Positions 1 through 64,000 of a stretch of DNA of 64,000 bases are shown one piece after another. The notes below the pieces were generated by a model. It saw only the letters and a list, made by a program, of their open reading frames with translations. It ran no database searches and was not told where the DNA came from. The DNA comes from Halobacterium rubrum (lineage in GTDB: Archaea; Halobacteriota; Halobacteria; Halobacteriales; Halobacteriaceae). The number at the start of each line of letters is the position of its first letter. Position 1 is the stretch's first letter. The stretch is taken from positions 248,001 to 312,000 of the forward strand of contig NZ_JAJQQZ010000001.1 in the NCBI RefSeq assembly GCF_021729015.1, written 5' to 3'. Made by a program: the position numbers and the translations under genes.

Positions 1-1109
1 ATCTGGAAGACGACCGCGAGGTAGCCCATCACCATCAGGATGAGGTTGAACGTGGTGCCGAGCGCGAACGCGATGTCGGCACTGGGCTTGGTGTACCCCA
101 CGAAGTAGTCCATCGTGTACGGGAGCACGATGAAGAACGCGAACAGCACGCCGAGCACGGCGAGCACCAGACTCGTCGGAACCGAGGCGAGGTAGTAGCG
201 GCGCTCGTTCTCGTAGAGCCCCGGCCGCATGAAGGCGTACGACTCGTAGACGAACGCCGGCAGCGCGACGACGAGGCCCGCGAGGCTGGCGACCTTCAGC
301 TGCGTGATGAGCAGCTCCAGCGGGTGGTAGACCCGTGGGTCGATGGCTTCCCCGCTGGGCAACACCTGGTTCCAGATGGTGGTGATGAGGCCCTCGGTGA
401 GCGGGAAGACGATGACGCTGACCAGCCCCGCGATGGCGATGACGATGGCGAGGCGCTTGACCATCTCCTCGACGTGTTCGCCGAGCGGCGCCTCCTCGTC
501 GGTCTCGGGGGCGTCCATGTCGAGGCCGCCGGTGCCCGCGGGTTCGGGCGCCGAGTCGGCCGTGATGACGCTGTCCTCGCTGTCGTCTCCCGTCGGTGTC
601 TCGTAGCTGGCGGGGGTCGGCCCCTCGACGTCGTCGTGGGCGTCGGGGCCGTCGGACTGGTGGTCCTCGTCCGCGAGCAACTGGGGGTCGGTGGCGGGCG
701 ACTCGCCTTCGGCGAGGTCCGGCGGCACTCGGCCCTTGGTGCCCCACTCCCACTCGTCGACGTCGCCGTCCCCGCTGTCTGCGTCCTCTGCCGGTTCGAC
801 GGCGGACTGGAGGCCGACCCAGTCGACGCGGCCGTCGCTGGCGGCATCGCCACCGTCGGCGTCGCTGGCGGTGTCGTCGTTCGCTCCGGCGTCGTCGTTG
901 TCGCTGTCGGCGTCGGCGACGTGACGCACCGCCTGCGTCGGGCTGGTGGCGTCCTCGCTGTCGTCAGTGCCGTCAGCACTGCCGCCAGCGCTGTCGTCGC
1001 TGATGTCGTCGCCCTCGACTCGACGGACGGCGGACTGGAGGTCGTCCCAGTCGTCGCGAGACGGACGTCCCTCGGCGAGGTCGCGTCCGCCGTCCGGTTC
1101 TTCGGCCAT
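1..1109 (-). CDS. tatC1: Sec-independent protein translocase TatC (single-domain), 3' end outside window
   Basis: Membrane core of the twin-arginine translocase, which exports folded proteins. The ATG is at 1109 and the reading frame stays open to base 1, so the C-terminus is missing. The first ~200 residues are a very acidic, low-complexity cytoplasmic extension rich in Asp, Ser and Ala. The TatC core begins near residue 205 (GEHVEEMVKRL), followed by hydrophobic segments and the family signature around FVYESYAFMRPGL. The acidic extension is typical of haloarchaeal TatC of the TatCo type. A TATA-like sequence (cctataac on the minus strand) lies ~27 bases before the ATG, implying a leaderless mRNA. 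It diverges from the double-length tatC next door. Haloarchaea send most of their secretome through Tat, so this is likely essential. Confidence 0.93.
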   Translation of the reverse strand, partial: MAEEPDGGRDLAEGRPSRDDWDDLQSAVRRVEGDDISDDSAGGSADGTDDSEDATSPTQAVRHVADADSDNDDAGANDDTASDADGGDAASDGRVDWVGLQSAVEPAEDADSGDGDVDEWEWGTKGRVPPDLAEGESPATDPQLLADEDHQSDGPDAHDDVEGPTPASYETPTGDDSEDSVITADSAPEPAGTGGLDMDAPETDEEAPLGEHVEEMVKRLAIVIAIAGLVSVIVFPLTEGLITTIWNQVLPSGEAIDPRVYHPLELLITQLKVASLAGLVVALPAFVYESYAFMRPGLYENERRYYLASVPTSLVLAVLGVLFAFFIVLPYTMDYFVGYTKPSADIAFALGTTFNLILMVMGYLAVVFQ

Positions 1110-1199
1110 TCGTGTGGCCCTTGTCGACCGGGGCGTTATAGGCTTTCTTTTGACGGTCGACGGGAAGATTGATAACCGCGAGCGGGTTACGCCGTCACA
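1110..1199. promoter_or_regulatory. Divergent promoter region of the two tatC genes
   Basis: The 90-base gap contains a TATA-like sequence for each direction: gttatag near 1134-1140, read on the minus strand ~27 bases before the 1109 start, and ttgataac near 1169-1176, ~28 bases before the 1200 start. Both distances fit leaderless archaeal transcripts. Confidence 0.55.
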
Positions 1200-3398
1200 A
1201 TGAGTAGCTCCGGCTCGGACATCGTCGACCCGGGAACGGCCCGCGCAATCGACTCCGGCCGGGAGACGCTGGGGGTACTGCTTTCGGCCGCTCAGGACCG
1301 CCTCCAGCACGTGTTCATCGCGTTCGTCGTCGGCCTGCTCGGCGGCATCTTCCTGATGCGGCTGTTCATCTGGCCGGCGCTCGAGGCCGACCTCCTCGAG
1401 GCCGAAGCGCGGGTCATCGCCCAGACGCCGTTCGACGTCATCCTGATGCAGGTGAAGATCGGGCTGTTCGCGGGTGTCGGCGCCGCGATTCCCGTCCTCC
1501 TCTACCACGCCCGGAAACCACTCCGCGACCGGGGGATCATCCCGGACGTGACGGTCAAGCGCTGGCACGTCGGCGTCGTCGGCCTGCTGTGTGCCGGTCT
1601 GGCCTCCATCGGCGTCGTGTACGCGTACTTCCTGTTCTTCCCGCTGATGTTCGACTTCCTCGCCGGGAACGCCGTCGGCGCGGGGCTCGCACCGAAGTAC
1701 TCTATCGTGAAGTGGACGGAGTTCATCTTCTTCCTCGCACTGTCCTTTGCGCTCGCCGCCCAGCTCCCCATGTTGATGTCGGCGCTCTCGTACTCCGGTG
1801 TCGTCCCCTACGAGACCTTCCGCGACAAGTGGAAGTACGCCGTCATGGGCATCTTCGCGTTCGGCGCGTTCTTCTCGCCGCCGGACCCGTTCACGCAGAT
1901 TCTCTGGGCGAGCCCGCTGATTCTGCTGTACGGCCTGAGTCTCTACCTCTCGAAGGTCGTCGTGACGTTCAAGCGGGGCCGCGAGCACGTCGATATCGCG
2001 GGCGTGTTCGGCGAGTTCTGGAACCGCATCCTCGGCGTCGCCGTCCTCGGGTTCGCGGGCGGCTACGCCCTCGGCATGTACGACGGGATCGGCGCGTTCA
2101 ACGACGGACTGGCGTTCATGGGGTCCTCGGTGCGGGTGCCGACGGCCGGTGAGGTGCTCGGCGTTCCGCCCGAGACCGGCTTCCTCGTGCTCGGCGTCGC
2201 GTTCGGCGTTCTGGCGCTGCTGGCGGCGATGCTGTACTACGTCTACGTCGCGGTCGACCGGGCGGCGCGAGCAGTCGCCGACGAACGCCGCCGTCGTCCG
2301 GACCCGGCCGCCATCGACCTCGACGAACTCGACGCCGCCGGCGTCCGGGCCGCGCCGCCCGAAGCGTTCGCGTCGATGACCGAGGACGAGGCGCTGGCGA
2401 CGGCGAAACGCGCGATGGACGACGGCGACGACGAGAAAGCCCAGCTCGTCCTCGACCGATTCGACGAGGCCCAGGAAGCAGCCGCCGAGGAAGCCGAGGA
2501 CGCGGCAGCCGCCGAAGGTGCCGCTGGCGGCGACGGTGACGGCGACTCGAACCCGGTCCAGAGCACGGCCGCCGGGATGATGGACGCCTTCACCGAGGAG
2601 GAGACCACCGAGGACGACATCGGCGGCTACTACTACGACCTCCGGTTCATCTTCGACAGCCTGCGGTCGCGGGCGTTCCGCCTCGTCGGGACGTTCATGG
2701 CCGTCATGGTCGCCATCTTCGGGTGGCTGTACTACGGCGGGTTCGGGAGCCTGCGCGACGACTTCATCGCGCGCATCCCGGCAGAAGTCCAGCCGGACGC
2801 CGCCACCTGGCCGATCACGCTCCACCCCGTCGAGGCGCTCGTGTTCCAGGTGAAGATCTCGGTCGTGCTCGCCGCCATCGCCGTGCTCCCGATGATCGTC
2901 TACTACCTGTGGCCGTCGCTGGCCGACCGCGGCTGGGTGACCGGCGACCGCCGAACCATCCTCGTCTGGGGCGGCAGCATCGTCGGCGCTCTCGCACTCG
3001 GCAGCTACGTCGGCTACGGCTTCATCGCCCCCGAGGTCATCTCCTTCCTCGTCTACGACGCGGTCCGGGAGGGCATGATCATCAGTTACACCGTCAGCAC
3101 GTTCGCGTGGCTGGTGTTCTTGCTGACCGTCGGCATCGGACTGCTCGCCGACATCCCGGTGACGATGGTGCTGTTCCACCTCGGCGGCATCGTCTCCTTC
3201 GACACGATGCGCGAGCGCTGGCGCGTCCCCGTGCTCGGAACGTTCGCGTTCTCCGCGCTGGTCACCCCGGACAGCCTCTACACGATGCTGCTCGTCGCGC
3301 TCCCCATCGTCGCGATGTACCTCGTGGGACTGGGCCTGCTGTACCTCGTCACGCTCGGCGGCCGGCGCGGCGGCTCCGCGGAGCCCCTCGGGGAGTGA
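1200..3398 (+). CDS. tatC2: Double TatC translocase (TatCt type, two fused TatC domains)
   Basis: At 732 residues it is about twice the length of a normal TatC and has two complete TatC units. The first spans residues ~25-270 (LQHVFIAFVVGLLGG, then FQTP-like and FGAFFSPPDPF segments). A linker (residues ~340-475) contains one further hydrophobic segment and a charged Asp/Glu/Ala-rich stretch. The second unit spans ~480-720 (SRAFRLVGTF, then TFAFSALVTPDS). Fused TatC proteins with an extra central membrane helix pair are known in haloarchaea and are thought to work beside the single TatC in Tat export. The ATG at 1200 is well placed behind a TATA-like box. It lies just upstream of several secreted proteins with RR signal motifs, but the link is positional only. 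Confidence 0.93.
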   Translation: MSSSGSDIVDPGTARAIDSGRETLGVLLSAAQDRLQHVFIAFVVGLLGGIFLMRLFIWPALEADLLEAEARVIAQTPFDVILMQVKIGLFAGVGAAIPVLLYHARKPLRDRGIIPDVTVKRWHVGVVGLLCAGLASIGVVYAYFLFFPLMFDFLAGNAVGAGLAPKYSIVKWTEFIFFLALSFALAAQLPMLMSALSYSGVVPYETFRDKWKYAVMGIFAFGAFFSPPDPFTQILWASPLILLYGLSLYLSKVVVTFKRGREHVDIAGVFGEFWNRILGVAVLGFAGGYALGMYDGIGAFNDGLAFMGSSVRVPTAGEVLGVPPETGFLVLGVAFGVLALLAAMLYYVYVAVDRAARAVADERRRRPDPAAIDLDELDAAGVRAAPPEAFASMTEDEALATAKRAMDDGDDEKAQLVLDRFDEAQEAAAEEAEDAAAAEGAAGGDGDGDSNPVQSTAAGMMDAFTEEETTEDDIGGYYYDLRFIFDSLRSRAFRLVGTFMAVMVAIFGWLYYGGFGSLRDDFIARIPAEVQPDAATWPITLHPVEALVFQVKISVVLAAIAVLPMIVYYLWPSLADRGWVTGDRRTILVWGGSIVGALALGSYVGYGFIAPEVISFLVYDAVREGMIISYTVSTFAWLVFLLTVGIGLLADIPVTMVLFHLGGIVSFDTMRERWRVPVLGTFAFSALVTPDSLYTMLLVALPIVAMYLVGLGLLYLVTLGGRRGGSAEPLGE

Positions 3399-3528
3399 GC
3401 GTCTGGAGGCGGTCCCCGCGCTCGGCTCGTCGTGCTCCTCCGGAGAAGTCGCTGTGTGCAGGTACCGTCCTCAATCGGCGTGTGTAGCGTCTAGAGGCCC
3501 GAGAACCGGTTTCAGTTGAGGCGTGGTC

Positions 3529-4284
3529 TCAGCGGTCGTCCGGATTCTGCTTGCCGTCGACGACGGTCTCGTTGCTCCCCGTGACGAATTTCGGGTTGAA
3601 GTACGTCTTGTTGCGTTCCTCGACGTACACGGCGACGAACTTCGGGCCGCCCTCGACCTGACTGTTGAGCTTCGCCGTCGGGTCGACTTCGACGGAGCCG
3701 TTTTCCGTGAAGTCGCTCGACGACCCTCCCTCTGCCTTCGTCTCGGTCCAGTAGGTGACGTTCACCGTCTCGGCGTCCGTCGCACCGAACTCGAAGTTCC
3801 CGGCGCCATTGAACTGCGGCCCCGGCTCCTGTCCGGAGCCGCCACAGTCCAGTTCGAACGAGCGGGTGTCTCCCGAGATGGCGGCTGTGACGCCCTCACC
3901 CTCGACGGTCACGGAGACGGTGATGGAGACGTCCTCGTTCCCGTGACAGTGGATGTCGGCCTCGATGGGCTCTTTGTCCCCCGTGCCGATTTCGGGCTTC
4001 GAGACCTTCGAAACGGTGACGTCGTCGTCGCCGGTCGTGACCGTGACGTTCGTCACCGACGCGTCGCTCGGCAGGCGGTTCTCCACCGTGACGAGGGCGA
4101 CGCGCTCGGTACCCGTCACGTCGACCGTTTCGGACTCGTAGCCGACGAGCGCCTCGTCGTCGCTGGCGACCGAGACGCTGACGCCACGGTCGGCGGCGAC
4201 CGCGCTGAACCCCACCGACCCGAACACGAGCCCGGTGCTGGCGACGGCGGCGAGCACGATGCTTGCGAGTTTGAGTTTATTCAT
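3529..4284 (-). CDS. Secreted protein with DUF1102-like N-terminus
   Basis: 251 residues, with a signal peptide (MNKLKLASIVLAA, then FSAVAADRG) and an otherwise Asp/Thr/Val-rich beta-type body containing several NxT/S sequons. No family is recognised with certainty. The segment right after the signal (ADRGVSVSVASDDEALV) matches the first strand of the DUF1102 proteins at 5.3-8.7 kb (ADRSVSVEVADDASAFL), and it too has a patch resembling VENRLPSDASVTNVTV, so it may be a divergent member of the same surface-protein group. It lacks the RR motif of the others. The start overlaps the 3' end of the upstream wHTH gene by 8 bases, so the two are almost certainly co-transcribed and translationally coupled. 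Confidence 0.75.
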   Translation of the reverse strand: MNKLKLASIVLAAVASTGLVFGSVGFSAVAADRGVSVSVASDDEALVGYESETVDVTGTERVALVTVENRLPSDASVTNVTVTTGDDDVTVSKVSKPEIGTGDKEPIEADIHCHGNEDVSITVSVTVEGEGVTAAISGDTRSFELDCGGSGQEPGPQFNGAGNFEFGATDAETVNVTYWTETKAEGGSSSDFTENGSVEVDPTAKLNSQVEGGPKFVAVYVEERNKTYFNPKFVTGSNETVVDGKQNPDDR

Positions 4285-4861
4285 CGTCGAGCTCGGCCGG
4301 TGTGGGGCCGCGGCCGAGCGCCGTCCGCTGCGCGTAGTGGCGGTGGACGACGGCGGAGACGGCGAACGCCGCGACGACGGCGACGCTCCACGCGAGCTCC
4401 GGGAGCGCCGTGAACGGCCACGCGCCGAGCGCGACCGCCGCCAGCAGCGTCGCCGCGACGCCGGACAGCCCGAGGTAGTAGTCGCTCCAGGGGATCTCGC
4501 GTCCCTTCACGACGTCCATGTAGACGCGGACGTCCTCGAGCGCGGGCGTCGGTTCAACGACCCCCCTGTTCTTGTCGAACGATACGACGCCGGCGTCGTC
4601 CATCTTGGGGAGGTGGGACTGCTGGAGCGCGGTGTACACGCGCTTGCGTTCGTCGTAGGACACCTCCGCGACAGTCTCGCCGTACTCCCAGGCGGCGACC
4701 TGCTCGGCGACGTCCCCCAGTTCGACCGGCTCCTCCCGTCCCTTGAGCATGTGGAGCGCGTAGCGCCGCCGCCGACTGGAGAGCACGTCGAAGAGCTCGT
4801 CCTCGGTCGGCTCCGGCGCCTCGCTCTGTTCCACGCCCCCCCGCTGACGTGTGGATGACAC
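4277..4861 (-). CDS. DUF7344-type winged-helix protein with two C-terminal membrane segments
   Basis: 194 residues. Residues ~18-110 form a wHTH of the haloarchaeal DUF7344 kind: LFDVLSSRRRRYAL at the start, an internal VELGDVAEQVAAWE helix, and the hallmark LQQSHLPKMDDAGVV followed by a short wing. Residues ~133-178 contain two hydrophobic helices (GLSGVAATLLAAVALGAW and WSVAVVAAFAVSAVV). This layout suggests a DNA-binding domain tethered to the membrane. It is the first gene of a two-gene operon with the secreted protein at 3529-4284 (8-base overlap), and it is divergent from the DUF1102 array, so it is a candidate local regulator of surface proteins. That role is inference. A TATA-like ATTTATTA lies ~30 bases upstream. 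Confidence 0.8.
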   Translation of the reverse strand: MSSTRQRGGVEQSEAPEPTEDELFDVLSSRRRRYALHMLKGREEPVELGDVAEQVAAWEYGETVAEVSYDERKRVYTALQQSHLPKMDDAGVVSFDKNRGVVEPTPALEDVRVYMDVVKGREIPWSDYYLGLSGVAATLLAAVALGAWPFTALPELAWSVAVVAAFAVSAVVHRHYAQRTALGRGPTPAELDDE

Positions 4862-5060
4862 GACAATTCAAGCAACTAACGTGACTGGTAATAAATGTTG
4901 GCTAACCTTTATTTCACGCCTGTTGGCTGCTAACGCACCGACAGCCGGAAACCGGCTTGAGAGGGGCTGAGAGGCCACTTCTTCAATCTCGCTATGGGCG
5001 GTCCGTTGTCCGGCGGATGGCGCACAACCTCCGCGACCGGGAACCCCCCGTGTAATGGGT

Positions 5061-5106
5061 CGTTGACGCCCGGTTCGTGTGGTCGTCGACGCCCGGTTCG
5101 TGTAGC
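5061..5106. repeat. 23-bp imperfect tandem repeat, two units
   Basis: Units 5061-5083 and 5084-5106 differ at only a few positions and share the core GACGCCCGGTTCGTGT. The repeat sits between the divergent wHTH and DUF1102 genes, ~210 bases before the first DUF1102 start. It could be a binding site or a replication slip; nothing else identifies it. Confidence 0.7.
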
Positions 5107-5223
5107 CGTCGGGCTGGCGCCAGCGTGTCAGGCTTCTCAATCCGGTGGGTGGCGCGACCCTCAGGCGGTGGTTTCGCCCGGACCTGCTCGTTCAGTCACC
5201 TCGTGAACCTGTGTCTGGCGTGT

Positions 5224-5232
5224 CAATACTAC
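5224..5232 (+). promoter_or_regulatory. CAATACTAC box, copy 1
   Basis: Exact 9-mer CAATACTAC, 94 bases before the ATG at 5318. The same 9-mer occurs upstream of the genes at 8208 and 8979. It may be the TATA element of a transcript with a ~60-base leader, or an activator site. Confidence 0.5.
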
Positions 5233-5317
5233 TTACAAAGGGGGTGATGGGTCGAGTGAGCGCTCCCGGGGCGTGCGGTGCCCGAGGGAGTGCACGCAAA
5301 CGAGGTCAACGACAACA

Positions 5318-5923
5318 ATGCAACGTCGCAAATTCATCGCTGGCATGGGATCGCTCGCTGCCGCCGGGGCAGCTGGAATCGGTACGGGCGCGTTCACGAG
5401 TGTGCAAGCGGAACGCGATATTACGATCGAAACTGCGGGTGACGCGAGTGCATACCTAGGGATTTCCCCGGACTCCGACAGCCCCAACGCACAGTACGCG
5501 TCCACCAGCGACGACGGTACCGTGTCGCTGGATTTCACTTCGAACGAGAAAAATAGCGATACTGGCCTGAACGACGAGGCCAAGGTGAATATCGAAGACG
5601 TTCTCGAGATCACTAACAACGGCACTCAGCCCGTCTACGTTACCGTTATGGTTGAAGACAGTAGCGGGAACACGGGCCGTGATGTCGCGGGTCTTTCGGA
5701 GTTCGGTATCAGTGGCGACGACGATTACGACTTCGCACGGACGGCCGGTGATTACGACGGTGACAAACTTCCGGCTGGGGAGTCCGCTGGCATGGGCTTC
5801 TTCTTCAATTGGAACGGGAACAGCAGCTTCGGCGACGTGGTCAATGATATCGACACGATCACTCTCGTCGCCGCAGCGAGCAAGGACGAGCTCGAACGCT
5901 TCAAGCCTTCCCCGGATAGCTAA
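5318..5923 (+). CDS. DUF1102 surface protein 1
   Basis: 201 residues from the ATG at 5318. An in-frame start 45 bases upstream is rejected because the signal peptide begins at MQRRKFIAG. The signal has a twin-arginine pattern (QRRKF), a short hydrophobic Ala/Gly stretch, and a likely AxA-type cleavage after SVQA, residues ~28-31. The mature part starts ERDITIETAGDASAYL and continues with beta-rich sequence and the family hallmark ITNNGTQPVYVTV (~residues 105-117) and LPAGESAGMGF. This order (first strand, then N-G-T-x-P-V strand, then AGES turn) is shared by all DUF1102 neighbours and resembles the TasA/camelysin pattern. First gene of a likely operon with 5998 and 6648. Probable structural component of an extracellular fibre or matrix; that function is inference. 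Confidence 0.85.
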   Translation: MQRRKFIAGMGSLAAAGAAGIGTGAFTSVQAERDITIETAGDASAYLGISPDSDSPNAQYASTSDDGTVSLDFTSNEKNSDTGLNDEAKVNIEDVLEITNNGTQPVYVTVMVEDSSGNTGRDVAGLSEFGISGDDDYDFARTAGDYDGDKLPAGESAGMGFFFNWNGNSSFGDVVNDIDTITLVAAASKDELERFKPSPDS

Positions 5924-5951
5924 ATCAGTAATTCCCGCGCTGGCCCGCCAC

Positions 5952-5973
5952 GGCGGCTCGATTCCGCCGGTGG
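5952..5973 (+). promoter_or_regulatory. Leader hairpin of DUF1102 gene 2
   Basis: GGCGG-7-base loop-CCGCC followed by GGTGG, 46 bases before the ATG at 5998 and ahead of a Shine-Dalgarno-like gggggtaa. A nearly identical copy lies 47 bases before the next gene (6601-6622). Confidence 0.6.
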
Positions 5974-5997
5974 TTCCCAACACGGGGGTAAGAATCT

Positions 5998-6576
5998 ATG
6001 AAACGAAGAAACTTCATCGCGACACTCGGCTTGGCCACGACCAGCGGGGCGACGCTCCTGGGTACCGGTGCCTTCACGAGCGTCCAAGCCGAGCGAAGCA
6101 TCTCTGTCGCCGTCGCCGACGACGCCTACGCTTACCTCAGATTGAACGAGCGTGGGAAGGGTGAACGGTCCGAGACCGACGGCGGAACCCTGGAGTTCAG
6201 CATCCCGGGTGACGACGAGGGCGAGTACCCGACTGGAAACCCCACGGACCCAGACGGACTCGGAACTGATTCCGTCTACCGCTTCGGGGCGGATGCGGCC
6301 CACGACGAATCGGGCCTGTTCGCCGTTCGGAACCGAGGAACTCAGCCCGTCGAGGTGTACAGCACCCAGGGTTCCACCGAGGGCGTGCCGTCAGTCACGA
6401 TGTTTGACGTGGATTCCGGCGACCTGCTGACGGAGAGCAGCCCGTCGGCGCCACTCGGTGTCGGTGCCGGCCCGCTCGTCTGTGGCCTCGAAATCGACAC
6501 GCACGGCGTTCCGATTCAGGACGAGGCGTACGACGTTGATCTGACCATTAACGCGGTCGCGACCGACGGCGACTGA
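5998..6576 (+). CDS. DUF1102 surface protein 2
   Basis: 192 residues. The signal peptide begins MKRRNFIATLGLAT with a good Tat consensus (RRxFI) and is followed by GAFTSVQAERSISVAVADD, the shared processing site and first strand. Family landmarks are AVRNRGTQPVEVYS (~residues 110-123) and an acidic, Gly/Asp-rich body; no cysteine-based lipobox is seen. The start is fixed by the signal peptide and by the gggggtaa Shine-Dalgarno-like sequence 7-8 bases upstream, unusual in a genome with mostly leaderless mRNAs and consistent with an internal operon position. It lies 74 bases after gene 1 and 71 before gene 3. Likely exported and assembled outside the cell with its paralogs. Confidence 0.85.
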   Translation: MKRRNFIATLGLATTSGATLLGTGAFTSVQAERSISVAVADDAYAYLRLNERGKGERSETDGGTLEFSIPGDDEGEYPTGNPTDPDGLGTDSVYRFGADAAHDESGLFAVRNRGTQPVEVYSTQGSTEGVPSVTMFDVDSGDLLTESSPSAPLGVGAGPLVCGLEIDTHGVPIQDEAYDVDLTINAVATDGD

Positions 6577-6600
6577 CGGCCCACACTGGTCGGTTCTTTC

Positions 6601-6622
6601 GGCGGTTCGATTCCGCCGGTGG
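6601..6622 (+). promoter_or_regulatory. Leader hairpin of DUF1102 gene 3
   Basis: Second copy of the GGCGG-loop-CCGCC-GGTGG element, one base different from that at 5952-5973. The spacing to the ATG at 6648 is 47 bases, with ggggggtga directly before the start. Possible RNA-processing or translation-control element between operon genes. Confidence 0.6.
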
Positions 6623-6647
6623 GTCTTCCCTGCGTGGGGGGTGAACC

Positions 6648-7898
6648 ATGAAACGACGACAACTCTTGCTCGGTGTCGCGTCCGTCGCCGGAGCCGGCGG
6701 CCTGCTCGGGCCGGGCGCGTTCACGAGTGTGCAAGCGGACCGGAGCGTGAACGTCGAGGTGGCCGACGACGCGAACGCGTTCCTCGCGATGGAGCCGATG
6801 AACACGCCGAACGGTGACGAGTACGCGAGCGTGACCGCCGACGGCCTCGTCACGGTCGACCTCACGGAGACCGACGCTGGAGGCGACGGGCTCGGTGTCG
6901 ACTCGACGTACACGTTCGACGACGTCCTCCAGGTGACGAACCAGGGGACACAGCCCGTGTACGTCTGGGCGACATTCGCCGGCGGTGGCGACCTCGGGAA
7001 CGACGACATCTGGCTGTACCCGGACAGCGACCCGTCGACGAAGCTCAACGACGGGTCGAACAGCGTCGCGTACCTGCCAGTCGGCGAGTCGCTAGCCGTC
7101 GGCGTGCGCGTGAACACCGACGGGCTCGACGCCGCGTACGACCGCGACCTGACCGCGACCATCAACGCCAACGTCGACGACCAGGGGTCGAAGCCCAGCG
7201 ACCCCGGCGGTGACCCGATAGACGGGCCCGTCGACGGCCTCGTGAGTTACTGGCGGCTGAACGACCTCGACGGCTCCGGGACTGGAACGACCATCGACGC
7301 CGTCGGAAGCTACGACGGAACCGTCGAGGGGCCTGTGGGCGTCGCCGACGGCGTCGAAGGCGGTGGCGCCGCGGAGTTCGACGGCGACAACGACGTTATT
7401 TCGACGGACCTCAACATCGGTGCAGCCGGCGAGTCAGTGACGGTCGCTGGCTGGCTGAAAGCGCCGTCCGGGCAGGGAATCGGGAACAACCACTTCTTCC
7501 TGAGCAACTACATCGACCAGGGCCACGACGGCTTCTTCGCCATCGGGTCGAACGACGGCCAAGAGATGTTCTTCTGGACGCGCGACCCGAGCACCCAGAC
7601 CAGCAAGAAGACGGGCAGGACCGACGCAGCCTTCGACGGGGACTGGCACCACTACGTCGGCGTTCGGGATGCCGAGAACGAGGAAATCCGGTTCTACGTT
7701 GACGGGAGCTTCGTCGACAGCAAGAGTTTCCCGGGTGACGTCGCGATTCGAGACTCCGACTCGACGTTCGGGCTGATGCAGCACTACGACAACCGGTATC
7801 TCGAACGCTACGTGGACGCCGTCCGGGTCTACGACCGGGCGCTCACCGGCTCCGAGGTCCAGACGCTCTGCGACGTTCACGCCCCGTCGGCGGAGTAA
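6648..7898 (+). CDS. DUF1102 surface protein 3 fused to a LamG/concanavalin-like lectin domain
   Basis: 416 residues. Residues 1-30 are an RR signal (MKRRQLLLGVASVAG ... GAFTSVQADRS). Residues ~31-180 are a DUF1102 unit with VTNQGTQPVYVWA and LPVGESLAVGVRV landmarks. After a Pro/Gly/Asp linker, residues ~195-410 form a LamG-like jelly roll: GLVSYWRLND at its start, VTVAGWLKAP in the middle, DWHHYVGVRD and IRFYVDGSFV near the end. LamG domains bind carbohydrate or act as adhesive modules, so this looks like the sugar-binding or tip member of the array. A 28-base DNA stretch over the processing site (6712-6739) is identical to gene 1 (5385-5412), pointing to recent gene conversion. Last of the three-gene run. 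Confidence 0.85.
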   Translation: MKRRQLLLGVASVAGAGGLLGPGAFTSVQADRSVNVEVADDANAFLAMEPMNTPNGDEYASVTADGLVTVDLTETDAGGDGLGVDSTYTFDDVLQVTNQGTQPVYVWATFAGGGDLGNDDIWLYPDSDPSTKLNDGSNSVAYLPVGESLAVGVRVNTDGLDAAYDRDLTATINANVDDQGSKPSDPGGDPIDGPVDGLVSYWRLNDLDGSGTGTTIDAVGSYDGTVEGPVGVADGVEGGGAAEFDGDNDVISTDLNIGAAGESVTVAGWLKAPSGQGIGNNHFFLSNYIDQGHDGFFAIGSNDGQEMFFWTRDPSTQTSKKTGRTDAAFDGDWHHYVGVRDAENEEIRFYVDGSFVDSKSFPGDVAIRDSDSTFGLMQHYDNRYLERYVDAVRVYDRALTGSEVQTLCDVHAPSAE

Positions 7899-8207
7899 GA
7901 ACCCGGTTCACTTCTTCGGAGTACTCTCCTCGGTCCAACTGGCTCCCGCATTCTGCCGGCCCTCGATAGCGTGTCGTATTCGATTGAGCCCAATTCATCG
8001 TCGTGAGGACTGTCACCCGTCGTCTCTGATTCCTCCCGCCGTCGAACCGGTGGGGCAAGGATGTATATGGGAGGGCAGTGGCACGGTGACATCGTCTCAG
8101 CCTCCGGCTTAATCCGTTCAGTCGGTGCAATACTACGTCCATCCGTGTCCAAGATTCTGGCACGTCACCCGGAACAATCCGGACGTATTCAACGAGGCTC
8201 GAAACCA
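7899..8207. other. Intergenic region with second CAATACTAC box
   Basis: 309 bases with no convincing gene. The open frame that starts at 8061 is only an upstream extension of the next gene. A sequence near 8035-8050 (CCGCCGTCG...CCGGTGGGG) faintly recalls the leader hairpins at 5952 and 6601. The CAATACTAC box is at 8128-8136. Confidence 0.5.
8128..8136 (+). promoter_or_regulatory. CAATACTAC box, copy 2
   Basis: Exact 9-mer, 80 bases before the ATG at 8208. See the copies at 5224 and 8902. Confidence 0.5.
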
Positions 8208-8750
8208 ATGCAACGTCGCAAGTTTATCGCCGGGATGGGATCGCTCGCTGCTGCTGGAGCAGCTGGACTCGGAACGGGTGCGTTCACGACCGTGGAAGCC
8301 GACCGCAGCGTCTCCGTCGAAGTCGCCGACGACGCGTCGGCGTTCCTGATGTTCGACCCCGGGCTGAAGTCCTCGACCAACGACGTCTTCGCGTCCTACG
8401 AGGACGGCCTCCTGGTGCTGGACTTCGCCGAGACCGAGGTCGGCGGACAGGGTGTGAATCGCAATGCAGTCTTGCAGTTTGACCAGGTGTTCAAGCTCGT
8501 GACCCGCGGTACACAGGCGGTCAACATCTGGTTCGAGCACGACCTGCCGGGTGTGACGTTCTACCGGTTCGACCCGGACTCGAACAGCCTCGACGGGCCG
8601 GAAAACGCGAAGATCGGGCTCGCCAATGGCGGCCACATGAAGATCGGAGTCGAGATCGACACGACCGTCCCGGAGTTCGACGGCGTAGACGAACTGGACG
8701 GAACAGTCACGATTCACGTGAGTGCGGAAGACCCGACCGGGAGTGACTGA
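8208..8750 (+). CDS. DUF1102 surface protein 4
   Basis: 180 residues from the ATG at 8208. The first 25 residues, MQRRKFIAGMGSLAAAGAAG onward, are nearly the same as in gene 1 at 5318, also at DNA level, whereas the mature parts have diverged. This suggests recent duplication or conversion of the signal-peptide cassette. The mature start EADRSVSVEVADDASAFL is the standard first strand; LVTRGTQAVNIWF (~residues 98-110) replaces the N-G-T-Q-P-V strand. No lipobox, no membrane anchor. It has its own upstream region with a CAATACTAC box and may be the first gene of a second transcript running into the next gene and the signal peptidase. Confidence 0.85.
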   Translation: MQRRKFIAGMGSLAAAGAAGLGTGAFTTVEADRSVSVEVADDASAFLMFDPGLKSSTNDVFASYEDGLLVLDFAETEVGGQGVNRNAVLQFDQVFKLVTRGTQAVNIWFEHDLPGVTFYRFDPDSNSLDGPENAKIGLANGGHMKIGVEIDTTVPEFDGVDELDGTVTIHVSAEDPTGSD

Positions 8751-8901
8751 TTCGACGCGCTGCGTCGACGTCGGCCACGCTAGCTGACGTACTGAAACCA
8801 GTCTGGGCGTCCGGTGACGCGTTACGAATTCCGGGCCACCGAGTGCCCTTCTCCCGGTTGTTCCGGAGTACAGACCCTCCTTGACCTTGCTTCAAGCACC
8901 C

Positions 8902-8910
8902 CAATACTAC
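8902..8910 (+). promoter_or_regulatory. CAATACTAC box, copy 3
   Basis: Exact 9-mer, 77 bases before the TTG start proposed at 8979. It is found only upstream of members of the DUF1102 group in what I could read. Confidence 0.5.
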
Positions 8911-8978
8911 CCCCTAATCCCTCATTGTCCCGTCCAACTGACCGGGGCCGGTCGCTCGGCCGCCGGGGGGCACGTACA

Positions 8979-10478
8979 TTGACACGTCGACGACGGCGGT
9001 GGCTCGCACTCGCTGCGGCGCTCGCGCTGGCGGGGACGCTGGCGTTCCCGTCTGCAGCGGCGCCGCTGCTTGGCGGGCCGGTGGACACGACGACCGGTGA
9101 CGGCGTCGAGTTGCTGCCGGCCGAGGACAGCCAGTACGCGACGGTCGGGCCGGACGGCGAGCTGGCGCTGGACCTGACGCCGGGCGACGCCGGCCTGAAT
9201 CCGGGGGCGGTGACGGACTTCGGGGCGGTGTTCTACGTGCGGTACACCGGTGACCAGTACGCCGAGGTGTGGGTGACGGCCGGCTCGGAAGCGGTGTCGT
9301 TCGCGGTCGACGGGCAGCCGGCGGGGTCGGCGGCCCAGAATGTGCGAGTCGGGCCGGACGAGGTCGTGCCCGTGAGCGTGCGCGTGGACACGACCAGTGG
9401 GGACGACCTCGACGTCGGGGGGCTGACGGTGCATTCGCGGGTCGCCGAACCCGAGCGCGAGGCGGACGGCCAGACCGCCGAGAGGACGGCGGAGACGACG
9501 ACCGACTCGACCGACACGACCGAGGTGTCGGTGCCGGCGGTCCAGCGCCGGGGGACGGCGGCCGACGGGCTGACGTTCACGATGCTGACCCCGACGGCCG
9601 GCGACGCCCTCACTCTCGACACGGACGGGATGGTCGTCGCCGGTGAGCCCGAGCGCGGGGCGGTCCTGGAGTCGCTGACCGTGACGCCGGCGTCGGGCGA
9701 GGGGATGACCGTCGACGTCGAGCGGACGGCGGCCGACCCGGTGCCGGGTGAAGCCGTCGAGTCCCTCGGGGCGGTCCGCGTCGACGCCAGCACCGACGTC
9801 GACGCGGCGACGGTCCGGCTGGCGGTCGACGACGCGTTCCTCGCCGACGTGGCGGTCGACGACGTCGACGACCTGTCGCTCTACCGGCACGGCGGGGACG
9901 GTGAGTGGAGCGAGGTGTCGCTGTCGGCTGTCGCGGAGCGGAACGGTTCGACGGTCCTCGAGGGGTCGACCGGCGGCTTCTCGACGTTCGTGCTGGCGGC
10001 CGACCGCCCCACCATCGGCGTCAGTGCGGCGTCCGTCTCGCCGGCCACGGTGAGCGCGGACGGTTCCGCGACGGTGTCGGCGACGCTGCGCAACGACGGG
10101 CAGGCCGCCGGCGAACGGACGGTGCCGGTGACCGTCGGCGGCGAGGTCGTCGCCGAGCGCACCGTCGTGCTGGAGGCGGGCGAGACGGCGACCGTGACGG
10201 CGTCGGTGTCGCCCGGCCCCGGCGAGCACACCGTCTCGGTCGGCGGCGTCGAGGCCGGGACAGTGAGCGTCGCGGCTGACAAGGACGGCGAGGCGGGCGG
10301 CAGCGACGAGTCCGACGGCGACGCGCCGGCGACGGACAGCGGCGACGAGCCGGCCGAGAACGTGCAGTCCGAACCCGCCGGGTTCGACTTCGAGACGCTG
10401 GCCGGCGCGGGCGTGGCGGTGGCGGTCGTGGTCGTCGGCGTCGGCGCGCTCCGGCGTCGCCGCGGTGGGGAGCCGTGA
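8979..10478 (+). CDS. Secreted DUF1102-like protein with PGF-pre-PGF and CARDB-like domains and C-terminal anchor
   Basis: 499 residues using the TTG at 8979. The frame is open from 8814, but the signal peptide (RRRRRWLALAAALALAG...SAAA) begins right after this TTG, which is preceded by GGGGGG at a fair distance; the start is therefore probable, not certain. After the signal comes a DUF1102-like part (residues ~30-155; QYATVGPDGELALDL and FYVRYTGDQYAEVWV parallel gene 1). A Thr/Asp linker leads to a PGF-pre-PGF-type domain (~190-345; TFTMLTPTAGDALTL, LYRHGGDGEW, GGFSTFVLA) and a CARDB-like Ig module (~347-430). After an acidic stalk, FETLAGAGVAVAVVVVGVG plus RRRR forms a C-terminal anchor. 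Likely cell-attached component of the fibre system. Confidence 0.75.
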   Translation: MTRRRRRWLALAAALALAGTLAFPSAAAPLLGGPVDTTTGDGVELLPAEDSQYATVGPDGELALDLTPGDAGLNPGAVTDFGAVFYVRYTGDQYAEVWVTAGSEAVSFAVDGQPAGSAAQNVRVGPDEVVPVSVRVDTTSGDDLDVGGLTVHSRVAEPEREADGQTAERTAETTTDSTDTTEVSVPAVQRRGTAADGLTFTMLTPTAGDALTLDTDGMVVAGEPERGAVLESLTVTPASGEGMTVDVERTAADPVPGEAVESLGAVRVDASTDVDAATVRLAVDDAFLADVAVDDVDDLSLYRHGGDGEWSEVSLSAVAERNGSTVLEGSTGGFSTFVLAADRPTIGVSAASVSPATVSADGSATVSATLRNDGQAAGERTVPVTVGGEVVAERTVVLEAGETATVTASVSPGPGEHTVSVGGVEAGTVSVAADKDGEAGGSDESDGDAPATDSGDEPAENVQSEPAGFDFETLAGAGVAVAVVVVGVGALRRRRGGEP

Positions 10479-10566
10479 CGGCGACCGTGACCCGACCGCG
10501 ACAGCGCTCGACGGGCCACCCGTCGGAAGATACTTGCAGTCCTGACACGTCGGTGCCGGCGACCAG

Positions 10567-11727
10567 ATGACACCGCGTCGCGTACTCACGCTGACCGGGG
10601 AGGTGGCGGTGGTGCTCGTCGTCGTGGCGCTGGCCGCCGGTCAGGTGCTGGGCTACCCCGTCCTGCTGGGGTACGTCGAGACCGGGAGCATGGAGCCGAC
10701 ACTCGAACCGGGCGACGGCTTCGTCTCCGTGCCGGCACCGCTGGCCGGCGACGTCGAGGCGGGCGACGTGGTCGTCTTCCGAGCGGAGGAGCTTCAGGGC
10801 GGCGGGCTCACAACCCACCGCGTGGTCGGGGAGACCGACCGCGGATTCGTCACCAGGGGCGACGCCAACCCCTTCACCGACCAGGACGGCGACGAACCGC
10901 CGGTGAAGCGCGCCCAGATCGTCGCTCACGCCCTGCAGGTGAACGGCGAGGTGGTCGCCATCCCGAATCTCGGGACGGCCGTGACGGGGCTCCAGGACGC
11001 CATCGGAGACACGCAGCGGCGGGCGGCGGCCCTCACCGGGTCGCGGTCACTGCTGGGCACGCAGGGCCTGACGTACCTCCTGTTCGCGCTGTCGGCGCTG
11101 CTGTACGTCGTCGACCTCCTCATCGACGACGGCAGAGCCCGGGACCGCAGCCGGAGTCGGTCCCGGGACAGCGGCGTCTCGCCGGGGCTCGTCGTCGCCG
11201 CGCTCGCGGCCGTGCTCGTGGTGTCGGCGACGGCCGCGATGGTGGTGCCCGCCGGCACCGAACAGTTCGGGGTGGTGAGCGCGGAGTTCGAGTCCGAGAA
11301 CCCCACGGTCATCCAGCAGGGCGAGTCCTCGACGTTCGAGTACCGGGTGGCCAACGGCGGACTGGTGCCGGTCGTCTCCTACCTCGAGCCGGCCAGCGAG
11401 GGGGTGGCCGTCCAGCCGACCCGGTTGCGGGTTGGGTCGCGGGGGACGGCGACGGCCGACCTGACGCTGACCGCGCCCGAGGACACGGGCTACTACCGGC
11501 GGTACGTCACCGAGCACCGGTACCTGGCGGTGCTGCCGGTGTCCCTCCTGGACGCGCTGTACGACGTCCACCCGTGGCTCCCCATCGTGGCCGTGGACAG
11601 CCTGCTGGCGTCGGTCGTCGCCGTGCTCGGTCTCGTCCTGCTCCGGGGGCGTCGCGTCCGCGTGCGGAGCCGGGAGAGCCGTCACGGCCGGTCGACGTGG
11701 GCGCGCGTCCGCCGGCGCCTGCGGTGA
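10567..11727 (+). CDS. sipW: SipW-type signal peptidase I with C-terminal beta-domain extension
   Basis: 386 residues; usual SipW-type enzymes are ~170-200. Residues 9-35 are a membrane anchor. The S26B catalytic site is clear: GSMEPT with nucleophile Ser41, then THRVV with His84 in place of the bacterial Lys, and GDANPFTDQDG (~98-108) for the acidic residue. This Ser/His type is that of archaeal and ER signal peptidases. A second membrane segment lies at ~156-178 and a third at ~203-225. Residues ~228-335 form an Ig-like beta domain (STFEYRVANGG, TATADLTLTAPEDTGYY) and a last helix lies at ~340-362. The extension could hold or chaperone pilin-like substrates. Its position directly behind four to five DUF1102 genes suggests it matures them, as SipW does TasA. 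Confidence 0.88.
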   Translation: MTPRRVLTLTGEVAVVLVVVALAAGQVLGYPVLLGYVETGSMEPTLEPGDGFVSVPAPLAGDVEAGDVVVFRAEELQGGGLTTHRVVGETDRGFVTRGDANPFTDQDGDEPPVKRAQIVAHALQVNGEVVAIPNLGTAVTGLQDAIGDTQRRAAALTGSRSLLGTQGLTYLLFALSALLYVVDLLIDDGRARDRSRSRSRDSGVSPGLVVAALAAVLVVSATAAMVVPAGTEQFGVVSAEFESENPTVIQQGESSTFEYRVANGGLVPVVSYLEPASEGVAVQPTRLRVGSRGTATADLTLTAPEDTGYYRRYVTEHRYLAVLPVSLLDALYDVHPWLPIVAVDSLLASVVAVLGLVLLRGRRVRVRSRESRHGRSTWARVRRRLR

Positions 11728-11817
11728 CCCGGTCGTCCCGCGACGGTGGTCTCGTCGCGCCGCCGCTGCACTCAAACTATCGACACTTGTATGCCGTCGG
11801 GCGCAAGTGTACCGCGC

Positions 11818-13074
11818 ATGACAGGGGAGACGCGGTGGCTCCGCGCCAGAGCCTTCGCCGGGGAGTGGTTCACGGTGCTGGCGGCGGCCTTCGTGGTGCT
11901 CGCGCTCGCGGGCGGGTACGCCGCCGGGACGGCGTACGCGACGCCGGATACCGAGACGGAGCGACAGACGGTCGAGCACTGGGCGGTCTCGGGGGACTTC
12001 CAGCACTCGGCGACGGTGACCCGGGAGAACCCGGTGTTCCCGGTGGGAGCGACGCTGGACGACAGGTCGACGTACTTCGTGAGCGCTACGCCGGTCTTCG
12101 ACGGCACGTACACCGTCTCGTACAGCGACGCCGCGGCCGGCGGCACCGGGGAGCCGGTCGAGATGGCGGCGACGGCGACCCTCGTCCTCCAGTCGGCCAG
12201 CGAGGACGCCGTCTACTGGACGGACCGCGAGCAGGTCGCGGCCACGGAGGCGACGCTCGCCGACGGCGAGTCGGCGACGCTGTCGTTCTCCCTGAACGCC
12301 ACGCGGGTCGACCAGCGCGCGGCCGACATCCAGCAGGCACTCGGTGACACCGGCGGGGAGGTGTCCACGAGCGTCGTGGTCGACGTGAACGCGACGGGGA
12401 GCGTCGCCGGCACCGAGCGCGCGGTGACGGCCTCGCAGTCCATCCCCCTGCGCCTCGGCGGGTCGACGTACAGCGTCGGGGAGACCGAGACGGCTCGCGA
12501 GGCGGCGACGACCACGCGCACCGTCGAGGTCACGCAGTCCTACGGACCGTCTCGGACCGTCGGCGGGCCGCTCCTGCTCGTCGCCGGGCTCGCGGGGCTC
12601 GGCGCGCTCGCGGTGCTCCGGCGGCGCGACGCCCTCGCACTGACCGCCGCCGAGCGCGAGTACCTGGCGTTCCGCGACGACCGCGCCGAGTTCGACGAGT
12701 GGGTGGTGCGGGCGCGGCTGCCGCCGTCGGTCCACGACCGGGAGCGCGCCGACGCCGAGTCGCTGGCGGACCTCGTGGACTACGCCATCGACGCCGACGT
12801 CGGCGTCGTCGAGGACACCGGGACGGGGTCGTTCTACGCCGTCACCCGGGAGGTCGTCGTGGCGTTCGACCCGCCGGCCGAACCCGGTGCAGCCTCGCCG
12901 TTCGCCGCCGACGACGACGAGGACGCCGACACCGAGTCGCTGGCGGACCTCGTCGGCGGCGATGCCGACGACGGTGCGAACGGCGAGGAGAGCGGCGACG
13001 GTGCGACTCATCGACGGGACGCCGGCGACGCCCGCGAGGACGGCGACGCGCCGACAGTCGAGCCAGAAGACTGA
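11818..13074 (+). CDS. DUF5305 family membrane protein
   Basis: 418 residues from the ATG at 11818; an in-frame start 72 bases upstream adds only basic, non-conserved residues. One N-terminal membrane segment (~residues 20-42) is followed by an extracytoplasmic beta-rich region (~43-240) containing NATRV and VDVNATGS sequons, a second membrane segment (~248-270, LLLVAGLAGLGALAVL), and a cytoplasmic acidic tail with ERADAESLADLVDYAI. DUF5305 proteins are regularly found next to SipW-type peptidases in haloarchaea and I take it as the accessory subunit of this locus. Function unknown. It begins 91 bases after the peptidase gene, in the same direction. Confidence 0.8.
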   Translation: MTGETRWLRARAFAGEWFTVLAAAFVVLALAGGYAAGTAYATPDTETERQTVEHWAVSGDFQHSATVTRENPVFPVGATLDDRSTYFVSATPVFDGTYTVSYSDAAAGGTGEPVEMAATATLVLQSASEDAVYWTDREQVAATEATLADGESATLSFSLNATRVDQRAADIQQALGDTGGEVSTSVVVDVNATGSVAGTERAVTASQSIPLRLGGSTYSVGETETAREAATTTRTVEVTQSYGPSRTVGGPLLLVAGLAGLGALAVLRRRDALALTAAEREYLAFRDDRAEFDEWVVRARLPPSVHDRERADAESLADLVDYAIDADVGVVEDTGTGSFYAVTREVVVAFDPPAEPGAASPFAADDDEDADTESLADLVGGDADDGANGEESGDGATHRRDAGDAREDGDAPTVEPED

Positions 13075-13132
13075 CCGCCGAGAGCGCGTGGGCTCGGTGC
13101 AGCGCCCACTGGAACGGCCCACCCCAGGGTAG

Positions 13133-13495
13133 TCAGTCGCCCTGCGACACCCGGGGGTCGAGAGCGGCGTGGACGACGTCCTGGAGGAGCGTGCCGCCGA
13201 CGGTCAGCACGGCGGGTGTCATCGCGGTCCCCATCAGCAGCGGGAGGCCGCGGTCGATCACGCCGTCGTACAGCAGGTGGCCGATGCCGGGAATCCCGAA
13301 GACGAGCTCGATGACGACGACGGCCACGAGCAGGACGTCGACGAGTTCGGTGAACGTCGTCGAGACGATGGGACCGGCGGCGTTCCGGAGGACGTGGCGC
13401 GCGACGGTACGAGCGCCGGCGCCCTTCGCGCGCAGCAGTGTCACGAACTCCTCGCCGAGGTGCTCGAGGGACTCGGCGCGCGCGTACCGGATCTG
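13133..13495 (-). pseudogene. C-terminal fragment of a DppB-type ABC transporter permease
   Basis: Only the last ~120 residues of a peptide/nickel-type permease are present: RYARAESLEHLGEEF, the EAA-like LLRAKGAGARTVARHVLRNA, and VVVIELVFGIPGIGHLLYDG, ending with ALDPRVSQGD and a stop at 13133. Upstream of 13495 the frame continues as meaningless acidic and Gly-rich residues, so the N-terminal two-thirds are gone. It abuts, head to head, an N-terminal fragment of the partner permease on the other strand. Not functional as it stands. Confidence 0.8.
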
Positions 13496-13498
13496 GCC

Positions 13499-13807
13499 GG
13501 CCCGTCGCTCTCCTCCGCCACCAGCGTCGCCGCCGTCGGCCTCGCCGCTGTCGCCGCGCTGTACGCCTACGACGTCGTCGCCGTCTCGGCCGGCGACCCC
13601 TTCCTGCCCGGCGAGTGCGTCGGCGCCGTCGTCGACAGCCGCTGCCGGGGCACGCTCCAGTACCCCCTCGGCACCAACGTCTACGGCGAGGACCTCGGGG
13701 TCCTCGTCGTCGCCGGGATGCGCGTCGCCGTCACGCTCTCGCTGGTCACCGCTACGATTCTCGTCACCGTCGCGACCGTCGTCGGCACTCCCGCGGGGTT
13801 GTGGTGG
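13499..13807 (+). pseudogene. N-terminal/internal fragment of a DppC-type ABC transporter permease
   Basis: In the plus frame from about 13499 a membrane segment (SSATSVAAVGLAAVAALYAY) is followed by the DppC hallmark YPLGTNVYGEDLGVLVVAGMR and a second membrane segment (VAVTLSLVTATILVTVATVVG), then the frame runs out into the next gene's promoter. The permease domain proper is missing. The codon pattern is still coding-like, so decay is recent. Together with the dppB piece this records loss of an oligopeptide-type importer by inversion and deletion. Confidence 0.75.
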
Positions 13808-13822
13808 CCGCAAACGGCCGAG

Positions 13823-13831
13823 CTTATATTC
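13823..13831 (+). promoter_or_regulatory. TATA box of the RHH gene
   Basis: CTTATATTC centred ~27 bases before the ATG at 13853, as expected for a leaderless transcript. It lies at the end of the dppC fragment. Confidence 0.6.
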
Positions 13832-13852
13832 TCGAGGTATTCTCTAGGGCAT

Positions 13853-14038
13853 ATGCCGAAGATCAGCGTCGAAGTGCCGGCCGAGCTCCTCGGCGACCTC
13901 GACGACCACGTCGGGGAGGACGGCAAGTTCGTGAACCGCAGCGAGGCGATCCGGGCGTCGGTCCGGAAGACACTGGATATCCTCGACGACATCGACGACC
14001 GCCAGGGCCGACTCGGGGAGGGCGACGATGGCGAGTAG
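13853..14038 (+). CDS. Ribbon-helix-helix (CopG-like) regulator
   Basis: 61 residues: MPKISVEVPAELLGDLD gives the beta strand and start of helix 1, and FVNRSEAIRASVRKTLD is the typical second helix of RHH DNA-binding proteins. Such proteins bind DNA as dimers. The 3' end overlaps the start of the queuosine-precursor-type transporter by 11 bases, so it is co-expressed with, and may control, that transporter. The start is fixed by the TATA box 27 bases upstream. Confidence 0.85.
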   Translation: MPKISVEVPAELLGDLDDHVGEDGKFVNRSEAIRASVRKTLDILDDIDDRQGRLGEGDDGE

Positions 14039-14750
14039 CCGGAGTGAGCGCCTCGCCGCCGGACAGGTGGCACTCGTCGGGCTGTTCGTCACCGCCCTCG
14101 TCACCGCCCAGCTCACGGCGTCGAAGCTCCTGCTGTTCGGCCTCCCGGTGTCGCTGCCCGTCACCGGCTCCGCGCTCGTGCTGCCGGGCGCCGCGCTCGC
14201 GTACGCCGTGACCTTTTTCGCCTCCGACTGCTACTCCGAGCTCTACGGCCGCCGGCCCGCGCAGGTGATGGTCAACGTCGGGTTCGCGATGAACTTCGTC
14301 ATGCTCGCGCTCGTCTACAGCACCGTGCAGGCCCCCATCGCGCCGTTCTCCGGCGTCGGCCAGGGCGAGTTCTCCACGGTCCTGCTGTCCTCCGCGAACA
14401 TCGTCGCCGGCTCGCTTCTGGCGTACGTCGTCAGCCAGAACTGGGACGTCGTCGCGTTCCACGCCATCCGCGACCGCACCGACGGTGACCACCTCTGGCT
14501 GCGCAACATCGGCTCCACCGCCACCAGTCAGGCCATCGACACCGTCATCTTCGTCACCGTCGCGTTCTGGGCGGCGCCGACGCTGTTCGGCGTCGGGCAG
14601 GCGAACAGCCTCGAACAGATTCTCACGCTGGTCGTCGGCCAGTACCTCCTCAAGCTCGCCATCGCCGTCGGCGACACGCCGTTCGTCTACGCCGTCGTCT
14701 CGGCGTTCCGCTCCCGGGGGCTCGCCGACCCGGCGCCCGCCGCCGACTGA
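14028..14750 (+). CDS. Queuosine/archaeosine precursor transporter family (YhhQ, VUT)
   Basis: 240 residues with about six membrane segments. Family signatures are FFASDCYSELYGRR (~residues 63-76; DxxSExYG in the family) and LRNIGSTATSQAIDTVIF (~158-175). Bacterial YhhQ takes up preQ0/preQ1 for tRNA modification. In haloarchaea, which make archaeosine in tRNA from preQ0, the homolog likely salvages preQ0. The N-terminus overlaps the RHH gene (ATG at 14028 inside its last codons), arguing for a two-gene unit in which the RHH protein responds to the substrate or its status. Substrate assignment is by family only. Confidence 0.85.
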   Translation: MASSRSERLAAGQVALVGLFVTALVTAQLTASKLLLFGLPVSLPVTGSALVLPGAALAYAVTFFASDCYSELYGRRPAQVMVNVGFAMNFVMLALVYSTVQAPIAPFSGVGQGEFSTVLLSSANIVAGSLLAYVVSQNWDVVAFHAIRDRTDGDHLWLRNIGSTATSQAIDTVIFVTVAFWAAPTLFGVGQANSLEQILTLVVGQYLLKLAIAVGDTPFVYAVVSAFRSRGLADPAPAAD

Positions 14751-14763
14751 CGAGACGCGACCG

Positions 14764-15546
14764 CTACTCCGCCGTGTCGTCGCGTCGCTCGGCGAACCCG
14801 TAGTTCGGCTTCAGGTCCGTCACCGTCACGTCGACCGTCTCGCCTTCCTCGGCGTCGCCGACGAACAGCGTGTACCCATCGACGCGGGCGATGCCGTCGC
14901 CCTCGTCGCCCTCGTCGACCACGTCGACGCTGAGCTCGTCGCCCTCCGCGACCGGCGCGACGATGCGGTTCTTCCCGACGACGTACAGCTCCGAGGACGC
15001 GTCCCGGGAGGCGTCCGGGCTGTTGGTCGCGACGAACGCGAACTCGTCCTCGACGTCCGCGAGGAAGTCCTGAAAGTCCCGGCCGTCGAACACCTTCACG
15101 ACGAAGTGGCCGCCCGCGTCCAGCAGCTCGCGGGCCGTGTCCAGCGCCTGCCGGGCGAGGTGCACCGACCGCGCGTGGTCGAGCTGGTACTCGCCGGTCA
15201 TGTCCGGCGCCATGTCCGAGATGACGATGTCGGCGCTACCGTTCGCCGCCGCTCGGACGCGCTCCCGGGTCTCCTCCTCGGTCATGTCGCCGCGCACCGT
15301 GTCGAGCCCGGCGTCCGTCTCGAAGTGCGAGATGTTCTGGAAGTCGACGCCGACGACCTTCCCGCGAGCGCCGACGCGCTCGGCCGCCACCTGCAGCCAG
15401 CCGCCCGGCGCCGCCCCCAGGTCGACGACGGACGCGCCGCCGAACAGGACGTCGAACCGGTCGTCGAGCTGCTGGAGCTTGTACGCGGACCGCGACCGGT
15501 ACCCCTCCTGCTTGGACTTGTTGTAGTACTTGTCTTTACCTGTCAT
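14764..15546 (-). CDS. rlmE: 23S rRNA (uridine-2'-O) methyltransferase RlmE (FtsJ) with TRAM domain
   Basis: 260 residues. Residues 1-195 are the FtsJ/RrmJ fold: SRSAYKL, the SAM-binding DLGAAPGGW (42-50), SDMAPD (110-115), and the catalytic K-D-K-E set, readable as Lys23, Asp111, Lys151 and Glu186 (SSELYVV). It methylates the 2'-O of a conserved uridine in the A-loop of 23S rRNA. Residues ~197-260 form a TRAM domain (GDELSVDVVDEGDEGDGIARVDG), an RNA-binding addition normal in haloarchaeal RlmE and absent in bacteria. Converges with the transporter gene, 13 bases between stops. Confidence 0.95.
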   Translation of the reverse strand: MTGKDKYYNKSKQEGYRSRSAYKLQQLDDRFDVLFGGASVVDLGAAPGGWLQVAAERVGARGKVVGVDFQNISHFETDAGLDTVRGDMTEEETRERVRAAANGSADIVISDMAPDMTGEYQLDHARSVHLARQALDTARELLDAGGHFVVKVFDGRDFQDFLADVEDEFAFVATNSPDASRDASSELYVVGKNRIVAPVAEGDELSVDVVDEGDEGDGIARVDGYTLFVGDAEEGETVDVTVTDLKPNYGFAERRDDTAE

Positions 15547-15846
15547 GCGTACCTCACTAAATTCCCTGATAGGTCGCTAGTGTACGTTACCGGCGAATCC
15601 GCGCTCATGCGCGAAGAGACGCCGTCAACCCGGAAAGGCGCATCGGAAGGGTCACGCCACGCTCTCGATACCACTGCCTAGATTTTCTGGACGACCCGCT
15701 CCAACAGTGACGGCGACGCGCTCACCACGTCCAGTCAGAGCGTATTGCCGAAGAACCGGCCGGCTCGCCGAGTACCCAGACACGGATTCGCGACCCTTCT
15801 CGCAGAATGATAACTATTTTGACTCTACCTCCGGGGATGGTGTGAT
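15547..15846. other. Intergenic region at left edge of hydrolase island
   Basis: 300 bases between the rlmE start and the first hydrolase. No coding signal. The only feature seen is an AT-rich ATAACTATTTT at 15810-15820, ~30 bases before the hydrolase start, its probable TATA box. The base composition drops here relative to rlmE. Confidence 0.5.
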
Positions 15847-16641
15847 ATGCCGATGGAACGCGTGAACGGGGCGGACATTGCGTACGACGTATCCGGTGAC
15901 GGCCCGCCGCTCGTCTTCATTCACGGGATCACGCTCACCAAGGAGCTGTGGGAGCCCCAGGTGGACGCGCTCGCGTCGTCCCACACCGTTCTGCGATACG
16001 ATCTCCGTGGTCACGGCGGCTCTGACGGCACGGCGACTGCTGCGTACTCCTACGACCGCCTCGCAGACGACCTCGACGCGCTTCTCGGGAGTCTCGGCAT
16101 CGAAGACCCCGTCGTGTGCGGCCACTCGCTCGGCGCGGGGGTTGCAGCTGAATACGCAGCGAAGTACCCCGACGAGCTCTCCCGCCTCGTCCTCGTTGGT
16201 ATGGGGGAGGCGAGCGGGTATCGAGTCGCCGCCAAACGGAAGGTCCGTAGCGTTGCCACCTCGCTCCCCGCACGCCTCCTCAGCGACGAGCGCGCGGACG
16301 CCGTTGTAGGATTCCTTATCAACCTCCTCACTGGCGGTCCAGACTTCGACCCGGAGGAGATGCCGGGCGGGCGCATCCCGGAGGCAGAAATGGAGAAATA
16401 CGCCCCGCTCTTGGAGCGGGGGACGGACGACTTCCCGCTTGCCGAGATCAGCGTCCCGACCTTGATTCTGACCGGGGAGCACGAACCCGCTGACGGCTCG
16501 ACGGTCGCAACGCAGATTCCGACCGCGACCTGTGAGACGGTCCCGGCTGCCGGACACGTCTCGAACTGGGACAATCCCCAAGCCTTCACCTCCGCCCTCG
16601 AGTCGTTTCTTTCGCGTGCCGAGACACCCCGGGTTTCCTGA
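15847..16641 (+). CDS. Alpha/beta-hydrolase fold protein 1
   Basis: 264 residues, single-domain alpha/beta hydrolase. Landmarks: VFIHGITL (oxyanion loop), YDLRGHGGSD, nucleophile elbow GHSLGA with Ser94, and GHVSNWDNP with the catalytic His237. The acid position reads TGEHEPAD, so Glu211/213 may replace the usual Asp. Esterase, haloperoxidase-like or lactonase activity are all possible; the substrate cannot be told. Diverges somewhat from the three related hydrolases nearby, which start MPxxETNG. The start is taken from the TATA box 30 bases upstream (ATG at 15853 is an alternative). Confidence 0.85.
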   Translation: MPMERVNGADIAYDVSGDGPPLVFIHGITLTKELWEPQVDALASSHTVLRYDLRGHGGSDGTATAAYSYDRLADDLDALLGSLGIEDPVVCGHSLGAGVAAEYAAKYPDELSRLVLVGMGEASGYRVAAKRKVRSVATSLPARLLSDERADAVVGFLINLLTGGPDFDPEEMPGGRIPEAEMEKYAPLLERGTDDFPLAEISVPTLILTGEHEPADGSTVATQIPTATCETVPAAGHVSNWDNPQAFTSALESFLSRAETPRVS

Positions 16642-16855
16642 GCAAGCTCCCGCCGGTTGTTTCTTCGAACTGGTTCCTGGGTCGGCCAGTTTCACTGCTG
16701 GAGAGTTCGGCTCACCCTCTTCCGCACCGTCCATCTCGACGAGGGGATGGCGTCACCTCAGACGACCTCCACCCCGATCAGGTCGAACAGTTCCGGGAGG
16801 ACTGGCAGTCGTTCGTGGAGTCTTGCCGCTCGACGAGCTTTGAGCCGCCAGCGAC

Positions 16856-17725
16856 TCACTTCCCTTGCGGCGGCGGCGACGTCGTGGCCACCGCGTCGAC
16901 GTCCGCGAGGAATTCCCGGAGTGCCTCGTCGAACGCCTCGGGGTTGTCGATGTTGCCGGCGTGGCCTGCACCCGGAATCGTCTCCCGCCGCGCATCCGGT
17001 ATCTCCTCGACGAGCGTCGCTGCGGAATCATGGTTGAAGCTGTCCGGACCGTCGCCCGTCAGGACGAGCGTTGGTACGCTCACCTCGCCGGGGGTGTCGA
17101 TGGTGTCCGCGAACGATTTTCGGAGCTTGAGTTTTTCGCTGCGGTCGACTTGCCTGACAGCGTCGCGGACGTACTCCTCTTTTGTCATCCCCAACCCCCG
17201 AATGTGCGTGGGTTCGGTGTCCGAGTCCTCGATGTCGAGTCGTCGCTTCTGGAACCAGCTGAAGAGCTTGTAGGCGCGGTACGGGCCGAGGAACCGAAGG
17301 ACTCCGCGGTGGATGCGATCCAGCACGCGGAGCGGCAGCGAGAGGGAAAGCGGCTCGAGTCGGACGGGGGCTTCGTAGCTGACCACTGCGGTGAGTGTCT
17401 CGGGGTGAGCGGCCGCGTAGCGGTGGGCGATGCGACCGCCCATCGAGAGGCCGACGAGGACGGGCCGGGCGACGTCGAGGGCGTCGAGGAGTGCCTCGAG
17501 GTCTGCCGTGTACGTCGCGTACGAAATGTCCGTCTGGTCGGAGCCTCCGGTCTTACCGTGGCCCCGCACGTCGTACGTGATGGCCTCGAAGTCGTCGGTC
17601 AGCGTCTCGACTTGTGGCCTCCACTGGCGGTGGTCCCAGCCGCTCCCGTGGATGAACACCAGTGGGTGCCCGTCACCGTGGCGCTCGTAGTACGTGTCGA
17701 CGCCGTTCGTCTCGACCCGCGGCAT
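16856..17725 (-). CDS. Alpha/beta-hydrolase fold protein 2
   Basis: 289 residues. I choose the ATG at 17725 over 17737 because it gives MPRVETNG, as in two paralogs, and because the TATA-like CAATGATTTA lies 28 bases before it. Motifs: VFIHGSGWDH, YDVRGHGKTGG, nucleophile in GLSMGG (Ser94), TGDGPDS for the acid (Asp225 or Asp228), GAGHAGNIDNPEAF with His255. Residues ~120-200 are a helical cap rich in basic residues. Likely a soluble esterase, lactonase or similar; no substrate evident. It reads opposite to hydrolase 1 with a 214-base gap between the stops that holds nothing recognisable. Confidence 0.85.
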   Translation of the reverse strand: MPRVETNGVDTYYERHGDGHPLVFIHGSGWDHRQWRPQVETLTDDFEAITYDVRGHGKTGGSDQTDISYATYTADLEALLDALDVARPVLVGLSMGGRIAHRYAAAHPETLTAVVSYEAPVRLEPLSLSLPLRVLDRIHRGVLRFLGPYRAYKLFSWFQKRRLDIEDSDTEPTHIRGLGMTKEEYVRDAVRQVDRSEKLKLRKSFADTIDTPGEVSVPTLVLTGDGPDSFNHDSAATLVEEIPDARRETIPGAGHAGNIDNPEAFDEALREFLADVDAVATTSPPPQGK

Positions 17726-17865
17726 ACCTCGGGTCATTCAACAGGGCCACTAAATCATTGCGGGAAACCAACATGTAGCCGGACAGCAAGCACACTCGCC
17801 TCGCATGGCCCACACAGCCAAGGCCGTCGGCTCCTGTCGATACCTCTGATTCGAGTCTCCAGGAC

Positions 17866-18513
17866 CTACGGTCCCAGTCGGCCCTGTTTGGCCTCCTCGC
17901 GCATCTCCTCTAGCGACTGCTTCAGTTCGTCGACTCGCTGATCAACGGCGTCCTCGCCGTGGTATTCGCCGAAGTTCCGGAGTGTATGCTCGATTCCGTA
18001 CAGGTACGCGTCCAACTCCTCGTCCAGATCGTAGTTGACCTGCACGGTAAGGTCGTGGAGGACAACCCACCAGCCGACCGGGCCGGCCCCCGCATCCTCG
18101 TCGGGATAGGTGTCTCCTGCGGCGGGGAACGAATCGAACTCTTCGTAGGCCAGTTTCGCCATCTCGGCCGAGAGCCCTCCGATTCGCTGATTGAGAGCAG
18201 CCGTCTGCTCGCCCATCAGTGACTCAAATTCCTCGACGCTCCACTCTCGGGTCAGCTCCCAGTCGTCGAGCAATCCACTTTCGAGATGTGGTTCGAAGTA
18301 CGACCGCTCCTTCTCGATGACCGTCTCCGGGTCTCCCCAGACGACGAAGCTGACCGAGTCTCGCCCGTTCGTGCCGGCCGGGGCGAAACTGACCCGCTCG
18401 CTCGATTCGTAGTCTGTCACCCGCTCCAGGGCACCCAGTACGTACTCGCGGATGAACTCCTCTACCGCCTCGGTCTCGCCCACCTCGAACCGGTACTGAC
18501 CGACCTTCGACAT
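17866..18513 (-). CDS. Uncharacterised acidic protein
   Basis: 215 residues, not recognised. The sequence is mixed alpha/beta, acidic, without signal peptide or membrane segment. Notable are VSFAPAGTNGRDSVSFVVWG near residue 42, a Trp pair in GPVGWWVVLHDLTVQVNYD (~residue 144), and a C-terminal helix (AVDQRVDELKQSLEEMREEA) with heptad-like spacing. Upstream, TTTTATTATCA about 30 bases before the ATG serves as a TATA box, so the gene looks expressed on its own. It sits between two related hydrolases in the same direction. Codon use is a little less GC-rich than in the core genes, in keeping with an accessory origin. Confidence 0.6.
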   Translation of the reverse strand: MSKVGQYRFEVGETEAVEEFIREYVLGALERVTDYESSERVSFAPAGTNGRDSVSFVVWGDPETVIEKERSYFEPHLESGLLDDWELTREWSVEEFESLMGEQTAALNQRIGGLSAEMAKLAYEEFDSFPAAGDTYPDEDAGAGPVGWWVVLHDLTVQVNYDLDEELDAYLYGIEHTLRNFGEYHGEDAVDQRVDELKQSLEEMREEAKQGRLGP

Positions 18514-18612
18514 TTTGGAATGTTGGAAATACTGTATGATAATAAAATTGTCTTTTACTGCGTTTACAGACGTGTCTCGAAACCGCCGATGCGTCTCGAT
18601 GTCGCCAATAAA

Positions 18613-19461
18613 TCACTCACCGTGGGGTGGAACAGAGCGTCGCGCCTCGGTCTCCTGCACGAACTCGCGTACGGCACTCGTGAACGCCTCCGGGTTCTGG
18701 ATGTGTGAGTTGTGGCCCGCGTCCGGGATCTCGTTGATCGTGACGTCCGACACGCGATCGCGATAGACGGGTATATGGTTTCGAATGAGTGGCTCCGTCT
18801 CGCCGTACAAGACGAGGGTCGGCACGGTGATGTTCTCGAGGCGAACCGGCGCGTTCCGGTAGTCATCGGCAGCATCCATGATTTTCTCGTATTCGCCGGA
18901 CTCCAGTTCCACGTCTTCCTCGCGCAGCTCGTCGGCTGCAGCTTCGACCTCCTCGGCCTCGCCGCTATCGCCGATTTTCTCGGATACCCACCACATCACC
19001 GACTGAACCCGATCATAGCCGATGAGTCCTGTCAGTTTCGTCATCGCGGGATAGATGCCATCCATCAGGATAGCTTCCTTCAGCGATTGCGACTCTGGAG
19101 TGGGCGCTCCCGCGACGATGAGCGCCGAGAGTTCGTCTGGATACCGGGCAGCGTAGGTGAGGGCGGTCATTCCGCCCATTGAGAGCCCGCAAACGCACGG
19201 CGACTCCAGTTCGAGCGCATCGATGAGTGCGCGGAGGTCGTCGGCGTACAGGTCGATCGTGTACCGGGGGAGGTCTGAGTCGCCGGTTCGGCCGTGGCCA
19301 CGCATGTCGTAGGTGATCACCTCGTAGTCGTCGCTGAGCGCGGCGACTTGGTTGCCCCAGAGCTGGTGGTCGCTGGTCGCCCCGTGCACCAACACGAGTG
19401 GCTGTCCGTCACCCTCCCGCTCGTAGTAGGTCTGGATACCGTTCGTTTCGATGAATGGCAT
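18613..19461 (-). CDS. Alpha/beta-hydrolase fold protein 3
   Basis: 282 residues, paralog of hydrolases 2 and 4: start MPFIETNG, oxyanion region VLVHGATSDH, YDMRGHGRTGDS, nucleophile elbow GLSMGG with Ser94, and DAGHNSHIQNPEAF with the catalytic His. The acid loop reads YGETEPLI, again Glu where Asp is usual. The cap region (~115-200) is acidic (EAEEVEAAADELREEDVELE). The 3' end runs close to the unknown gene at 17866-18513. Upstream of the ATG are AT-rich sequences (19470-19500) with two TATA-like stretches. Substrate unknown. Confidence 0.85.
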   Translation of the reverse strand: MPFIETNGIQTYYEREGDGQPLVLVHGATSDHQLWGNQVAALSDDYEVITYDMRGHGRTGDSDLPRYTIDLYADDLRALIDALELESPCVCGLSMGGMTALTYAARYPDELSALIVAGAPTPESQSLKEAILMDGIYPAMTKLTGLIGYDRVQSVMWWVSEKIGDSGEAEEVEAAADELREEDVELESGEYEKIMDAADDYRNAPVRLENITVPTLVLYGETEPLIRNHIPVYRDRVSDVTINEIPDAGHNSHIQNPEAFTSAVREFVQETEARRSVPPHGE

Positions 19462-20499
19462 ACGCGAGTTTTCATTATTGATTTACGACTAATATAAATT
19501 ATCAAACCTAATTGTCGGTGAACCTGTCTCGGTGGCGGCCAGTACCGGCCACATCACCACCGACTCCGCCATGATAGCGCCATCCCAGTCCGTTGGTAAC
19601 TTCCGCCTGTTTTGCCCGCGACAGCCCTGCACTCCTCCATCTCGTACACCGACACCTCGTGTAGCGGGACGCAGGGCGCGTTCACGTGGCGGCCCGCGCT
19701 CCGGTTTCAGGCGTCGACCTGACCCGTGAACTCGTGGGGGCCGTTACTGGTATGACTTGCTGCGGGCCGTCCCTGAACTCGCGACCCTCGCTGATTCTCT
19801 GACCGCTGGGCGGCTAGTTGACCAGCCACGAGATCACCGCCCCGCTCGCAGAAGTCCGATACGTGCAGCCGGCGGCATCCGTCAGGAGCGTGTTCCGGTT
19901 GAACGGGCTGAACACATGGCCGTACATTGTCGGCTTGGGGTCGCCGTTTAGTGGCTCCCTGGCTCCGGCGTGAAATGAAACTGTTAAAATTACTCCGTAG
20001 AGCACGTGAGATGTATCTTTTGGCACTCTGACCACAAGAAACACCCCTCCTCTTGACATCTTAAACGGCGACCGGAACCACCATTGAAGAACACGAAAGG
20101 GAGTGTGACGCCGCCTCACCGGCGGCGAATAGCTCCACCTGACACCATACGTGACGGGAGTGCCGGTCTGGCACCGGCGTCTAGTAGCTACGAGATACAA
20201 TCCAATAATCCCTGGCCGCTACTCACCGGCCATTCACTGGAATATTGCCTGCTCAATGTGGATCAGGCAAAGCCGTCTATCATGTTCTATGGGTTGCAGG
20301 ACTCCTTTCCCGTCATCGATCCTGCGCATACTCATATAGACCGTATAGGGCGTAACCCCGTCGAAGGAGACCCCCCGCTCGAGAAAGTCTTACTGCACTT
20401 CCAGCGTGATGGTCGCACGTGGGTCCTCAGCGAGAGTCTCTTCCCTCCCTTCCGGCGGGCTGTGCGGAACTCAGCCGGACGACCAGCGCGAACAGTAAT
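19462..20499. other. Gene-poor, AT-richer gap in the island
   Basis: About 1 kb without a gene I can support. Short frames such as the minus-strand one at 19814-20200 have poor codon bias, although its last ~35 residues (NRNTLLTDAAGCTYRTSASG) look protein-like and could be a decayed gene end. Hairpins are present: CGCCGCC-5-GGCGGCG at 20109-20127 and GTGCC-5-GGCAC at 20160-20174. The stretch 19970-20350 is visibly less GC-rich than its surroundings. No transposase or terminal repeats were identified. Confidence 0.5.
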
Positions 20500-20889
20500 C
20501 AGGTTCTCGACGCACACCTCGACGCGATTCCGGCACTGGACCGGGCGGCCCGGTCGACGCTCGAGGCGGTCGCGACCGGTGGCCGTGACACGACCGAGTC
20601 GACCGGCCTCGGCGTCCCGGACCTGCTGCGCAGGCGCCCCGACGGCAGTCACGCGTTACATCCACGCGTGCTGCAGGTACTTCCAGCAGACGCCGTCGAC
20701 CCCACGCTGACGCGCGTGGCGGACACCATCACGGAGCGCATCCGCTACGCGGCGTACCAGTATCCCGACCACCTTCTGGAAGCCCGCACCGGGGCCCGGG
20801 ACGGGTCGGTCTGCCCGAGCGCCTACCACATCAACGTGCTCGACGCCGCTCGCGACCTCCGGGCGAACAACATCCTGACCTCGGTGCGA
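20500..20889 (+). pseudogene. Fragment of an unrecognised coding sequence
   Basis: About 130 codons with good haloarchaeal codon bias in one plus frame: it begins near NQVLDAHLDAIPALDRAARS and continues through GLGVPDLLRRRPDGS, TITERIRYAAYQYPDHLLEA to LDAARDLRANNIL. There is no start with a plausible upstream region, and after ~20886 the frame runs antisense into the end of the DUF7344 gene and loses coding character. It therefore looks like an internal or N-terminal piece cut at both ends. I do not recognise the family. Confidence 0.45.
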
Positions 20890-21184
20890 CGTCCAGGCGG
20901 TCGAGAACAGCGTGGTCGCGATAGCGGACAGTCTTGTTCCGCGCGTCGTACTTGACGACGCCGGCGTCCGCCAGTTGCGGGAGCACCACGTGGTGGAGTC
21001 GAATCGCGAGGGCGTCCGCGTCGACGTCCTCCGCCGTGCGGAGCTCGCCGGCGAGCGCCTCCAGTGAGGTCTCCTCGGTCGTCGAATACTGAATGTGGGA
21101 CAGCACGCGGCGCCGAAGCGGGTCGGCGAGGAGGGCGTAGTGGTCGGTCGGCACCTCGGGGGTGAGGGACTGGTGGTGTGACAT
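20831..21184 (-). CDS. DUF7344-type winged-helix protein
   Basis: 117 residues. Residues ~14-95 carry the haloarchaeal wHTH pattern: HYALLADPLRRRVLSHI, EALAGELRTAEDVDADALAI, RLHHVVLPQLADAGVVKYD and a wing TVRYRDHAVL. Such proteins are probable transcription regulators. The last ~20 residues (APRSGCCSPGGRERRRAR) look non-native and are antisense to the coding fragment at 20500-20889, so the 3' end was probably replaced when the two were joined. Second DUF7344 gene of the window; unlike that at 4277 it has no membrane segments. Confidence 0.75.
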   Translation of the reverse strand: MSHHQSLTPEVPTDHYALLADPLRRRVLSHIQYSTTEETSLEALAGELRTAEDVDADALAIRLHHVVLPQLADAGVVKYDARNKTVRYRDHAVLDRLDVAPRSGCCSPGGRERRRAR

Positions 21185-21409
21185 GGTTGGGGTCTCCGGT
21201 CGTCGTCGGGCGAACTGGCATGCGGCCGTGCCACGATACGTGCGGGTGCGAGTGCGGTAACTCGCGTGTCATCCGCCGTGGTGTGTGGGCGGCCTCTGTC
21301 ACCGTAGCTGACAGATAGTCAGACTCACGTCAGACATAATAAATGTATCTCTCGGTTGTATCGCCGATGTATATGCTCCGGCCGCTGGCCCTGCTGGCGG
21401 GTGCCACCA

Positions 21410-21628
21410 GTACTGGTCGGCGACAGCCCGAACGACGGCCCCGGAATCCCTGCAGACATCCGGGAGCAGGTGTTCGAGGCGCGGTACTCGACCGAGGCCG
21501 GGGGCACTGGCCTCGGCCTCGCCACCGTCGAAGATGCCGCCGATGCCCACGACTGCCCCATCTCGCTCACCAACAGTGCTGCGGGCGGCGCGCGGTTCGA
21601 GATCACTGGCGTCGACCTCCGTGATTGA
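21410..21628 (+). pseudogene. Histidine kinase C-terminal (HATPase) fragment
   Basis: Plus-frame residues read NDGPGIPADIREQVFEARYS, then GGTGLGLATVEDAADAH and GGARFEITGVD before a stop: the G1-F-G2 part of a haloarchaeal sensor kinase ATPase domain. The N-box, DHp domain and any sensor part are absent, and no start is available. It meets, tail to tail, a receiver-domain fragment on the minus strand. Confidence 0.75.
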
Positions 21629-21629
21629 T

Positions 21630-21769
21630 CGCACCCGGTCGAAGTGGTCGCGGGCCTCTGCGACGCCGGTGGCGTTGGTGACGGAGAAAGCGCTCTGTTC
21701 GCGTTCGAGGAACGTGGCCACCAGCTCTGCGAAGCTTGGTTCGTCGTCCTCGTGGAGGACGTGGATGTT
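21630..21769 (-). pseudogene. Receiver-domain N-terminal fragment
   Basis: The minus frame from ~21769 reads NIHVLHEDDEPSFAELVATF, then EQSAFSVTNATGVAEARDHF, which is the first third of a receiver domain as found at the N-terminus of many haloarchaeal kinases. It breaks off at ~21630 exactly where the HATPase fragment of the other strand ends. No start codon fits. A 6-bp GC hairpin (CCCCCG...CGGGGG) lies just upstream near 21804-21822. Confidence 0.7.
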
Positions 21770-21927
21770 ACCACCGCGAGATGGAGGGCGCTCATTGGGA
21801 ACCCCCGCCGCTGACGGGGGTAAGCCTTTCTCCCTGTCCGTTCCTCGGAAGCGACGCCTGCCCGGGTTGGTCGACTAGTTGAGTCCCGGGGAATGATTTA
21901 TCTGTTACATGTTGGCTAATCGTTGCC

Positions 21928-22773
21928 ATGCCGACAGTCGAGACGAACGGCATCGAGACCTTCTACCACGACTACGGGAGCGGTCATCCCCTTGTGGTGC
22001 TGCACGGCGCGATGGCGACCCATCAGGGGTGGGCCCAGCAGCTCCAGACGCTCGCAGACGAGTACCGGGTGCTCCCGTATGATCTCCGCGGGCACGGGAA
22101 GACGGGTGGGTCAGACCGGGACAGCTACACGGTCGAGACGTACGCGGACGACCTCGCGGCCTTCATCGACGCGCTGGATCTCGACCAGCCGGCCGTCCTC
22201 GGCCACTCGCTCGGCGGGATGGTCGGCTACGCGTTTGCTGACGGATATCCCGAGAAACTCTCTGCCCTGATTACGGTCGGTTCGGCAACCCCAGAAACGT
22301 TTTCCGCGCGGGAGTGGATCTTCAGAACCGCCGTCAGCCGCCTTCTGTTCCCTGCTATGGGAAACGAACGGGTTATGAACGCAGTTGTCCGGGCGCAGAC
22401 GGCGCTCCTCGGCGACGAATCGACGGTAGATATGGACGAACTGGAGCAACTTCGGGAGGCCCACGACTGTACCGTGCCAGAGCTATCGACGACCGAACGC
22501 TCGAAAGTCCTGCACGCCGCCAAGGACTACTACACATCGAGCTGGTCGTGGCAGTTGTTCGGTCTGCCTGTCCTGATGCTGTACGGCGAGAACGAGCCGT
22601 TCATCGAGCCCCACGCCGGCTTCCTCGAGGCGGAACTCGAGGACTGCCGGACTGCGGAGATTCCGGAAGGGAGCCACAACGCCCACGTCGACAATCCGGA
22701 GTTCATTCGCACGAAGCTACGGGAGTTTCTCGGCGAGGTAAACGCCGACCGAGAGAGGGCGGCTACGAGGTAG
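21928..22773 (+). CDS. Alpha/beta-hydrolase fold protein 4
   Basis: 281 residues, start MPTVETNGIETFY as in its paralogs. Motifs: VVLHGAMATH, YDLRGHGKTGG, elbow GHSLGG with Ser94, acid loop YGENEPFI (Glu again), and PEGSHNAHVDNPEF for the catalytic His, with Ser in place of the usual Gly before it. The helical cap lies at ~115-205. The TATA-like TGATTTATC is ~30 bases before the ATG; between them is TGTTGGCTAA (21910-21919), a 10-mer also found in the wHTH promoter at 4896. Convergent with the S9 peptidase gene. Substrate unknown. Confidence 0.85.
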   Translation: MPTVETNGIETFYHDYGSGHPLVVLHGAMATHQGWAQQLQTLADEYRVLPYDLRGHGKTGGSDRDSYTVETYADDLAAFIDALDLDQPAVLGHSLGGMVGYAFADGYPEKLSALITVGSATPETFSAREWIFRTAVSRLLFPAMGNERVMNAVVRAQTALLGDESTVDMDELEQLREAHDCTVPELSTTERSKVLHAAKDYYTSSWSWQLFGLPVLMLYGENEPFIEPHAGFLEAELEDCRTAEIPEGSHNAHVDNPEFIRTKLREFLGEVNADRERAATR

Positions 22774-22804
22774 TAACACAATAGACCGAGATGGTTAGTT
22801 GCAG
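22767..22804 (+). repeat. Imperfect direct repeat, left copy
   Basis: GAGGTAGTAA...ATAGACCGAGA...TAGTTGCAG. It overlaps the stop codon of hydrolase 4. The right copy is at 24835-24873, on the far side of the S9 peptidase gene. Confidence 0.5.
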
Positions 22805-22857
22805 ACCGGGTAGTCACCTTATCGGACAATGCCGTTGGCGACGGCGGTGGCGTCTGG

Positions 22858-24579
22858 TCAGGTCTCGAAGGTGGACTGGCACACCGAAATCATGCGGGTG
22901 AGGTACTCGGCCTTGTTCTCCGTCTTCACAACACCGTGGCCCTCGTCTTCGAAGAGAACGTACTCGTGTGGGATCCCGCGCTCGTCAAGTGAGGACACGA
23001 GTTGTTCGGCCTCACTCTGGGGGACTCGCGGATCGTTGCCGCCCTGGATAACGAGCAGTGGGACGTCAATCTCGTCGACGTGCGTTATCGGCGACCGCTC
23101 TTCGTACAACTCCGGGACTTCCTCCGGTGTTCCGCCCATCAGCATCCGGAGTAAGTCGCCGAGATACCCACGTGAGTTCTCGACTGCTGTCTCCCAGTTG
23201 ACGATGCCGACTGCACTGGTACCGGTGTCGAACGCGTCCGTCGTCGAGACAGCCATCAGCGTCAGATAACCACCGTAGGAACCACCAAACACGCCGACAT
23301 GTGAGTGGCCCCGTTCGCGCAGATAGTCCGCGCCCGCGACGATATCGTCCACGTCGCCGCCGCCCAGATCGCCCATGTTCGCCGTTCTAAAGTCCCGTCC
23401 ATAGCCGATGCTTCCTCGATAGTCCGGCGCGAGTACCTCGAAGCCAGCCTGTACGAGCGTCTGTGTGGGGGGCGTGAGATTGTTGTACGCCTGCGCTGGC
23501 GGCCCACCGTGTATATAGACGATGGCGCCGATGGGCTCCCTGTCAGGTGTGTAGAGGCGGGCAGCGATCTCCTCGCCGTCCGCGGACTCGTAGGTCACGT
23601 GCTCTGGGGAGGTCGTCGGGAACTCGACGGGACTCTCGACGACGACCGGCTCCCCGTCGCGTTTGAGATCGCCGACCTCGGTCGGACTGTGATTGATGTA
23701 GTAGACGCCGTCTTCGGTCGCCTCCTTATACTGGTGATAGCCGGTTGATTCGACCGTTTCAGCGTCGCCCTCGTGGAGACGACGAATCTGCCAGTCCCCG
23801 TGCCGGGATTCGTCGAAGACGATGTCGCCATCGGGCGTCCATTGGGGATTGTACTTGTCCTGTTCGTTCACGAAGTGGAGGTCGTACTCACCCGACACAT
23901 CGGCGATGGCGAGTTCCCGGTAGCCGGTCTCGTGGTTCGTCGTGAAGACGATCCCGTTCTCCGACCACGCGTCGCGTCCGCTGTGCCGATTGTTCATCGC
24001 GAGTGACTGTTCCGAGTCGGGTTCATCGAGCAACACCTCGTCAGTCATCGCTTCGGGATCGACGAGTCGGAGGGCGGTCTCGTGGCCCGAACCCGACTGG
24101 TAGACGATTGCATCGCCGTCCGGCGCCCACGCGTACGCCCAGACTGGGTCGTCGGTCTCGGAGTGTTTCGTCACGTCACCTGCTTCGACGTCGATCGTGT
24201 ACAGGTCGATGGAACGGTCGCGGGTGGAGAGGAAGGCTAACTGGTTGGAGTCTACCGGGTTCTGTTGTGGATTCTGATTCTGGAACTCGTCGTCGAGAAT
24301 CGGCGTGACGCTTCCAGTCTCCGGATCCACTTCCACGAGGTCGTACGCCTCGGTGCCGCCGACATCCCGGTGAGCGACGAGCGCCTCTCTTCCCTCGAGC
24401 CACTGTGGGTAGGTGATGTCACCATCGGTCTCGGTGAGCCGGTTGTCCGGCGTACACAGTTCGTATTCGCCACCCCGGTATGCCGCGAAGACGACCGTAC
24501 CGTCCGGCCGACGCGTCGCCCCCTTAATACCATGTGCCTCAGAAATCTGTGCCACGTACTCTCCCACATCAATTGACAT
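22858..24579 (-). CDS. S9 family peptidase (prolyl oligopeptidase/acyl-aminoacyl peptidase-like)
   Basis: 573 residues. The N-terminal half (~15-310) is a beta-propeller with TolB/WD-like repeats (VWAYAWAPDGDAIVYQ, YNPQWTPDGDIVFDE). The C-terminal half (~325-573) is the alpha/beta-hydrolase catalytic domain: VYIHGGPPAQ, nucleophile GGSYGG with Ser434, GGNDPRVP with Asp516, and DEGHGV with His548, giving a complete triad. It would cleave short peptides or acylated N-termini in the cytoplasm; no signal peptide is present. The ATG gives MSIDVGEYV. Near-identical repeats flank the gene, suggesting it was inserted or duplicated as a block. Confidence 0.92.
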   Translation of the reverse strand: MSIDVGEYVAQISEAHGIKGATRRPDGTVVFAAYRGGEYELCTPDNRLTETDGDITYPQWLEGREALVAHRDVGGTEAYDLVEVDPETGSVTPILDDEFQNQNPQQNPVDSNQLAFLSTRDRSIDLYTIDVEAGDVTKHSETDDPVWAYAWAPDGDAIVYQSGSGHETALRLVDPEAMTDEVLLDEPDSEQSLAMNNRHSGRDAWSENGIVFTTNHETGYRELAIADVSGEYDLHFVNEQDKYNPQWTPDGDIVFDESRHGDWQIRRLHEGDAETVESTGYHQYKEATEDGVYYINHSPTEVGDLKRDGEPVVVESPVEFPTTSPEHVTYESADGEEIAARLYTPDREPIGAIVYIHGGPPAQAYNNLTPPTQTLVQAGFEVLAPDYRGSIGYGRDFRTANMGDLGGGDVDDIVAGADYLRERGHSHVGVFGGSYGGYLTLMAVSTTDAFDTGTSAVGIVNWETAVENSRGYLGDLLRMLMGGTPEEVPELYEERSPITHVDEIDVPLLVIQGGNDPRVPQSEAEQLVSSLDERGIPHEYVLFEDEGHGVVKTENKAEYLTRMISVCQSTFET

Positions 24580-25025
24580 CTATGCTCGGGATGTCTCCCA
24601 CCGCGAAAACTTCTATCTTTTGACTTAATGTGTGGTCGACAATTTCCGGGCTGTACTCTCCAATGCGAGTAATAATGGCGCCACAGACACCGTCAGAGGG
24701 GGAATCGTATAATTCGGATCGGGTGGAGAACAGGGCTCCTCAGACGGTCACGAGATAAGTTCGTTTCTGAGGCCGATTTCTTACAGGGTCTTGGCATCGT
24801 CCTCTACAAACTCTTCCCTCAACGAACCGGTGAGCAGGTAGTAGGTACAACAGACCGAGAGAAGTAGTTGTAGTAGTGGTCCTTCCCGTTACCCATGATG
24901 TCCGTAGCGAGGGCGCCAGAACGGAAAGTTTCGTCGTTCGGCGGGACGCGAGCGCGGCTCGCTCGACTCGCCCGGTCGCTGGCCGCGACGGGAACGCTTG
25001 AGGCGCTGGCGTTCCACCCGTCTGT
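24580..25025. other. Intergenic region at right edge of hydrolase island
   Basis: 446 bases. Contains AT-rich sequence just upstream of the S9 gene (near 24610-24625) and the right copy of the imperfect repeat. From ~24890 on, GC content returns to the core level. No supported gene. Confidence 0.5.
24835..24873 (+). repeat. Imperfect direct repeat, right copy
   Basis: CAGGTAGTAGG...CAGACCGAGAG...TAGTTGTAG, similar to 22767-22804. Both keep the GGTAGTA and AGACCGAGA cores. Confidence 0.5.
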
Positions 25026-25811
25026 ATGCGAACTGACGACGGCGGTTTCCGCGCCGAGGCGGTCGACGCGCTGGCGGCCCGCGAGTACGGCCGCGCCGGC
25101 GACGCGTACGTTCGGGCCGGCTGGCGTGTGCTGTCCGCGCCCCGCAGCGAACAGGACGTGTCGCCGTTCGGCGCCGACGGGAAGGGCTGGGTGGGGGAAG
25201 GCCTGGCGCATCTCGCGGCGAGCACGGCCGCCTACCGGGTGGCCGGCGCGCCGGCCCGCGCCACCGATCGGGCCGTCGAGGGCGTCGCTGTCGCCCGTGA
25301 CCTCCGCCGTTCGTACGCCGACCGGCACCCCGCACGGGCGGCGTGTTTCGACGAGTTCGTCGCGGACTTCCGTGCGGTCGGTGGACTGGACGGCGTCGCC
25401 GACGCCTACGAGACGGCGGCCGACGCCTACCGCGAGGCCGCCGCGTCGGTGGATTCGCCGCAGGTGCTGGCGACGACGCCACTGTTCGAGGCTGGGGCGG
25501 CGCTCGTCCAGCAGCTCGCTCGGGGGCAGGCGGACGGCGAAATCGCGGTGTCGTGGTCGGACCTCCACGGCGCCGACCCCGGCGACCCGGGCGCGTTCCT
25601 CGCACACCGCGCGACGTACAAGCGCCAGCGGCTCCCGGGGCTGGTCGACGCAGCCGTCGAGGACGGCTATCTCGCGGCGCCCCGGGGGACGACGGAGTAC
25701 GCCACCGACCACCACGAGTGTCCGGCGTGTGGCTCCCGGCACGTCAACTGGGTCTGCGACAGCACGCTGTGTCTGGTCTGTTCGCGGCCGACGGAACCGA
25801 CGGACGGCTAG
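25026..25811 (+). CDS. Conserved haloarchaeal protein with helical repeats and a C-terminal zinc finger
   Basis: 261 residues, very Ala- and Arg-rich and mostly helical. Segments such as AREYGRAGDAYVRAGW and VADAYETAADAYREAAAS resemble TPR-like helix pairs. Near the end, CPACGSRH followed by CDSTLCLVC gives four cysteines in two CxxC-like knuckles, a probable zinc finger. No enzyme motifs. It may be a scaffold or nucleic-acid-linked protein; I do not know its function. It converges with PEP carboxylase, 9 bases between the stops. Confidence 0.7.
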   Translation: MRTDDGGFRAEAVDALAAREYGRAGDAYVRAGWRVLSAPRSEQDVSPFGADGKGWVGEGLAHLAASTAAYRVAGAPARATDRAVEGVAVARDLRRSYADRHPARAACFDEFVADFRAVGGLDGVADAYETAADAYREAAASVDSPQVLATTPLFEAGAALVQQLARGQADGEIAVSWSDLHGADPGDPGAFLAHRATYKRQRLPGLVDAAVEDGYLAAPRGTTEYATDHHECPACGSRHVNWVCDSTLCLVCSRPTEPTDG

Positions 25812-25820
25812 TCGAGGCGG

Positions 25821-27299
25821 TCAGCCGAGGAACTGGCGTTCGCGGGCGCCGCGCCGTATCGCCGACCGCAGCGCGTCGTCGTCGCCGCGCTGGAAGGCGT
25901 CGATGGCGTCGCCGGTTGCGGCCCGGTGCTCGTCGTTCGGCGCCACGTCCACGCGGTCGACGGTCGCCGCGAGGTCGTCGCCGTCGAGGTCCAGCACCTC
26001 CGTACACCGGGGGTCGAAGTACCGCGCGGCGTCCCGCAGGTGGTCGAAGTACGCGGGGAACGCCTCGCGGACGAACGCCGCGTCGTCGTCGGTGAGGGCG
26101 TGTGCGCCCAGCAGCGTCGGCGGGCAGCCGACCGCGTACAGCGACGCCGTGTAGCCGATTGCCCGGGGGAGTGCGTTCTCTCCGACCTCCCGCGAGTAGC
26201 CGAACAGGCCGACGTGGAGCTTGCGGGCGCGGCGGTCCGGCACGAACGACGACAGCCGGTTCACGGTCGGCGCGATGGCGTCCACCTGGTCGGCGTACGC
26301 GTCGGCGGTGCGGTCGACGACGGCCAGCGCGCGGTCCTCGTCGATGGGCTCCGGGGACGCGCCGAGGTCGGCGTCTCGCAGTGCCTCGACGCCGTCCCGG
26401 ACCGTCTCCACCGGATGGTCGTACTTGAACGCCGACTGCACGGTGAACGTCTCCACCTCGCCGTACGCGTCGGCGGTCTCGGCCGCGCGTTCGGGGGTAA
26501 GGTTCCCGCGGAACGGCGCCGAGCCGGCGCCGAGAATCGGGTGGACGTCGACCCCGGTCTCGTCGCTCATCTCGTAGAGGCGCTGGAGCGCCACCTTGTT
26601 GATGAGGTCGGCGGCCAGACAGCCGTAGTTCAGCGCAGGGTCCGAGCGGGCGAGGAACACACGGACGGCGTCCCGGTCCTGCGCGGTCGCGTACTCGGCG
26701 ACGATGTCGTCGGCCGACAGCATCGCCTCCCGCTGCTCGATGAGCGGGATGACGGCGACGGATTCGGGCTCGAAGCCACCGACCCAGTCCTCGACGGTGC
26801 GGCCGTCCCAGACCTCCATGCTGGCCTTCCCGGTGACGAACCGCTCGTAGTACTCGTGGACGGCGTTGAGCTGGTCGGCACTGGTCACCATCGGCACGAT
26901 GACCTCGTGGATGGGCGCGACGACATCGACGCCGTACCCGTCGGCGAACTGCGCCGCGGCGTCGAACGACCGCGGGACGCTCTCCAGGATCTCGAGGAGG
27001 ATCTTCGCCTCCGACTCCTCGAGGTCCGGGTTCGGGCCGCGGACGGTCAGCCGGACGTCCTCGCCCAGCCGCCGGTCCGCGAAGAACTCGTCGTACCGGG
27101 ACAGCAGCTTCTTTACCGCGTACTCGTCGCCCTCCTTCCCCTCGAAGTCCCACATCTGCTCGTCGCAGCCGAGGTGCGAGTACACGTAGTAGGCCTCCTG
27201 TATCTCGTCCTCGCCCTCGATGACGTCACCCGCAGTGAAAAACGGGAGCGTGGCGTTGTCCGGGTGCTGGGTGCTCATCACGCGTGGTACGTCCGCCAT
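25821..27299 (-). CDS. ppcA: Phosphoenolpyruvate carboxylase, archaeal type
   Basis: 492 residues from the ATG at 27299 (MADVPRVMSTQHPDN). An in-frame ATG 21 bases upstream is rejected because family members start at this point. The length and the opening STQHPDN, with GPNPDLEESEAKILLE and GAGSAPFRGNLTPE, mark the short archaeal PEPC, unlike the ~900-residue bacterial enzyme. It adds bicarbonate to PEP to give oxaloacetate and refills the TCA cycle. The GSAPFRG loop is the glycine-rich catalytic segment, and the FVPDRRARKLHVGLFGY region is conserved near the C-terminus. Usually not subject to acetyl-CoA control in archaea. Confidence 0.95.
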   Translation of the reverse strand: MADVPRVMSTQHPDNATLPFFTAGDVIEGEDEIQEAYYVYSHLGCDEQMWDFEGKEGDEYAVKKLLSRYDEFFADRRLGEDVRLTVRGPNPDLEESEAKILLEILESVPRSFDAAAQFADGYGVDVVAPIHEVIVPMVTSADQLNAVHEYYERFVTGKASMEVWDGRTVEDWVGGFEPESVAVIPLIEQREAMLSADDIVAEYATAQDRDAVRVFLARSDPALNYGCLAADLINKVALQRLYEMSDETGVDVHPILGAGSAPFRGNLTPERAAETADAYGEVETFTVQSAFKYDHPVETVRDGVEALRDADLGASPEPIDEDRALAVVDRTADAYADQVDAIAPTVNRLSSFVPDRRARKLHVGLFGYSREVGENALPRAIGYTASLYAVGCPPTLLGAHALTDDDAAFVREAFPAYFDHLRDAARYFDPRCTEVLDLDGDDLAATVDRVDVAPNDEHRAATGDAIDAFQRGDDDALRSAIRRGARERQFLG

Positions 27300-27357
27300 G
27301 CACCACGGTATGTCACTCACTCACAAAAACGGGCCGCCCAGTCTGGCCGGGTCGCCG

Positions 27358-28923
27358 TCAGTTCGCCGCGGCGACGGTCGACGCGTCCACGGTGACGGAC
27401 TCGCCGTCCGCCGTCACCGTCAGCTCAGACGTCATCGAGACGTCTGCGGGCAGCGCCACGGACAGCTCGCCGTTGGCGTCCGTCTCGCCGACGACTTCGC
27501 CGTCGACCTCGACGGTGGCGTCCTCGACGGCCTCGCCGTCGCCGTCGGTCACGAACACCGTCACGGTCTCGTTGGCGGCGAACGCGCCCTCGTAGGCGAC
27601 CGCGAGGTCGGCGTCACCGTCCTCGACGTCGGGCGTCTCGCTGTCCGTCTCGTCGCTGTCGTCGCCGTCCTCGCCGTCGTCTTCCTCGCGTTCGTCGTCG
27701 CTCTCGGACTCGCCGAGGTCGACTTCGAGTTCGCCCTCGCTCTCGCTGTCGCCGTCCTCGTGCTCCGCTTCGACCTCGAACTCCTCGGCGTCGGCGGGCA
27801 CGGCGACGGTCGCGGTACCATCCGCGTCGGTCGTCACCGTCACGTCGCCCGTGACTTCGACGGTCGCGTTCTCGACGGGCTCGCCGTCACGCGTCACCTC
27901 GACGGTCGCGTTCTCGCCCGCCGTCACGTTCCCGACGAAGGACACGTCGAGCTCGTCAGCCTCCTCGCCGCCCCGCTTCTCGTCCACGTCGACGATGGGG
28001 ACGTCGGTTCCGGACTCGCTGGCGACCGGCTTCAGGATGTACTTCCCGGAGTTCCCGGCCTCGAAGACCGTGATGTCGAAGACGAACGCCACGTCGCTCT
28101 GGCTGTCCACGGTGAAGCCCTCGTTCAGCTGGAGCTTCTGGGACGGCAGCTTCACGTTCACTTCCTCGCCGCTCTCCAGCGTGCCGTTGACCTCGCCGAC
28201 GTGCACGAACACCTTCTCGTACTCGCCCTCGGGCACCGAGATGTTCCCGAGCGCGGTCGCGTTCGCGCCCTGCAGCTCAGTCAGGTCGACGGTGCGCTGG
28301 TCCACGTCCCGTTCGACCCAGCCGACCGCCGACTCGTTGCCGTCGTCGTCGTCCGAGTCGCCGTCTTCGGACTCGGCTTCCACGGAGAGCGAGGCCGACG
28401 CCTCGCCGTACGTGCTGTTCTCGGCGGTCTCGGCTTCGATCTCGAACTCGTCGGCGTCGGCGGGCACGGCGACGGTTGCGGTGCCGTTCGCGTCGGTCAC
28501 CACGGTGACCTCGCTGTCACCGGCCTCGACGACCGCCGTGACGTTCGCGGCTGCCTCGCCGTTCTGGGTCACCTCGACGGTCGCGTTCTCGCCGGGCGCG
28601 AAGTCACCGTCGAGTGCGACCGCGAGGCCGCCCTCGCTCTCGCGTTCGACTTCGACCTCGGTCTCCGACTCGCTCTCGTTGCCGTCCGCGGTGTCGGTCT
28701 CGTTCGCGTCCGCGGCGTCGGCCTGTGCGAAGCCGACGCTCGTCACGGTCACGTTCAGGTGTTCGAACTGGTCGATGGCGTTGCGCTCGTCGCTCACGTA
28801 GAACTGGACTGTGCCGTCCTCGCTCGCGTCCGAGCCACCGGCCTCGGGCCCCGCGATGCCGCCGGCACACCCGGCCAGCACCACGAGCGCAGCCACCAGC
28901 AGACTGGATACGGTCTTGTTCAT
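27358..28923 (-). CDS. DUF4382 lipoprotein with Ig-like repeats
   Basis: 521 residues from the ATG at 28923 (MNKTVSSLLV). The signal ends in the lipobox LAGC, so it is likely a lipid-anchored surface protein. A DUF4382 domain (VQFYVSDERNAIDQFEHLNV at its start, then VDQRTVDLTELQGANATALG and YEKVFVHVGEVNG) is interrupted near residues 70-165 by an inserted Ig-like module and acidic linker. Two more Ig-like modules follow (VEVTRDGEPVENATVEVTG; VFVTDGDGEAVEDATVEVDG), each with the TDANG(T/E)xxVAVPAD ending. The linkers are runs of Asp, Glu and Ser. Probably a cell-wall-attached, sugar- or surface-interacting protein. Confidence 0.85.
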   Translation of the reverse strand: MNKTVSSLLVAALVVLAGCAGGIAGPEAGGSDASEDGTVQFYVSDERNAIDQFEHLNVTVTSVGFAQADAADANETDTADGNESESETEVEVERESEGGLAVALDGDFAPGENATVEVTQNGEAAANVTAVVEAGDSEVTVVTDANGTATVAVPADADEFEIEAETAENSTYGEASASLSVEAESEDGDSDDDDGNESAVGWVERDVDQRTVDLTELQGANATALGNISVPEGEYEKVFVHVGEVNGTLESGEEVNVKLPSQKLQLNEGFTVDSQSDVAFVFDITVFEAGNSGKYILKPVASESGTDVPIVDVDEKRGGEEADELDVSFVGNVTAGENATVEVTRDGEPVENATVEVTGDVTVTTDADGTATVAVPADAEEFEVEAEHEDGDSESEGELEVDLGESESDDEREEDDGEDGDDSDETDSETPDVEDGDADLAVAYEGAFAANETVTVFVTDGDGEAVEDATVEVDGEVVGETDANGELSVALPADVSMTSELTVTADGESVTVDASTVAAAN

Positions 28924-29070
28924 TGCATCCGACGCCACACGCCCCACACCCATAAACGAGGAACTCCGTGAAGGCGTCTTGGCCGCTCTCGTCCAGAATT
29001 AAGCCGAATTAAGCGACTGCATCCGGGACCGAAACCAGTTTGGGAGAGCGCGCCGTCGCCGCCACCCACC

Positions 29071-30078
29071 GTGTTCGACGTACTCGGCGCGCTCGCGCTC
29101 GCGGCGGTCGCCACCGGCGTCGTCTGGGTCGGCGGCGCCCGCCTCGAATCGGCAGCCGACGGCCTCGCCGCCCACTACCGGCTGCCGCCGGTCGTCCAGG
29201 GCGCCGTCGTCGCCGCCGTCGGCTCCAGTTTCCCCGAGCTCTCCAGCGTCGTGCTCTCCACGCTGCTGCACGGCGACTTCGAGCTCGGCGTCGGCGCCAT
29301 CGTCGGCTCCGCCATCTTCAACGTCCTCGTCATCCCCGCAGCGTCGGCGCTGGCCACCAGCCGGCCGCTCGACTCCAACCGCGACCTCGTCTACAAGGAA
29401 GCCCAGTTCTACATGCTGTCGGTCGCCGTCCTCCTGCTCACGTTCGCGTTCGCGGTCATCTACGAACCGATCGGCGGGCTCTCCGGGACGTTCACCCGGC
29501 CGCTGGCAGCCATCCCCCTCGCGCTGTACGGCCTCTACCTCTTCGTCCAGTACCAGGACACCGCCGACCACCGCTCCGACGCCGACCCCGTCGACGGCGA
29601 CCCAACCCGGCTCTGGTTGCTCCTCCTCGGCAGCCTCGCGCTCATCCTCGTCGGCGTCGAAGCCCTCGTCAGAGCCGCGCTCACGCTCGGCGACGCCCTC
29701 GGCACGCCGGCCTTCCTCTGGGGGCTGACTGTCGTCGCCGCCGGCACCAGCCTCCCCGACGCCATCGTCTCCGTCCGTGCCGCCCGCAACAACAACGCCG
29801 AGACCAGCCTCGCGAACGTGCTCGGTAGCAACATCTTCGACCTCCTCGTCGCCGTCCCCGCCGGCATCGTCCTCGGCGGCGCCACCCCCATCGACTTCGC
29901 GTTCGCCGCCCCTATGATGGGCGTCCTCGTCGCCGCCACCATCGTCCTCTTCACCGTCATCCGCACCGACCTCGAACTCACCCGCAGCGAATCGCTGCTC
30001 CTGCTCGCGCTGTACACCGCGTTCGTCGCGTGGCTCGCGCTCGAAACGGCCGGCGTCACCGACCTCATCCCGACGTAG
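29071..30078 (+). CDS. Sodium/calcium exchanger family (CaCA) membrane protein
   Basis: 335 residues, GTG start, about ten membrane helices. The two inverted alpha-repeats that form the ion path are clear: VGSSFPELSSVV with GSAIFNVL (residues ~50-90) and AAGTSLPDAIVSV with LGSNIFDLL (~225-265). Family members swap Ca2+ for Na+ or H+. The acidic residue of each repeat (Glu in SFPELS, Asp in SLPDAI) is present; an Asp in the second repeat is a variation seen in some prokaryotic branches and may alter ion choice. Sits upstream of pcn in the same direction. Confidence 0.9.
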   Translation: MFDVLGALALAAVATGVVWVGGARLESAADGLAAHYRLPPVVQGAVVAAVGSSFPELSSVVLSTLLHGDFELGVGAIVGSAIFNVLVIPAASALATSRPLDSNRDLVYKEAQFYMLSVAVLLLTFAFAVIYEPIGGLSGTFTRPLAAIPLALYGLYLFVQYQDTADHRSDADPVDGDPTRLWLLLLGSLALILVGVEALVRAALTLGDALGTPAFLWGLTVVAAGTSLPDAIVSVRAARNNNAETSLANVLGSNIFDLLVAVPAGIVLGGATPIDFAFAAPMMGVLVAATIVLFTVIRTDLELTRSESLLLLALYTAFVAWLALETAGVTDLIPT

Positions 30079-30110
30079 CGCCGGCCCACGCGCGCGCCCG
30101 TAACGGGGGC

Positions 30111-30118
30111 TTTTTACG
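30111..30118 (+). promoter_or_regulatory. TATA box of pcn
   Basis: TTTTTACG, about 31 bases before the pcn ATG at 30145, in the 66-base gap after the exchanger gene; it suggests an independent, nearly leaderless pcn transcript. Confidence 0.55.
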
Positions 30119-30144
30119 GACGGCTCGCGTAGCCGCTTTCAATA

Positions 30145-30888
30145 ATGTTCAAGGCGATCGTGAGCGCCGACACGCTCCAGGAGACGCTGGACTCCGTGAG
30201 CGTGCTGGTGGACGAGTGCAAGATCCACCTCGACGAAGACGGCCTCTCCATCCGCGCAGTCGACCCCGCCAACGTCGGCATGGTCGACCTCGACCTCGGC
30301 GCCGCAGCGTTCGAATCCTACGAAGCAGACGGCGGCCTCATCGGCGTCAACCTCTCCCGGCTCGAGGACATCGCCGGCATGGCCGACGCCGGCCAGCTCG
30401 TCCAGCTCGAACTCGACGAGGAGACCCGCAAGCTCCACATCCAGATCGACGGCCTCGAGTACACGCTCGCGCTCATCGACCCGGACTCCATCCGCCAGGA
30501 GCCCGACATCCCGGACCTCGACCTTCCCGCACACGTCGTCATCGAGGGCCGCGACATCGACCGCGCCGTCACCGCCGCCGACATGGTCTCGGATCACATC
30601 GCGCTCGGCGTCGACACCGGCGACGAACTGTTCTACGTCGACGCCGAGGGCGACACCGACGACGTCCACCTCGAACTCACGCAGGACCAGCTCATCGACC
30701 TCGACGCCGGCGACGCCCACAGCCTGTTCAGCCTCGACTACCTCAAGGACATGAACAAGGCCATCCCGAAAGACGCCGAGGTCGAACTCGAACTCGGCGA
30801 CGAGTACCCCGTCAAGCTCCACTACGACATCGCCGAAGCCCAGGGCCGGGTCACCTACATGCTCGCGCCCCGCATCCAGAGCGACTGA
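30145..30888 (+). CDS. pcn: DNA polymerase sliding clamp PCNA
   Basis: 247 residues, standard PCNA length. N-terminal [16 protein letters not shown], the central [18 protein letters not shown] and the C-terminal [12 protein letters not shown] are all typical. It forms a trimeric ring that tethers polymerase, FEN1, ligase and RFC-loaded factors to DNA. The interdomain loop and the two-domain repeat are complete. The window also encodes an RFC small subunit, PriL and Hjc, though in separate transcription units. Confidence 0.97.
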
Positions 30889-30972
30889 CGCACGTTCGCC
30901 GCGCTTTTCCGGTCCTGTTACGCAGCCGGACGGCCAGGGTCCTGTCTCGGTCCGGCAGCCGCCTCCGGTGTC

Positions 30973-31800
30973 TCACCTGACCTGGTAGCTACTCGGGGAC
31001 GGGTCGGCAAGCGTCTCGCCGCAGTTCGTGCACTGCCAGGTGTTCGCGCCGAGTTTCTGGTAGCCGTTGCGGAGGCTACGCCCGTGCCACGTCGTCCAGT
31101 CGATGTCGCAGGCGGGACACGAGTCCGGGAGGCCGCGCGCGTCCGGGTCGGGCGTGGGTTTCGATTCGGCGACGAGCGCTTCCAGACGGTCGCTGCGGGA
31201 CTTCAGCGCGGAGAGGCTGTCCTCGTCGAGGGCCGCGCGGAACTGCCTGAGGTAGCGCCGCGACCGGTTTTGCACGGTCTTGAGGCGGTCGAGGTGGTCG
31301 TCGTCGACGGCTTCGTCGCCCCACAGTTCGGCGTTCCGTATCTTCACGGAGACACCGTAGTACCGCTCCAGGGTGGCCGCGTAGTGCGCCCGGAGGTAGA
31401 GTCCTTCGACGCGCGCCCCGAACGCCTCGCGGTCGAGCGGCGGCACGAACTCCGCGTCCCGGGGGACGGCGTCGTCCGCCGGTCGTGGTTCGCCGAGGAG
31501 CGCGACGCGAGCGTGCGGCGACGCGCTAATTGTCGACGCGACTACCGCCTCCAGGCGTTCTGGGGAGTAGTCTCGCGCGACGAGGGCGACGGCCACTTCG
31601 CCACTCAGTGTGTCCTCGAACGCCGCCGGGTCCGTGGCAGATTCTACCGAAATCTGGTCCGGGGTGGCCGCCCGTATCCGCTCGCACCAGTCGGTGTTCG
31701 CGAGCACGGCGACCGACGCGCGCATGGGCGGTCGCCCGCGGTCGTCCTGCGGGGCGGGGTCGTCCGCCGGGTCCGGAGATTCCGGCAATATTTCCCGCAT
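30973..31800 (-). CDS. HalX-domain protein with degenerate receiver and zinc ribbon
   Basis: 275 residues from the ATG at 31800, chosen because a TATA-like GTTGTTAAC lies ~29 bases upstream. Residues ~26-140 have the outline of a receiver domain (ASVAVLANTD, AVALVARDYSP, HARVALLGEP, AEFVPPLDREAF) but the acidic pair, the phospho-Asp and the KP lysine are all replaced. Residues ~140-205 are a HalX helix bundle (LYLRAHYAATLERYYGVSVK). The C-terminus carries CPACDIDW and CTNCGETLAD, two CxxC knuckles. Haloarchaeal HalX proteins are normally phospho-receivers; this one probably works without phosphorylation. Confidence 0.75.
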   Translation of the reverse strand: MREILPESPDPADDPAPQDDRGRPPMRASVAVLANTDWCERIRAATPDQISVESATDPAAFEDTLSGEVAVALVARDYSPERLEAVVASTISASPHARVALLGEPRPADDAVPRDAEFVPPLDREAFGARVEGLYLRAHYAATLERYYGVSVKIRNAELWGDEAVDDDHLDRLKTVQNRSRRYLRQFRAALDEDSLSALKSRSDRLEALVAESKPTPDPDARGLPDSCPACDIDWTTWHGRSLRNGYQKLGANTWQCTNCGETLADPSPSSYQVR

Positions 31801-31975
31801 TCTGGTCGGCCGTTCGTGCCCCAGAGTGTTAACAACTCTCACACGTGTCGTCCGTCAGACAGGAGGTACTTCTGCGGCCGTGGGCGTGCCACCGAGGGCG
31901 ACCAGAGCTCGGACAGCCCGGGCGCAGTCGACTTCGGGCCCGTCTCTCGGGGGCGACGCCGATGCCGGCTGCCCG

Positions 31976-32671
31976 TCAGGCGTCCCCGTACCACTCGGCC
32001 GCGAACCGCTCCGCGAACGCCTCGAGGAAGGCGTGGCGTTCCGCCGCTATCCCGCGGCCGGTCTCGGTGTTCATGTTCTCGTGGAGGCGCAGGAGCTTCG
32101 CGTGAATGTGGTGGTACGTACTCCCCGGCACGTCGTCGTCGTCGACACCGGCGTCCTTCTCGTAGGCCTCGTCTTCGGGGAGCGGGCGCTCGGTGTCCCA
32201 CATGAGGTTGCCGTGTGCCCCTCCGAACTGGAACGCGCGAGCGACGCCGACGGCACCGATGGCGTCCAGATTGTCGGCGTCCTGCAGCACCTCGGCCTCC
32301 AGTGTCTCGGCCGTCCGGGGATCGTCCTCGAAGTCGTACTCCTCGTGGACGGCGACGCAGTGACACACCGGGCCGTGGATGCCCTCGGGGACGCGGGCCT
32401 CGGCCAGTATCTCGCGAATCTCGGGAATCGTCTCCTCGGGGTGCGTGAAGCCCTCGCCCCGCACCCGGTGGAGGTCGTGGACGAGCGCCGCTACGCCGAC
32501 CACTCGCGGGTCGGCGCCCTCCGCCGCCGCGATGCGCGTCCCGAGGCGATTCACGCGCCAGAGGTGGTGCAGGTCGTGGCCGGAGTCGTCGCCGTCGAGG
32601 TGGACGGCCATCTCGTCGGCCACCCGCTGGTAGAGCGCGTCGTACTCCTCGTCGTCGTCCTCGTCGGTCAC
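31976..32671 (-). CDS. HD-domain phosphohydrolase
   Basis: 231 residues. HD-family metal ligands are visible: GHDLHHLWRV (His32-His36 area), LVHDLHRV (His65-Asp66), a helix with HCVAVHEEYDF, and LQDADNLDAIG giving the last Asp. This arrangement is that of the YedJ/predicted metal-dependent HD hydrolases, whose substrates are mostly unknown, with nucleotides likely. The region DADNLDAIGAVGVARAF and the spacing to GGAHGNLMWD are conserved in haloarchaeal relatives. Cytoplasmic, acidic. 133-base gap to the HalX gene downstream, with no gene in it. Confidence 0.85.
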   Translation of the reverse strand: MTDEDDDEEYDALYQRVADEMAVHLDGDDSGHDLHHLWRVNRLGTRIAAAEGADPRVVGVAALVHDLHRVRGEGFTHPEETIPEIREILAEARVPEGIHGPVCHCVAVHEEYDFEDDPRTAETLEAEVLQDADNLDAIGAVGVARAFQFGGAHGNLMWDTERPLPEDEAYEKDAGVDDDDVPGSTYHHIHAKLLRLHENMNTETGRGIAAERHAFLEAFAERFAAEWYGDA

Positions 32672-32725
32672 ACTCCGGCGTTCGGCGACCCGGCGGAAAA
32701 AATCACTCGGCGCGACGGCGCGGTC

Positions 32726-33157
32726 TCACGCCGTGGCCGCCCGGTAGCCGGCGTACGCCAGCGAGAGGACGCCGCCGACCAGCGAACCCAGCGTCCGCAA
32801 TACGCCTGCAGAATCCGGGAACGTCGGCTCGTACACGAACCGGAGGTCGTAGGCTGTCGACTCGTACTCGACGCGCTGCTCTGTGACGCTCGTCCGGTCG
32901 CCGCCACTCGGGAACTCCACGCCGTCCGGGTACGTCTCGCCCACGTACCGGACCGACCCGTCGTTCGCGAGCGCCGCGTCGAAGGCGGCCCGGTCACCGG
33001 CGGCGAGGTCGCCGTACGCCGTCGGTGCAGTCGCGGTCTGGTTCTGTTCGGCGACGACGAGATACTCGTCCGGCGGGTCGGCCGCCGGCGCGGCGAAGAA
33101 CGCCGCCAGTAACACGACTCCGAGCACTGCTGGGAGGGCAACGCTGGCGCGAACCAT
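32726..33157 (-). CDS. Small exported or membrane protein
   Basis: 143 residues from the ATG at 33157. The N-terminal segment (SVALPAVLGVVLLAAFFAAPAA) may be a signal or anchor, the middle is a polar extracytoplasmic part with FPSGGDRTSVTEQRVEYEST, and the end (VLRTLGSLVGGVLSLAYAGY) is hydrophobic. No family recognised. It is 44 bases from the decarboxylase gene and in the same direction, so probably in one transcript with it. Confidence 0.65.
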   Translation of the reverse strand: MVRASVALPAVLGVVLLAAFFAAPAADPPDEYLVVAEQNQTATAPTAYGDLAAGDRAAFDAALANDGSVRYVGETYPDGVEFPSGGDRTSVTEQRVEYESTAYDLRFVYEPTFPDSAGVLRTLGSLVGGVLSLAYAGYRAATA

Positions 33158-33201
33158 GCCGGAACCGGGCCGGCTACGCCCATAAACCCCGACGCGGTGT
33201 C

Positions 33202-33852
33202 TCAGTCCGTGCTGTCGCGGCCGCCGAGCGGGCTGGACAACGCCGCGTCGGTGTCGTCTGCCGGGGCTGCGAGCACCGTCTCCCCTGCCCGGACCGTCTC
33301 CCCGGACTCCACGACGACGTCCTCGCGGTCGTACTGCTCGGGCAGCACGACGTCCGCGCGGCTGCCGAAGGAGATGTGGCCGAGGCGGTCGCCGCGTGCG
33401 AGGTCGTCGCCCGCTTCCGCGTAGGGGTGGATGCGCCGGGCGAACGCGCCGGCGATGAGCACGAGCGTCCACTCGTCGGTCTCGATGCGGACGCGTTCGT
33501 TGTGCTCGGACTCCTTGTCGAACGCGGGGCGGTGGCCGCCCGGCTCGTGAGTGACGGCGTCGACCGTGCCGTCGAGGGGTGCGCGGTTCACGTGCACGTC
33601 GTGGACGTTCATGAACACGCCCACGCGTACCCGGTCGTCGTCTTCCTCGCGAATCACGGACACCTTCCCGTCGGCGGGCGTGACGACGCCCGGGCCGTCC
33701 GGGCTGCGGTCGGGGTCGCGGTGGAACCAGGCCACGAACCCGGCGAGCCCGAGACCGACGACGCCCCACAGCGAGGACAGTCCGAGCAGCGCCAGCCCGA
33801 CGACTGCGGGCGGCAGGGCGTACTTCCACGTCCAGGGGCCTCGCGCGAACAC
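33202..33852 (-). CDS. asd: Archaetidylserine decarboxylase (Psd type II)
   Basis: 216 residues. A membrane segment near the N-terminus (~14-42) is followed by the short-type PS decarboxylase core: TPADGKV (58-64), FMNVHDVHVNRAP and LIAGAFARRIHPY. The self-cleavage site is ISFGSRADVVLP with Gly163-Ser164, which produces the pyruvoyl group on the new alpha chain; FGSR instead of LGST is normal in the short type. It makes archaetidylethanolamine from archaetidylserine in membrane lipid synthesis. Divergent from priL, with an 86-base promoter region between. Confidence 0.93.
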   Translation of the reverse strand: MFARGPWTWKYALPPAVVGLALLGLSSLWGVVGLGLAGFVAWFHRDPDRSPDGPGVVTPADGKVSVIREEDDDRVRVGVFMNVHDVHVNRAPLDGTVDAVTHEPGGHRPAFDKESEHNERVRIETDEWTLVLIAGAFARRIHPYAEAGDDLARGDRLGHISFGSRADVVLPEQYDREDVVVESGETVRAGETVLAAPADDTDAALSSPLGGRDSTD

Positions 33853-33938
33853 ACTCCTCCAGTTGCGGGCCAGGGCTGTGAGCGTGTCGGTCCGGAGCCG
33901 GGGCGTTTATCGGCGTTCGCTCGCAATGACGGAGCAGT

Positions 33939-35033
33939 ATGAACGCGCGCCACGCCCGCTATCCCTTCCTGGGGGAGGCACGCGACGCGGTCGAGGAGGC
34001 CGGCGTGGACCTCGCTCGCGTCGTCGACGAGGACGACGCCGTCGTGGAGCGCGCCCGAGAGCGGGTCGTCGGCGCGCTGACCGACGGCTCGGTCGGCGAG
34101 CGCGCGCGCTCGGACCGCGTCGAGTTGCTGTCGTATCCGGTGGCGCGCGTGCTCGTCTCCGTCGTCGACGAGAACGTGCTCGTGCGGAAGTACGCGCAGG
34201 CCGAAGCCGACGCCGCCCACGAGCGGTTCACGGCCGACGAGACCGACGACAGCGAACTGAAGAGCGTCGGCGGCGACGACCGGCTCCCGCGGGCCGAGCT
34301 CCTGCGGGAGTTCGACCTCACCGACCACGTCTACGAAACGCCGGACGGCTACGACGTAGACGTGCCGACGTACCTCCTGCTGTCGTCGTCGCTGCGCAGC
34401 GACGACTGGCGGCTCGTGAATCGCGCGCTGGACGACGGGCGGGTGCCGGTCTCGGAGCCGGAGCTGGACACGCTGCTCCGGGAGGCAGTCAGGGAGCGCA
34501 TCGAGGACGGACTGCCGCTGTCCGTCCCGGACCCCATCGAGGACGCGCTGGAGGCGCCGGCGACGGCCGTCCGGGACGTGCTCGCGGACATGGACCTCAC
34601 GCGGGAGATCGACACCGTCGTCCCGGAGCTGTTCCCGCCGTGCATGCAACACCTCCTCGACCAGGTGCAGCGCGGCGAACACCTCCCGCACCACTCGCGG
34701 TTCGCCATCACGTCGTTCCTCGCGAACATCGGGCTGACAACCGACGAAATCGTGGACATCTACAAGGTGAATCCGGGGTTCGGCGAGGAGATGACCCGGT
34801 ACCAGACCGACCACATCCAGGGGGACTCCAGCCCCACCGAGTACACGGCGCCGTCGTGTGCGACGATGAAGGCCTACGGGGACTGCGTGAACCCGGACGA
34901 CCTCTGTGACGCCATCAACCACCCGCTGTCGTACTACGAGGTGAAACTCGACGACGAGGACGACGACGATCTGGAGGACTGGCGGGAGCGCGAGGACAGC
35001 GACGACGGCGGGGAGGAAGCGGCGGACGCCTGA
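33939..35033 (+). CDS. priL: DNA primase large subunit PriL
   Basis: 364 residues, with the N-terminal helical domain (MNARHARYPFLGEARDAVEE) and the C-terminal iron-sulfur domain. The four Fe-S cysteines are readable: Cys235 (FPPCMQ), Cys307 (PSCATM), Cys316 (YGDC) and Cys323 (DLCDAI), with HSRFAITSFL between, which contacts the primer-template. PriL regulates and supports PriS in RNA primer synthesis; PriS itself is not in the window. GTTTATCG ~31 bases before the ATG is a likely TATA box. Confidence 0.96.
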   Translation: MNARHARYPFLGEARDAVEEAGVDLARVVDEDDAVVERARERVVGALTDGSVGERARSDRVELLSYPVARVLVSVVDENVLVRKYAQAEADAAHERFTADETDDSELKSVGGDDRLPRAELLREFDLTDHVYETPDGYDVDVPTYLLLSSSLRSDDWRLVNRALDDGRVPVSEPELDTLLREAVRERIEDGLPLSVPDPIEDALEAPATAVRDVLADMDLTREIDTVVPELFPPCMQHLLDQVQRGEHLPHHSRFAITSFLANIGLTTDEIVDIYKVNPGFGEEMTRYQTDHIQGDSSPTEYTAPSCATMKAYGDCVNPDDLCDAINHPLSYYEVKLDDEDDDDLEDWREREDSDDGGEEAADA

Positions 35034-35041
35034 CTACCGGG

Positions 35042-35248
35042 TCATTCGCCCTGCTTGCCGGAGAGCCAGTAGCCGATGCCGGCCATCAGGAGGATGAAGA
35101 CGACGATACCGGCGACCACCGCGTAGGCGCTGGTGGCGCCGAGGCCGCTGGCACCCATCGACATCGCTGCGACGAGAATGCCGATGAAGACGAGAACCGC
35201 GAGGATGGCGATGCCCGCCTCCACGCGGGCGTCGAGCGCGTCTGACAT
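35042..35248 (-). CDS. Small two-helix membrane protein
   Basis: 68 residues from the ATG at 35248: a short acidic N-terminus, a first membrane helix (AGIAILAVLVFIGILVAAMSM), a Gly-rich turn and a second helix (AVVAGIVVFILLMAGIGYWL) ending GKQGE. Conserved-looking, typical of small haloarchaeal membrane proteins of unknown role. Converges with priL (8 bases between the stops). Confidence 0.75.
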   Translation of the reverse strand: MSDALDARVEAGIAILAVLVFIGILVAAMSMGASGLGATSAYAVVAGIVVFILLMAGIGYWLSGKQGE

Positions 35249-35389
35249 GGCTTCCGCTTTCAGGGGCCGCCGCAAAAGCGCTTCGAAGCCGACGGCAGCG
35301 GCGGCGACTCCCTCCCTAGGGGCCAGGTTCGAAAGTACTCCCCGGATTGCGGGGGTTTAGGCGGCTTCGCGGCGTACGTTCGGGTGACG

Positions 35390-35995
35390 ATGGCGGCCGA
35401 CGCCGACGGCGACCGGGGGCGCGCGGAGCGCGCCCGCGACGAGCGGATGCGGGTGACTGCGACGGGGAGCGGCCGGTACGAGGTGGCGACCGAGTCGGGG
35501 AACGTCTACGAGGTCGACCTCGAGCGCGGGCGGTGTGCGTGCCCCGACCACCAGTTCCGGGGGGTGCGCTGCAAGCACCTCCGCAGGGTCGCGATGGAGG
35601 TCACCGCCGGCACCGTCCCGGCGCCCGGCGAGCGCGCCGCGGCCTGTGCGAACTGCGGTGAACGCGTTCACGTCGACGAGGACGCCCCTGACCCGGTCTA
35701 CTGCGGGGACTGCACGCTCGACCCGGGGGAGTTCGTCGTGGACCGCGAGACGGGCGACCTCGTGGTCGTCGTCGAAACCACGGGAGAGCGAGCCGACGTG
35801 GTCGACATCCCGTCGCGGGGCTGGACGGTCGCCGACCACTACTCGAACGAAGACTACGACCCCAGTGACGTGGTCGTCGACGTCCTCTACCCGCTGGACC
35901 GGGAGGCCACGCCGTCGTCCGTCGAAGCGCGGCCGCCGCGGCGGTACGCCTTCCCGCGCGGCCGCTTGCGCCGCCCCGGCGAGTCCGAGTCCTGA
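35390..35995 (+). CDS. SWIM zinc-finger protein
   Basis: 201 residues from the ATG at 35390; a GTG 6 bases upstream is possible. The SWIM motif CxCx(n)CxH is seen as CACPDHQFRGVRCKHLRR (~residues 45-62) after a VYEVDLERGR strand. A second set, CANCGERV ... YCGDCTLDPGE (~87-112), makes a zinc ribbon. SWIM domains bind DNA, RNA or proteins. The C-terminal ~70 residues (GWTVADHYSNEDYDPSD) resemble a part common in haloarchaeal relatives. Function unknown; nucleic-acid binding likely. It converges with hjc. Confidence 0.85.
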   Translation: MAADADGDRGRAERARDERMRVTATGSGRYEVATESGNVYEVDLERGRCACPDHQFRGVRCKHLRRVAMEVTAGTVPAPGERAAACANCGERVHVDEDAPDPVYCGDCTLDPGEFVVDRETGDLVVVVETTGERADVVDIPSRGWTVADHYSNEDYDPSDVVVDVLYPLDREATPSSVEARPPRRYAFPRGRLRRPGESES

Positions 35996-36008
35996 CTGCG
36001 ACCGGGGG

Positions 36009-36515
36009 CTACTCCAGCATCGAGGCGGCTTCGTCGGTAGAGAGCACGCCCTGGTCGACCGCTTCGAGGACGTCCCGGGCGTCGTGGCCGTCGTCGCCGG
36101 CTCCGCCGCCGTCGTTCCCGTCGGTGCCGAGGTCGTCGAGGTGCTGTCCGTCCTCGACGGCGGTCTCCTTCTTCACGCGGTAGTTCCCGCCGTCGGTCTG
36201 GTGGACGTCCGCCGGGTGGAAGAAGTACCAGTCCTCGCGGTCGAAGCGCACGCCGATCTTCGGGCTGGCGCCGAAGTTCTGGGAGAAGTACACCAGGGCT
36301 TCGACCTCTTCGCCGGTGAGGTAGATGGGGTCCCCCGCGGAGGACTTCGCTTCGACGGCGTAGAAGGCGTCGCCGTCGCCCGCCAGCACGTCCGGGAGTT
36401 CGCGCTCGGTCGCGCTCCCGGAGGCCGGCGCGCGCATCACCGCGAACCCGCGCTCGTCGAGTGCGTTCACGAGCTCGCGCTCCCGCCTGTTGCCCTTCGC
36501 GTTGGAGTTAGCCAT
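36009..36515 (-). CDS. hjc: Holliday junction resolvase Hjc
   Basis: 168 residues. The archaeal Hjc nuclease motifs are all present: the N-terminal GNRRERELV with Glu12/14, ELPDVLAG with Asp42, and AVEAKSS with Glu55-x-Lys57, the E-x-K of the PD-(D/E)xK fold. It cuts four-way DNA junctions as a dimer in recombination and repair. The family is usually ~130 residues; the extra C-terminus here is an acidic, Gly-rich tail ([16 protein letters not shown]) ending in a helix [20 protein letters not shown] that resembles a SHOCT-like or short helical hairpin module. Confidence 0.93.
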
Positions 36516-36638
36516 GCTGGTGGCCTCCGTGTGGGGCGGCGGCAGTGGGTCCGAGCCCGTGCGTAGTCGTCATGGTCCGTGGTACGCCGTGGGGTGGTTA
36601 GTGCGTTGCGTCCCGGCGTGGCGCGCTCCGCGGACGGG

Positions 36639-39326
36639 TCACTCGCTGACCGGCGCCGGGCGCTCCAGCGCGAACAGCTCCTCGAACAGCCGGCGCTGGG
36701 CGACCCGGAGGTGGCGGTTCACAGTCGGCTGAGAGACGCCGAGCAGGTCCGCGACACCCTCGCCGGTGGTCTCCCGCGGCCACTCGAAGAACCCCGCGAG
36801 GTACGCCGTCCGCAACACCTCCAGCTGGCGTTCGGTGAGCGAGTCGAAGAGGTCCCGGACCACCTCCTCGCGGGTGCGAGCGGTCCGCTCGACGTCCCGC
36901 CGTCCCTCGAGGTCGACCGCCTCGTACCGGCTGCGGAGGCGGTCGACGTACTCGCGGACGTCGCTGGCCGCTGGCACGTCCACGACGACACTGAGGCCGT
37001 CGTCGTCGGCGACCACCGACTGCGGGCTGCCGCCGCTGCGCGCGAGCACCCGGGGGAGGCTGTCGGCCGCCGCCGTCACTTCGAACGCGTGGCGGTCGTC
37101 GGCGCTGGCGACGTGCTGGAAGTCAGTGACTCCCGCGAGGCCGGCGAGGGCGTCGGCGACCTCGTCCCGGCTCGCGCCCGTCACCGAGACGAACAGGTCG
37201 CTGGCGTCGCCGGCCCGGCCCGCCGACCCCTCGTAGACGACGCGGCCGCCGGTGGCCGTCTGGAGCCGGGAGAGGACGGTCTGGTCGGCCGTCACCGCCA
37301 GCTGGAGTTCGACGTGCGTGTCGGCCTGCAGTGCCTCGCGGGCGGCGACGGCCGCCATCGCGTCCGCGATGGTCTCGCCGAGTTCGGCGAACACGTCCGT
37401 CTCCAGGTCGCCGAAGGCGCCGGACTCGTCGGCGTAGACTGCGAGCACGCCGTGGCTGTGGCGGCCGACCGACAGCGGCACGGCGAGCGCCGACGCGAAC
37501 CCGCGGGCGGTCGCGTGCTCCCGCCACTCCTCGGCGGTCACGCGCTCGGCGACGGTTTCGACGACGGCGGGAGCGTCGTCGCGTGCGGCGACGACCGCGG
37601 GCTCCTGGCGGTCGGCGCGCAGCGAGACGGCGTCGAGGTAGGTGCCGCCGTCCCCGGCCCACCTGCGCGGGCTGAGCCGCCCGTCGTCGGCGTCCCAGCC
37701 CCCGACCCACGCGAACTGCATGCCGTCGGCGTCCGCCAGCCCCTCGCAGACGGCGGTCTCCACGGCCCTCTGGCTCTCGGCGGCGACCAGCGACTGGTTG
37801 ATGGTGCGCATGATATCGGTGACCTGCACGCGGCGCTGAAGGCGTTCGTTGCGCTCGGCGAGTTCGCGCTCGCGCGCCCGGAGGTCGGCCTCGCTGGCCA
37901 GCCGGTCGAACGCCGCCTCGGCGCTCGCGGCCGCGGTCTCCACGAGGCGGCGGCTGTCGCCCTTCGGGGGCGAACCGGTCGTCGCCACGACGAACAGGCC
38001 GTGGTCGCCAGCGGGGACGAAGACGCCACTCCTCGCAGCGTTCCGTGGCGTCCACTCGGGTGCGACGACTGTGGTGTCGTCGAATGCCTGCGTCTCGCCG
38101 TCCAGGAAGCACTCCCAGGGGACGGAGCCGTCACCGACGTCCAGCGGTGGGGGGTCGCCGGATGCGAACGCCGCGGTGGCGGCGACTGGCGCGAACTCGT
38201 TGTCCGCCGACTGGAACTGGTAGAACGCCACCGCCGCGTCGCCGAGCGCGTCTTCGACCGTGTCGACCACGGTCTCGGCGGCGGTCTCGGTCGAGTCGAC
38301 GCCGAGCAAGTCGACGGTGGTGTCGTGGACCGCCGCCAGCGCCTGTTCACGGCGGTCGCGCTCCAGTTCGTAACTCACCCACCGCGCCATGAGGTCCACG
38401 AGCGCGCGGTCCAGCGCGGTGAACGGCGCCCCCGAGGGCTCGTCGTCGAAGAAGCACAGCGTGCCGTACAGCTGGTCGTCGACGACGACGCGGCCGCCGA
38501 TGTAGCAGGCGATGCCGCTGTCGGCGTACCCGGGGTCGTCCGCTTCGCCCTCGCCCGCCGCGTCGTAGATGGCGAGGATGTCGTCGCCGTCGATGGTGCG
38601 CCGGCAGAACGTCGCGGACAGCGGCAGCTCGTCGCCGGCGGCGACGAAATCGGACCCGACAGCGCGTTCGACCCGGTAGTCGCTGGCGGCCTCGTCGATG
38701 CGGCTGAGGTAGGCGTTGTCGGTGTCGAACCACTCGCAGCCCAGCGTCAGCAGCCGGTCGACCTTCTCGGCGAGAGACAGCGACGGGTCGGCGGTGATCT
38801 CGTAGAGCCGCTGGCGGCGGTCGACGCGGTCGCCCCGCACCGCCTGGAGGTCGCCGAACACGGCGTACCCTTCGCCGTCGGCGACCGGCACGAACTGGAA
38901 GCTGGTGTCGGCGACGCCGCCCGACGTGGCCACCCGCAGGCCCGCCTCGACCCGCTCGCCGGCCGCCGCGCGCGAGACCACGTCGCCGCAGTCTTCGACG
39001 AAGCACTCCGCCAGCGACGACCCGGCGGACGCGACGCCGTCGAACGTCGCGTCGAACTCGTCGTTCCCGTCGGCGATTCGCGGCGGCGACGCCCCGGTCA
39101 CGCGCACGACCGGGTCGGTGGTGTGTTCGAACAGCGCGGCCGCCCGGTCGCGTTCGGCGGCCCGCTCCCGCTGGACCTCGCGGAGCCGGTCGGCGACCGC
39201 GCGGACGGCCGCCTCGAGGCCGGATTCCTCCTCCTCCTCGTCGCCGTCCGGCAGGTCGAGGTCCGTTTCGCCGGCGGCCAGCGCCTCGAGCGAGCGCCGC
39301 ACGCGGTCCCGGGAGTCACTGCTCAT
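36639..39326 (-). CDS. Bacterioopsin-activator-type regulator with PAS/GAF domains and HTH
   Basis: 895 residues from the ATG at 39326, with a TATA-like AAAACTATTG ~29 bases upstream. A coiled, acidic N-terminus and PAS-like region (~60-165; ALFEHTTDPVVRV) lead to a GAF domain (~180-330; LGCEWFDTDNAYLSRI ... IACYIGGRVVVDDQLYGTLC), then further GAF-like domains (~345-490 and ~520-680, FAWVGGWDADDG). The Bat-type GAF/HTH-associated domain (~685-835; QLAVTADQTVLSRL) precedes the C-terminal HTH_10 (LTERQLEVLRTAYLAGFFEW, GVSQPTVNRHL). No kinase or receiver domain. Likely a one-component sensor of light, redox or small molecules acting on transcription; the signal is unknown. Confidence 0.9.
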   Translation of the reverse strand: MSSDSRDRVRRSLEALAAGETDLDLPDGDEEEEESGLEAAVRAVADRLREVQRERAAERDRAAALFEHTTDPVVRVTGASPPRIADGNDEFDATFDGVASAGSSLAECFVEDCGDVVSRAAAGERVEAGLRVATSGGVADTSFQFVPVADGEGYAVFGDLQAVRGDRVDRRQRLYEITADPSLSLAEKVDRLLTLGCEWFDTDNAYLSRIDEAASDYRVERAVGSDFVAAGDELPLSATFCRRTIDGDDILAIYDAAGEGEADDPGYADSGIACYIGGRVVVDDQLYGTLCFFDDEPSGAPFTALDRALVDLMARWVSYELERDRREQALAAVHDTTVDLLGVDSTETAAETVVDTVEDALGDAAVAFYQFQSADNEFAPVAATAAFASGDPPPLDVGDGSVPWECFLDGETQAFDDTTVVAPEWTPRNAARSGVFVPAGDHGLFVVATTGSPPKGDSRRLVETAAASAEAAFDRLASEADLRARERELAERNERLQRRVQVTDIMRTINQSLVAAESQRAVETAVCEGLADADGMQFAWVGGWDADDGRLSPRRWAGDGGTYLDAVSLRADRQEPAVVAARDDAPAVVETVAERVTAEEWREHATARGFASALAVPLSVGRHSHGVLAVYADESGAFGDLETDVFAELGETIADAMAAVAAREALQADTHVELQLAVTADQTVLSRLQTATGGRVVYEGSAGRAGDASDLFVSVTGASRDEVADALAGLAGVTDFQHVASADDRHAFEVTAAADSLPRVLARSGGSPQSVVADDDGLSVVVDVPAASDVREYVDRLRSRYEAVDLEGRRDVERTARTREEVVRDLFDSLTERQLEVLRTAYLAGFFEWPRETTGEGVADLLGVSQPTVNRHLRVAQRRLFEELFALERPAPVSE

Positions 39327-39476
39327 TCTACACAGGTTGGTAACACGGCACAATAGTTTTCACGGAGCGAGTGACAGCTGGCTCCACCACACGCTATACG
39401 TATTGCGGCGGCAGTCGGGGCGGTTTACCAGTATACCGGTCAGGGGGATACCCGTGGAGGCCGTTCCGCACACACG

Positions 39477-39743
39477 ATGTCAGAGGCACGCACCGAACGC
39501 CACCCCGTCAGTTCCCGCGTCGTCGCCGCGCTGGCGAGCGCCACCGATACCGAACCTCGCAACGTCGACCCGCCGCTGTACGAGACGGTCGACGCCGACG
39601 CCCTCGACGCCGTCGTCGCCAGTGCGACCGACGTCGAACTCAGCTTCGAACACGACGGCCACACGGTCGTCGTGCGCGCCGACGGCAGCGTCGTCGTCGA
39701 CGGCACGGTCCACGCGAGCGCCCGCGAAATGATCGACGCATGA
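39477..39743 (+). CDS. HalOD1 output-domain protein
   Basis: 88 residues: SSRVVAALASATDTEPRNV, DALDAVVASATDVELSFEHDG and VVVRADGSVVVDG make up the HalOD1 domain common at the end of haloarchaeal signal proteins, here alone. It overlaps the next small gene by four bases (ATGA), a sign of translational coupling. It is divergent from the Bat-type regulator, which could be its partner. Confidence 0.85.
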   Translation: MSEARTERHPVSSRVVAALASATDTEPRNVDPPLYETVDADALDAVVASATDVELSFEHDGHTVVVRADGSVVVDGTVHASAREMIDA

Positions 39744-39901
39744 CCGATGCACGCCACCCGGAGACGCTGTCCGGCGAGGACCCGGTGAGAGACACCTACG
39801 AGGAGTACGACCTCGAGGGCACCCGGGTCGCGATGATCGCCGACCCCCACAACGAACACGCCTGGATACAGTCCGACGACGCCGTCCCCGTCACGCAGTA
39901 A
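39740..39901 (+). CDS. Small DUF7331-like protein
   Basis: 53 residues, ATG overlapping the stop of the HalOD1 gene. It reads DTYEEYDLEGTRVAMIADPH and AWIQSDDAVPV, a pattern I know from small haloarchaeal proteins paired with HalOD1 genes. Acidic, no cysteines. Role unknown. Confidence 0.75.
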   Translation: MTDARHPETLSGEDPVRDTYEEYDLEGTRVAMIADPHNEHAWIQSDDAVPVTQ

Positions 39902-40018
39902 CGCCACACCCGGCCGGGCACCGGGCGAGGTGGCGGACGCTGCGAGACGGCTGCACGGGCGCTGCGAGACTGGCGAGTGCCGTCCGAGGAACCGCGAGAA
40001 GACAGTCGAGAGCCGGGT

Positions 40019-41305
40019 CTACGTGCCGTGCTGCCAGGAGTCCATGTACTCGGCCTGCTCGTCCGTGAGCTCGTCGAGCTCGATGCCCTCGGCCTCGAGT
40101 TTGATCTCGGCGAGCTGCCGGTCGAGTTCGTCCGGGACCTCGTTGACGCCGGCGTCGTAGCCGTCGCCGTTCTCCACGAGTTCGCGCACGCAGACCGCCT
40201 GCACGCCGAACGACTGGTCCATGACCTCCACCGGGTGGCCGAGGCTGACGGGCGCCGCGAGGTTCACGAGCCGGCCCTCGGCGAGCACGTTCAGCCGCGT
40301 GCCGTCGGCGAGCCGGTACTCGCGGACACCGTCACGGACCTCGCGCTCGCTGTCCGCGAGCGCCGAGAGCGCGTCGAGGTCGATCTCCACGTCGAAGTGG
40401 CCGGCGTTCGCGAGCACGGCGCCGTCGCCCATCTTCTCGAAGTGGCGGTCGACGATGACGTCCCGGTTCCCGGTGGTCGTGATGAAGACGTCGCCGACCT
40501 CGGCGGCCTCGTCCATCGACATCACGTCGTAGCCCTCCATGTGGGCCTCCAGCGCGCGCCGCTCGTCGATCTCGGTGACGACGACGTTCGCGTTCTGGCC
40601 GCTTGCCTTCCGCGCGACGCCCTTCCCGCAGTAGCCGAACCCGGCGACGACGACGTTCTTGCCCGCCCACGAGAGGTTCGTGGTCATCGCGATGGAGGAC
40701 AGCGACGCCTCGCCCGTGCCGTGGACGTTGTCGAACAGCCGCTTCATCGGCGTGTCGTTGACGGCGAACACGGGGTAGTCGAGCGCGCCGTCGGCGTCCA
40801 TCGACCGCAGCCGGTGGACGCCGGTCGTCGTCTCCTCGGTGCCGCCGACGATGGTTTCGATGAGCTCGGGGTGCTCCTCGTGCACGCGGAAGACGAGGTC
40901 GCCGCCGTCGTCGACCGTCACCGTCGGCTCGTGGGCGAGCACGGCGTCGATGGCCTCGTAGTATGCCTCGTCGTCGACGCCGTGCTCGGCGTACGACGAG
41001 ATGTTCTCGTGGGCGTCCAGCGCCGCGCTCACGTCGTCGTGGGTCGACAGCGGGTTGCAGCCCGTGATGGCGACCTCCGCGCCGGCGTCGGCCATCGTCT
41101 CGACGAGCGCCGCCGTCTTCGCCTCGACGTGCAGCGCCATCCCGACCGTCTCGCCCGAAAGCACCTGCTCGTCCTCGAACTCCTCGCGCAGCGTCGACAG
41201 GATGGGCATGTGTTCGAACGCCCAGTCGATCTTCTTCCGTCCCTCCTCGCGCGCCGACTCGACGTCCTCGAGCCGACTGCTGATGGGTGACGCAGTCGTC
41301 GTCAT
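40019..41305 (-). CDS. ahcY: S-adenosylhomocysteine hydrolase
   Basis: 428 residues from the ATG at 41305, with CGTTTTGGG ~28 bases upstream as a possible TATA box. NAD+-dependent cleavage of SAH to adenosine and homocysteine in the methyl cycle. Signatures: ALHVEAKTAALVETM (57-71), TGCNPLSTHDDV, VNDTPMKRLFDNVHGTGE (substrate site), GFGYCGKG (Rossmann loop, 222-229) and ITTTGNRDVI, with MDQSFGVQA near the end. Slightly shorter than bacterial forms, as in other archaea. An MTA/SAH deaminase gene is one gene upstream, giving two alternative routes for SAH. Confidence 0.96.
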   Translation of the reverse strand: MTTTASPISSRLEDVESAREEGRKKIDWAFEHMPILSTLREEFEDEQVLSGETVGMALHVEAKTAALVETMADAGAEVAITGCNPLSTHDDVSAALDAHENISSYAEHGVDDEAYYEAIDAVLAHEPTVTVDDGGDLVFRVHEEHPELIETIVGGTEETTTGVHRLRSMDADGALDYPVFAVNDTPMKRLFDNVHGTGEASLSSIAMTTNLSWAGKNVVVAGFGYCGKGVARKASGQNANVVVTEIDERRALEAHMEGYDVMSMDEAAEVGDVFITTTGNRDVIVDRHFEKMGDGAVLANAGHFDVEIDLDALSALADSEREVRDGVREYRLADGTRLNVLAEGRLVNLAAPVSLGHPVEVMDQSFGVQAVCVRELVENGDGYDAGVNEVPDELDRQLAEIKLEAEGIELDELTDEQAEYMDSWQHGT

Positions 41306-41407
41306 GCAGGAATCGACGGGCACCGAACCCAAAACGCTACCGAAGCCGTCGGCGCCAGCCGCTACCCGCGACGCCGACGGACCGCCCGGAGAAAAACAGC
41401 TGTCGGC

Positions 41408-42427
41408 TTACGGCGGGCCGTTGCCGTTGCCGCCGCCGTTACCGTTGCCGTTGCCGTTGCCGTTGTTGCCCTTCTCCTCGTCGTCGTCTTCGTCGTCTTC
41501 GTCGTCGTCCGCGTTGCCGTTGCCGTTGCCGTTGTTGCCCTTCTTCTCGTCGTTCTCGTCCTCGGCGCCTTTCTCGTCGTCCTCGCTGTCAGCGCCCTTC
41601 TCGTCGTCGCCGCCGGCCTTGTCGTTGCCCTTCTCCTCGGGCGGGCCGGCGTTGGCGTTGTCCGAGCGGTTGTCCGCGCCGGGGTTGTTGTCCGTGACGA
41701 ACGCCGCCACGGCGTGTCCGCTCATGTTGCCACCGGCCTGCAGCGAGTGCACGAACGCGGACACCCGTGCGCCGAACGACTCGTTCGCCTCGGAGCCGTT
41801 GTCCTCGACGGCGGTCAGCGTCGCGGTCGCCGACGCTGTCAGGTTGTCCGCCTCGGCGGTGACGTCGACGGTGACGTTCTGCTCGGGCGCCGGCAGGTCG
41901 ACGGTGCCGTTCTCGCCCGTCTCGTAGTCGCCCTCGCCGGCGTACGAGACGTTGTCCTGTGCCGTGACGCCGACCGAGGCGTTCGCGACGCCCGTGCCGT
42001 TCGTCGTCACGTCGACCGTCGCGGAGCCGTCGTCGGCCTGCGTCACGTCGACCGCCAGCGACTCCTCGTCGCCGTCGTCAGTCGGCGCCACGAGGTCCAG
42101 CGTCGTCGACGCCGTCGTGTTGTTCGCCGCCGCCGTCACGTCGACGGAGACGTTCTGCTCTGGTGCGGGGAGGGTGACGGTGCCGTTCTCGCCCGTCTCG
42201 TAGCCGCCCTCGCCGGCGTACGTCGAGTTGTTCAGTGCGTCGACGGTGACTGACGCGTTCGCCACCGCGGTCTCGTTGTCCGTGACGGTCACGGTCACCG
42301 TGCCGTCGTCAGCCTGCTCGCCGCTCACGTGCAGGCCGCCGTCCGCCGCCGCCGCCCCGCCCGGGACGGCTGCGACGGCCGCGACGAACAGCGCCACGAC
42401 CAGTACTGCGTGCCCTGTCTTGCCCAT
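41408..42427 (-). CDS. Secreted acidic protein with two Ig-like repeats and a Lys/Asp/Glu/Asn/Gly tail
   Basis: 339 residues from the ATG at 42427, with a clear signal peptide (VLVVALFVAAVAAVPGGAAA). Two homologous beta modules follow (~30-112 and ~113-200), each with the near-identical block YAGEG-YETGENGTV-LPAPEQNV. A segment SFGARVSAFVHSLQAGGNM comes next, then a low-complexity tail: Asp/Glu/Lys blocks (DDEKGADSEDDEKGAEDEND) and Asn-Gly runs ending GNGPP. A TATA-like GTTATTG is ~29 bases upstream. No anchor seen, so it may be released into the medium. Many NxT/S sequons suggest N-glycosylation. Confidence 0.8.
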   Translation of the reverse strand: MGKTGHAVLVVALFVAAVAAVPGGAAAADGGLHVSGEQADDGTVTVTVTDNETAVANASVTVDALNNSTYAGEGGYETGENGTVTLPAPEQNVSVDVTAAANNTTASTTLDLVAPTDDGDEESLAVDVTQADDGSATVDVTTNGTGVANASVGVTAQDNVSYAGEGDYETGENGTVDLPAPEQNVTVDVTAEADNLTASATATLTAVEDNGSEANESFGARVSAFVHSLQAGGNMSGHAVAAFVTDNNPGADNRSDNANAGPPEEKGNDKAGGDDEKGADSEDDEKGAEDENDEKKGNNGNGNGNADDDEDDEDDDEEKGNNGNGNGNGNGGGNGNGPP

Positions 42428-42520
42428 GGTCGTCGCTTTGTTACCACGTGAGTGCAATAACGTTGCTGGCCGCCGAACTTCGAGTATTTGGGTGTTTTGG
42501 CCGTGGTACTGGTAGGTCGC

Positions 42521-43819
42521 CTACTCGCCGGCGCGCTCCGCGACGGCGGCGGCCCGCTGCTGGGCGCACTCCCGGACCGCGGCCTCGTCGAACGGCAGGA
42601 CCTCGCGGTCCCGCATGAGGACCTCGCCGTCGCAGACCGTGTGTCGGACGTCCTGTCCGGTCGCGGCGTACGCGAGGTGGGAGACGTGGTCGTGGACGGG
42701 CGTCAGGTGTGGCGCCGAGAAGTCGACGACGGCGAGGTCCGCGTTCGCGCCCGCCTCGACTCGGCCGGAGTCCTCGAAGCCGAGGGCGTCGGCGCCGCCA
42801 GCAGTGGCCATCTCGACGGCTGCCTCGGCCGGGACGGCGTCGGCGGCGCCGGCCTGGAGCTTTCCGAGCATCGCGGCGTCCCGCAGCTCGTCGAAGACGT
42901 CGAGGTCGTTGTTCGACGCGGCGCCGTCCGTGCCGAGCGCGACGGTGACGCCGGCGTCCCGCATCGCCTGCACGGGCGCCATCCCGGAGGCGAGTTTCAT
43001 GTTCGACGCAGGGCAGTGGACGACACTCGCGCCCGACTCGGCCAGCAACTCGACTTCCGTCTCGTCGGTGTGGACGCCGTGCGCGAGAAAGTCGCCGTCC
43101 TCGAGGAGCCCGACGTCCTCGGCGTACTCCATGGGGCGGACGCCGCGCTCGTCCACGATGGGCGCAACCTCGTCCTCGGTCTCGTTGGCGTGGAAGTGCA
43201 CGGGGACGCCCGCCTCCCGCGCCTGGAAGACGAACTCGCGGAGGTACTGTTCGCCCACGGTGGTGAGGCTGTGGGGCATGTACGCCGTCCGGATGCGGCC
43301 GTCGGCGGCGCCGTCGAACTCCCGGGCCACCTCGAGGCTCTCCTCGTTGTCCTCGATGGCCTGCTCGTCGTCTTTCCCGACCGTGACGACGCCGTGGCCG
43401 AGCCGGGCGCGCACGCCCGCTCGTTCGACGGCGTCGGCCACTTCCGGCACGTGGAAGTACATGTCCGCGAACGCTGTCGTCCCCGAGCGAATCAGCTCGA
43501 CGAGCGCGAGCTCGGTGCCGGCGCGGACGTCCTCGGCGCCGAGTTCGGCCTCGGCCGGCCAGATGTCCTCCTGTAGCCACGCGTCCAGCGGCTTGTCGTC
43601 CGCGTACCCCCGGAGCAGCGTCATCGCCGCGTGGCAGTGGGCGTTGACAAGCCCCGGCATCACCAGACAGCCCTCGGCGTCCAGTCGCTCGTCGCCGCCC
43701 TCGACGTCCTCGCCGACGGCGAGAATCTCGCCGGCTTCGCGGTCGACCAGCACGTCGCCCTCGGTCACAGAGAAGTCCGGCCGGAGGACCGACCCGCCCG
43801 CGATTCGCAGCGTACTCAT
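42521..43819 (-). CDS. mtaD: 5-methylthioadenosine/S-adenosylhomocysteine deaminase family amidohydrolase
   Basis: 432 residues from the ATG at 43819 (MSTLRIAGGS); an upstream in-frame start is rejected for lack of conservation. Amidohydrolase metal site: NAHCHAAM with His61/His63, a FHANET histidine, an AHGVHTDETE histidine and LGTDGAASNN with the metal Asp. The family deaminates MTA, SAH or 5'-deoxyadenosine to inosine compounds; haloarchaeal members fit the archaeal DadD-type branch. Only one gene separates it from ahcY, which supports a role in removing SAH or 5'-deoxyadenosine made by SAM enzymes. Confidence 0.9.
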   Translation of the reverse strand: MSTLRIAGGSVLRPDFSVTEGDVLVDREAGEILAVGEDVEGGDERLDAEGCLVMPGLVNAHCHAAMTLLRGYADDKPLDAWLQEDIWPAEAELGAEDVRAGTELALVELIRSGTTAFADMYFHVPEVADAVERAGVRARLGHGVVTVGKDDEQAIEDNEESLEVAREFDGAADGRIRTAYMPHSLTTVGEQYLREFVFQAREAGVPVHFHANETEDEVAPIVDERGVRPMEYAEDVGLLEDGDFLAHGVHTDETEVELLAESGASVVHCPASNMKLASGMAPVQAMRDAGVTVALGTDGAASNNDLDVFDELRDAAMLGKLQAGAADAVPAEAAVEMATAGGADALGFEDSGRVEAGANADLAVVDFSAPHLTPVHDHVSHLAYAATGQDVRHTVCDGEVLMRDREVLPFDEAAVRECAQQRAAAVAERAGE

Positions 43820-44105
43820 GGCCTGGGATTCGGGGGTTCCCGGTGTGAATCTGTCGGGTTCCCCGCTCAGTCTCCCGCGGGAAACTGCGGACCGTGGACT
43901 GCCCAAACCTTACCAAAAACATATATGAATCAGTGGTGGAAACAAGGTGTATGTCGTCTCGTCGTACACGGGGTCGCCTCCAGCGTGGACGCGGCTGGCC
44001 GTCCCGGCGACGACCACCGGCACACCGCAACCGCCCTCGCCGAGCGCCCGGACTGACTCGCGTTGGCACGCAAGAACACGGCGCCGCACTCACTGCACCC
44101 ACCCA
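43820..44105. other. Intergenic region with strong AT-rich promoter-like site
   Basis: 286 bases between divergent genes. An isolated AT-rich run, CCAAAAACATATATGAATC, at ~43914-43932 stands out in the GC-rich context and could serve either direction, but it is ~95 bases from the mtaD start and ~180 from the plus-strand gene, so it implies a long leader or an unannotated RNA. Confidence 0.4.
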
Positions 44106-44447
44106 ATGCCACCACAGACACTGACACGCGCAATCCTTCGATACACCGTCGGCGTCGGCGGTGTCGCCGGCGGCCTCCTCGTCGGCATCACCGCCGTCGC
44201 GACGACGTTCTCGCTCAGACTTCTCGCGATGATTATGGTCGGCATCGCGGGACTCATCGCACCGCTGCTGGTCGCCGCGGAGACTGGCGCCGACACCATT
44301 GACGAAGGTGCCGAAGCCGGGTTCGTGAGTAGCGACGGCTCGGCGCCGGAGAACACCGGGGTCTCGTTCCCCGGGCGTCTCGAAGCCGCGTTGTCGCTCA
44401 TCGGCTTCGGCGTCGTCGGTATCCTCGCGATAGTCGTGCTCGCCTGA
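44106..44447 (+). CDS. Small membrane protein
   Basis: 113 residues from the ATG at 44106: two close hydrophobic segments (GVGGVAGGLLVGITAVATTF and LLAMIMVGIAGLIAPLLVAA), a polar acidic loop with ETGADTIDEGAEAG, and a third segment at the end (ALSLIGFGVVGILAIVVLA). No family recognised. The frame is open from 43947 but the upstream residues are basic and non-conserved in character. Confidence 0.65.
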   Translation: MPPQTLTRAILRYTVGVGGVAGGLLVGITAVATTFSLRLLAMIMVGIAGLIAPLLVAAETGADTIDEGAEAGFVSSDGSAPENTGVSFPGRLEAALSLIGFGVVGILAIVVLA

Positions 44448-44546
44448 CGAGCCGCGACCCGTCACCGGTCTCCTCCCGTTCGCGCGTGCTTCTACCGAAA
44501 TCGAAACGTGGCACGCCGACCGGGGCGTGAATCTGTCGGGCGCGCC

Positions 44547-45077
44547 CTACGAGTTCTGGCGGGCGGCCGCCACGATGCTCGCAGTCTGGCCGACCCCGGT
44601 CGCGGCGATGCCGGCGAGCACGACCCAGCCGGCCGCCGGCACCCACGACGCGAGCCCGAACACCGCGAGCGCGGCGCCCGCGACGGACGCCACGGCGGCA
44701 CCGAGGTAGACGCGGGCGAACGCCGGGTCGGGCGTCCGGCGCGAGGTGTCCACTAGCCCCCACGCCGGCAGCAGCATCCAGCCGACGACGGCCCCCGCCC
44801 GGAGCATGCCGGCGGGCTCGGCGGACACCCGGAAGGACGCCAGCCCGAGCGCCGTCACGCCGACGCCGGCGGTGACGACGGTCCGCCACGCCCGCAGCGC
44901 GCCGTCCCGCATCTCCGTCCACGACAGCGCCGCGAACGACGCCAGCAGGACGACCATCACGACGTGCGCGACGAACAGCGAGTGTTCGCCGACGTACCCG
45001 AGGTGGGCGGCGGCGGCGAACCCCCACGCCAGCGGCACCAGCCCGACCGGCCCGTACTCGCGAGCGCGCTCCAGCAT
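44547..45077 (-). CDS. Haloarchaeal multi-pass membrane protein
   Basis: 176 residues from the ATG at 45077 (MLERAREYGPVGLVPLAW). About five or six hydrophobic segments with Ala/Val/Gly-rich composition; a conserved-looking AHLGYVGEHSLFVAHV near residue 24 and SWTEMRDGALRAWRT near 53. No recognised domain. Divergent from hisG with a 104-base gap. Confidence 0.65.
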   Translation of the reverse strand: MLERAREYGPVGLVPLAWGFAAAAHLGYVGEHSLFVAHVVMVVLLASFAALSWTEMRDGALRAWRTVVTAGVGVTALGLASFRVSAEPAGMLRAGAVVGWMLLPAWGLVDTSRRTPDPAFARVYLGAAVASVAGAALAVFGLASWVPAAGWVVLAGIAATGVGQTASIVAAARQNS

Positions 45078-45181
45078 ACACACCGTCTGGGCCGCCCGCT
45101 CGCTTGAAACCACCCGCTCTCCCACCAGTGCCGGCGCCCGCCACCCAAAGGTAGTTCCGGACTCCCGTCGAAGCCGACAGC

Positions 45182-46030
45182 ATGCGAATCGCCGTACCCA
45201 ACAAGGGGCGCCTGCACGACCCCACCCTGGAGTTGCTGGACCGCGCCGGCATCGGCGTCGAGAACGGCGCCGACCGTCAGCTGTACGCCGACACCGTCGA
45301 CCCCGACATCACGGTGCTGTACGCGCGCGCCGCCGATATCCCCGAGTACGTCGCCGACGGCGCCGCCGACGTCGGCATCACGGGCTACGACCAGGTGCGG
45401 GAGTCCGCCGTCGACGACGTCGCCGAACTGCTGGACCTCGACTTCGGGAAGTGCCGGCTCGTGCTCGCGGCGCCCGAGGACGGCGACATCACCGAACCCG
45501 GCGACCTCGACGGGAAGACCGTCGCCACCGAGTTCCCGACGGTCACCCGCGACTACTTCGACGGGAAAGGCGTCGACCCCGAGATCGTCGAGGTGACGGG
45601 CGCCACCGAACTCACGCCCCACGTCGAGATGGCCGACGCCATCGTCGACATCACGTCGACGGGTACGACGCTACGCGTGAACCGGCTCGCAATCGTCGAC
45701 GAGGTGCTGGCGAGCTCCGTGCGACTGTTCGCCCGCGAGGACGTCCGCGACGACCCGAAGGTCCAGCAGGTCGAGACGGCGCTCCGGTCGGTGCTCGACG
45801 CCGCCGGCAAGCGATACGTGATGTTGAACGCGCCCGAGGACCGCCTCGACGACGTCAAGGACGTGCTGCCCGGACTGGGCGGCCCGACGGTGCTCGACGT
45901 CGACGAACCGGGGATGGTGGCCGTCCACGCCGTCGTCGCCGAGCGCGACGTCTTCGAGGCCGTCAACGACCTCAAGGGCGTGGGCGCCTCCGGCATCCTC
46001 GTCACGGAGATCGAACGCCTCGTCGAGTAG
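45182..46030 (+). CDS. hisG: ATP phosphoribosyltransferase (long form)
   Basis: 282 residues: [19 protein letters not shown] is the classic HisG start, [13 protein letters not shown] and [11 protein letters not shown] follow, [13 protein letters not shown] and [19 protein letters not shown] complete the catalytic part, and residues ~205-280 are the ACT-like C-terminal domain of the long form, the site of histidine feedback. It performs the first step of histidine synthesis from ATP and PRPP. It stands alone here, without other his genes, which is usual for haloarchaea. AAAGGTA about 33 bases upstream may be its TATA element. Confidence 0.96.
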
Positions 46031-46065
46031 CCGCTGCTCGCGTCGCTCGCCGACCTCCCGCGTCC

Positions 46066-46437
46066 CTACTGGTCGCTCGTCCCGCGGAGCTGTCGCTTCG
46101 CGCGGTCGACGGCTCTCGCGGCCGTCCCCGCAAGCGGGTAGGCGACGATGCCGACCACGCTCAGCGCGGCCAGCGCGATTGCCGCCATCCGCATCTGGTC
46201 GGGGGTCTCGGCGGCAAGCGACACCAGAATGCCGGCGGAGGGAGCGACCCACACGCCGGCGAGCACGCTCGGCTCGTCGAAGAAGTAGTAGGTCGCCAGC
46301 GAGAGGACGGCCGCGAGACCGAAGACGGCGGCGACGTCGGGACCGGGCGGGCGGACGTAGGCGGCGGCGTACGCGAGCACGGCGGCGCCGAGAGTGAGGG
46401 CGCTCGCGCGGAGGGCCTGTCGGTCGTACTCGTCCAT
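46066..46437 (-). CDS. Small membrane protein
   Basis: 123 residues from the ATG at 46437 (MDEYDRQALRASALTLG). Four hydrophobic segments (TLGAAVLAYAAAYV, VAAVFGLAAVLSLATYYFF, GVWVAPSAGILVSLAA, MAAIALAALSVVGIVAYPLA) and a basic C-terminus ending LRGTSDQ. No family recognised. In line with the tbp transcript (tbp, then 46505-46903, then this), so it may be its third gene. Confidence 0.65.
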   Translation of the reverse strand: MDEYDRQALRASALTLGAAVLAYAAAYVRPPGPDVAAVFGLAAVLSLATYYFFDEPSVLAGVWVAPSAGILVSLAAETPDQMRMAAIALAALSVVGIVAYPLAGTAARAVDRAKRQLRGTSDQ

Positions 46438-46504
46438 ACTCGCCGACACCACACACTGCACAAAAAACCGGGGTGGGCGTTCTCTCGCCCTGCGACTGCC
46501 GGCG

Positions 46505-46903
46505 TCACCCGGGTGCGGTGCCGAGGATGGCGAGCACGTTCGCTACGAGCAACACCACGGCCAGCGACACGGTGTAGTGCATCACGACGACGAACGCCGT
46601 CGTCCGGTAGCGCACCCGGTAGACCGCGCGGACCGCGGCGAAGTCGGCGGCGAGCCCGACGGCGACGATGAGCAGCGGGCTGAAGCGCACGAGCGCGACG
46701 GTCACCACGGCGGGCGCCAGACCGACGAGGAACCCCCGTTTCCAGGGGACGTCGCCGAGCACGTACGTGGCGGCGGCGTGCGCGGTGAACCCGAACAGCA
46801 GCCAGCCACCGACGAACGTGGCGACGAACTGGAGGGGCGTGCCCGTTGCCGGTTCGACGACGGCGTCGGTCGCGGCGACGACGGCGGCTGCTACGGCGGC
46901 CAC
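46505..46903 (-). CDS. Small membrane protein downstream of tbp
   Basis: 132 residues, GTG start 7 bases after the tbp stop, so co-transcribed. Four hydrophobic segments with a His-rich spot (TAHAAATYVLGDVPWKRGF) and VVMHYTVSLAVVLLVANVL at the end. It resembles small haloarchaeal membrane proteins regularly found next to tbp, but has no assigned function. Confidence 0.7.
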   Translation of the reverse strand: MAAVAAAVVAATDAVVEPATGTPLQFVATFVGGWLLFGFTAHAAATYVLGDVPWKRGFLVGLAPAVVTVALVRFSPLLIVAVGLAADFAAVRAVYRVRYRTTAFVVVMHYTVSLAVVLLVANVLAILGTAPG

Positions 46904-46909
46904 GGCCGG

Positions 46910-47470
46910 TTACTCGAGCAGGCCGAGTTCTTCGAGCCGGGACGTGATCTTGTCGACGGCGTGCTCGGCGTCCTTGGGCTTCTTCCCGCCGGTGATGACG
47001 AGTTTGCCGGAGCCGAACAGGAGCGCGACCACTTCGGGCTCGTCGAGGCGGTAGACGAGGCCGGGGAACTGCTCGGGCTCGTACTCGATGTTCTCGAGGC
47101 CGAGGCCGATGGCGATGGCGTTGAGGTTGAGCTGGCGGCCGAGGTCGGCCGACGTGACGATGTTCTGGACGACGATTTCGGGGTCGTCTTCCACCTGGAT
47201 GGAGAGCTCGCGGAGCTTGTCGAAGACGATGCGGAGGCTCTCGTGGACGTCGTCGGTGGACTTCGCGCCGGTACAGACGATCTTGCCGGAGCGGAAGATG
47301 AGTGCTGCGCTCTTCGGGTCCTGAGTGCGGTAGACGAGCCCGGGGAACTGCTCGGGGTCGTAGTCGGCGCCCTCGAGGTCCATCGCCACGCTCTGGAGGT
47401 CGAGCTCCTGGCCGATACCGGTGGAGGCGACCACGTTTTCAATGTTGATGGTTTCCTTGGGGTCGGTCAT
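46910..47470 (-). CDS. tbp: TATA-box-binding protein
   Basis: 186 residues made of two homologous ~90-residue saddle halves: INIENVVASTGIGQELDLQS with YDPEQFPGLVYR and ALIFRSGKIVCTGAKS in the first, and VQNIVTSADLGRQLNLNA with YEPEQFPGLVYR and ALLFGSGKLVITGGKKPKDA in the second. It recruits TFB and RNA polymerase to promoters. Haloarchaea often carry several tbp copies; this conserved chromosomal one is most like the housekeeping TbpE. The upstream region is rich in TATA-like sequences, so autoregulation is possible. Confidence 0.97.
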   Translation of the reverse strand: MTDPKETINIENVVASTGIGQELDLQSVAMDLEGADYDPEQFPGLVYRTQDPKSAALIFRSGKIVCTGAKSTDDVHESLRIVFDKLRELSIQVEDDPEIVVQNIVTSADLGRQLNLNAIAIGLGLENIEYEPEQFPGLVYRLDEPEVVALLFGSGKLVITGGKKPKDAEHAVDKITSRLEELGLLE

Positions 47471-47487
47471 CGTTCGACTTAAACCAC

Positions 47488-47508
47488 GTATTTAAGGTTT
47501 AAAAAGGT
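47488..47508 (-). promoter_or_regulatory. tbp promoter with two overlapping TATA-like boxes
   Basis: Read on the minus strand: CCTTTTTAAACCTTAAATA. The two cores lie ~31 and ~23 bases before the tbp ATG. Two adjacent TATA-like sequences in front of the TBP gene itself could allow self-control. Confidence 0.6.
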
Positions 47509-47584
47509 TCGTGGTCCGGGTAGTGGTGCCTCAAATACCTGCAGCCACCGGCAGCCTGATTGCCCGCGGGCGTCCAGTTCACCC

Positions 47585-48649
47585 GTGTTCGTGCTCGAAC
47601 TCGGCGGCGACGACGACGCGTTCGCCGCCGCCGAAGCCCGCGTTGCAGCCCCCGACGCCGACGTGACCGCACCCGGCGTCGCCACCGCCAGCAGCATCGA
47701 CGCCGACCGGCTGGCGGGACTGGCGTACACGCACCGCGCCGGCGAGCACGTCGCGACCACCGACGCCACGATACCGGCCGCAGTCGATGCGCTCCGGGAC
47801 GCCGTGCTCGCCCGCGACGGCACGGTCGCCGTCCGCGCCCGCGACGTCCGCAAGACGACCGGCGTGGACACCCAGCGCGCCGAACGCGAACTCGGCGGCG
47901 TGCTCGTCGACGCCGGCTTCGACGTGGACCTCGACGACCCCGACCACGAGCTCCGTGCGCTGTTCAGCGCGGCGCCACGCGCCGCGGAAAACGCGAGCGG
48001 TGAGCGTAGCGAGCCGCGAGCCACCGGTTCGTGTTTCCTCGCGTGGCTCGCCGCCGAGTCCGTCCGGGACTACGGCGACCGCAAACCCACCGACCGGCCG
48101 TTCTTCCAGCCGGGCAGCATGGACCCGCTGCTCGCGCGCGCCGTCTGCAACCTCGCCCGCGTCGCCCCCGGCGACCGCGTCCTCGACCCGATGTGTGGCA
48201 CCGGCGGCGTCCTCATCGAAGCGGGGTTGCTCGGCGCTCGCCCGGTCGGGACGGACGCCCAGTCGAAGATGGTCGCGGGCGCCCGCCAGAACCTCGCGCA
48301 CTTCCTCGACGACTTCGACGTGGCGCGCGCCGACGCCACCAGCCTCCCGCTCGAAGACGGCAGCGTCGACGTCGATGAACGGAGTTCATCGGGCCGACAG
48401 GCGAAGCCTGTCGACGCCGCAGTCTTCGACGCGCCGTACGGCCGCCAGTCGAAGATCGCGACCCACGACCTCGCGGACCTCGTCGGCGGCGCCCTGAGCG
48501 AGGTCCGGCGCGTCGTCGACGGCCGCTGCGTGCTCGTCGCCGACCGCGACTGGCGCGAGGAAGCCGCCGCTGCGGGCTGGAGCGTCGAGTCGCGCTTCGA
48601 GCGCCGCGTCCACCGGTCGCTGGTCCGGCACGTCCTCGTTCTCGGTTGA
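47585..48649 (+). CDS. trmG10: tRNA (guanine-N2)-methyltransferase, Trm-G10 family
   Basis: 354 residues, GTG start (MFVLELGGDDDAF). The N-terminal part (~1-150) is a THUMP-like RNA-binding region and the C-terminal part a SAM-dependent methyltransferase: FFQPGSMDPLLARAVCN, the SAM loop LDPMCGTGGVLIEAG and the catalytic DAPYG motif (usually DPPYG). It methylates guanine 10 of tRNA. Two stretches look inserted: ASGERSEPRATG (~residue 137) and, more strikingly, a 15-residue in-frame piece DERSSSGRQAKPVD between GSVDV and AAVFDAPYG, encoded by two perfect hairpins. It falls in the loop before the catalytic motif, so activity may be kept. Divergent from tbp. Confidence 0.9.
   Translation: MFVLELGGDDDAFAAAEARVAAPDADVTAPGVATASSIDADRLAGLAYTHRAGEHVATTDATIPAAVDALRDAVLARDGTVAVRARDVRKTTGVDTQRAERELGGVLVDAGFDVDLDDPDHELRALFSAAPRAAENASGERSEPRATGSCFLAWLAAESVRDYGDRKPTDRPFFQPGSMDPLLARAVCNLARVAPGDRVLDPMCGTGGVLIEAGLLGARPVGTDAQSKMVAGARQNLAHFLDDFDVARADATSLPLEDGSVDVDERSSSGRQAKPVDAAVFDAPYGRQSKIATHDLADLVGGALSEVRRVVDGRCVLVADRDWREEAAAAGWSVESRFERRVHRSLVRHVLVLG
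48365..48415 (+). repeat. In-frame palindromic mini-insertion in trmG10
   Basis: Two consecutive perfect hairpins: CGATGAAC-GGA-GTTCATCG (48373-48391) and CGACAGGC-GAA-GCCTGTCG (48395-48413), flanked by the direct repeat GTCGAC (48365-48370 and 48410-48415), 45 bases apart. Removing 45 bases restores GSVDAAVFDAPYG. Confidence 0.75.
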
Positions 48650-48764
48650 CGCCGGGTAGCAACGTTCGGCCCCGCTCGACCTCTCGGAACCCTGTATTTT
48701 GTCCGGCTGTCAGTTTGGATTCTGAGGGAAAATCGCATTCAACGATGCGACCGTCGGTGTTCGT

Positions 48765-49379
48765 GTGCACCAGCGACCGCCCCGCCTCCCCGACTGGCTC
48801 GCCCGCGCCGCCGACGCCGGCCCGTCCGTCCTCGCGGCAGGGACCGTCCTCGGCCTCCTCGCCTTCTTCACGAACCCGGTCCCCGACCCGTCGTTCCCGT
48901 GGGCGACCCTGCCGGCGTCGCTCAGACTCCCGGTCACCCAGCCACGAATCGAACACTGGCCCGTGACGTACACCGTCGCCATCTGGACGTGGGTCGTGGC
49001 CACCCCGTTCGTCCTCCTCGCCGCCTACCGACGGCTGCCCCCATCACCGCGAGCGGGGCCGGCTGGCTGGCTCGTCGGCGTCCCCGCCGGCCTGATGCTC
49101 GCGCTCACGACGTACTGCCGGTTCTTCTGGCCGAAACTCCACCCGGCGTCGTGGAACGCGCCGTCGTACACGTTCGCCTGCTGGGGGTACTGCTCGTCGT
49201 ACCTGCCGGCCTGGAGCAACCTCGCGTACGCCATCGCGGCGCTCGGCGTCGTCGCGTTCGTGCTCGCGAGAACGAACCGGACCGGCGGCCGGCAGTTGAC
49301 GCTGGCGTTCGGCGTGCTCGCGCTCCCGCTCGGCCTGCCGGCGGTGGTGTACGCCCGGTACTACTCCCGCCACCAGTAG
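48765..49379 (+). CDS. Multi-pass membrane protein
   Basis: 204 residues with a GTG start at 48765 (MHQRPPRLPDWLARAAD). Five to six hydrophobic segments. The loop CRFFWPKLHPASWNAP and CWGYCSSYLPAW near residues 115-145 is Trp- and Cys-rich and conserved-looking. No family recognised. The last 19 bases overlap the convergent gene at 49361. Confidence 0.6.
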   Translation: MHQRPPRLPDWLARAADAGPSVLAAGTVLGLLAFFTNPVPDPSFPWATLPASLRLPVTQPRIEHWPVTYTVAIWTWVVATPFVLLAAYRRLPPSPRAGPAGWLVGVPAGLMLALTTYCRFFWPKLHPASWNAPSYTFACWGYCSSYLPAWSNLAYAIAALGVVAFVLARTNRTGGRQLTLAFGVLALPLGLPAVVYARYYSRHQ

Positions 49380-49714
49380 CGAACGCCCGCAGCGGCGAGG
49401 TAGGCGCCGACGCCCACGGCCAGCACCGCCAGCCCGCCGTCCTCGCCGACGCTCACGTCGAGGACAGCGAGCCCGGCCACCGTGAGGAGGTAGCCGAGCA
49501 GGCAGACGAACCAGACGTCGTCGTAGTCGAAACTCGGGCGGTCGTGCGCGAGCGCCCACCCGAGCGCGAACGCCGGCGCGAGCACCACCAGCGGCCCCCA
49601 CCAGGGCGTGCTCTGGCTGTCGACGGCGGTCACGAGGATGGACCCGGGGAGCGCCGACAGCACCATCGTCCCGACGACGATACCGGCGCGCTCCAGCGTA
49701 TCCGCGAGTGACAC
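49361..49714 (-). CDS. Small membrane protein
   Basis: 117 residues with four hydrophobic segments: GIVVGTMVLSALPGSILVTA, PLVVLAPAFALGWALA, VWFVCLLGYLLTVAGLAVL and LAVLAVGVGAYLAAAGV. Middle loop HDRPSFDYDD. No family recognised. It begins 31 bases after the rfcC stop in the same direction, so is probably co-transcribed with it. Confidence 0.65.
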   Translation of the reverse strand: MSLADTLERAGIVVGTMVLSALPGSILVTAVDSQSTPWWGPLVVLAPAFALGWALAHDRPSFDYDDVWFVCLLGYLLTVAGLAVLDVSVGEDGGLAVLAVGVGAYLAAAGVRYWWRE

Positions 49715-49744
49715 AGGTGGAGTCGGGTGCGGGCCGACGAAAAG

Positions 49745-50749
49745 CTACCGACCGAGTTCCGCGAGCAGCCGACCGAGCTGCACGCGGTCGCTGTTGCCCT
49801 GCGTGAGGTCGAACTCCACGTCGCCCGCCATCGCGTACAGCTCCGCGAGCTCGTCGCCGGAGTACCGCGAACGCGCGACGTCGAGGAGTTCGTCCAGCAC
49901 CTCGCCGCCGCTCATCCCCTCGTCGACGAGCAGGTCGTCGAGCGTCGACCGCGCGTCCGTGAAGTCGCCCGCCTCGGCGTCGTCGAGCATCGATTCGACG
50001 ACGTCGTCGCTGCCGACGTCCTGGAGGGTCTCGTAGGCGGCGTTCATCGTCACCTCGCCTTCCTGCTCGGCGGTCGTCTGCGCGCTCAACACGGCCTCCC
50101 GGAGGTCGCCCTCGGCGTACCCCGCGACGAACTCCAGGCCGTCCGGCTCGTAGTCGACGCCCTCGGCTTCCACGATGTCCCGGAGCACGCCGACGATCTC
50201 GTCGTCGCTCGGCGCGCGCACCGACACGGGGAAACACCGCGAGTGAATCGGCGGAATCAGCTTGGAGGGCTGGCGGGTCGCGATGACGAACTGCGTCGCC
50301 TCGTGGTGGCGCTCCATCACGCGCCGCAGCGCCTGCTGGAAGTCCTCCCGGATGGCCTCGGCGTTGTCCAGCAGGATCGTGTTGTAGCCGCCGGAGACCG
50401 GTGAGTAGCTCGCTGTCTCCTTCAGCACGTGGTTCACGAGGTCCGCCTTCGAGGAGTTCCGGCGGCGCTTCGAGTCGATGAACGGCGCGAACCGCGGGTC
50501 CTCGCTGATCTCCTTTTTCGTCATCCCGAAGAAGTCCGCGACGTTCAACTCCACGAGGTCGTTGTCGGGGTCGTCGTGGGCGGCCTCGGCGAGCGCGCGG
50601 ACGGCCGCCGTCTTCCCCGCGCCCGGCGGCCCGTACACGACGAGGTTCACGGGCTCGTCGACGGCGTCCCGCAGCCGGTCCCGCACGCTCTCCTGCGGGA
50701 GGTCGGCCAGCGACGGCGCGTGCTCGTCGATCCACAGCGGCTCGTCCAT
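49745..50749 (-). CDS. rfcC: Replication factor C small subunit, second paralog
   Basis: 334 residues from the ATG at 50749 (MDEPLWIDEHAPSLADLPQ). An AAA+ clamp-loader subunit: Walker A GPPGAGKT (40-47) and the RFC box HSRCFPVSV. The Walker B region reads ILLDNAEA, with Asn in place of the Glu of the usual DEAD-type sequence, so ATP hydrolysis may be weak, as suggested for the RfcC/RfcS2 paralogs of haloarchaea. Works with RfcA and RfcB to load PCNA. The C-terminal collar domain (~240-330) is present. Confidence 0.92.
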   Translation of the reverse strand: MDEPLWIDEHAPSLADLPQESVRDRLRDAVDEPVNLVVYGPPGAGKTAAVRALAEAAHDDPDNDLVELNVADFFGMTKKEISEDPRFAPFIDSKRRRNSSKADLVNHVLKETASYSPVSGGYNTILLDNAEAIREDFQQALRRVMERHHEATQFVIATRQPSKLIPPIHSRCFPVSVRAPSDDEIVGVLRDIVEAEGVDYEPDGLEFVAGYAEGDLREAVLSAQTTAEQEGEVTMNAAYETLQDVGSDDVVESMLDDAEAGDFTDARSTLDDLLVDEGMSGGEVLDELLDVARSRYSGDELAELYAMAGDVEFDLTQGNSDRVQLGRLLAELGR

Positions 50750-50820
50750 CACTGCGGGGTAGCCGCCGCGGCACAAAGAAAGAGTCGGTCCGGGGTGTCG
50801 GTTGCGGGGTCCGGGCCTGC

Positions 50821-52230
50821 TCAGTTCTGCCCGCCGCCCTGACCGCCGTCGCCGCCCTGCCCGTCGTCGCCGTCGCCCTCTGCGTCGCCGTCACTGCCCT
50901 GCCCGTCGCCGCCGTCGCCCTCTGCGTCGCCGTCACTGCCCTGTCCTTGGTCGCCTGCACCGTCACCCTGTCCGTCATCGGCGGACTGCTCACTACCGGC
51001 CGCAAAGCCCAGCACGGCCTCGCCGTCGACCGTGTACGGGCCGTCCTCGGCGCCGTCGCTGGCGACGAAGTCGTAGGTCTCGTTGCCGGTGGTCTCCTGG
51101 TGGGGCATCGCGACGAGCGTCTCGCCCGGCTCGACGGACGCGTTCTCGTCGAACTCGGCGCCCGAGACGTTCTCGAAGAGCGGCACGGAGACGTTCTCGT
51201 GGACGCCGGGCTCGAGGTACTCGGAGACCCCGACGACGCTGCCGACGGTGTCACCCTCCAGGAACGTGTTGTCGTGGACGGCGACGTAGCCGCCCTCGGG
51301 CACGAACACGCTGTCGACGGTGACGTTCGTGGCGTCGTTGCCGGCGGGCGTGAACCGCACCTGCGACTCGTTCGTGACTTCGATGGCTGCGAACCCGCTG
51401 GAGTTCTCGGTCGTGACGCCGTGGATGTACTCGCCCTGCCCGACGGCCGAGGCGTTCAGCTCGAACGTCACCGTCTCGTTGCCGGAGGCGTTCACCGTCA
51501 CGTTCTGCCGGACGACGACGTCGGCGCCGCTGCCGGCCAGCCGGAACGCGACGTCACCGCTTGCTGCCTCGTCGAGCGTGTTCGCGACAGTAGCGTTCAC
51601 CGTGATGGTGGCGTTCGGCGCCGCGAACGCCGGTGCCTCGAGCGACTCCACGACGAGCCCGCGGTCGTCGACCTGCGCGCCGTCCATCGCGAACTCGACC
51701 TGCGCGTCGTCGGTCACGGTTTCGTTGTCCACCGCGTAGGGGCCGTCGTCGGCGCTGCCAGTGAACACGAAGTCGTAGGTCTCGTTGCCAGTGGTCTCCT
51801 GGTGGGGCATCGCGACGAGCGTCTCGGTGCCGTTCGGCATCGAGACGTTCTCGGTGTCGGCACCCCGGACGCCCTCGAAGAGCGCCACGGAGACGTTCTC
51901 GTACGTGCCCGGTTCGAGGTACTCGGAGACGCCGACGACGCTCTCGACGGCGTCACCGTCCAGCAGCCGGTCGTCGTGAACGGCGACGTAGCCACCCTCC
52001 GGGAGGGTGACGTTCTGGACGGTGACCGTCCCGTTCTCGACCGTCTGGTTGTCGAACGTCACGGACGCGTTCCCGTCCTCCTGCTGTTGCTGCTGTACCT
52101 GTGCTGCCCTCGTGTCGTCGGCGATGCCGGCGCCACCGAGCGCCGGTCCCGCCGTCGCCGCGGCGGCGCCGCCCCAGAGGACGAGCGTCGCCACGACGAC
52201 CAGTACGCCGATGTGTCTCGTACGTGCCAT
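50821..52230 (-). CDS. Secreted protein with two DUF7282 domains and acidic repeat tail
   Basis: 469 residues. The signal peptide (VLVVVATLVLWGGAAAATAG) is followed by a Gln run (QVQQQQQED). Two DUF7282 domains (~50-175 and ~290-400) share VPEGGYVAVHD, VGVSEYLEPG-(T/V)-ENVSV and ETLVAMPHQETTGNETYDFV almost word for word. Between them is an Ig/CARDB-like part (ITVNATVANTLDEAASGD). The tail repeats GQGSDGDAEGDG and ends in Gly/Asp without an anchor. Likely a glycosylated surface or released protein; DUF7282 is common in haloarchaeal exoproteins of unknown role. Confidence 0.85.
   Translation of the reverse strand: MARTRHIGVLVVVATLVLWGGAAAATAGPALGGAGIADDTRAAQVQQQQQEDGNASVTFDNQTVENGTVTVQNVTLPEGGYVAVHDDRLLDGDAVESVVGVSEYLEPGTYENVSVALFEGVRGADTENVSMPNGTETLVAMPHQETTGNETYDFVFTGSADDGPYAVDNETVTDDAQVEFAMDGAQVDDRGLVVESLEAPAFAAPNATITVNATVANTLDEAASGDVAFRLAGSGADVVVRQNVTVNASGNETVTFELNASAVGQGEYIHGVTTENSSGFAAIEVTNESQVRFTPAGNDATNVTVDSVFVPEGGYVAVHDNTFLEGDTVGSVVGVSEYLEPGVHENVSVPLFENVSGAEFDENASVEPGETLVAMPHQETTGNETYDFVASDGAEDGPYTVDGEAVLGFAAGSEQSADDGQGDGAGDQGQGSDGDAEGDGGDGQGSDGDAEGDGDDGQGGDGGQGGGQN
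50830..50950. repeat. Short tandem repeats coding for the acidic tail
   Basis: On the plus strand, units like CCCTCTGCGTCGCCGTCACTG recur twice amid shorter GCCGTCGCC repeats; they encode the Gln-Gly-Ser-Asp-Gly-Asp-Ala-Glu units at the C-terminus of the DUF7282 protein. Likely to vary in number by slippage. Confidence 0.6.
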
Positions 52231-52556
52231 GCCAGCGCAACGAGGGGCGCAATCCGAATAAACGCGACAGATAGTTAACGCCGATTTCGGAGTATACAGG
52301 ACTGCTACTCCGAGAAAAGCGAGCGTACGCAGTGAAAGCCGACCGTACCCGTCTCGGCGAGCGAACAGGTCCGGGGAGCGAGGTGGACGGCCGACGAAAC
52401 GCGAGCCTACCCGCAGCAGGCGGCTCCTCCGTCGCCGAACGCACGGCGTGCTGGCCGGGAACGCGCGTCGGTGTCGCAGTGGCCGGCGGGTGCTCTGACG
52501 GCCGACCGTGTCGCGCTATCGGTGTCGTTTTGCGCGCGGCTCCCGCAGGGGACGGT
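52231..52556. other. Intergenic region between DUF7282 gene and rnz
   Basis: 326 bases. Near the minus-strand gene start are AT-rich bases (gaataaacgcgac, agatagttaac) suited to a promoter. The frame of rnz stays open upstream of its ATG but has no start with support. Nothing else is seen. Confidence 0.45.
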
Positions 52557-53504
52557 ATGACTCTCACCGTCACCTTCCTCGGGACGAGCGGCGCGGTCCC
52601 GACGACGGAGCGCAACCCCAGTTCGCTGTTCGTCCGCCGGGAGGGCGACGCGTTCCTCTTCGACGCCGGGGAGGCGACCCAGCGCCAGATGATGCGCTAC
52701 AACACGGGCTTCGACGTCTCGGACGTGTTCGTCACGCACGGCCACGGCGACCACGTGTTCGGGCTGCCGGGGCTCGTCCACACGTGGGACTTCAACGACC
52801 GCGAGGACCCGCTGACGATTCACGTCCCGCGGGGTCTGGGCGGCGACATCGAGGACCTCGTGTTCTCCGTCGGCGGCGACGTCGGCTACCCGGTCCGGGT
52901 CAGCGAGGTGAGCGCCGGGGAGATCGTGCTCGCCAGAGACGACTACGAGGTGCGGGCGTTCACGACCGCCCACCGCACGGCGTCGGTCGGGTACGCGCTC
53001 GTCGAGCACGACCGGAAGGGCCGCTTCGACCGGGAGCGCGCCGAGGAGCTCGGCGTGCCCGTCGGCCCGAAGTTCTCGAAGCTCCACGACGGCGAGCCGG
53101 TGGAACTCGATGACGGCACCGTCGTCCACCCGGACCAGGTCGTCGGCGACCCGCGGCCCGGCCGGAAGTTCGTCTACACGGGCGACACCCGGCCCCACGA
53201 CGCCGTCGTGTCCGCCGCCGAGGGCGCCGACCTCCTCGTGCACGACGCGACGTTCGCGAACGACGCTGCCGAGCGCGCCGCCGAGACCGGGCACTCGACG
53301 GCGGGCGAAGCGGCCGAAATCGCGAACCGGGCCGGGGTCCGGGCGCTCGCGCTCACACACGTCTCCTCGCGGTACGCGGGCGACGCCAGGGAACTCAGCG
53401 AGGGCGCGGCGGGGTTCGCGGGCGAGGAGGTGTTCGTCGCACACGACGGTCTGGAGTACGACGTGACCTTCCCGACCGACAGCGACGACAGCGACGAGAA
53501 GTAG
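52557..53504 (+). CDS. rnz: Ribonuclease Z (tRNA 3' endonuclease)
   Basis: 315 residues from the ATG at 52557. MTLTVTFLGTSGAVPTTERN is the RNase Z start, THGHGDHVFGLPG (60-72) the metallo-beta-lactamase metal site (HxHxDH), and YTGDTRPHDAV and LALTHVSSRYAGD supply the remaining ligands. It removes 3' trailers of tRNA precursors as a dimer. The upstream in-frame extension to 52332 is Arg-rich and rejected. Its Asp/Ser-rich end (TDSDDSDEK) is typical for haloarchaea. Confidence 0.95.
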   Translation: MTLTVTFLGTSGAVPTTERNPSSLFVRREGDAFLFDAGEATQRQMMRYNTGFDVSDVFVTHGHGDHVFGLPGLVHTWDFNDREDPLTIHVPRGLGGDIEDLVFSVGGDVGYPVRVSEVSAGEIVLARDDYEVRAFTTAHRTASVGYALVEHDRKGRFDRERAEELGVPVGPKFSKLHDGEPVELDDGTVVHPDQVVGDPRPGRKFVYTGDTRPHDAVVSAAEGADLLVHDATFANDAAERAAETGHSTAGEAAEIANRAGVRALALTHVSSRYAGDARELSEGAAGFAGEEVFVAHDGLEYDVTFPTDSDDSDEK

Positions 53505-53537
53505 GTCGGCTGGTGGCCGGCGCCGCGCTGGCCGCCG

Positions 53538-53732
53538 TCAGTCCCGCACGTTCTCGACCAGTTCTTCGGCTTCGGTACGTTTCTCGCCGAGCGCGGCACC
53601 GGCGAGCGCGCCGAGCCCGCCGCCGGTGCTGGCGGCGTTCCGGCTGAACAGGCCGCCGACGGCCGCGCCGACGGCCGCACCGATTGCCGCGTACTTCGCC
53701 CGAGTGAACACTGTGGATAGTCGCTTTCCCAT
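53538..53732 (-). CDS. Small glycine-zipper protein
   Basis: 64 residues from the ATG at 53732. After a basic start (MGKRLSTVFTRAKYAAI) comes a Gly/Ala zipper (GAAVGAAVGGLFSRNAASTGGG) and a charged end. It could be an inner-membrane or envelope-associated glycine-zipper protein; no closer family known. 33 bases from the rnz stop on the opposite strand. Confidence 0.65.
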   Translation of the reverse strand: MGKRLSTVFTRAKYAAIGAAVGAAVGGLFSRNAASTGGGLGALAGAALGEKRTEAEELVENVRD

Positions 53733-53782
53733 ATCTGTTGGTTCGCAAGCGACACGTAAAAGCTGTTCGGCGGTCCGACACG

Positions 53783-54574
53783 TCACCCGGTCGCCCAGTC
53801 GGCCAGGTCCTCCACGACGCCCGCGACGAGGTCGGGGTCGTACGTCCACGCGCCGACGTAGTCGTCGTCGTTGCCGTCGCGCTGTTCAGCGACGAGCGCG
53901 CACTGGCTGTCGCCGGGGCCGTCGAAAGCGACGAACCAGTACCGGTCGGCGTACTCGCCGCCCGCGTGGACGGCCACCTCCTCGGCGTCCACGCGCTCGT
54001 CGGCGAGGTGCACGTGTACGTCGAGACTCGTGTCGGCAGCGAGCCGGTGGTACAGCGACTGCTGGTCGGCGAACGCGTCCGCGGTCTGGAACCCCACGTG
54101 GAGCAATCCGTCGCCCGCCCGCCACGCCCGGTCCTCGAACTCCCGCGTGGTCGCCAGCAGCTGCCGGCGGGACAGCGACGCGAACACCGTGTCGTCGAGC
54201 AGGTCGAGGACGGCGCCGTACGCCGGCGAAACCGCTTCCCTCGCGCGTTCGTCAGTCGCCCGGGGTGGCGCGAGCAAGCGCTCGAGGGTGGCCACGGTGA
54301 CCGCGCCACGGAAGCGCTCGCTCCCAGGGCGCTCGCCCGTATTTTCCGAGTCAGCACCGCCTGCACCACTTTCGTCGTCGCCGCTGCCGCTGTGGCTGCC
54401 ACCGGCGTCCCGAACCACGACGAACGGGTCGGGGCCGCCCGGCGGGAGCCGCCGGAACGACACGTCGACGTTCCGTGCGGCGAACCGGTCGGCGAACTCG
54501 CCCCGCTCGGGCGCGTAGTGGGTGAGGCGCTTCCGGCGATCGGCGGCCGCCTCGAGGACGTTCCCCGGGCTCAT
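53783..54574 (-). CDS. DICT sensory-domain protein
   Basis: 263 residues. TLTHYAPERGEF-like N-terminus, a Ser/Gly/Asp linker (GGSHSGSGDDESGAGG), FRGAVTVATLERLLAPP, and VDVHVHLADER-like and YWFVAFDGPGDSQCALVAEQ strands match the DICT domain, named for its occurrence with diguanylate cyclases and two-component systems. Haloarchaea lack diguanylate cyclases and use DICT in one-component sensors. The start overlaps the upstream wHTH gene by four bases (ATGA), so the pair DUF7344 + DICT probably acts together, sensor plus DNA binder. Confidence 0.8.
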   Translation of the reverse strand: MSPGNVLEAAADRRKRLTHYAPERGEFADRFAARNVDVSFRRLPPGGPDPFVVVRDAGGSHSGSGDDESGAGGADSENTGERPGSERFRGAVTVATLERLLAPPRATDERAREAVSPAYGAVLDLLDDTVFASLSRRQLLATTREFEDRAWRAGDGLLHVGFQTADAFADQQSLYHRLAADTSLDVHVHLADERVDAEEVAVHAGGEYADRYWFVAFDGPGDSQCALVAEQRDGNDDDYVGAWTYDPDLVAGVVEDLADWATG

Positions 54575-54975
54575 CGCTCCGGCAGCGCGACGTCGTACTG
54601 GTGCGCGAACTGGACTACGCCCTCGACGGCCGGCGCCAGCGACGACGCCGTCACGGTCCCGGCCTCGCGGTCGTACTCCGCGAGCCCGGCGTCGTCCAGC
54701 AGCGGGAGGTGGCTGTGGTGGAGCGTCGCGAGGATGCGGTCGTACTCCTCGCTCCCGACGTCGGTGGTGTCCGCCAGCTGCCAACCGGCGAGGACGTCGG
54801 CCAGCTCTGCGACGGACGCCGGCGACTCCTCGAGGAGGTACCACAGCAGGTGGCGGCGCTGGCCGTCCGCGAGCGCGGCGAACAGCCGGTCCGGAGGCGG
54901 GGCCGTACCGCCGGCGGTGGGGTCCCAGTCGCCGGCGCTGGACTGCGAGTGGATAGGGCTCTCGTCGCCCGACAT
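54571..54975 (-). CDS. DUF7344-type winged-helix protein
   Basis: 134 residues from the ATG at 54975. PPDRLFAALADGQRRHLLWY, SVAELADVLAGWQ, LATLHHSHLPLLDDAGLAEYD and a wing follow the haloarchaeal wHTH pattern, and the C-terminal helix VEGVVQFAHQYDVAL extends it. Third DUF7344 gene of the window. First gene of a tight operon with the DICT gene; it may be the DNA-binding partner of that sensor. Confidence 0.82.
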   Translation of the reverse strand: MSGDESPIHSQSSAGDWDPTAGGTAPPPDRLFAALADGQRRHLLWYLLEESPASVAELADVLAGWQLADTTDVGSEEYDRILATLHHSHLPLLDDAGLAEYDREAGTVTASSLAPAVEGVVQFAHQYDVALPER

Positions 54976-55116
54976 ACGTATACACACGGTAACATACTAC
55001 ATAGAAATACGGGCTGTCCCACTGCCCAGTGCTACGAGGGGGCCCCGTCGGCGGCTGTCCCACCTGCACCCCCGGGCCGCCGTGCACTTATGTGGGCTCG
55101 CTCCGTATTCCTGAGC

Positions 55117-57081
55117 GTGAGTACCCGCACGAGCGCCCTCGACGCTCTCGTGTTCGGCGTCGACGTGCAGAGCGGTGACGTGCGCGGCGACGCCCCGTCC
55201 TACGCGCTGGTCGTCTTCGACGGCGAGTCCGTCGAGCGCGACGTGGTCACCCGCCGGAAGCTCCTGCGGCTGGTGGCGGACCGCGAGCCCGCCATCGTGG
55301 CGACCGACAACATGTACGAGCTCGCCGCGGACAAAGACCAGCTGATCCACCTGCTGCGGCGGCTGCCCGAGGCGACGAAGCTCGTGCAGGTGACCGGCGA
55401 CGAGCGCCCCGAACCCCTCTCCCGGGTGGCGAAACGCCACGGCGTCCCGTACGGGAAGCCAGCGATGGAGGAGGCCGAGGCCGCCGCCCGGCTGGCCGCC
55501 CGGAACGTCGGCTACGAGGTGTCGGCGTTCACCGACGAGACCGAGATCAAGGTCGCCCGCGGCCGGTCGACGGGCGGCGGTGGCGGCTGGAGCGAGGACC
55601 GCTACACGCGGCGCATCCACGGCGCGGTCAAGCGCGAGTCCCGGAACGTCGAGTCGAAGCTCGACGACGCCGGCCTCGACTACGAGCGCGAGGTCACGGA
55701 GAAGTACGGCGGGTACGCCAACGCCGTCTTCACCGTGCAGGCGCGCCCCGAGAACATCCCCATCGGCGAGCACCGGTCCGGCGACACCCGGGTGGAGATC
55801 GAGCCGGTGCGCCGGGACGGCATCGAGTTCCGGCCGCTCGCCCGCAGGCGGGACCGCGTGCTCGTCGGCGTCGACCCCGGCACGACGACGGCCGTCGCGC
55901 TCGTCGGACTGGACGGCCACGTCCTCGACGTCACGAGCACCCGGACCGCCGACACCGCCGAGGTCATCGAGTGGATCATCGAGCGCGGCCGGCCGGCGCT
56001 GGTCGCCGCCGACGTCACGCCGATGCCCGACACCGTCGAGAAGATCGCGGCGAGCTTCGACGCCCCGACGTGGGCGCCCGACGCCGACCTCCCGGTCGAC
56101 GAGAAACAGCACCGCACGCGCGAGGAAGGCTACGACGACGACCACCAGCGGGACGCGATGGCGGCCGCGCTGTACGCTTACGACCACTACCGGGAGACCA
56201 TCGACCGCGCGACCGGCGAGGCGCCGCCGGACGTCGACGAGGGCGAGGTCGCCGCGCGAGTGCTCGCCGGCGAAACCCTCCAGGGCGTCCTCTCGGACCT
56301 CGAGGAGGTCGAGGAGCCCGAGCCCGAGGAGTCCACCCACGAACCCCGCGAGCTCACCGACGAGGAGCGCCGCATCAGGGACCTCGAAGCGCAGGTCGAA
56401 CGCCTGCAGGCGCACGTCTCGGACCTCGAAACCGAACTCGACGAGAAGGACGCGAAACTCGAGGAGTACGAGGAAGAGCTCTCGGAGGCCCGCCGCGAGG
56501 AGCGCCAGGAAGCCCGCGAGCGCCGCGAGGTGACCCAGCTGGAGTGGGAGAACGACCGCCTCGAGACCGAACTCGAGGAGCAACGCGAGCGCGCCGACAG
56601 CCTCGAGGAGAAACTCGAGCGCCTCAAAGACCTCTGGAAGCTCGACCACTCGAACTTCGCGGACGTCAGCCGCGGCCGCGACCTCGTCGCCGTCAAGCCC
56701 GTCGACCAGTTCACCGTCGACGCCATCGAGACTGCCCACGACGAGTACGGCATCGCCGCCGGCGACGTCGTCTACCTCCGGGACGCCTCCGGTGCCGGTC
56801 GCTCCACCGCCGAACTCCTCGCCGAGTTCGACCCCCGGGTCGTCCTCCGGTCCGGCGGGCTCTCCGACGCGGCCGACGAGGTCCTCTTTGACCGGGAGAT
56901 TCCGGTCGGTCCCGCCGACGACGTCACGATCCGCGAAGTCGACGAACTCGCCGTCGCCAGCGAGTCCGACGTCGAAGCCGTCGTCGAGGACTGGCGCGAC
57001 CGCAAGGCCCAGCGCGAGCGCGAGCAGAAGGAGACGATGGTCGACTCCATCATCAGCGAGCACCGCGCCGACCGGGATTGA
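55117..57081 (+). CDS. DUF460 domain protein (RNase H-like plus coiled coil)
   Basis: 654 residues from the GTG at 55117 (MSTRTSALDALVFGVDVQ); an ATG 27 bases upstream is an alternative. The N-terminal part (~1-250) includes VFGVDVQSGD and IVATDNMYELAADKDQLIH. An RNase H-like segment starts at VLVGVDPGTTTAVALVGLDG (~residues 247-266), and YDDDHQRDAMAAALYAYDHY (~345-364) carries its last Asp, as in RuvC-like nucleases. A long coiled coil (~410-515; ELTDEERRIRDLEAQVERL onward) and a C-terminal DUF460 region complete it. Archaea-specific family of unknown role, likely acting on nucleic acid. Confidence 0.85.
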   Translation: MSTRTSALDALVFGVDVQSGDVRGDAPSYALVVFDGESVERDVVTRRKLLRLVADREPAIVATDNMYELAADKDQLIHLLRRLPEATKLVQVTGDERPEPLSRVAKRHGVPYGKPAMEEAEAAARLAARNVGYEVSAFTDETEIKVARGRSTGGGGGWSEDRYTRRIHGAVKRESRNVESKLDDAGLDYEREVTEKYGGYANAVFTVQARPENIPIGEHRSGDTRVEIEPVRRDGIEFRPLARRRDRVLVGVDPGTTTAVALVGLDGHVLDVTSTRTADTAEVIEWIIERGRPALVAADVTPMPDTVEKIAASFDAPTWAPDADLPVDEKQHRTREEGYDDDHQRDAMAAALYAYDHYRETIDRATGEAPPDVDEGEVAARVLAGETLQGVLSDLEEVEEPEPEESTHEPRELTDEERRIRDLEAQVERLQAHVSDLETELDEKDAKLEEYEEELSEARREERQEARERREVTQLEWENDRLETELEEQRERADSLEEKLERLKDLWKLDHSNFADVSRGRDLVAVKPVDQFTVDAIETAHDEYGIAAGDVVYLRDASGAGRSTAELLAEFDPRVVLRSGGLSDAADEVLFDREIPVGPADDVTIREVDELAVASESDVEAVVEDWRDRKAQREREQKETMVDSIISEHRADRD

Positions 57082-57128
57082 CGCTGTAGTTTCTCGCTAG
57101 CTCGATCGCGCTGGTGGCTCTGATGCTC

Positions 57129-57235
57129 CGAAAGCCCCGGGCGGCTACGGTCGCGCGGCTCGCTGTGCTCCTCGGTCACTGCGTTCCCTGCGGTGCTTGC
57201 TTCGCCGGGCTTCCCGTAGCCGCCCGCCACTTTCG
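57129..57235. repeat. Long inverted repeat
   Basis: CGGGCGGCTACGG (57138-57150) pairs perfectly with CCGTAGCCGCCCG (57214-57226). An outer CGAAAG/CTTTCG pair (57129-57134 and 57230-57235) extends the stem across a small bulge. Confidence 0.75.
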
Positions 57236-57308
57236 ATGTCCCGCCTTGGCGGCTGGGCAGCCGGCAGTAACTCTGTCGACTGACCGTCCGGTAGCGGGGT
57301 GGGACTGA

Positions 57309-57327
57309 GCGAACGCTTCGCGTTCGC
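57309..57327. repeat. Hairpin GCGAACG-CTTCG-CGTTCGC
   Basis: 7-bp perfect stem with a 5-base loop. Confidence 0.75.
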
Positions 57328-57333
57328 GAAGGT

Positions 57334-57360
57334 CGGAAGACGAGCGGAGCGAGTCTTCCG
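57334..57360. repeat. Hairpin CGGAAGAC-11-GTCTTCCG
   Basis: 8-bp perfect stem with an 11-base loop, six bases after the previous hairpin. It looks like the same class of miniature palindromes as the insertion in trmG10. Confidence 0.75.
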
Positions 57361-57589
57361 GGAATCCAGAAGGGGCCGTCGGGTCGGCGAACCCGGGCGA
57401 CGCAGGCACCGGACCGAACGACTGGAGGGAGTGAGGGAGGAGCGCAGCGAGCCCCGGGAGTCGAGCCGTTGGGGGCTTTCGAGGAAGTGTTCCGAGTACT
57501 CGTGACGTAACCGCCGACCAGAAATCCACCTGCAGAACCAGTCACAGACTTCCGCACCGCTTAACCCGGCGGCCCGAATCTCTCGGGGT

Positions 57590-58573
57590 ATGGACGCGTA
57601 CGAGCGCATCACTCGGAACACGGCGGAAGTCGTGACCGAGGACGAGGTTCGGGAACTGGCCGAGGACCCCGAGGGCAAGCGGGTGTACGTCGGCTACGAG
57701 CCCTCCGGCGTGTTGCACCTGGGGCACCTGTTGACGGCGAACAAGCTGATGGACCTCCAGGCGGCGGGGATGGAGGTCGTGGTGCTGCTGGCGGACGTGC
57801 ACGCGTACCTCAACGACAAGGGGACGTTCGAGGAGATTCGGGACACGGCCGACCAGATGAAAGAGCAGTTCCTCGCGTACGGGCTCGACGAGGACCAGAC
57901 GGAGTTCGTCCTGGGGTCGTCGTTCCAGCTCGACGAGGAGTACGAGCTGGACCTCCACGCGATGCAGGTCGAGACGTCGCTCAAGCGAGCGCAGCGCGCG
58001 ATGGCCGAGATCCAGAGCGGGGAGACGGCGAAGGTCAGCCACGTCGTCTACCCGCTGATGCAGGCGCTGGACATCGAGTACCTCGACCTGGACCTCGCCA
58101 TCGGCGGGATGGACCAGCGGAAGGTCCACATGCTCGCCCGCGAGGAGCTGCCGAGCGTCGGCTACGAGAAGCGCCCGGCGCTGCACACGCCCATCATCGG
58201 CGACCTCGGGTCCGGCGACGGGAAGATGTCCGCCAGCGAGGGCGTCACCATCTCGATGGAGGATTCCACCGAGGACCTCGAGGAGAAGGTCAACGCGGCG
58301 TTCTGCCCGCGGACCCGCGACCCGGAGGGCGAGAAAGTCAACCCCGTGCTGGAGCTGTTCCAGTACCACGTCTTCCCGCGGTTCGAGGAAGTCGTCGTGC
58401 AGCGACCCGACGAGTACGGCGGCGACCTCGTCTACGAGGAGTACGAGACCCTCGCGACCGACCTCGAGTCGGGCGACCTCCACCCGGCGGACGCGAAGAG
58501 CGCGCTGGCGTCGGCGCTCGACGACCTCATCGAGCCGGGCCGTGAGCGGCTGCGGGAGCTCCGCGACGAGTAG
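57590..58573 (+). CDS. tyrS: Tyrosyl-tRNA synthetase, archaeal type
   Basis: 327 residues. Class I signatures HLGH (43-46) and KMSAS (212-216). VGYEPSGVLHLGHLL, the specificity helix YPLMQALDIEYLDLDLAIGG, and GMDQRKVHMLARE mark TyrRS rather than TrpRS. The short archaeal/eukaryotic form lacks the bacterial S4 domain. It charges tRNA-Tyr. The upstream element is unusually structured. Confidence 0.96.
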   Translation: MDAYERITRNTAEVVTEDEVRELAEDPEGKRVYVGYEPSGVLHLGHLLTANKLMDLQAAGMEVVVLLADVHAYLNDKGTFEEIRDTADQMKEQFLAYGLDEDQTEFVLGSSFQLDEEYELDLHAMQVETSLKRAQRAMAEIQSGETAKVSHVVYPLMQALDIEYLDLDLAIGGMDQRKVHMLAREELPSVGYEKRPALHTPIIGDLGSGDGKMSASEGVTISMEDSTEDLEEKVNAAFCPRTRDPEGEKVNPVLELFQYHVFPRFEEVVVQRPDEYGGDLVYEEYETLATDLESGDLHPADAKSALASALDDLIEPGRERLRELRDE

Positions 58574-58663
58574 CGGACGCGGTCTGTTCTACTGCACGCG
58601 AGTCCTCAGTCGGTCGCGTCGGCCGTCCGGCTTTTCCGTCTCGCGCCGCTACATGTCGCCCCC

Positions 58664-58843
58664 ATGGTCGAACACTGCGACAAGTGTGGGACGGCGCTCG
58701 ACCCCGACCAGCCGCGACACCAGCGTTTCGTCTTCGAGGCCGCCGAGGACGACACCGAGACCCTGGTCGGTGCACTGTGCTCGGACTGCTTTTTCGCGTT
58801 CGAGGAGTGGCTGGCGACCCGGGACGCTCCGGACTCGTCGTAA
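58664..58843 (+). CDS. Small zinc-finger protein
   Basis: 59 residues, too short for most gene calls. MVEHCDKCGTALD begins a CxxC knuckle and ALCSDCFFAFEEWL supplies the second CxxC. A haloarchaeal small zinc-binding protein of unknown role, related in pattern to DUF7569-like proteins. It lies between tyrS and the wHTH gene in the same direction. Confidence 0.75.
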   Translation: MVEHCDKCGTALDPDQPRHQRFVFEAAEDDTETLVGALCSDCFFAFEEWLATRDAPDSS

Positions 58844-58900
58844 GGTTCTCGCTCTCGGACCGTCGCAGGGTTCTAACCCCCGGTTGGCGTACCGGTTCTC

Positions 58901-59785
58901 ATGACTGTTCCGGACGTGGAGGCGACGGCGGACGCCTTCGGGGCGCTCGCCGACCCGGTGCGCGTGGAGATTCTGGCGGCGCTCTGGGAGGCCGAGGGGT
59001 CGGCCGTCCAGTACTCGTCGCTGTTGGAAGCCGTCGGCGTGCAGGACTCGGGCCGGTTCAACTACCACCTGTCGAAGCTCACAGACCACCACTTCGTCGC
59101 GAAGACCGACGACGGCTACCGGCTGCGGCCGGCGGGGTTGCTCGTCGTGAACGCCGTCTACTCGGGGTCGTACGTCGAAGCGCCGGTCCGCGAGGGCCTC
59201 GACGTCGGCGGGGCGTGTCCGTCCTGTGACGGGCCGCTGGTCGGCGAGTACGACGAGGGAATGTTCCGCGTGCTCTGTGGCGACTGCGGGGACCAGGTGT
59301 TCATGCTGTCGTTCCCGCCGCGGGGCGTGGAGACCCGGGTGGACGACGACGACGCCCTCCTGCAGGCGGTGTCGGTGCACGCGCGAGCCCACACGAGGCG
59401 AGCGAACCGGGGGCTGTGTCCGTTCTGTGGCGGTGCGATGACGGGCTCGCTCGACCTCGACGCCGACACGGCACTGCCGGTGTCGATGCTGGTGCGACGC
59501 GACTGCGACAACTGCGGGGTGGCGAACCGGTCCAGCATCGGGTACGCGGTGCTCGAACACCCCGCAGTCGCGGGGTTCCTCGCGGAGCAGGGGCTGCCGG
59601 TGGACGCGCCGCCGTGGCGGTTCGACTGGTGTCTGAGCAACGACACGGTGACTGTGGCGTCCCGCGACTCGCCCCGTGTGACCGTGGATGCGACGGTCGA
59701 GGGGGCCGAGACGGCGCTCCGTGTGACAGTAGACGAGCGTGGCAGGGTGGCCGGGACCGAGCGACTGCCCGCCGAAGACCTGTAA
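58901..59785 (+). CDS. ArsR-like wHTH regulator with zinc-ribbon C-terminal domain (DUF7351-like)
   Basis: 294 residues. N-terminal wHTH: FGALADPVRVEILAALWEAE, YSSLLEAVGVQDSGRFNYHL, then the wing. It continues with two CxxC pairs (CPSCDGP, CGDCGDQ) and two more (CPFCGGAM, CDNCGVAN), giving two zinc ribbons. A paralog begins at 63530 with the same DSGRFNYHL turn. Likely a transcription regulator. The start has no clear TATA box close by. Confidence 0.85.
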   Translation: MTVPDVEATADAFGALADPVRVEILAALWEAEGSAVQYSSLLEAVGVQDSGRFNYHLSKLTDHHFVAKTDDGYRLRPAGLLVVNAVYSGSYVEAPVREGLDVGGACPSCDGPLVGEYDEGMFRVLCGDCGDQVFMLSFPPRGVETRVDDDDALLQAVSVHARAHTRRANRGLCPFCGGAMTGSLDLDADTALPVSMLVRRDCDNCGVANRSSIGYAVLEHPAVAGFLAEQGLPVDAPPWRFDWCLSNDTVTVASRDSPRVTVDATVEGAETALRVTVDERGRVAGTERLPAEDL

Positions 59786-59997
59786 GCAAAATCGGAAAAC
59801 CGTCTTTGTACGCGGGCCGATAAGTATCAGGTACAGAAACGCCTGTAATTAAATCGGTGCTTTCTTCTAACAGTTCCGTGTAGCTGCTGCTCAGGCACCC
59901 GAGCGCTGCGAATTCGGGGGTCGTCACGTCCGCCAGCCCGCGCCAGTCGCCCGCCCTGTACCGCCGCGGCCGACCACACCACAGCCATCCCCACCGA

Positions 59998-60510
59998 ATG
60001 AGCACTCCCCCAGACCCGACTCCGGTCGACTCGCTGTCCGACCCCGACGCCCTCCGCGACCGCGACGGCGTCGAGTACCTGACTGTCAGCGACGACGACC
60101 ACTTCGAGTCGAACCAGCGAACCGAGGGCGTCGCGGTCGTCGGCGTCACGAACGGCGCCGGCGACCTCGCGCTCCCGACGCTCGAAGCCGGCACGATACT
60201 CACGCACGCGATGGTCGAGGACGGCGGGGACTTCGCCGACACCGCCCGCGAGGGCACCCACGAACTCCTCGGCATCGACGTCACCCTCGACGACGTGCTG
60301 CGCGTCCGCCGGAAGGTCTCCTCGCGGCCGGACGCGGAGGAGGACGCAATCGCCCACGTCGTCGTCTACGCAGCGTCACCCGCCGGCGACGCCGAGCTGC
60401 CCGAAGAGGTCCCGTCCTGTCAGGTCGAATCGACCGACTGGTACGACGGCGTCCCCGACGACCTCGTCTCCGCAGAGATGCGCGACGACCTCGAACGCCT
60501 CCTGGAGTGA
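59998..60510 (+). CDS. Conserved acidic protein, possibly Nudix-like
   Basis: 170 residues, acidic. The central part GVAVVGVTNGAGDLALPTLE and the helix ending FADTAREGTHELLGIDV recall a Nudix fold, but the Nudix box is degenerate (one residue too long and missing one Glu), so hydrolase activity is doubtful. The end PDDLVSAEMRDDLERLL resembles the C-terminus of haloarchaeal Nudix-annotated proteins. Function unknown. It converges with the small membrane gene at 60593. Confidence 0.6.
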   Translation: MSTPPDPTPVDSLSDPDALRDRDGVEYLTVSDDDHFESNQRTEGVAVVGVTNGAGDLALPTLEAGTILTHAMVEDGGDFADTAREGTHELLGIDVTLDDVLRVRRKVSSRPDAEEDAIAHVVVYAASPAGDAELPEEVPSCQVESTDWYDGVPDDLVSAEMRDDLERLLE

Positions 60511-60554
60511 CGGCCTGCGGCCGTAGCTGTCGCTGACGCCCGCTCGCGGGCGTC
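60510..60554. terminator. Two hairpins between convergent genes
   Basis: ACGGCC-TGC-GGCCGT (60510-60524) and GACGCCCG-CTCG-CGGGCGTC (60535-60554). They lie directly after the plus-strand stop and before the convergent minus-strand stop at 60593, as expected for a two-way terminator or a barrier to read-through. Confidence 0.55.
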
Positions 60555-60592
60555 GCTGCGGACCTCCTTCGACTGCCGGCCGGAGAACTGTT

Positions 60593-60769
60593 CTACAGCC
60601 CGAAGACGCCCATGAGCGACTGGATCGCGCTGCGGGCAGCGAGGGCGACGCCGACGAGGACGGCGGCGATACCGGCGGCGACCACGGGTGCTTTCCACGC
60701 GACGACAGCGACGCCGACCACGACGAGCAACACGCCGAGGTAGCCGAGCGCGTCGAGTTTCTCGAACAT
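60593..60769 (-). CDS. Small membrane protein (DUF7470-like)
   Basis: 58 residues: MFEKLDALGYLGVLLVVVGV starts a first membrane helix and APVVAAGIAAVLVGVALAA forms the second, followed by SAIQSLMGVFGL. It is of the kind found next to the eIF1A gene in haloarchaea. Divergent from eif1A, 98 bases between the starts. Confidence 0.75.
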   Translation of the reverse strand: MFEKLDALGYLGVLLVVVGVAVVAWKAPVVAAGIAAVLVGVALAARSAIQSLMGVFGL

Positions 60770-60836
60770 ACCTCAGGCACGCCCAGCGGCGGTGGTAAGC
60801 CTGCTGGTCGGCGGTCGAATGCCGCGGAGTGGTGGG

Positions 60837-60844
60837 GTTTAAAC
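60837..60844 (+). promoter_or_regulatory. TATA box of eif1A-rio1
   Basis: GTTTAAAC ~28 bases before the ATG at 60868, implying a leaderless mRNA. Confidence 0.6.
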
Positions 60845-60867
60845 AGTTCGCTGTCCAACCGCGCCGT

Positions 60868-61155
60868 ATGAGCGAGGACGACGGCGGACGCAAGAACTTG
60901 CGAATGCCCGAGGACGACGAGGTGTTCGCGGAGGTAACGGACATGCTCGGCGCGAACCGCGTCCAGGTTCGGTGTGCGGACGGCAAGGAGCGGACGGCAC
61001 GCATCCCGGGACGGATGCAGAAGCGTATCTGGATCCGCGAGGACGACGTCGTGCTCGTGGAGCCGTGGGACTGGCAGGACGACAAGGCCGACGTGACGTG
61101 GCGCTACGAGAAGAGCGACGCCGACCAACTCCGCGAGGAAGGCCACATCGAATGA
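60868..61155 (+). CDS. eif1A: Translation initiation factor 1A
   Basis: 95 residues from the ATG at 60868. An OB-fold: [60 protein letters not shown] are diagnostic. It binds the A site of the small ribosomal subunit during start-codon selection. The frame is open 39 bases upstream, but the TATA position favours 60868. It starts an operon with rio1, 16 bases downstream. Confidence 0.96.
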
Positions 61156-61171
61156 CGGCGGTGGGACGGCG

Positions 61172-62113
61172 GTGACCGACGAGCAGGACGACTTCGGGCT
61201 GACCGAGGAGACGGAGGGAGCGCCCGGCGACGAGTTCGAGGAGATCGACGTCAGGGACACGGAAGCCGACCGCATCGCGCGCACGAAGGACCGCGAGTTC
61301 GCGGAGTTCCGGAAGCGCCTGAAGGACACCGAGCAGTTCAAACTCGACGACGGCGCGTTCGACGACGCGACGTACGCGGCCATCTACAAGCTCGTCGAGG
61401 ACGACCACGTGGGCGCGATGGGCGGCCCCATCTCCACGGGCAAGGAAGCCAACGTCTACGAGGCCCTCGACGGTGAGGGCGGCGACGTGGCGCTGAAGGT
61501 CTACCGCATCAACGCGTCGAACTTCCAGCAGATGCGGGAGTACCTCGAGGGCGACCCGCGCTTCGAGGGGCTGCGCGGCGACAAGAAGGCGGTCGTGCTG
61601 TCGTGGACGCGCAAGGAGTTCTCGAACCTGCGGCGCGCGAAGGCCGCCGGCGTGCGGGTGCCGGAGCCGCTGGCGGTCCAGCGGAACGTGCTCGTGATGG
61701 AGCTCATCGGCCGGGAGGGCGACGCCGCGCCGACGCTCAGCGACGTCGACGTGGAGAACCCCCAGATGGCCTACGAGGTCGTCCGCGAGTACGTGCGGCG
61801 GCTGTACGACGCCGGCCTCGTGCACGGCGACCTCTCGGAGTACAACGTCGTCGTCTACGAGGGCGAACTGGTCGTCATCGACGTGGGGCAGGCGGTGACC
61901 ATCCACCACCCGAACAGCGAGGATTTCCTCGAGCGGGACTGCCGGAACGTCGCGAACTTCTTCGCGCGGCAGGGCGCCGAGGACGCCGACCCCGACGACC
62001 TGCTGGCGTACGTCCACGAGCACGCGAACCCGCGCGCCGAGGCGGACACTGCGGCGGGCGCACGCGACGGCACCGAGGCAACCGAGCAGGGCAGCGACAC
62101 CGACGACGCCTGA
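61172..62113 (+). CDS. rio1: RIO1-family serine kinase
   Basis: 313 residues, GTG start 16 bases after the eif1A stop. RIO1 signatures: STGKEANVYEA (ATP loop, 88-98), ALKVYRI with Lys109, HGDLSEYNVV with catalytic Asp220 and Asn225, and VVIDVGQAV with the metal-binding Asp237. RIO1 works in maturation of the small ribosomal subunit, which fits its pairing with eIF1A. The C-terminus is an acidic, non-conserved tail. Confidence 0.95.
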   Translation: MTDEQDDFGLTEETEGAPGDEFEEIDVRDTEADRIARTKDREFAEFRKRLKDTEQFKLDDGAFDDATYAAIYKLVEDDHVGAMGGPISTGKEANVYEALDGEGGDVALKVYRINASNFQQMREYLEGDPRFEGLRGDKKAVVLSWTRKEFSNLRRAKAAGVRVPEPLAVQRNVLVMELIGREGDAAPTLSDVDVENPQMAYEVVREYVRRLYDAGLVHGDLSEYNVVVYEGELVVIDVGQAVTIHHPNSEDFLERDCRNVANFFARQGAEDADPDDLLAYVHEHANPRAEADTAAGARDGTEATEQGSDTDDA

Positions 62114-62140
62114 GCGGGCTGGCCCTGCTGCACCGAAAGT

Positions 62141-62149
62141 GTTTTTGAC
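62141..62149 (+). promoter_or_regulatory. TATA-like box of the trpS leader
   Basis: GTTTTTGAC centred about 26 bases before the ATG at 62171, so transcription would start at or just before that ATG. Confidence 0.55.
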
Positions 62150-62170
62150 GCGGTTCCCGGAATCCGGAGT

Positions 62171-62239
62171 ATGCAGTCCGCTCTCCGCGGCTGGCGCTGG
62201 CGCGTCCGGGGAGCGGACAGTCTCGTCGCCGCGGCCTGA
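62171..62239 (+). CDS. Candidate trpS leader peptide (22 codons)
   Basis: Too short for standard gene calls. Reads MQSALRGWRWRVRGADSL and ends VAAA, stop at 62237-62239. Two Trp codons, TGG-CGC-TGG at 62192-62200, in 22 codons are far above the usual rate for this rare residue, and the next gene is tryptophanyl-tRNA synthetase. The TATA-like box at 62141-62149 places the ATG at the 5' end of the mRNA (leaderless). It overlaps an 11-bp hairpin whose loop holds the Trp codons. Role proposed: ribosome slowing at the Trp codons when charged tRNA-Trp is scarce alters folding of the leader and raises trpS expression. Inference from sequence only. Confidence 0.55.
   Translation: MQSALRGWRWRVRGADSLVAAA
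62176..62218 (+). promoter_or_regulatory. Leader hairpin with Trp codons in its loop
   Basis: GTCCGCTCTCC (62176-62186) pairs with GGGGAGCGGAC (62208-62218): 11 bp with one G-U pair, loop 21 bases. The right arm can alternatively pair with either of two downstream TCCGTTC copies (62276-62282 and 62285-62291), giving mutually exclusive structures. Confidence 0.65.
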
Positions 62240-62338
62240 CGGGCGTCACCCGCTCGGGTTGGGGGCGTGGCTCACTCCGTTCTCTCCGTTCTCGCGTACC
62301 GCCTGCCGACTACCAGCCACGCACCCACTCACACACGC

Positions 62339-63478
62339 ATGACAGACGACGATACCGTGACGCCGTACGCCGTCGAGGGCGAGGACCTCGACTACGAGAA
62401 GCTGCTCGCTCGCTTCGGCGCGGACGAACTGACCGACGACCAGCGCGCCCGGTTCCCCGACCACCCACTGGTACGACGAGGGCTGTTCTACGCCGGCCGG
62501 GACGTCGACGACTTCCTGGCGGCCGACACGCAGTCTATCGTCACCGGCGTCGGCCCCTCGGGGCCGATGCACCTCGGGCACGCGATGGTGTTCTACTTCG
62601 CGAAACGCCTGCAGGACGAGCTCGGCGCCCGGGTCTACATTCCACTCTCCGACGACGAGAAGTACTGGTTCAAAGACCAGACGCCCGCGGAGACTGGGGA
62701 CTACCTCCGGGAGAATCTCCGTGACCTGCTCGCGGTCGGCTTCGACCCCGAGCTGACCCGCATCGTCGTCGACACCCGTGACGCCGACGTGCTCTACCCG
62801 CTGGCGACGGCCTTCGCCGGGGACGTGCGGCACGCGACGCTGCAGAACGTCTACGGCGAGCCGGACAACGTCGGGCAGGCGTTCTACCCGGCGGTCCAGA
62901 CCGCCCACCTCCTGCTCCCGCAGATCGTCCACGGTGAGCACGAGACACTCGTCCCCATCGCCGTCGACCAGGACCCCCACGTGCGGGTGAGCCGGGACGT
63001 CGCCGCCAAGGCCCGCTACCCGGTCGGGAAGCCCGGGGCGCTCCTGATGCAGTTCCTCCCGTCCCTGGAGGGGCCGGGGAAGATGAGCAGCTCCGAGGGC
63101 GTCTCCATCCGGCTCACCGACGACCCCGACACCGTCCGCGAGAAGGTCCGGAAGCACGCCTACACCGGGGGCCGCGCGAGCGTCGAGGAGCACCGCGAGC
63201 GGGGCGGCGTCCCCGAGGAGGACGTCCCGTTCCAGTACCTCTCGGCGTTCTTCGAGCGCGACGACGACGAACTCGCGCGAATCGAGCGCGAGTACCGGGC
63301 GGGCGACCTGCTCTCGGGCGAGCTCAAGGAGCTCGCCGCCGACCGCATCGCGGACTTCCTCGAGGGCCACCAGCAGCGGCGTGCGGCACTCGGTGACGTC
63401 GACGCCGAACTCGAAGCGTTCCGGCTCACCGACGACGAGCGCGAGCGTGCGCGCGACGCGGTCGGGTTCGGGTACTGA
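62339..63478 (+). CDS. trpS: Tryptophanyl-tRNA synthetase
   Basis: 379 residues from the ATG at 62339; an in-frame start at 62267 adds unrelated residues. Archaeal/eukaryotic-type TrpRS: GVGPSGPMHLGH (70-81), IPLSDDEKYWFKDQT, QDPHVRVSRDVAAK and KMSSS (248-252). The ~60-residue N-terminal part (MTDDDTVTPYAVEGED) is the normal extension. It charges tRNA-Trp. The 99 bases between the leader stop and the ATG are GC-rich, with pyrimidine-rich TCCGTTCTC repeats. Confidence 0.96.
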   Translation: MTDDDTVTPYAVEGEDLDYEKLLARFGADELTDDQRARFPDHPLVRRGLFYAGRDVDDFLAADTQSIVTGVGPSGPMHLGHAMVFYFAKRLQDELGARVYIPLSDDEKYWFKDQTPAETGDYLRENLRDLLAVGFDPELTRIVVDTRDADVLYPLATAFAGDVRHATLQNVYGEPDNVGQAFYPAVQTAHLLLPQIVHGEHETLVPIAVDQDPHVRVSRDVAAKARYPVGKPGALLMQFLPSLEGPGKMSSSEGVSIRLTDDPDTVREKVRKHAYTGGRASVEEHRERGGVPEEDVPFQYLSAFFERDDDELARIEREYRAGDLLSGELKELAADRIADFLEGHQQRRAALGDVDAELEAFRLTDDERERARDAVGFGY

Positions 63479-63529
63479 GCCCGAGACCGAGGCCCCACCT
63501 CTAAGACCCGCCGCGTCGACTACGCAGCC

Positions 63530-64000
63530 ATGAACGAGGACGCCGAGGCCGCCTTCGCGGCGGTCGCGGACGAACTCCGGGTTCGCATCCTCCGCGAGCT
63601 CTGGGACGCCGACGACCCCCTGTCGTTCTCGGAGCTCCGGGAGCGCGTCGGCGTCCGGGACTCCGGGCGGTTCAACTACCACCTCGGCGAGCTCCGTGGG
63701 CGGTTCGTGGAGAAAGACGAGGACGCGGGCGGCTACGACCTCCGGTTCGCCGGCCGGAAGCTCGTCGGCGGGCTCTACTCGGGGGTGTACACGGAGGCCG
63801 CCGAGCCTGTCGGCCCCCAGCCGGTCGACGGCTCCTGTGTGACCTGCGGCGGCGACCTCGAAGCCGTCTACGAGGACGAACACGGCAAGGTCGACTGCAC
63901 GGACTGCGAGGTGACGCTCATCCAGACGGGCGTCCCGCCGGCGTTCGTCGACGGCCGGGAGGACGACCTCGCGGCCGCCGTCGACGGCTACGTCCGCACG
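63530..64000 (+). CDS. ArsR-like wHTH regulator with zinc ribbon, 3' end outside window
   Basis: 157 residues visible, frame open at the window end. The wHTH (AFAAVADELRVRILRELWDA, FSELRERVGVRDSGRFNYHL) is followed by GGLYSGVYTEA and a zinc ribbon CVTCGGDLEA ... CTDCEVTLI. Paralog of the gene at 58901, with which it shares the DSGRFNYHL recognition-helix end and LYSG/VYSG turn. Likely transcription regulator. Confidence 0.85.
   Translation, partial: MNEDAEAAFAAVADELRVRILRELWDADDPLSFSELRERVGVRDSGRFNYHLGELRGRFVEKDEDAGGYDLRFAGRKLVGGLYSGVYTEAAEPVGPQPVDGSCVTCGGDLEAVYEDEHGKVDCTDCEVTLIQTGVPPAFVDGREDDLAAAVDGYVRT

Follow-up and report, generated by a model that had tools for sequence, protein, structure and literature searches.

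Based on gene content, profile searches and structure prediction, positions 3529-13074 of the window (the whole analysed stretch of 64,000 nucleotides from Halobacterium rubrum) are interpreted as a Tat-fimbria ('tafi')-type cluster making a donor-strand-complemented surface pilus; the probability assigned to this reading is about 0.8. Haloarchaeal Tat-fimbriae themselves are already known (Galeva et al., iScience 2025, 28:111793). New here are an unusual set of subunits, a putatively acceptor-only base protein and an intramembrane protease accompanying the cluster in relatives; the new observations comprise a pilin domain lacking the donor strand in an anchored protein, a donor strand on the Ig-like body of a TafC-like protein, the co-occurrence of a rhomboid and clusters with Sec signals. 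By this reading, three functionally uncharacterised Pfam families, DUF1102, DUF5305 and DUF7344, would be tied to one pilus system. The coordinates of all reading frames in 5224-13074 were verified, and the cluster was found to include two minus-strand genes beyond the coordinates of the first-pass annotation (Table 1).

Table 1. Features of the tafi-type cluster, in positions of the window.
Feature	Position	Strand	Details
TafC-like protein, candidate end-cap or tip	3529..4284	-	251 aa; Sec-type signal (no RR)
DUF7344 protein, probable DNA-binding regulator	4277..4861	-	194 aa; PF24035 111.6 bits
Tat-signal pilin 1	5318..5923	+	201 aa; predicted cleavage GTGA|FTSVQAER; mature from 5393
Tat-signal pilin 2	5998..6576	+	192 aa; mature from 6073
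Tat-signal pilin 3, C-terminal LamG/ConA-like domain	6648..7898	+	416 aa; mature from 6723
LamG/ConA-like lectin-fold domain of pilin 3	7383..7862	+	residues 246-405, Pfam PF13385 best stretch
Tat-signal pilin 4	8208..8750	+	180 aa; mature from 8283
TafF-like anchored protein	8979..10478	+	Sec-type signal; frame open from 8814, start codon uncertain
Pilin domain without donor strand, in TafF-like protein	9126-9428	+	
S26B (ER/archaeal/SipW-type) signal peptidase with extracytoplasmic Ig-like domain	10567..11727	+	386 aa
DUF5305 membrane protein	11824..13074	+	PF17231 1.8e-53; two hydrophobic segments; frame open from 11746

The four pilins, referred to by their start positions, all possess a twin-arginine signal peptide (motifs RRKFI, RRNFI and RRQLL) ending in GxGA and followed by F[TS]xVxA[DE]R, so that the twin-arginine signal and the GxGA|F processing site of Tat-fimbriae are found in 4/4; among the pilins of relatives, RR is present in 84 of 87. 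A common processing site had previously been ascribed to five proteins and a common first strand to at least four of them; both features hold for these four and fail for the protein at 8979. In searches with the NCBIfam models, in which the tafi families are NF052520-NF052523, TafE matched 5318, 5998, 6648 and 8208 with E-values of 3.9e-20, 1.3e-11, 2.1e-17 and 6.5e-19, respectively, and TafA additionally matched 5998 (E 1.5e-8), all of these being below cut-off. Moreover, all four matched PDB entry 9P0A, the Tafi pilus of Natrinema sp. J7-2 (E 3.6e-13, 1.6e-8, 8.4e-12 and 3e-15 in the same order), a homology that includes the Tat signal and upholds the earlier proposal of fibre subunits. The LamG domain noticed before in one member was recovered in 6648 (Pfam Laminin_G_3, E 8.3e-18). 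The description of the genes as a DUF1102 array survived in part: the Pfam model scored 20.8 and 19.2 for 6648 and 8208, under its cut-off of 22.2, and gave no match to 5318 and 5998. The kinship with DUF1102 is real but remote.

When the 3.07 Mb genome was searched with a profile of the mature pilins, six hits were obtained, every one of them inside the locus, and therefore not attributable to chance. The TafA, TafE, TafC and TafF models all match the locus as well, with top scores of 37.4 bits (cut-off 190), 72.3 (155), 50.4 (410) and 20.9 (420), respectively. Because none of its proteins reaches these cut-offs, the locus is regarded as a tafi variant. It resembles tafi in its twin-arginine pilins with an identical processing site and in the arrangement of TafC-like, TafF-like, peptidase, DUF7344 and DUF5305 genes in a single cluster. 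It differs from tafi in that four pilins take the place of TafA plus TafE, in bearing LamG on a pilin and not on TafC, in the PGF-pre-PGF-like and CARDB parts of its TafF-like protein, and in a TafC-like protein without RR.

In a structure search with the AF2 model of pilin 8208, 9P0A ranked first (E 8e-7, TM 0.56), although the second half is divergent and identity over the structural alignment amounts to 24 %. The Pyrobaculum bundling pili (7UEG) ranked second (E 1.2e-4), in agreement with the structural kinship to such pili supposed earlier, but at 11 % identity and with no match found at the sequence level. The Sulfolobus 0406 filament followed in third place, and chaperone-usher pilins thereafter. 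Conservation among the pilins peaks at residues 1-20, and residues 1-16 were left unplaced in the model; the conserved N-terminal strand is hence unused by the monomer's own domain. This free N-terminus, together with the structural relatives, suggests that strands may be donated between subunits.

The TafF-like protein 8979 consists of a Sec-type signal, a pilin domain, PGF-pre-PGF-like and CARDB-like parts and a C-terminal membrane helix. Among the parts named in the first-pass annotation, CARDB exceeded its cut-off (25.9 vs. 22.7), whereas PGF-pre-PGF stayed below threshold (21.3 vs. 28). The signal is Sec-like, ending in AAA|P, and neither the GAF site nor the first strand is present. The pilin profile aligns to 8979 only from position 31 (31-145, E 3.4e-11), and hhalign of this protein with the pilins gives 98.3 % from column 33. 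Across the loci of relatives, the match begins no later than profile position 8 in 93/96 pilins and in 0/29 anchored proteins. Furthermore, the family model of 8979 retrieves bona fide TafF (E 3.8e-19). By these comparisons, the protein is built on a pilin domain minus the donor strand and is no full DUF1102 subunit; of the anchored base protein proposed before, the base-like, anchored character is thus retained and the full subunit is not.

Within the TafC-like protein, a donor-strand motif GFSAVAADRGVSVSVASDD precedes an Ig-like body, behind which lies a C-terminal region. The pilin profile aligns to it at positions 1-26 only, and its match to NCBIfam TafC (E 1.7e-13) covers residues 12-134 only. 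In the AF2 model of its mature N-terminal part (pLDDT 79), the Ig fold is complete and the N-terminus stays free, and our guess is that the protein serves as cap or tip of the fibre. An acceptor-only anchored protein set against a donor-only end protein yields a prediction of fibre polarity that is simple and can be tested; this polarity model is suggested by the profile matches and two monomer predictions with mean pLDDT of about 79-80. The neighbouring DUF7344 protein features two C-terminal hydrophobic helices (segments 130-148 and 150-168). The TafC-like and DUF7344 genes, the Tat route and the tafi system (TafA/C/E/F, 9P0A) had been overlooked in the first-pass annotation.

In the peptidase 10567, which contains four hydrophobic segments, the Ig-like domain is located between membrane helices. 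The enzyme scores 54.1 bits with the archaeal signal peptidase I model TIGR02228 (cut-off 51.85), and Ser41, His84 and Asp99 are invariant across 43 relatives. The former label of a SipW-type peptidase holds in the broad sense of an S26B (ER/archaeal-type) signal peptidase I; the NCBIfam SipW model of the Bacillus enzyme scores 30.5 bits, far below its cut-off of 190. SipW is not known to have an Ig domain. A second signal peptidase of 272 aa is encoded elsewhere in the genome and is distinct from 10567, which agrees with the notion of a dedicated ER-type enzyme. A search by sequence found no solved structure related to the peptidase. The DUF5305 assignment was reproduced (Table 1); an accessory function of this protein in assembly is a guess, as is an assembly role of the peptidase's Ig domain. 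In relatives, the peptidase is found together with a rhomboid-type protease, which is displaced in the genome of the window.

Under a strict TasA/SipW interpretation, the pilins would be archaeal orthologues of TasA or camelysin that form biofilm matrix fibres, and their maturation would depend on a SipW orthologue. The Ser/His-type peptidase with its weak SipW similarity fits this idea, as does the alanine/aromatic processing site, which resembles that of TasA (Phe at P2'); a dedicated archaeal-like signal peptidase is also described for the Bacillus fibres. Moreover, the second structural match, the Pyrobaculum bundling pili, is described as TasA-like, and in TasA the donor strand likewise lies at the N-terminus of the subunit (PMC9674648). 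Nevertheless, this interpretation is considered improbable, since the Tafi pilin ranks first by every route, the window pilins use Tat and TasA uses Sec, and the SipW score is far under cut-off. Neither TasA nor camelysin (Peptidase_M73) was matched directly in Pfam, NCBIfam or the PDB profile search, and the top 50 structural hits of the 8208 model included neither of them. TasA/camelysin membership, as suggested in the first-pass annotation, is therefore unsupported by profile, family and structure searches.

Even less credible is the assumption of non-polymerising surface adhesins, secreted or lipid-linked, each a monomeric Tat substrate matured by a private signal peptidase. Several paralogues with LamG on one of them, reasonably confident AF2 monomers and a species lacking a demonstrated filament would be compatible with adhesins, but the pilins are homologous to one solved as a filament (9P0A), the cluster content equals that of tafi loci, and their best-conserved part is the very strand left unplaced in the monomer, which would be superfluous for a monomeric adhesin. 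A further alternative concerns a single step: an ordinary signal peptidase would cut six residues further downstream, at VxA|[DE]R, and F-T-S-V-x-A would then be signal instead of donor strand. V-x-A suits a type I site and the motif is conserved; the site, however, lies about ten residues beyond the hydrophobic core, and A|F is present in 83/83 of the relatives' pilins matched from profile position 1. In addition, the 9P0A chain comprises 188 residues vs. 215 in its sequence, fitting cleavage at A|F with a mature start at F28, where the profile alignment to this sequence also begins. The downstream site is judged unlikely.

Relatives of the peptidase were detected in 239/292 Halobacteria genomes; judged by them, the pilus system occurs in most sampled genomes of this class. 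Within the genus of the window, pilins, peptidase and DUF5305 are found together in 6/10 genomes and are all missing from the remaining four. Gene content was counted in 57 long relative loci from named genomes, where DUF5305 was present in 57, DUF7344 in 52, a TafC-like gene in 50 and pilins in 49. An iterated search from the TafC-like protein drifted to all pilins via the common N-terminus, so the search for its relatives was limited to genes next to DUF7344. In L022, a bona fide tafi locus where each of the four Taf families exceeds its cut-off, TafE is accompanied by DUF7344, TafC with LamG, a peptidase of the same architecture, TafF and DUF5305, a set matching that of the window. Furthermore, the cluster is present with Sec signals in same-phylum genomes outside Halobacteria (possibly Archaeoglobi). 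Their pilins are full members of Pfam DUF1102 (PF06510; up to 149 bits) and cluster with DUF7344 and the same peptidase, whereas the window proteins remain under that cut-off and use Tat. Because these relatives carry the same cluster with Sec signals, Tat export may have been a later switch.

For the system as a whole, the following mechanism is proposed. The pilins would fold in the cytoplasm, exit by Tat and remain tethered via the signal peptide until the peptidase cleaves at GA|F and releases the conserved N-terminal strand FTSVxADRxVxV, which would then slot into the groove of the following subunit. Fibre formation would begin at the outer end with the TafC-like protein, which would donate a strand while its own body is complete in itself. 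At the base, the TafF-like protein, which would act as acceptor and has a C-terminal membrane helix, would receive the final strand and serve as anchor. Carbohydrate or surface binding may be conferred by the LamG-bearing pilin, and the Ig domain of the peptidase together with DUF5305 may constitute the site of assembly. The order in which the fibre is assembled and the roles of the two end proteins are put forward tentatively, at slightly less than even odds. Similar caution applies to the combined picture, possible though somewhat short of probable, of a donor-only TafC-like start, donor-and-acceptor pilins freed singly by the Ig-bearing peptidase, an acceptor-only TafF-like terminator, a rhomboid that maybe sheds or remodels the anchored fibre, and a system older than the halophile Tat route. 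Two more handles on the system are offered by the rhomboid linked to it and by the version with Sec signals outside Halobacteria.

A conserved link to the Tat translocase was also considered. Genes for tatC lie between below 1 and 3398 of the window and adjoin the locus in only three genomes (that of the window, G126 and G003), so adjacency was rejected as a general feature; in three other genomes, tatC is located approximately 49-122 kb away. Among the papers accessible to the literature search, none names DUF1102; no publication for PDB 9P0A was found. In plasmid records, relatives carry the annotation hypothetical protein or signal peptidase I only.

All genes named by the first-pass annotation were found in the window, whose base composition is haloarchaeal and G+C-rich (60–74% G+C), and the domains LamG (gene 6648), CARDB (gene 8979, encoding a TafF-like membrane-anchored protein) and DUF5305 (last gene, 11824) were borne out; the start codon is uncertain for both 8979 and 11824. 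Scores for DUF1102 and PGF-pre-PGF, both also proposed, stayed under the family cut-offs. The four NCBIfam families of the haloarchaeal Tat-fimbriae (tafi), TafA, TafC, TafE and TafF, all matched the locus, likewise under cut-off. The bona fide tafi locus L022 comprises the same gene set, namely TafA, DUF7344, TafC with LamG, a 381-aa peptidase, TafE, TafF and DUF5305. Two members of this set precede the pilin genes (table); their frames overlap by 8 bases (4277-4284), so that the two probably share a transcript running away from the pilin genes. Moreover, two TatC genes, one of them a TatC-TatC fusion, adjoin this Tat-dependent pilus cluster, a neighborhood shared within the genus only by the window genome, G126 and G003.

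Coordinates of genes accompanying the pilus cluster in the window and in compared loci (L)
Feature	Position	Strand	Remark
TatC, single	window 1-979	minus	
TatC-TatC fusion	window 1200-3398	plus	
TafC-like protein	window 3529-4284	minus	just upstream, member of gene set
DUF7344 protein	window 4277-4861	minus	just upstream, member of gene set
Rhomboid-type intramembrane protease	L063:7265-8173; L064:7240-8088; L099, L100, L106 and others		accompanies cluster
Rhomboid relative, window genome	L180:5120-5965		
Short pilin-like protein	L177:7030-7533		

The mature-pilin profile matched PDB entry 9P0A, entitled 'Structure of Natrinema sp. J7-2 Tafi pilus' (5.5e-20), as did every window pilin searched singly. 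The AF2 model of pilin 8208 (pLDDT 79.8) retrieved 9P0A, the Pyrobaculum bundling pilus 7UEG, the Sulfolobus 0406 filament and chaperone-usher pilins, in this order. By its genes and predicted folds, the cluster thus appears to be of the tafi type; the organism itself is not known to bear filaments. Part of what is called new here may already stand in the publications on 9P0A and on Tat-fimbriae (Galeva et al., iScience 2025, 28:111793).

Pilins 5318, 5998, 6648 and 8208 carry the N-terminal twin-arginine signals RRKFI, RRNFI, RRQLL and RRKFI, respectively, followed by a glycine/alanine-rich core, GxGA and then F[TS]xVxA[DE]R. The shared processing site noted earlier was recovered in these four, the Tat nature of their signals having gone unnamed. 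Among relatives, RR occurs in 84 of 87; in the relatives matching from profile position 1, alanine precedes the mature phenylalanine in 83/83 and the context is [TS]GAF in 80. Of 215 residues in the 9P0A sequence, 188 are present in the structure; judged from these lengths, the mature start would be F28 if all 27 missing residues are N-terminal. The profile alignment also begins at F28. Such a start fits cleavage at A|F and disfavors the V-x-A site further downstream.

Invariant or near-invariant columns of a 53-sequence pilin alignment are R8, F1, V4, A6, D17, A20 and N74, most of which fall within the first 20 residues. Residues 1-16 of the 8208 model form low-confidence coil; a conserved stretch unplaced in the monomer is as expected of a strand handed to a neighbor. 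Protein 8979 matched the pilin profile from position 31 on only (E 3.4e-11), and in profile-profile comparison from column 33 (98.3%); its family profile also matched bona fide TafF (E 3.8e-19). In named genomes outside the profile's building set, matches began at position 8 or earlier in 93/96 pilins, compared with 0/29 anchored proteins, which start at 17-33. The TafC-like protein matched positions 1-26 only and otherwise consists of a shorter Ig-like body. In its model, the N-terminus is free, as in the pilin model, and the seven-strand fold is best matched by complete Ig-type domains rather than by pilins. The two AF2 models are monomeric and of moderate confidence. The locus thus seems to hold an acceptor without donor (8979) and a donor without open acceptor (TafC-like), which suggests that these may represent the two ends of a fiber.

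Ser41, His84 and Asp99 of the peptidase are invariant in 43 relatives. Its hydrophobic segments span residues 6-24, 168-186, 209-227 and 340-358, the last two enclosing an Ig-like stretch; no solved structure of a sequence relative was found. This peptidase is an extra one, because a second signal peptidase (272 aa) is encoded elsewhere in the genome. Relatives of the peptidase and of DUF5305 each occur in 239/292 Halobacteria genomes (lists compared by eye: both in 232, each alone in 7, neither in 46). Within the genus, pilins, peptidase and DUF5305 are jointly present in six genomes and jointly absent in four. Among 57 long loci from named genomes, retrieved via the peptidase alone, DUF5305 was found in all 57, alongside DUF7344 (52 loci), a TafC-like gene (50) and pilins (49).

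Furthermore, 52/121 loci contain one rhomboid-type protease each, which in most of them separates the TafF-like gene from the peptidase; nearly every copy retains GxSG and HxxxN. None occupies this position at the window locus; a rhomboid relative in the same genome lies about 170 kb away, flanked by two DUF7344 genes, and one in G126 is similarly placed beside a DUF7344 gene. In our own count of the family's 26 genomes, 13 carry both a full-length peptidase (E below 1e-70) and a rhomboid (E below 1e-30), 11 carry neither, one has only the peptidase and one only the rhomboid.

Outside Halobacteria, same-phylum genomes of 1.3-2.2 Mb (L175-L179), possibly Archaeoglobi, encode in one row DUF7344, pilins scoring up to 149 bits for DUF1102, and the same peptidase-Ig protein. 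Their pilins bear Sec-type signals, with RR in none of those listed, and the Tat route would accordingly be a halophile change within an older system. In L177, the peptidase adjoins a short pilin-like protein that lacks the donor strand (profile positions 33-144); in halophiles, TafF-like proteins take this place. One 522 aa pilin-domain protein of L175 also carries a VWA-like domain.
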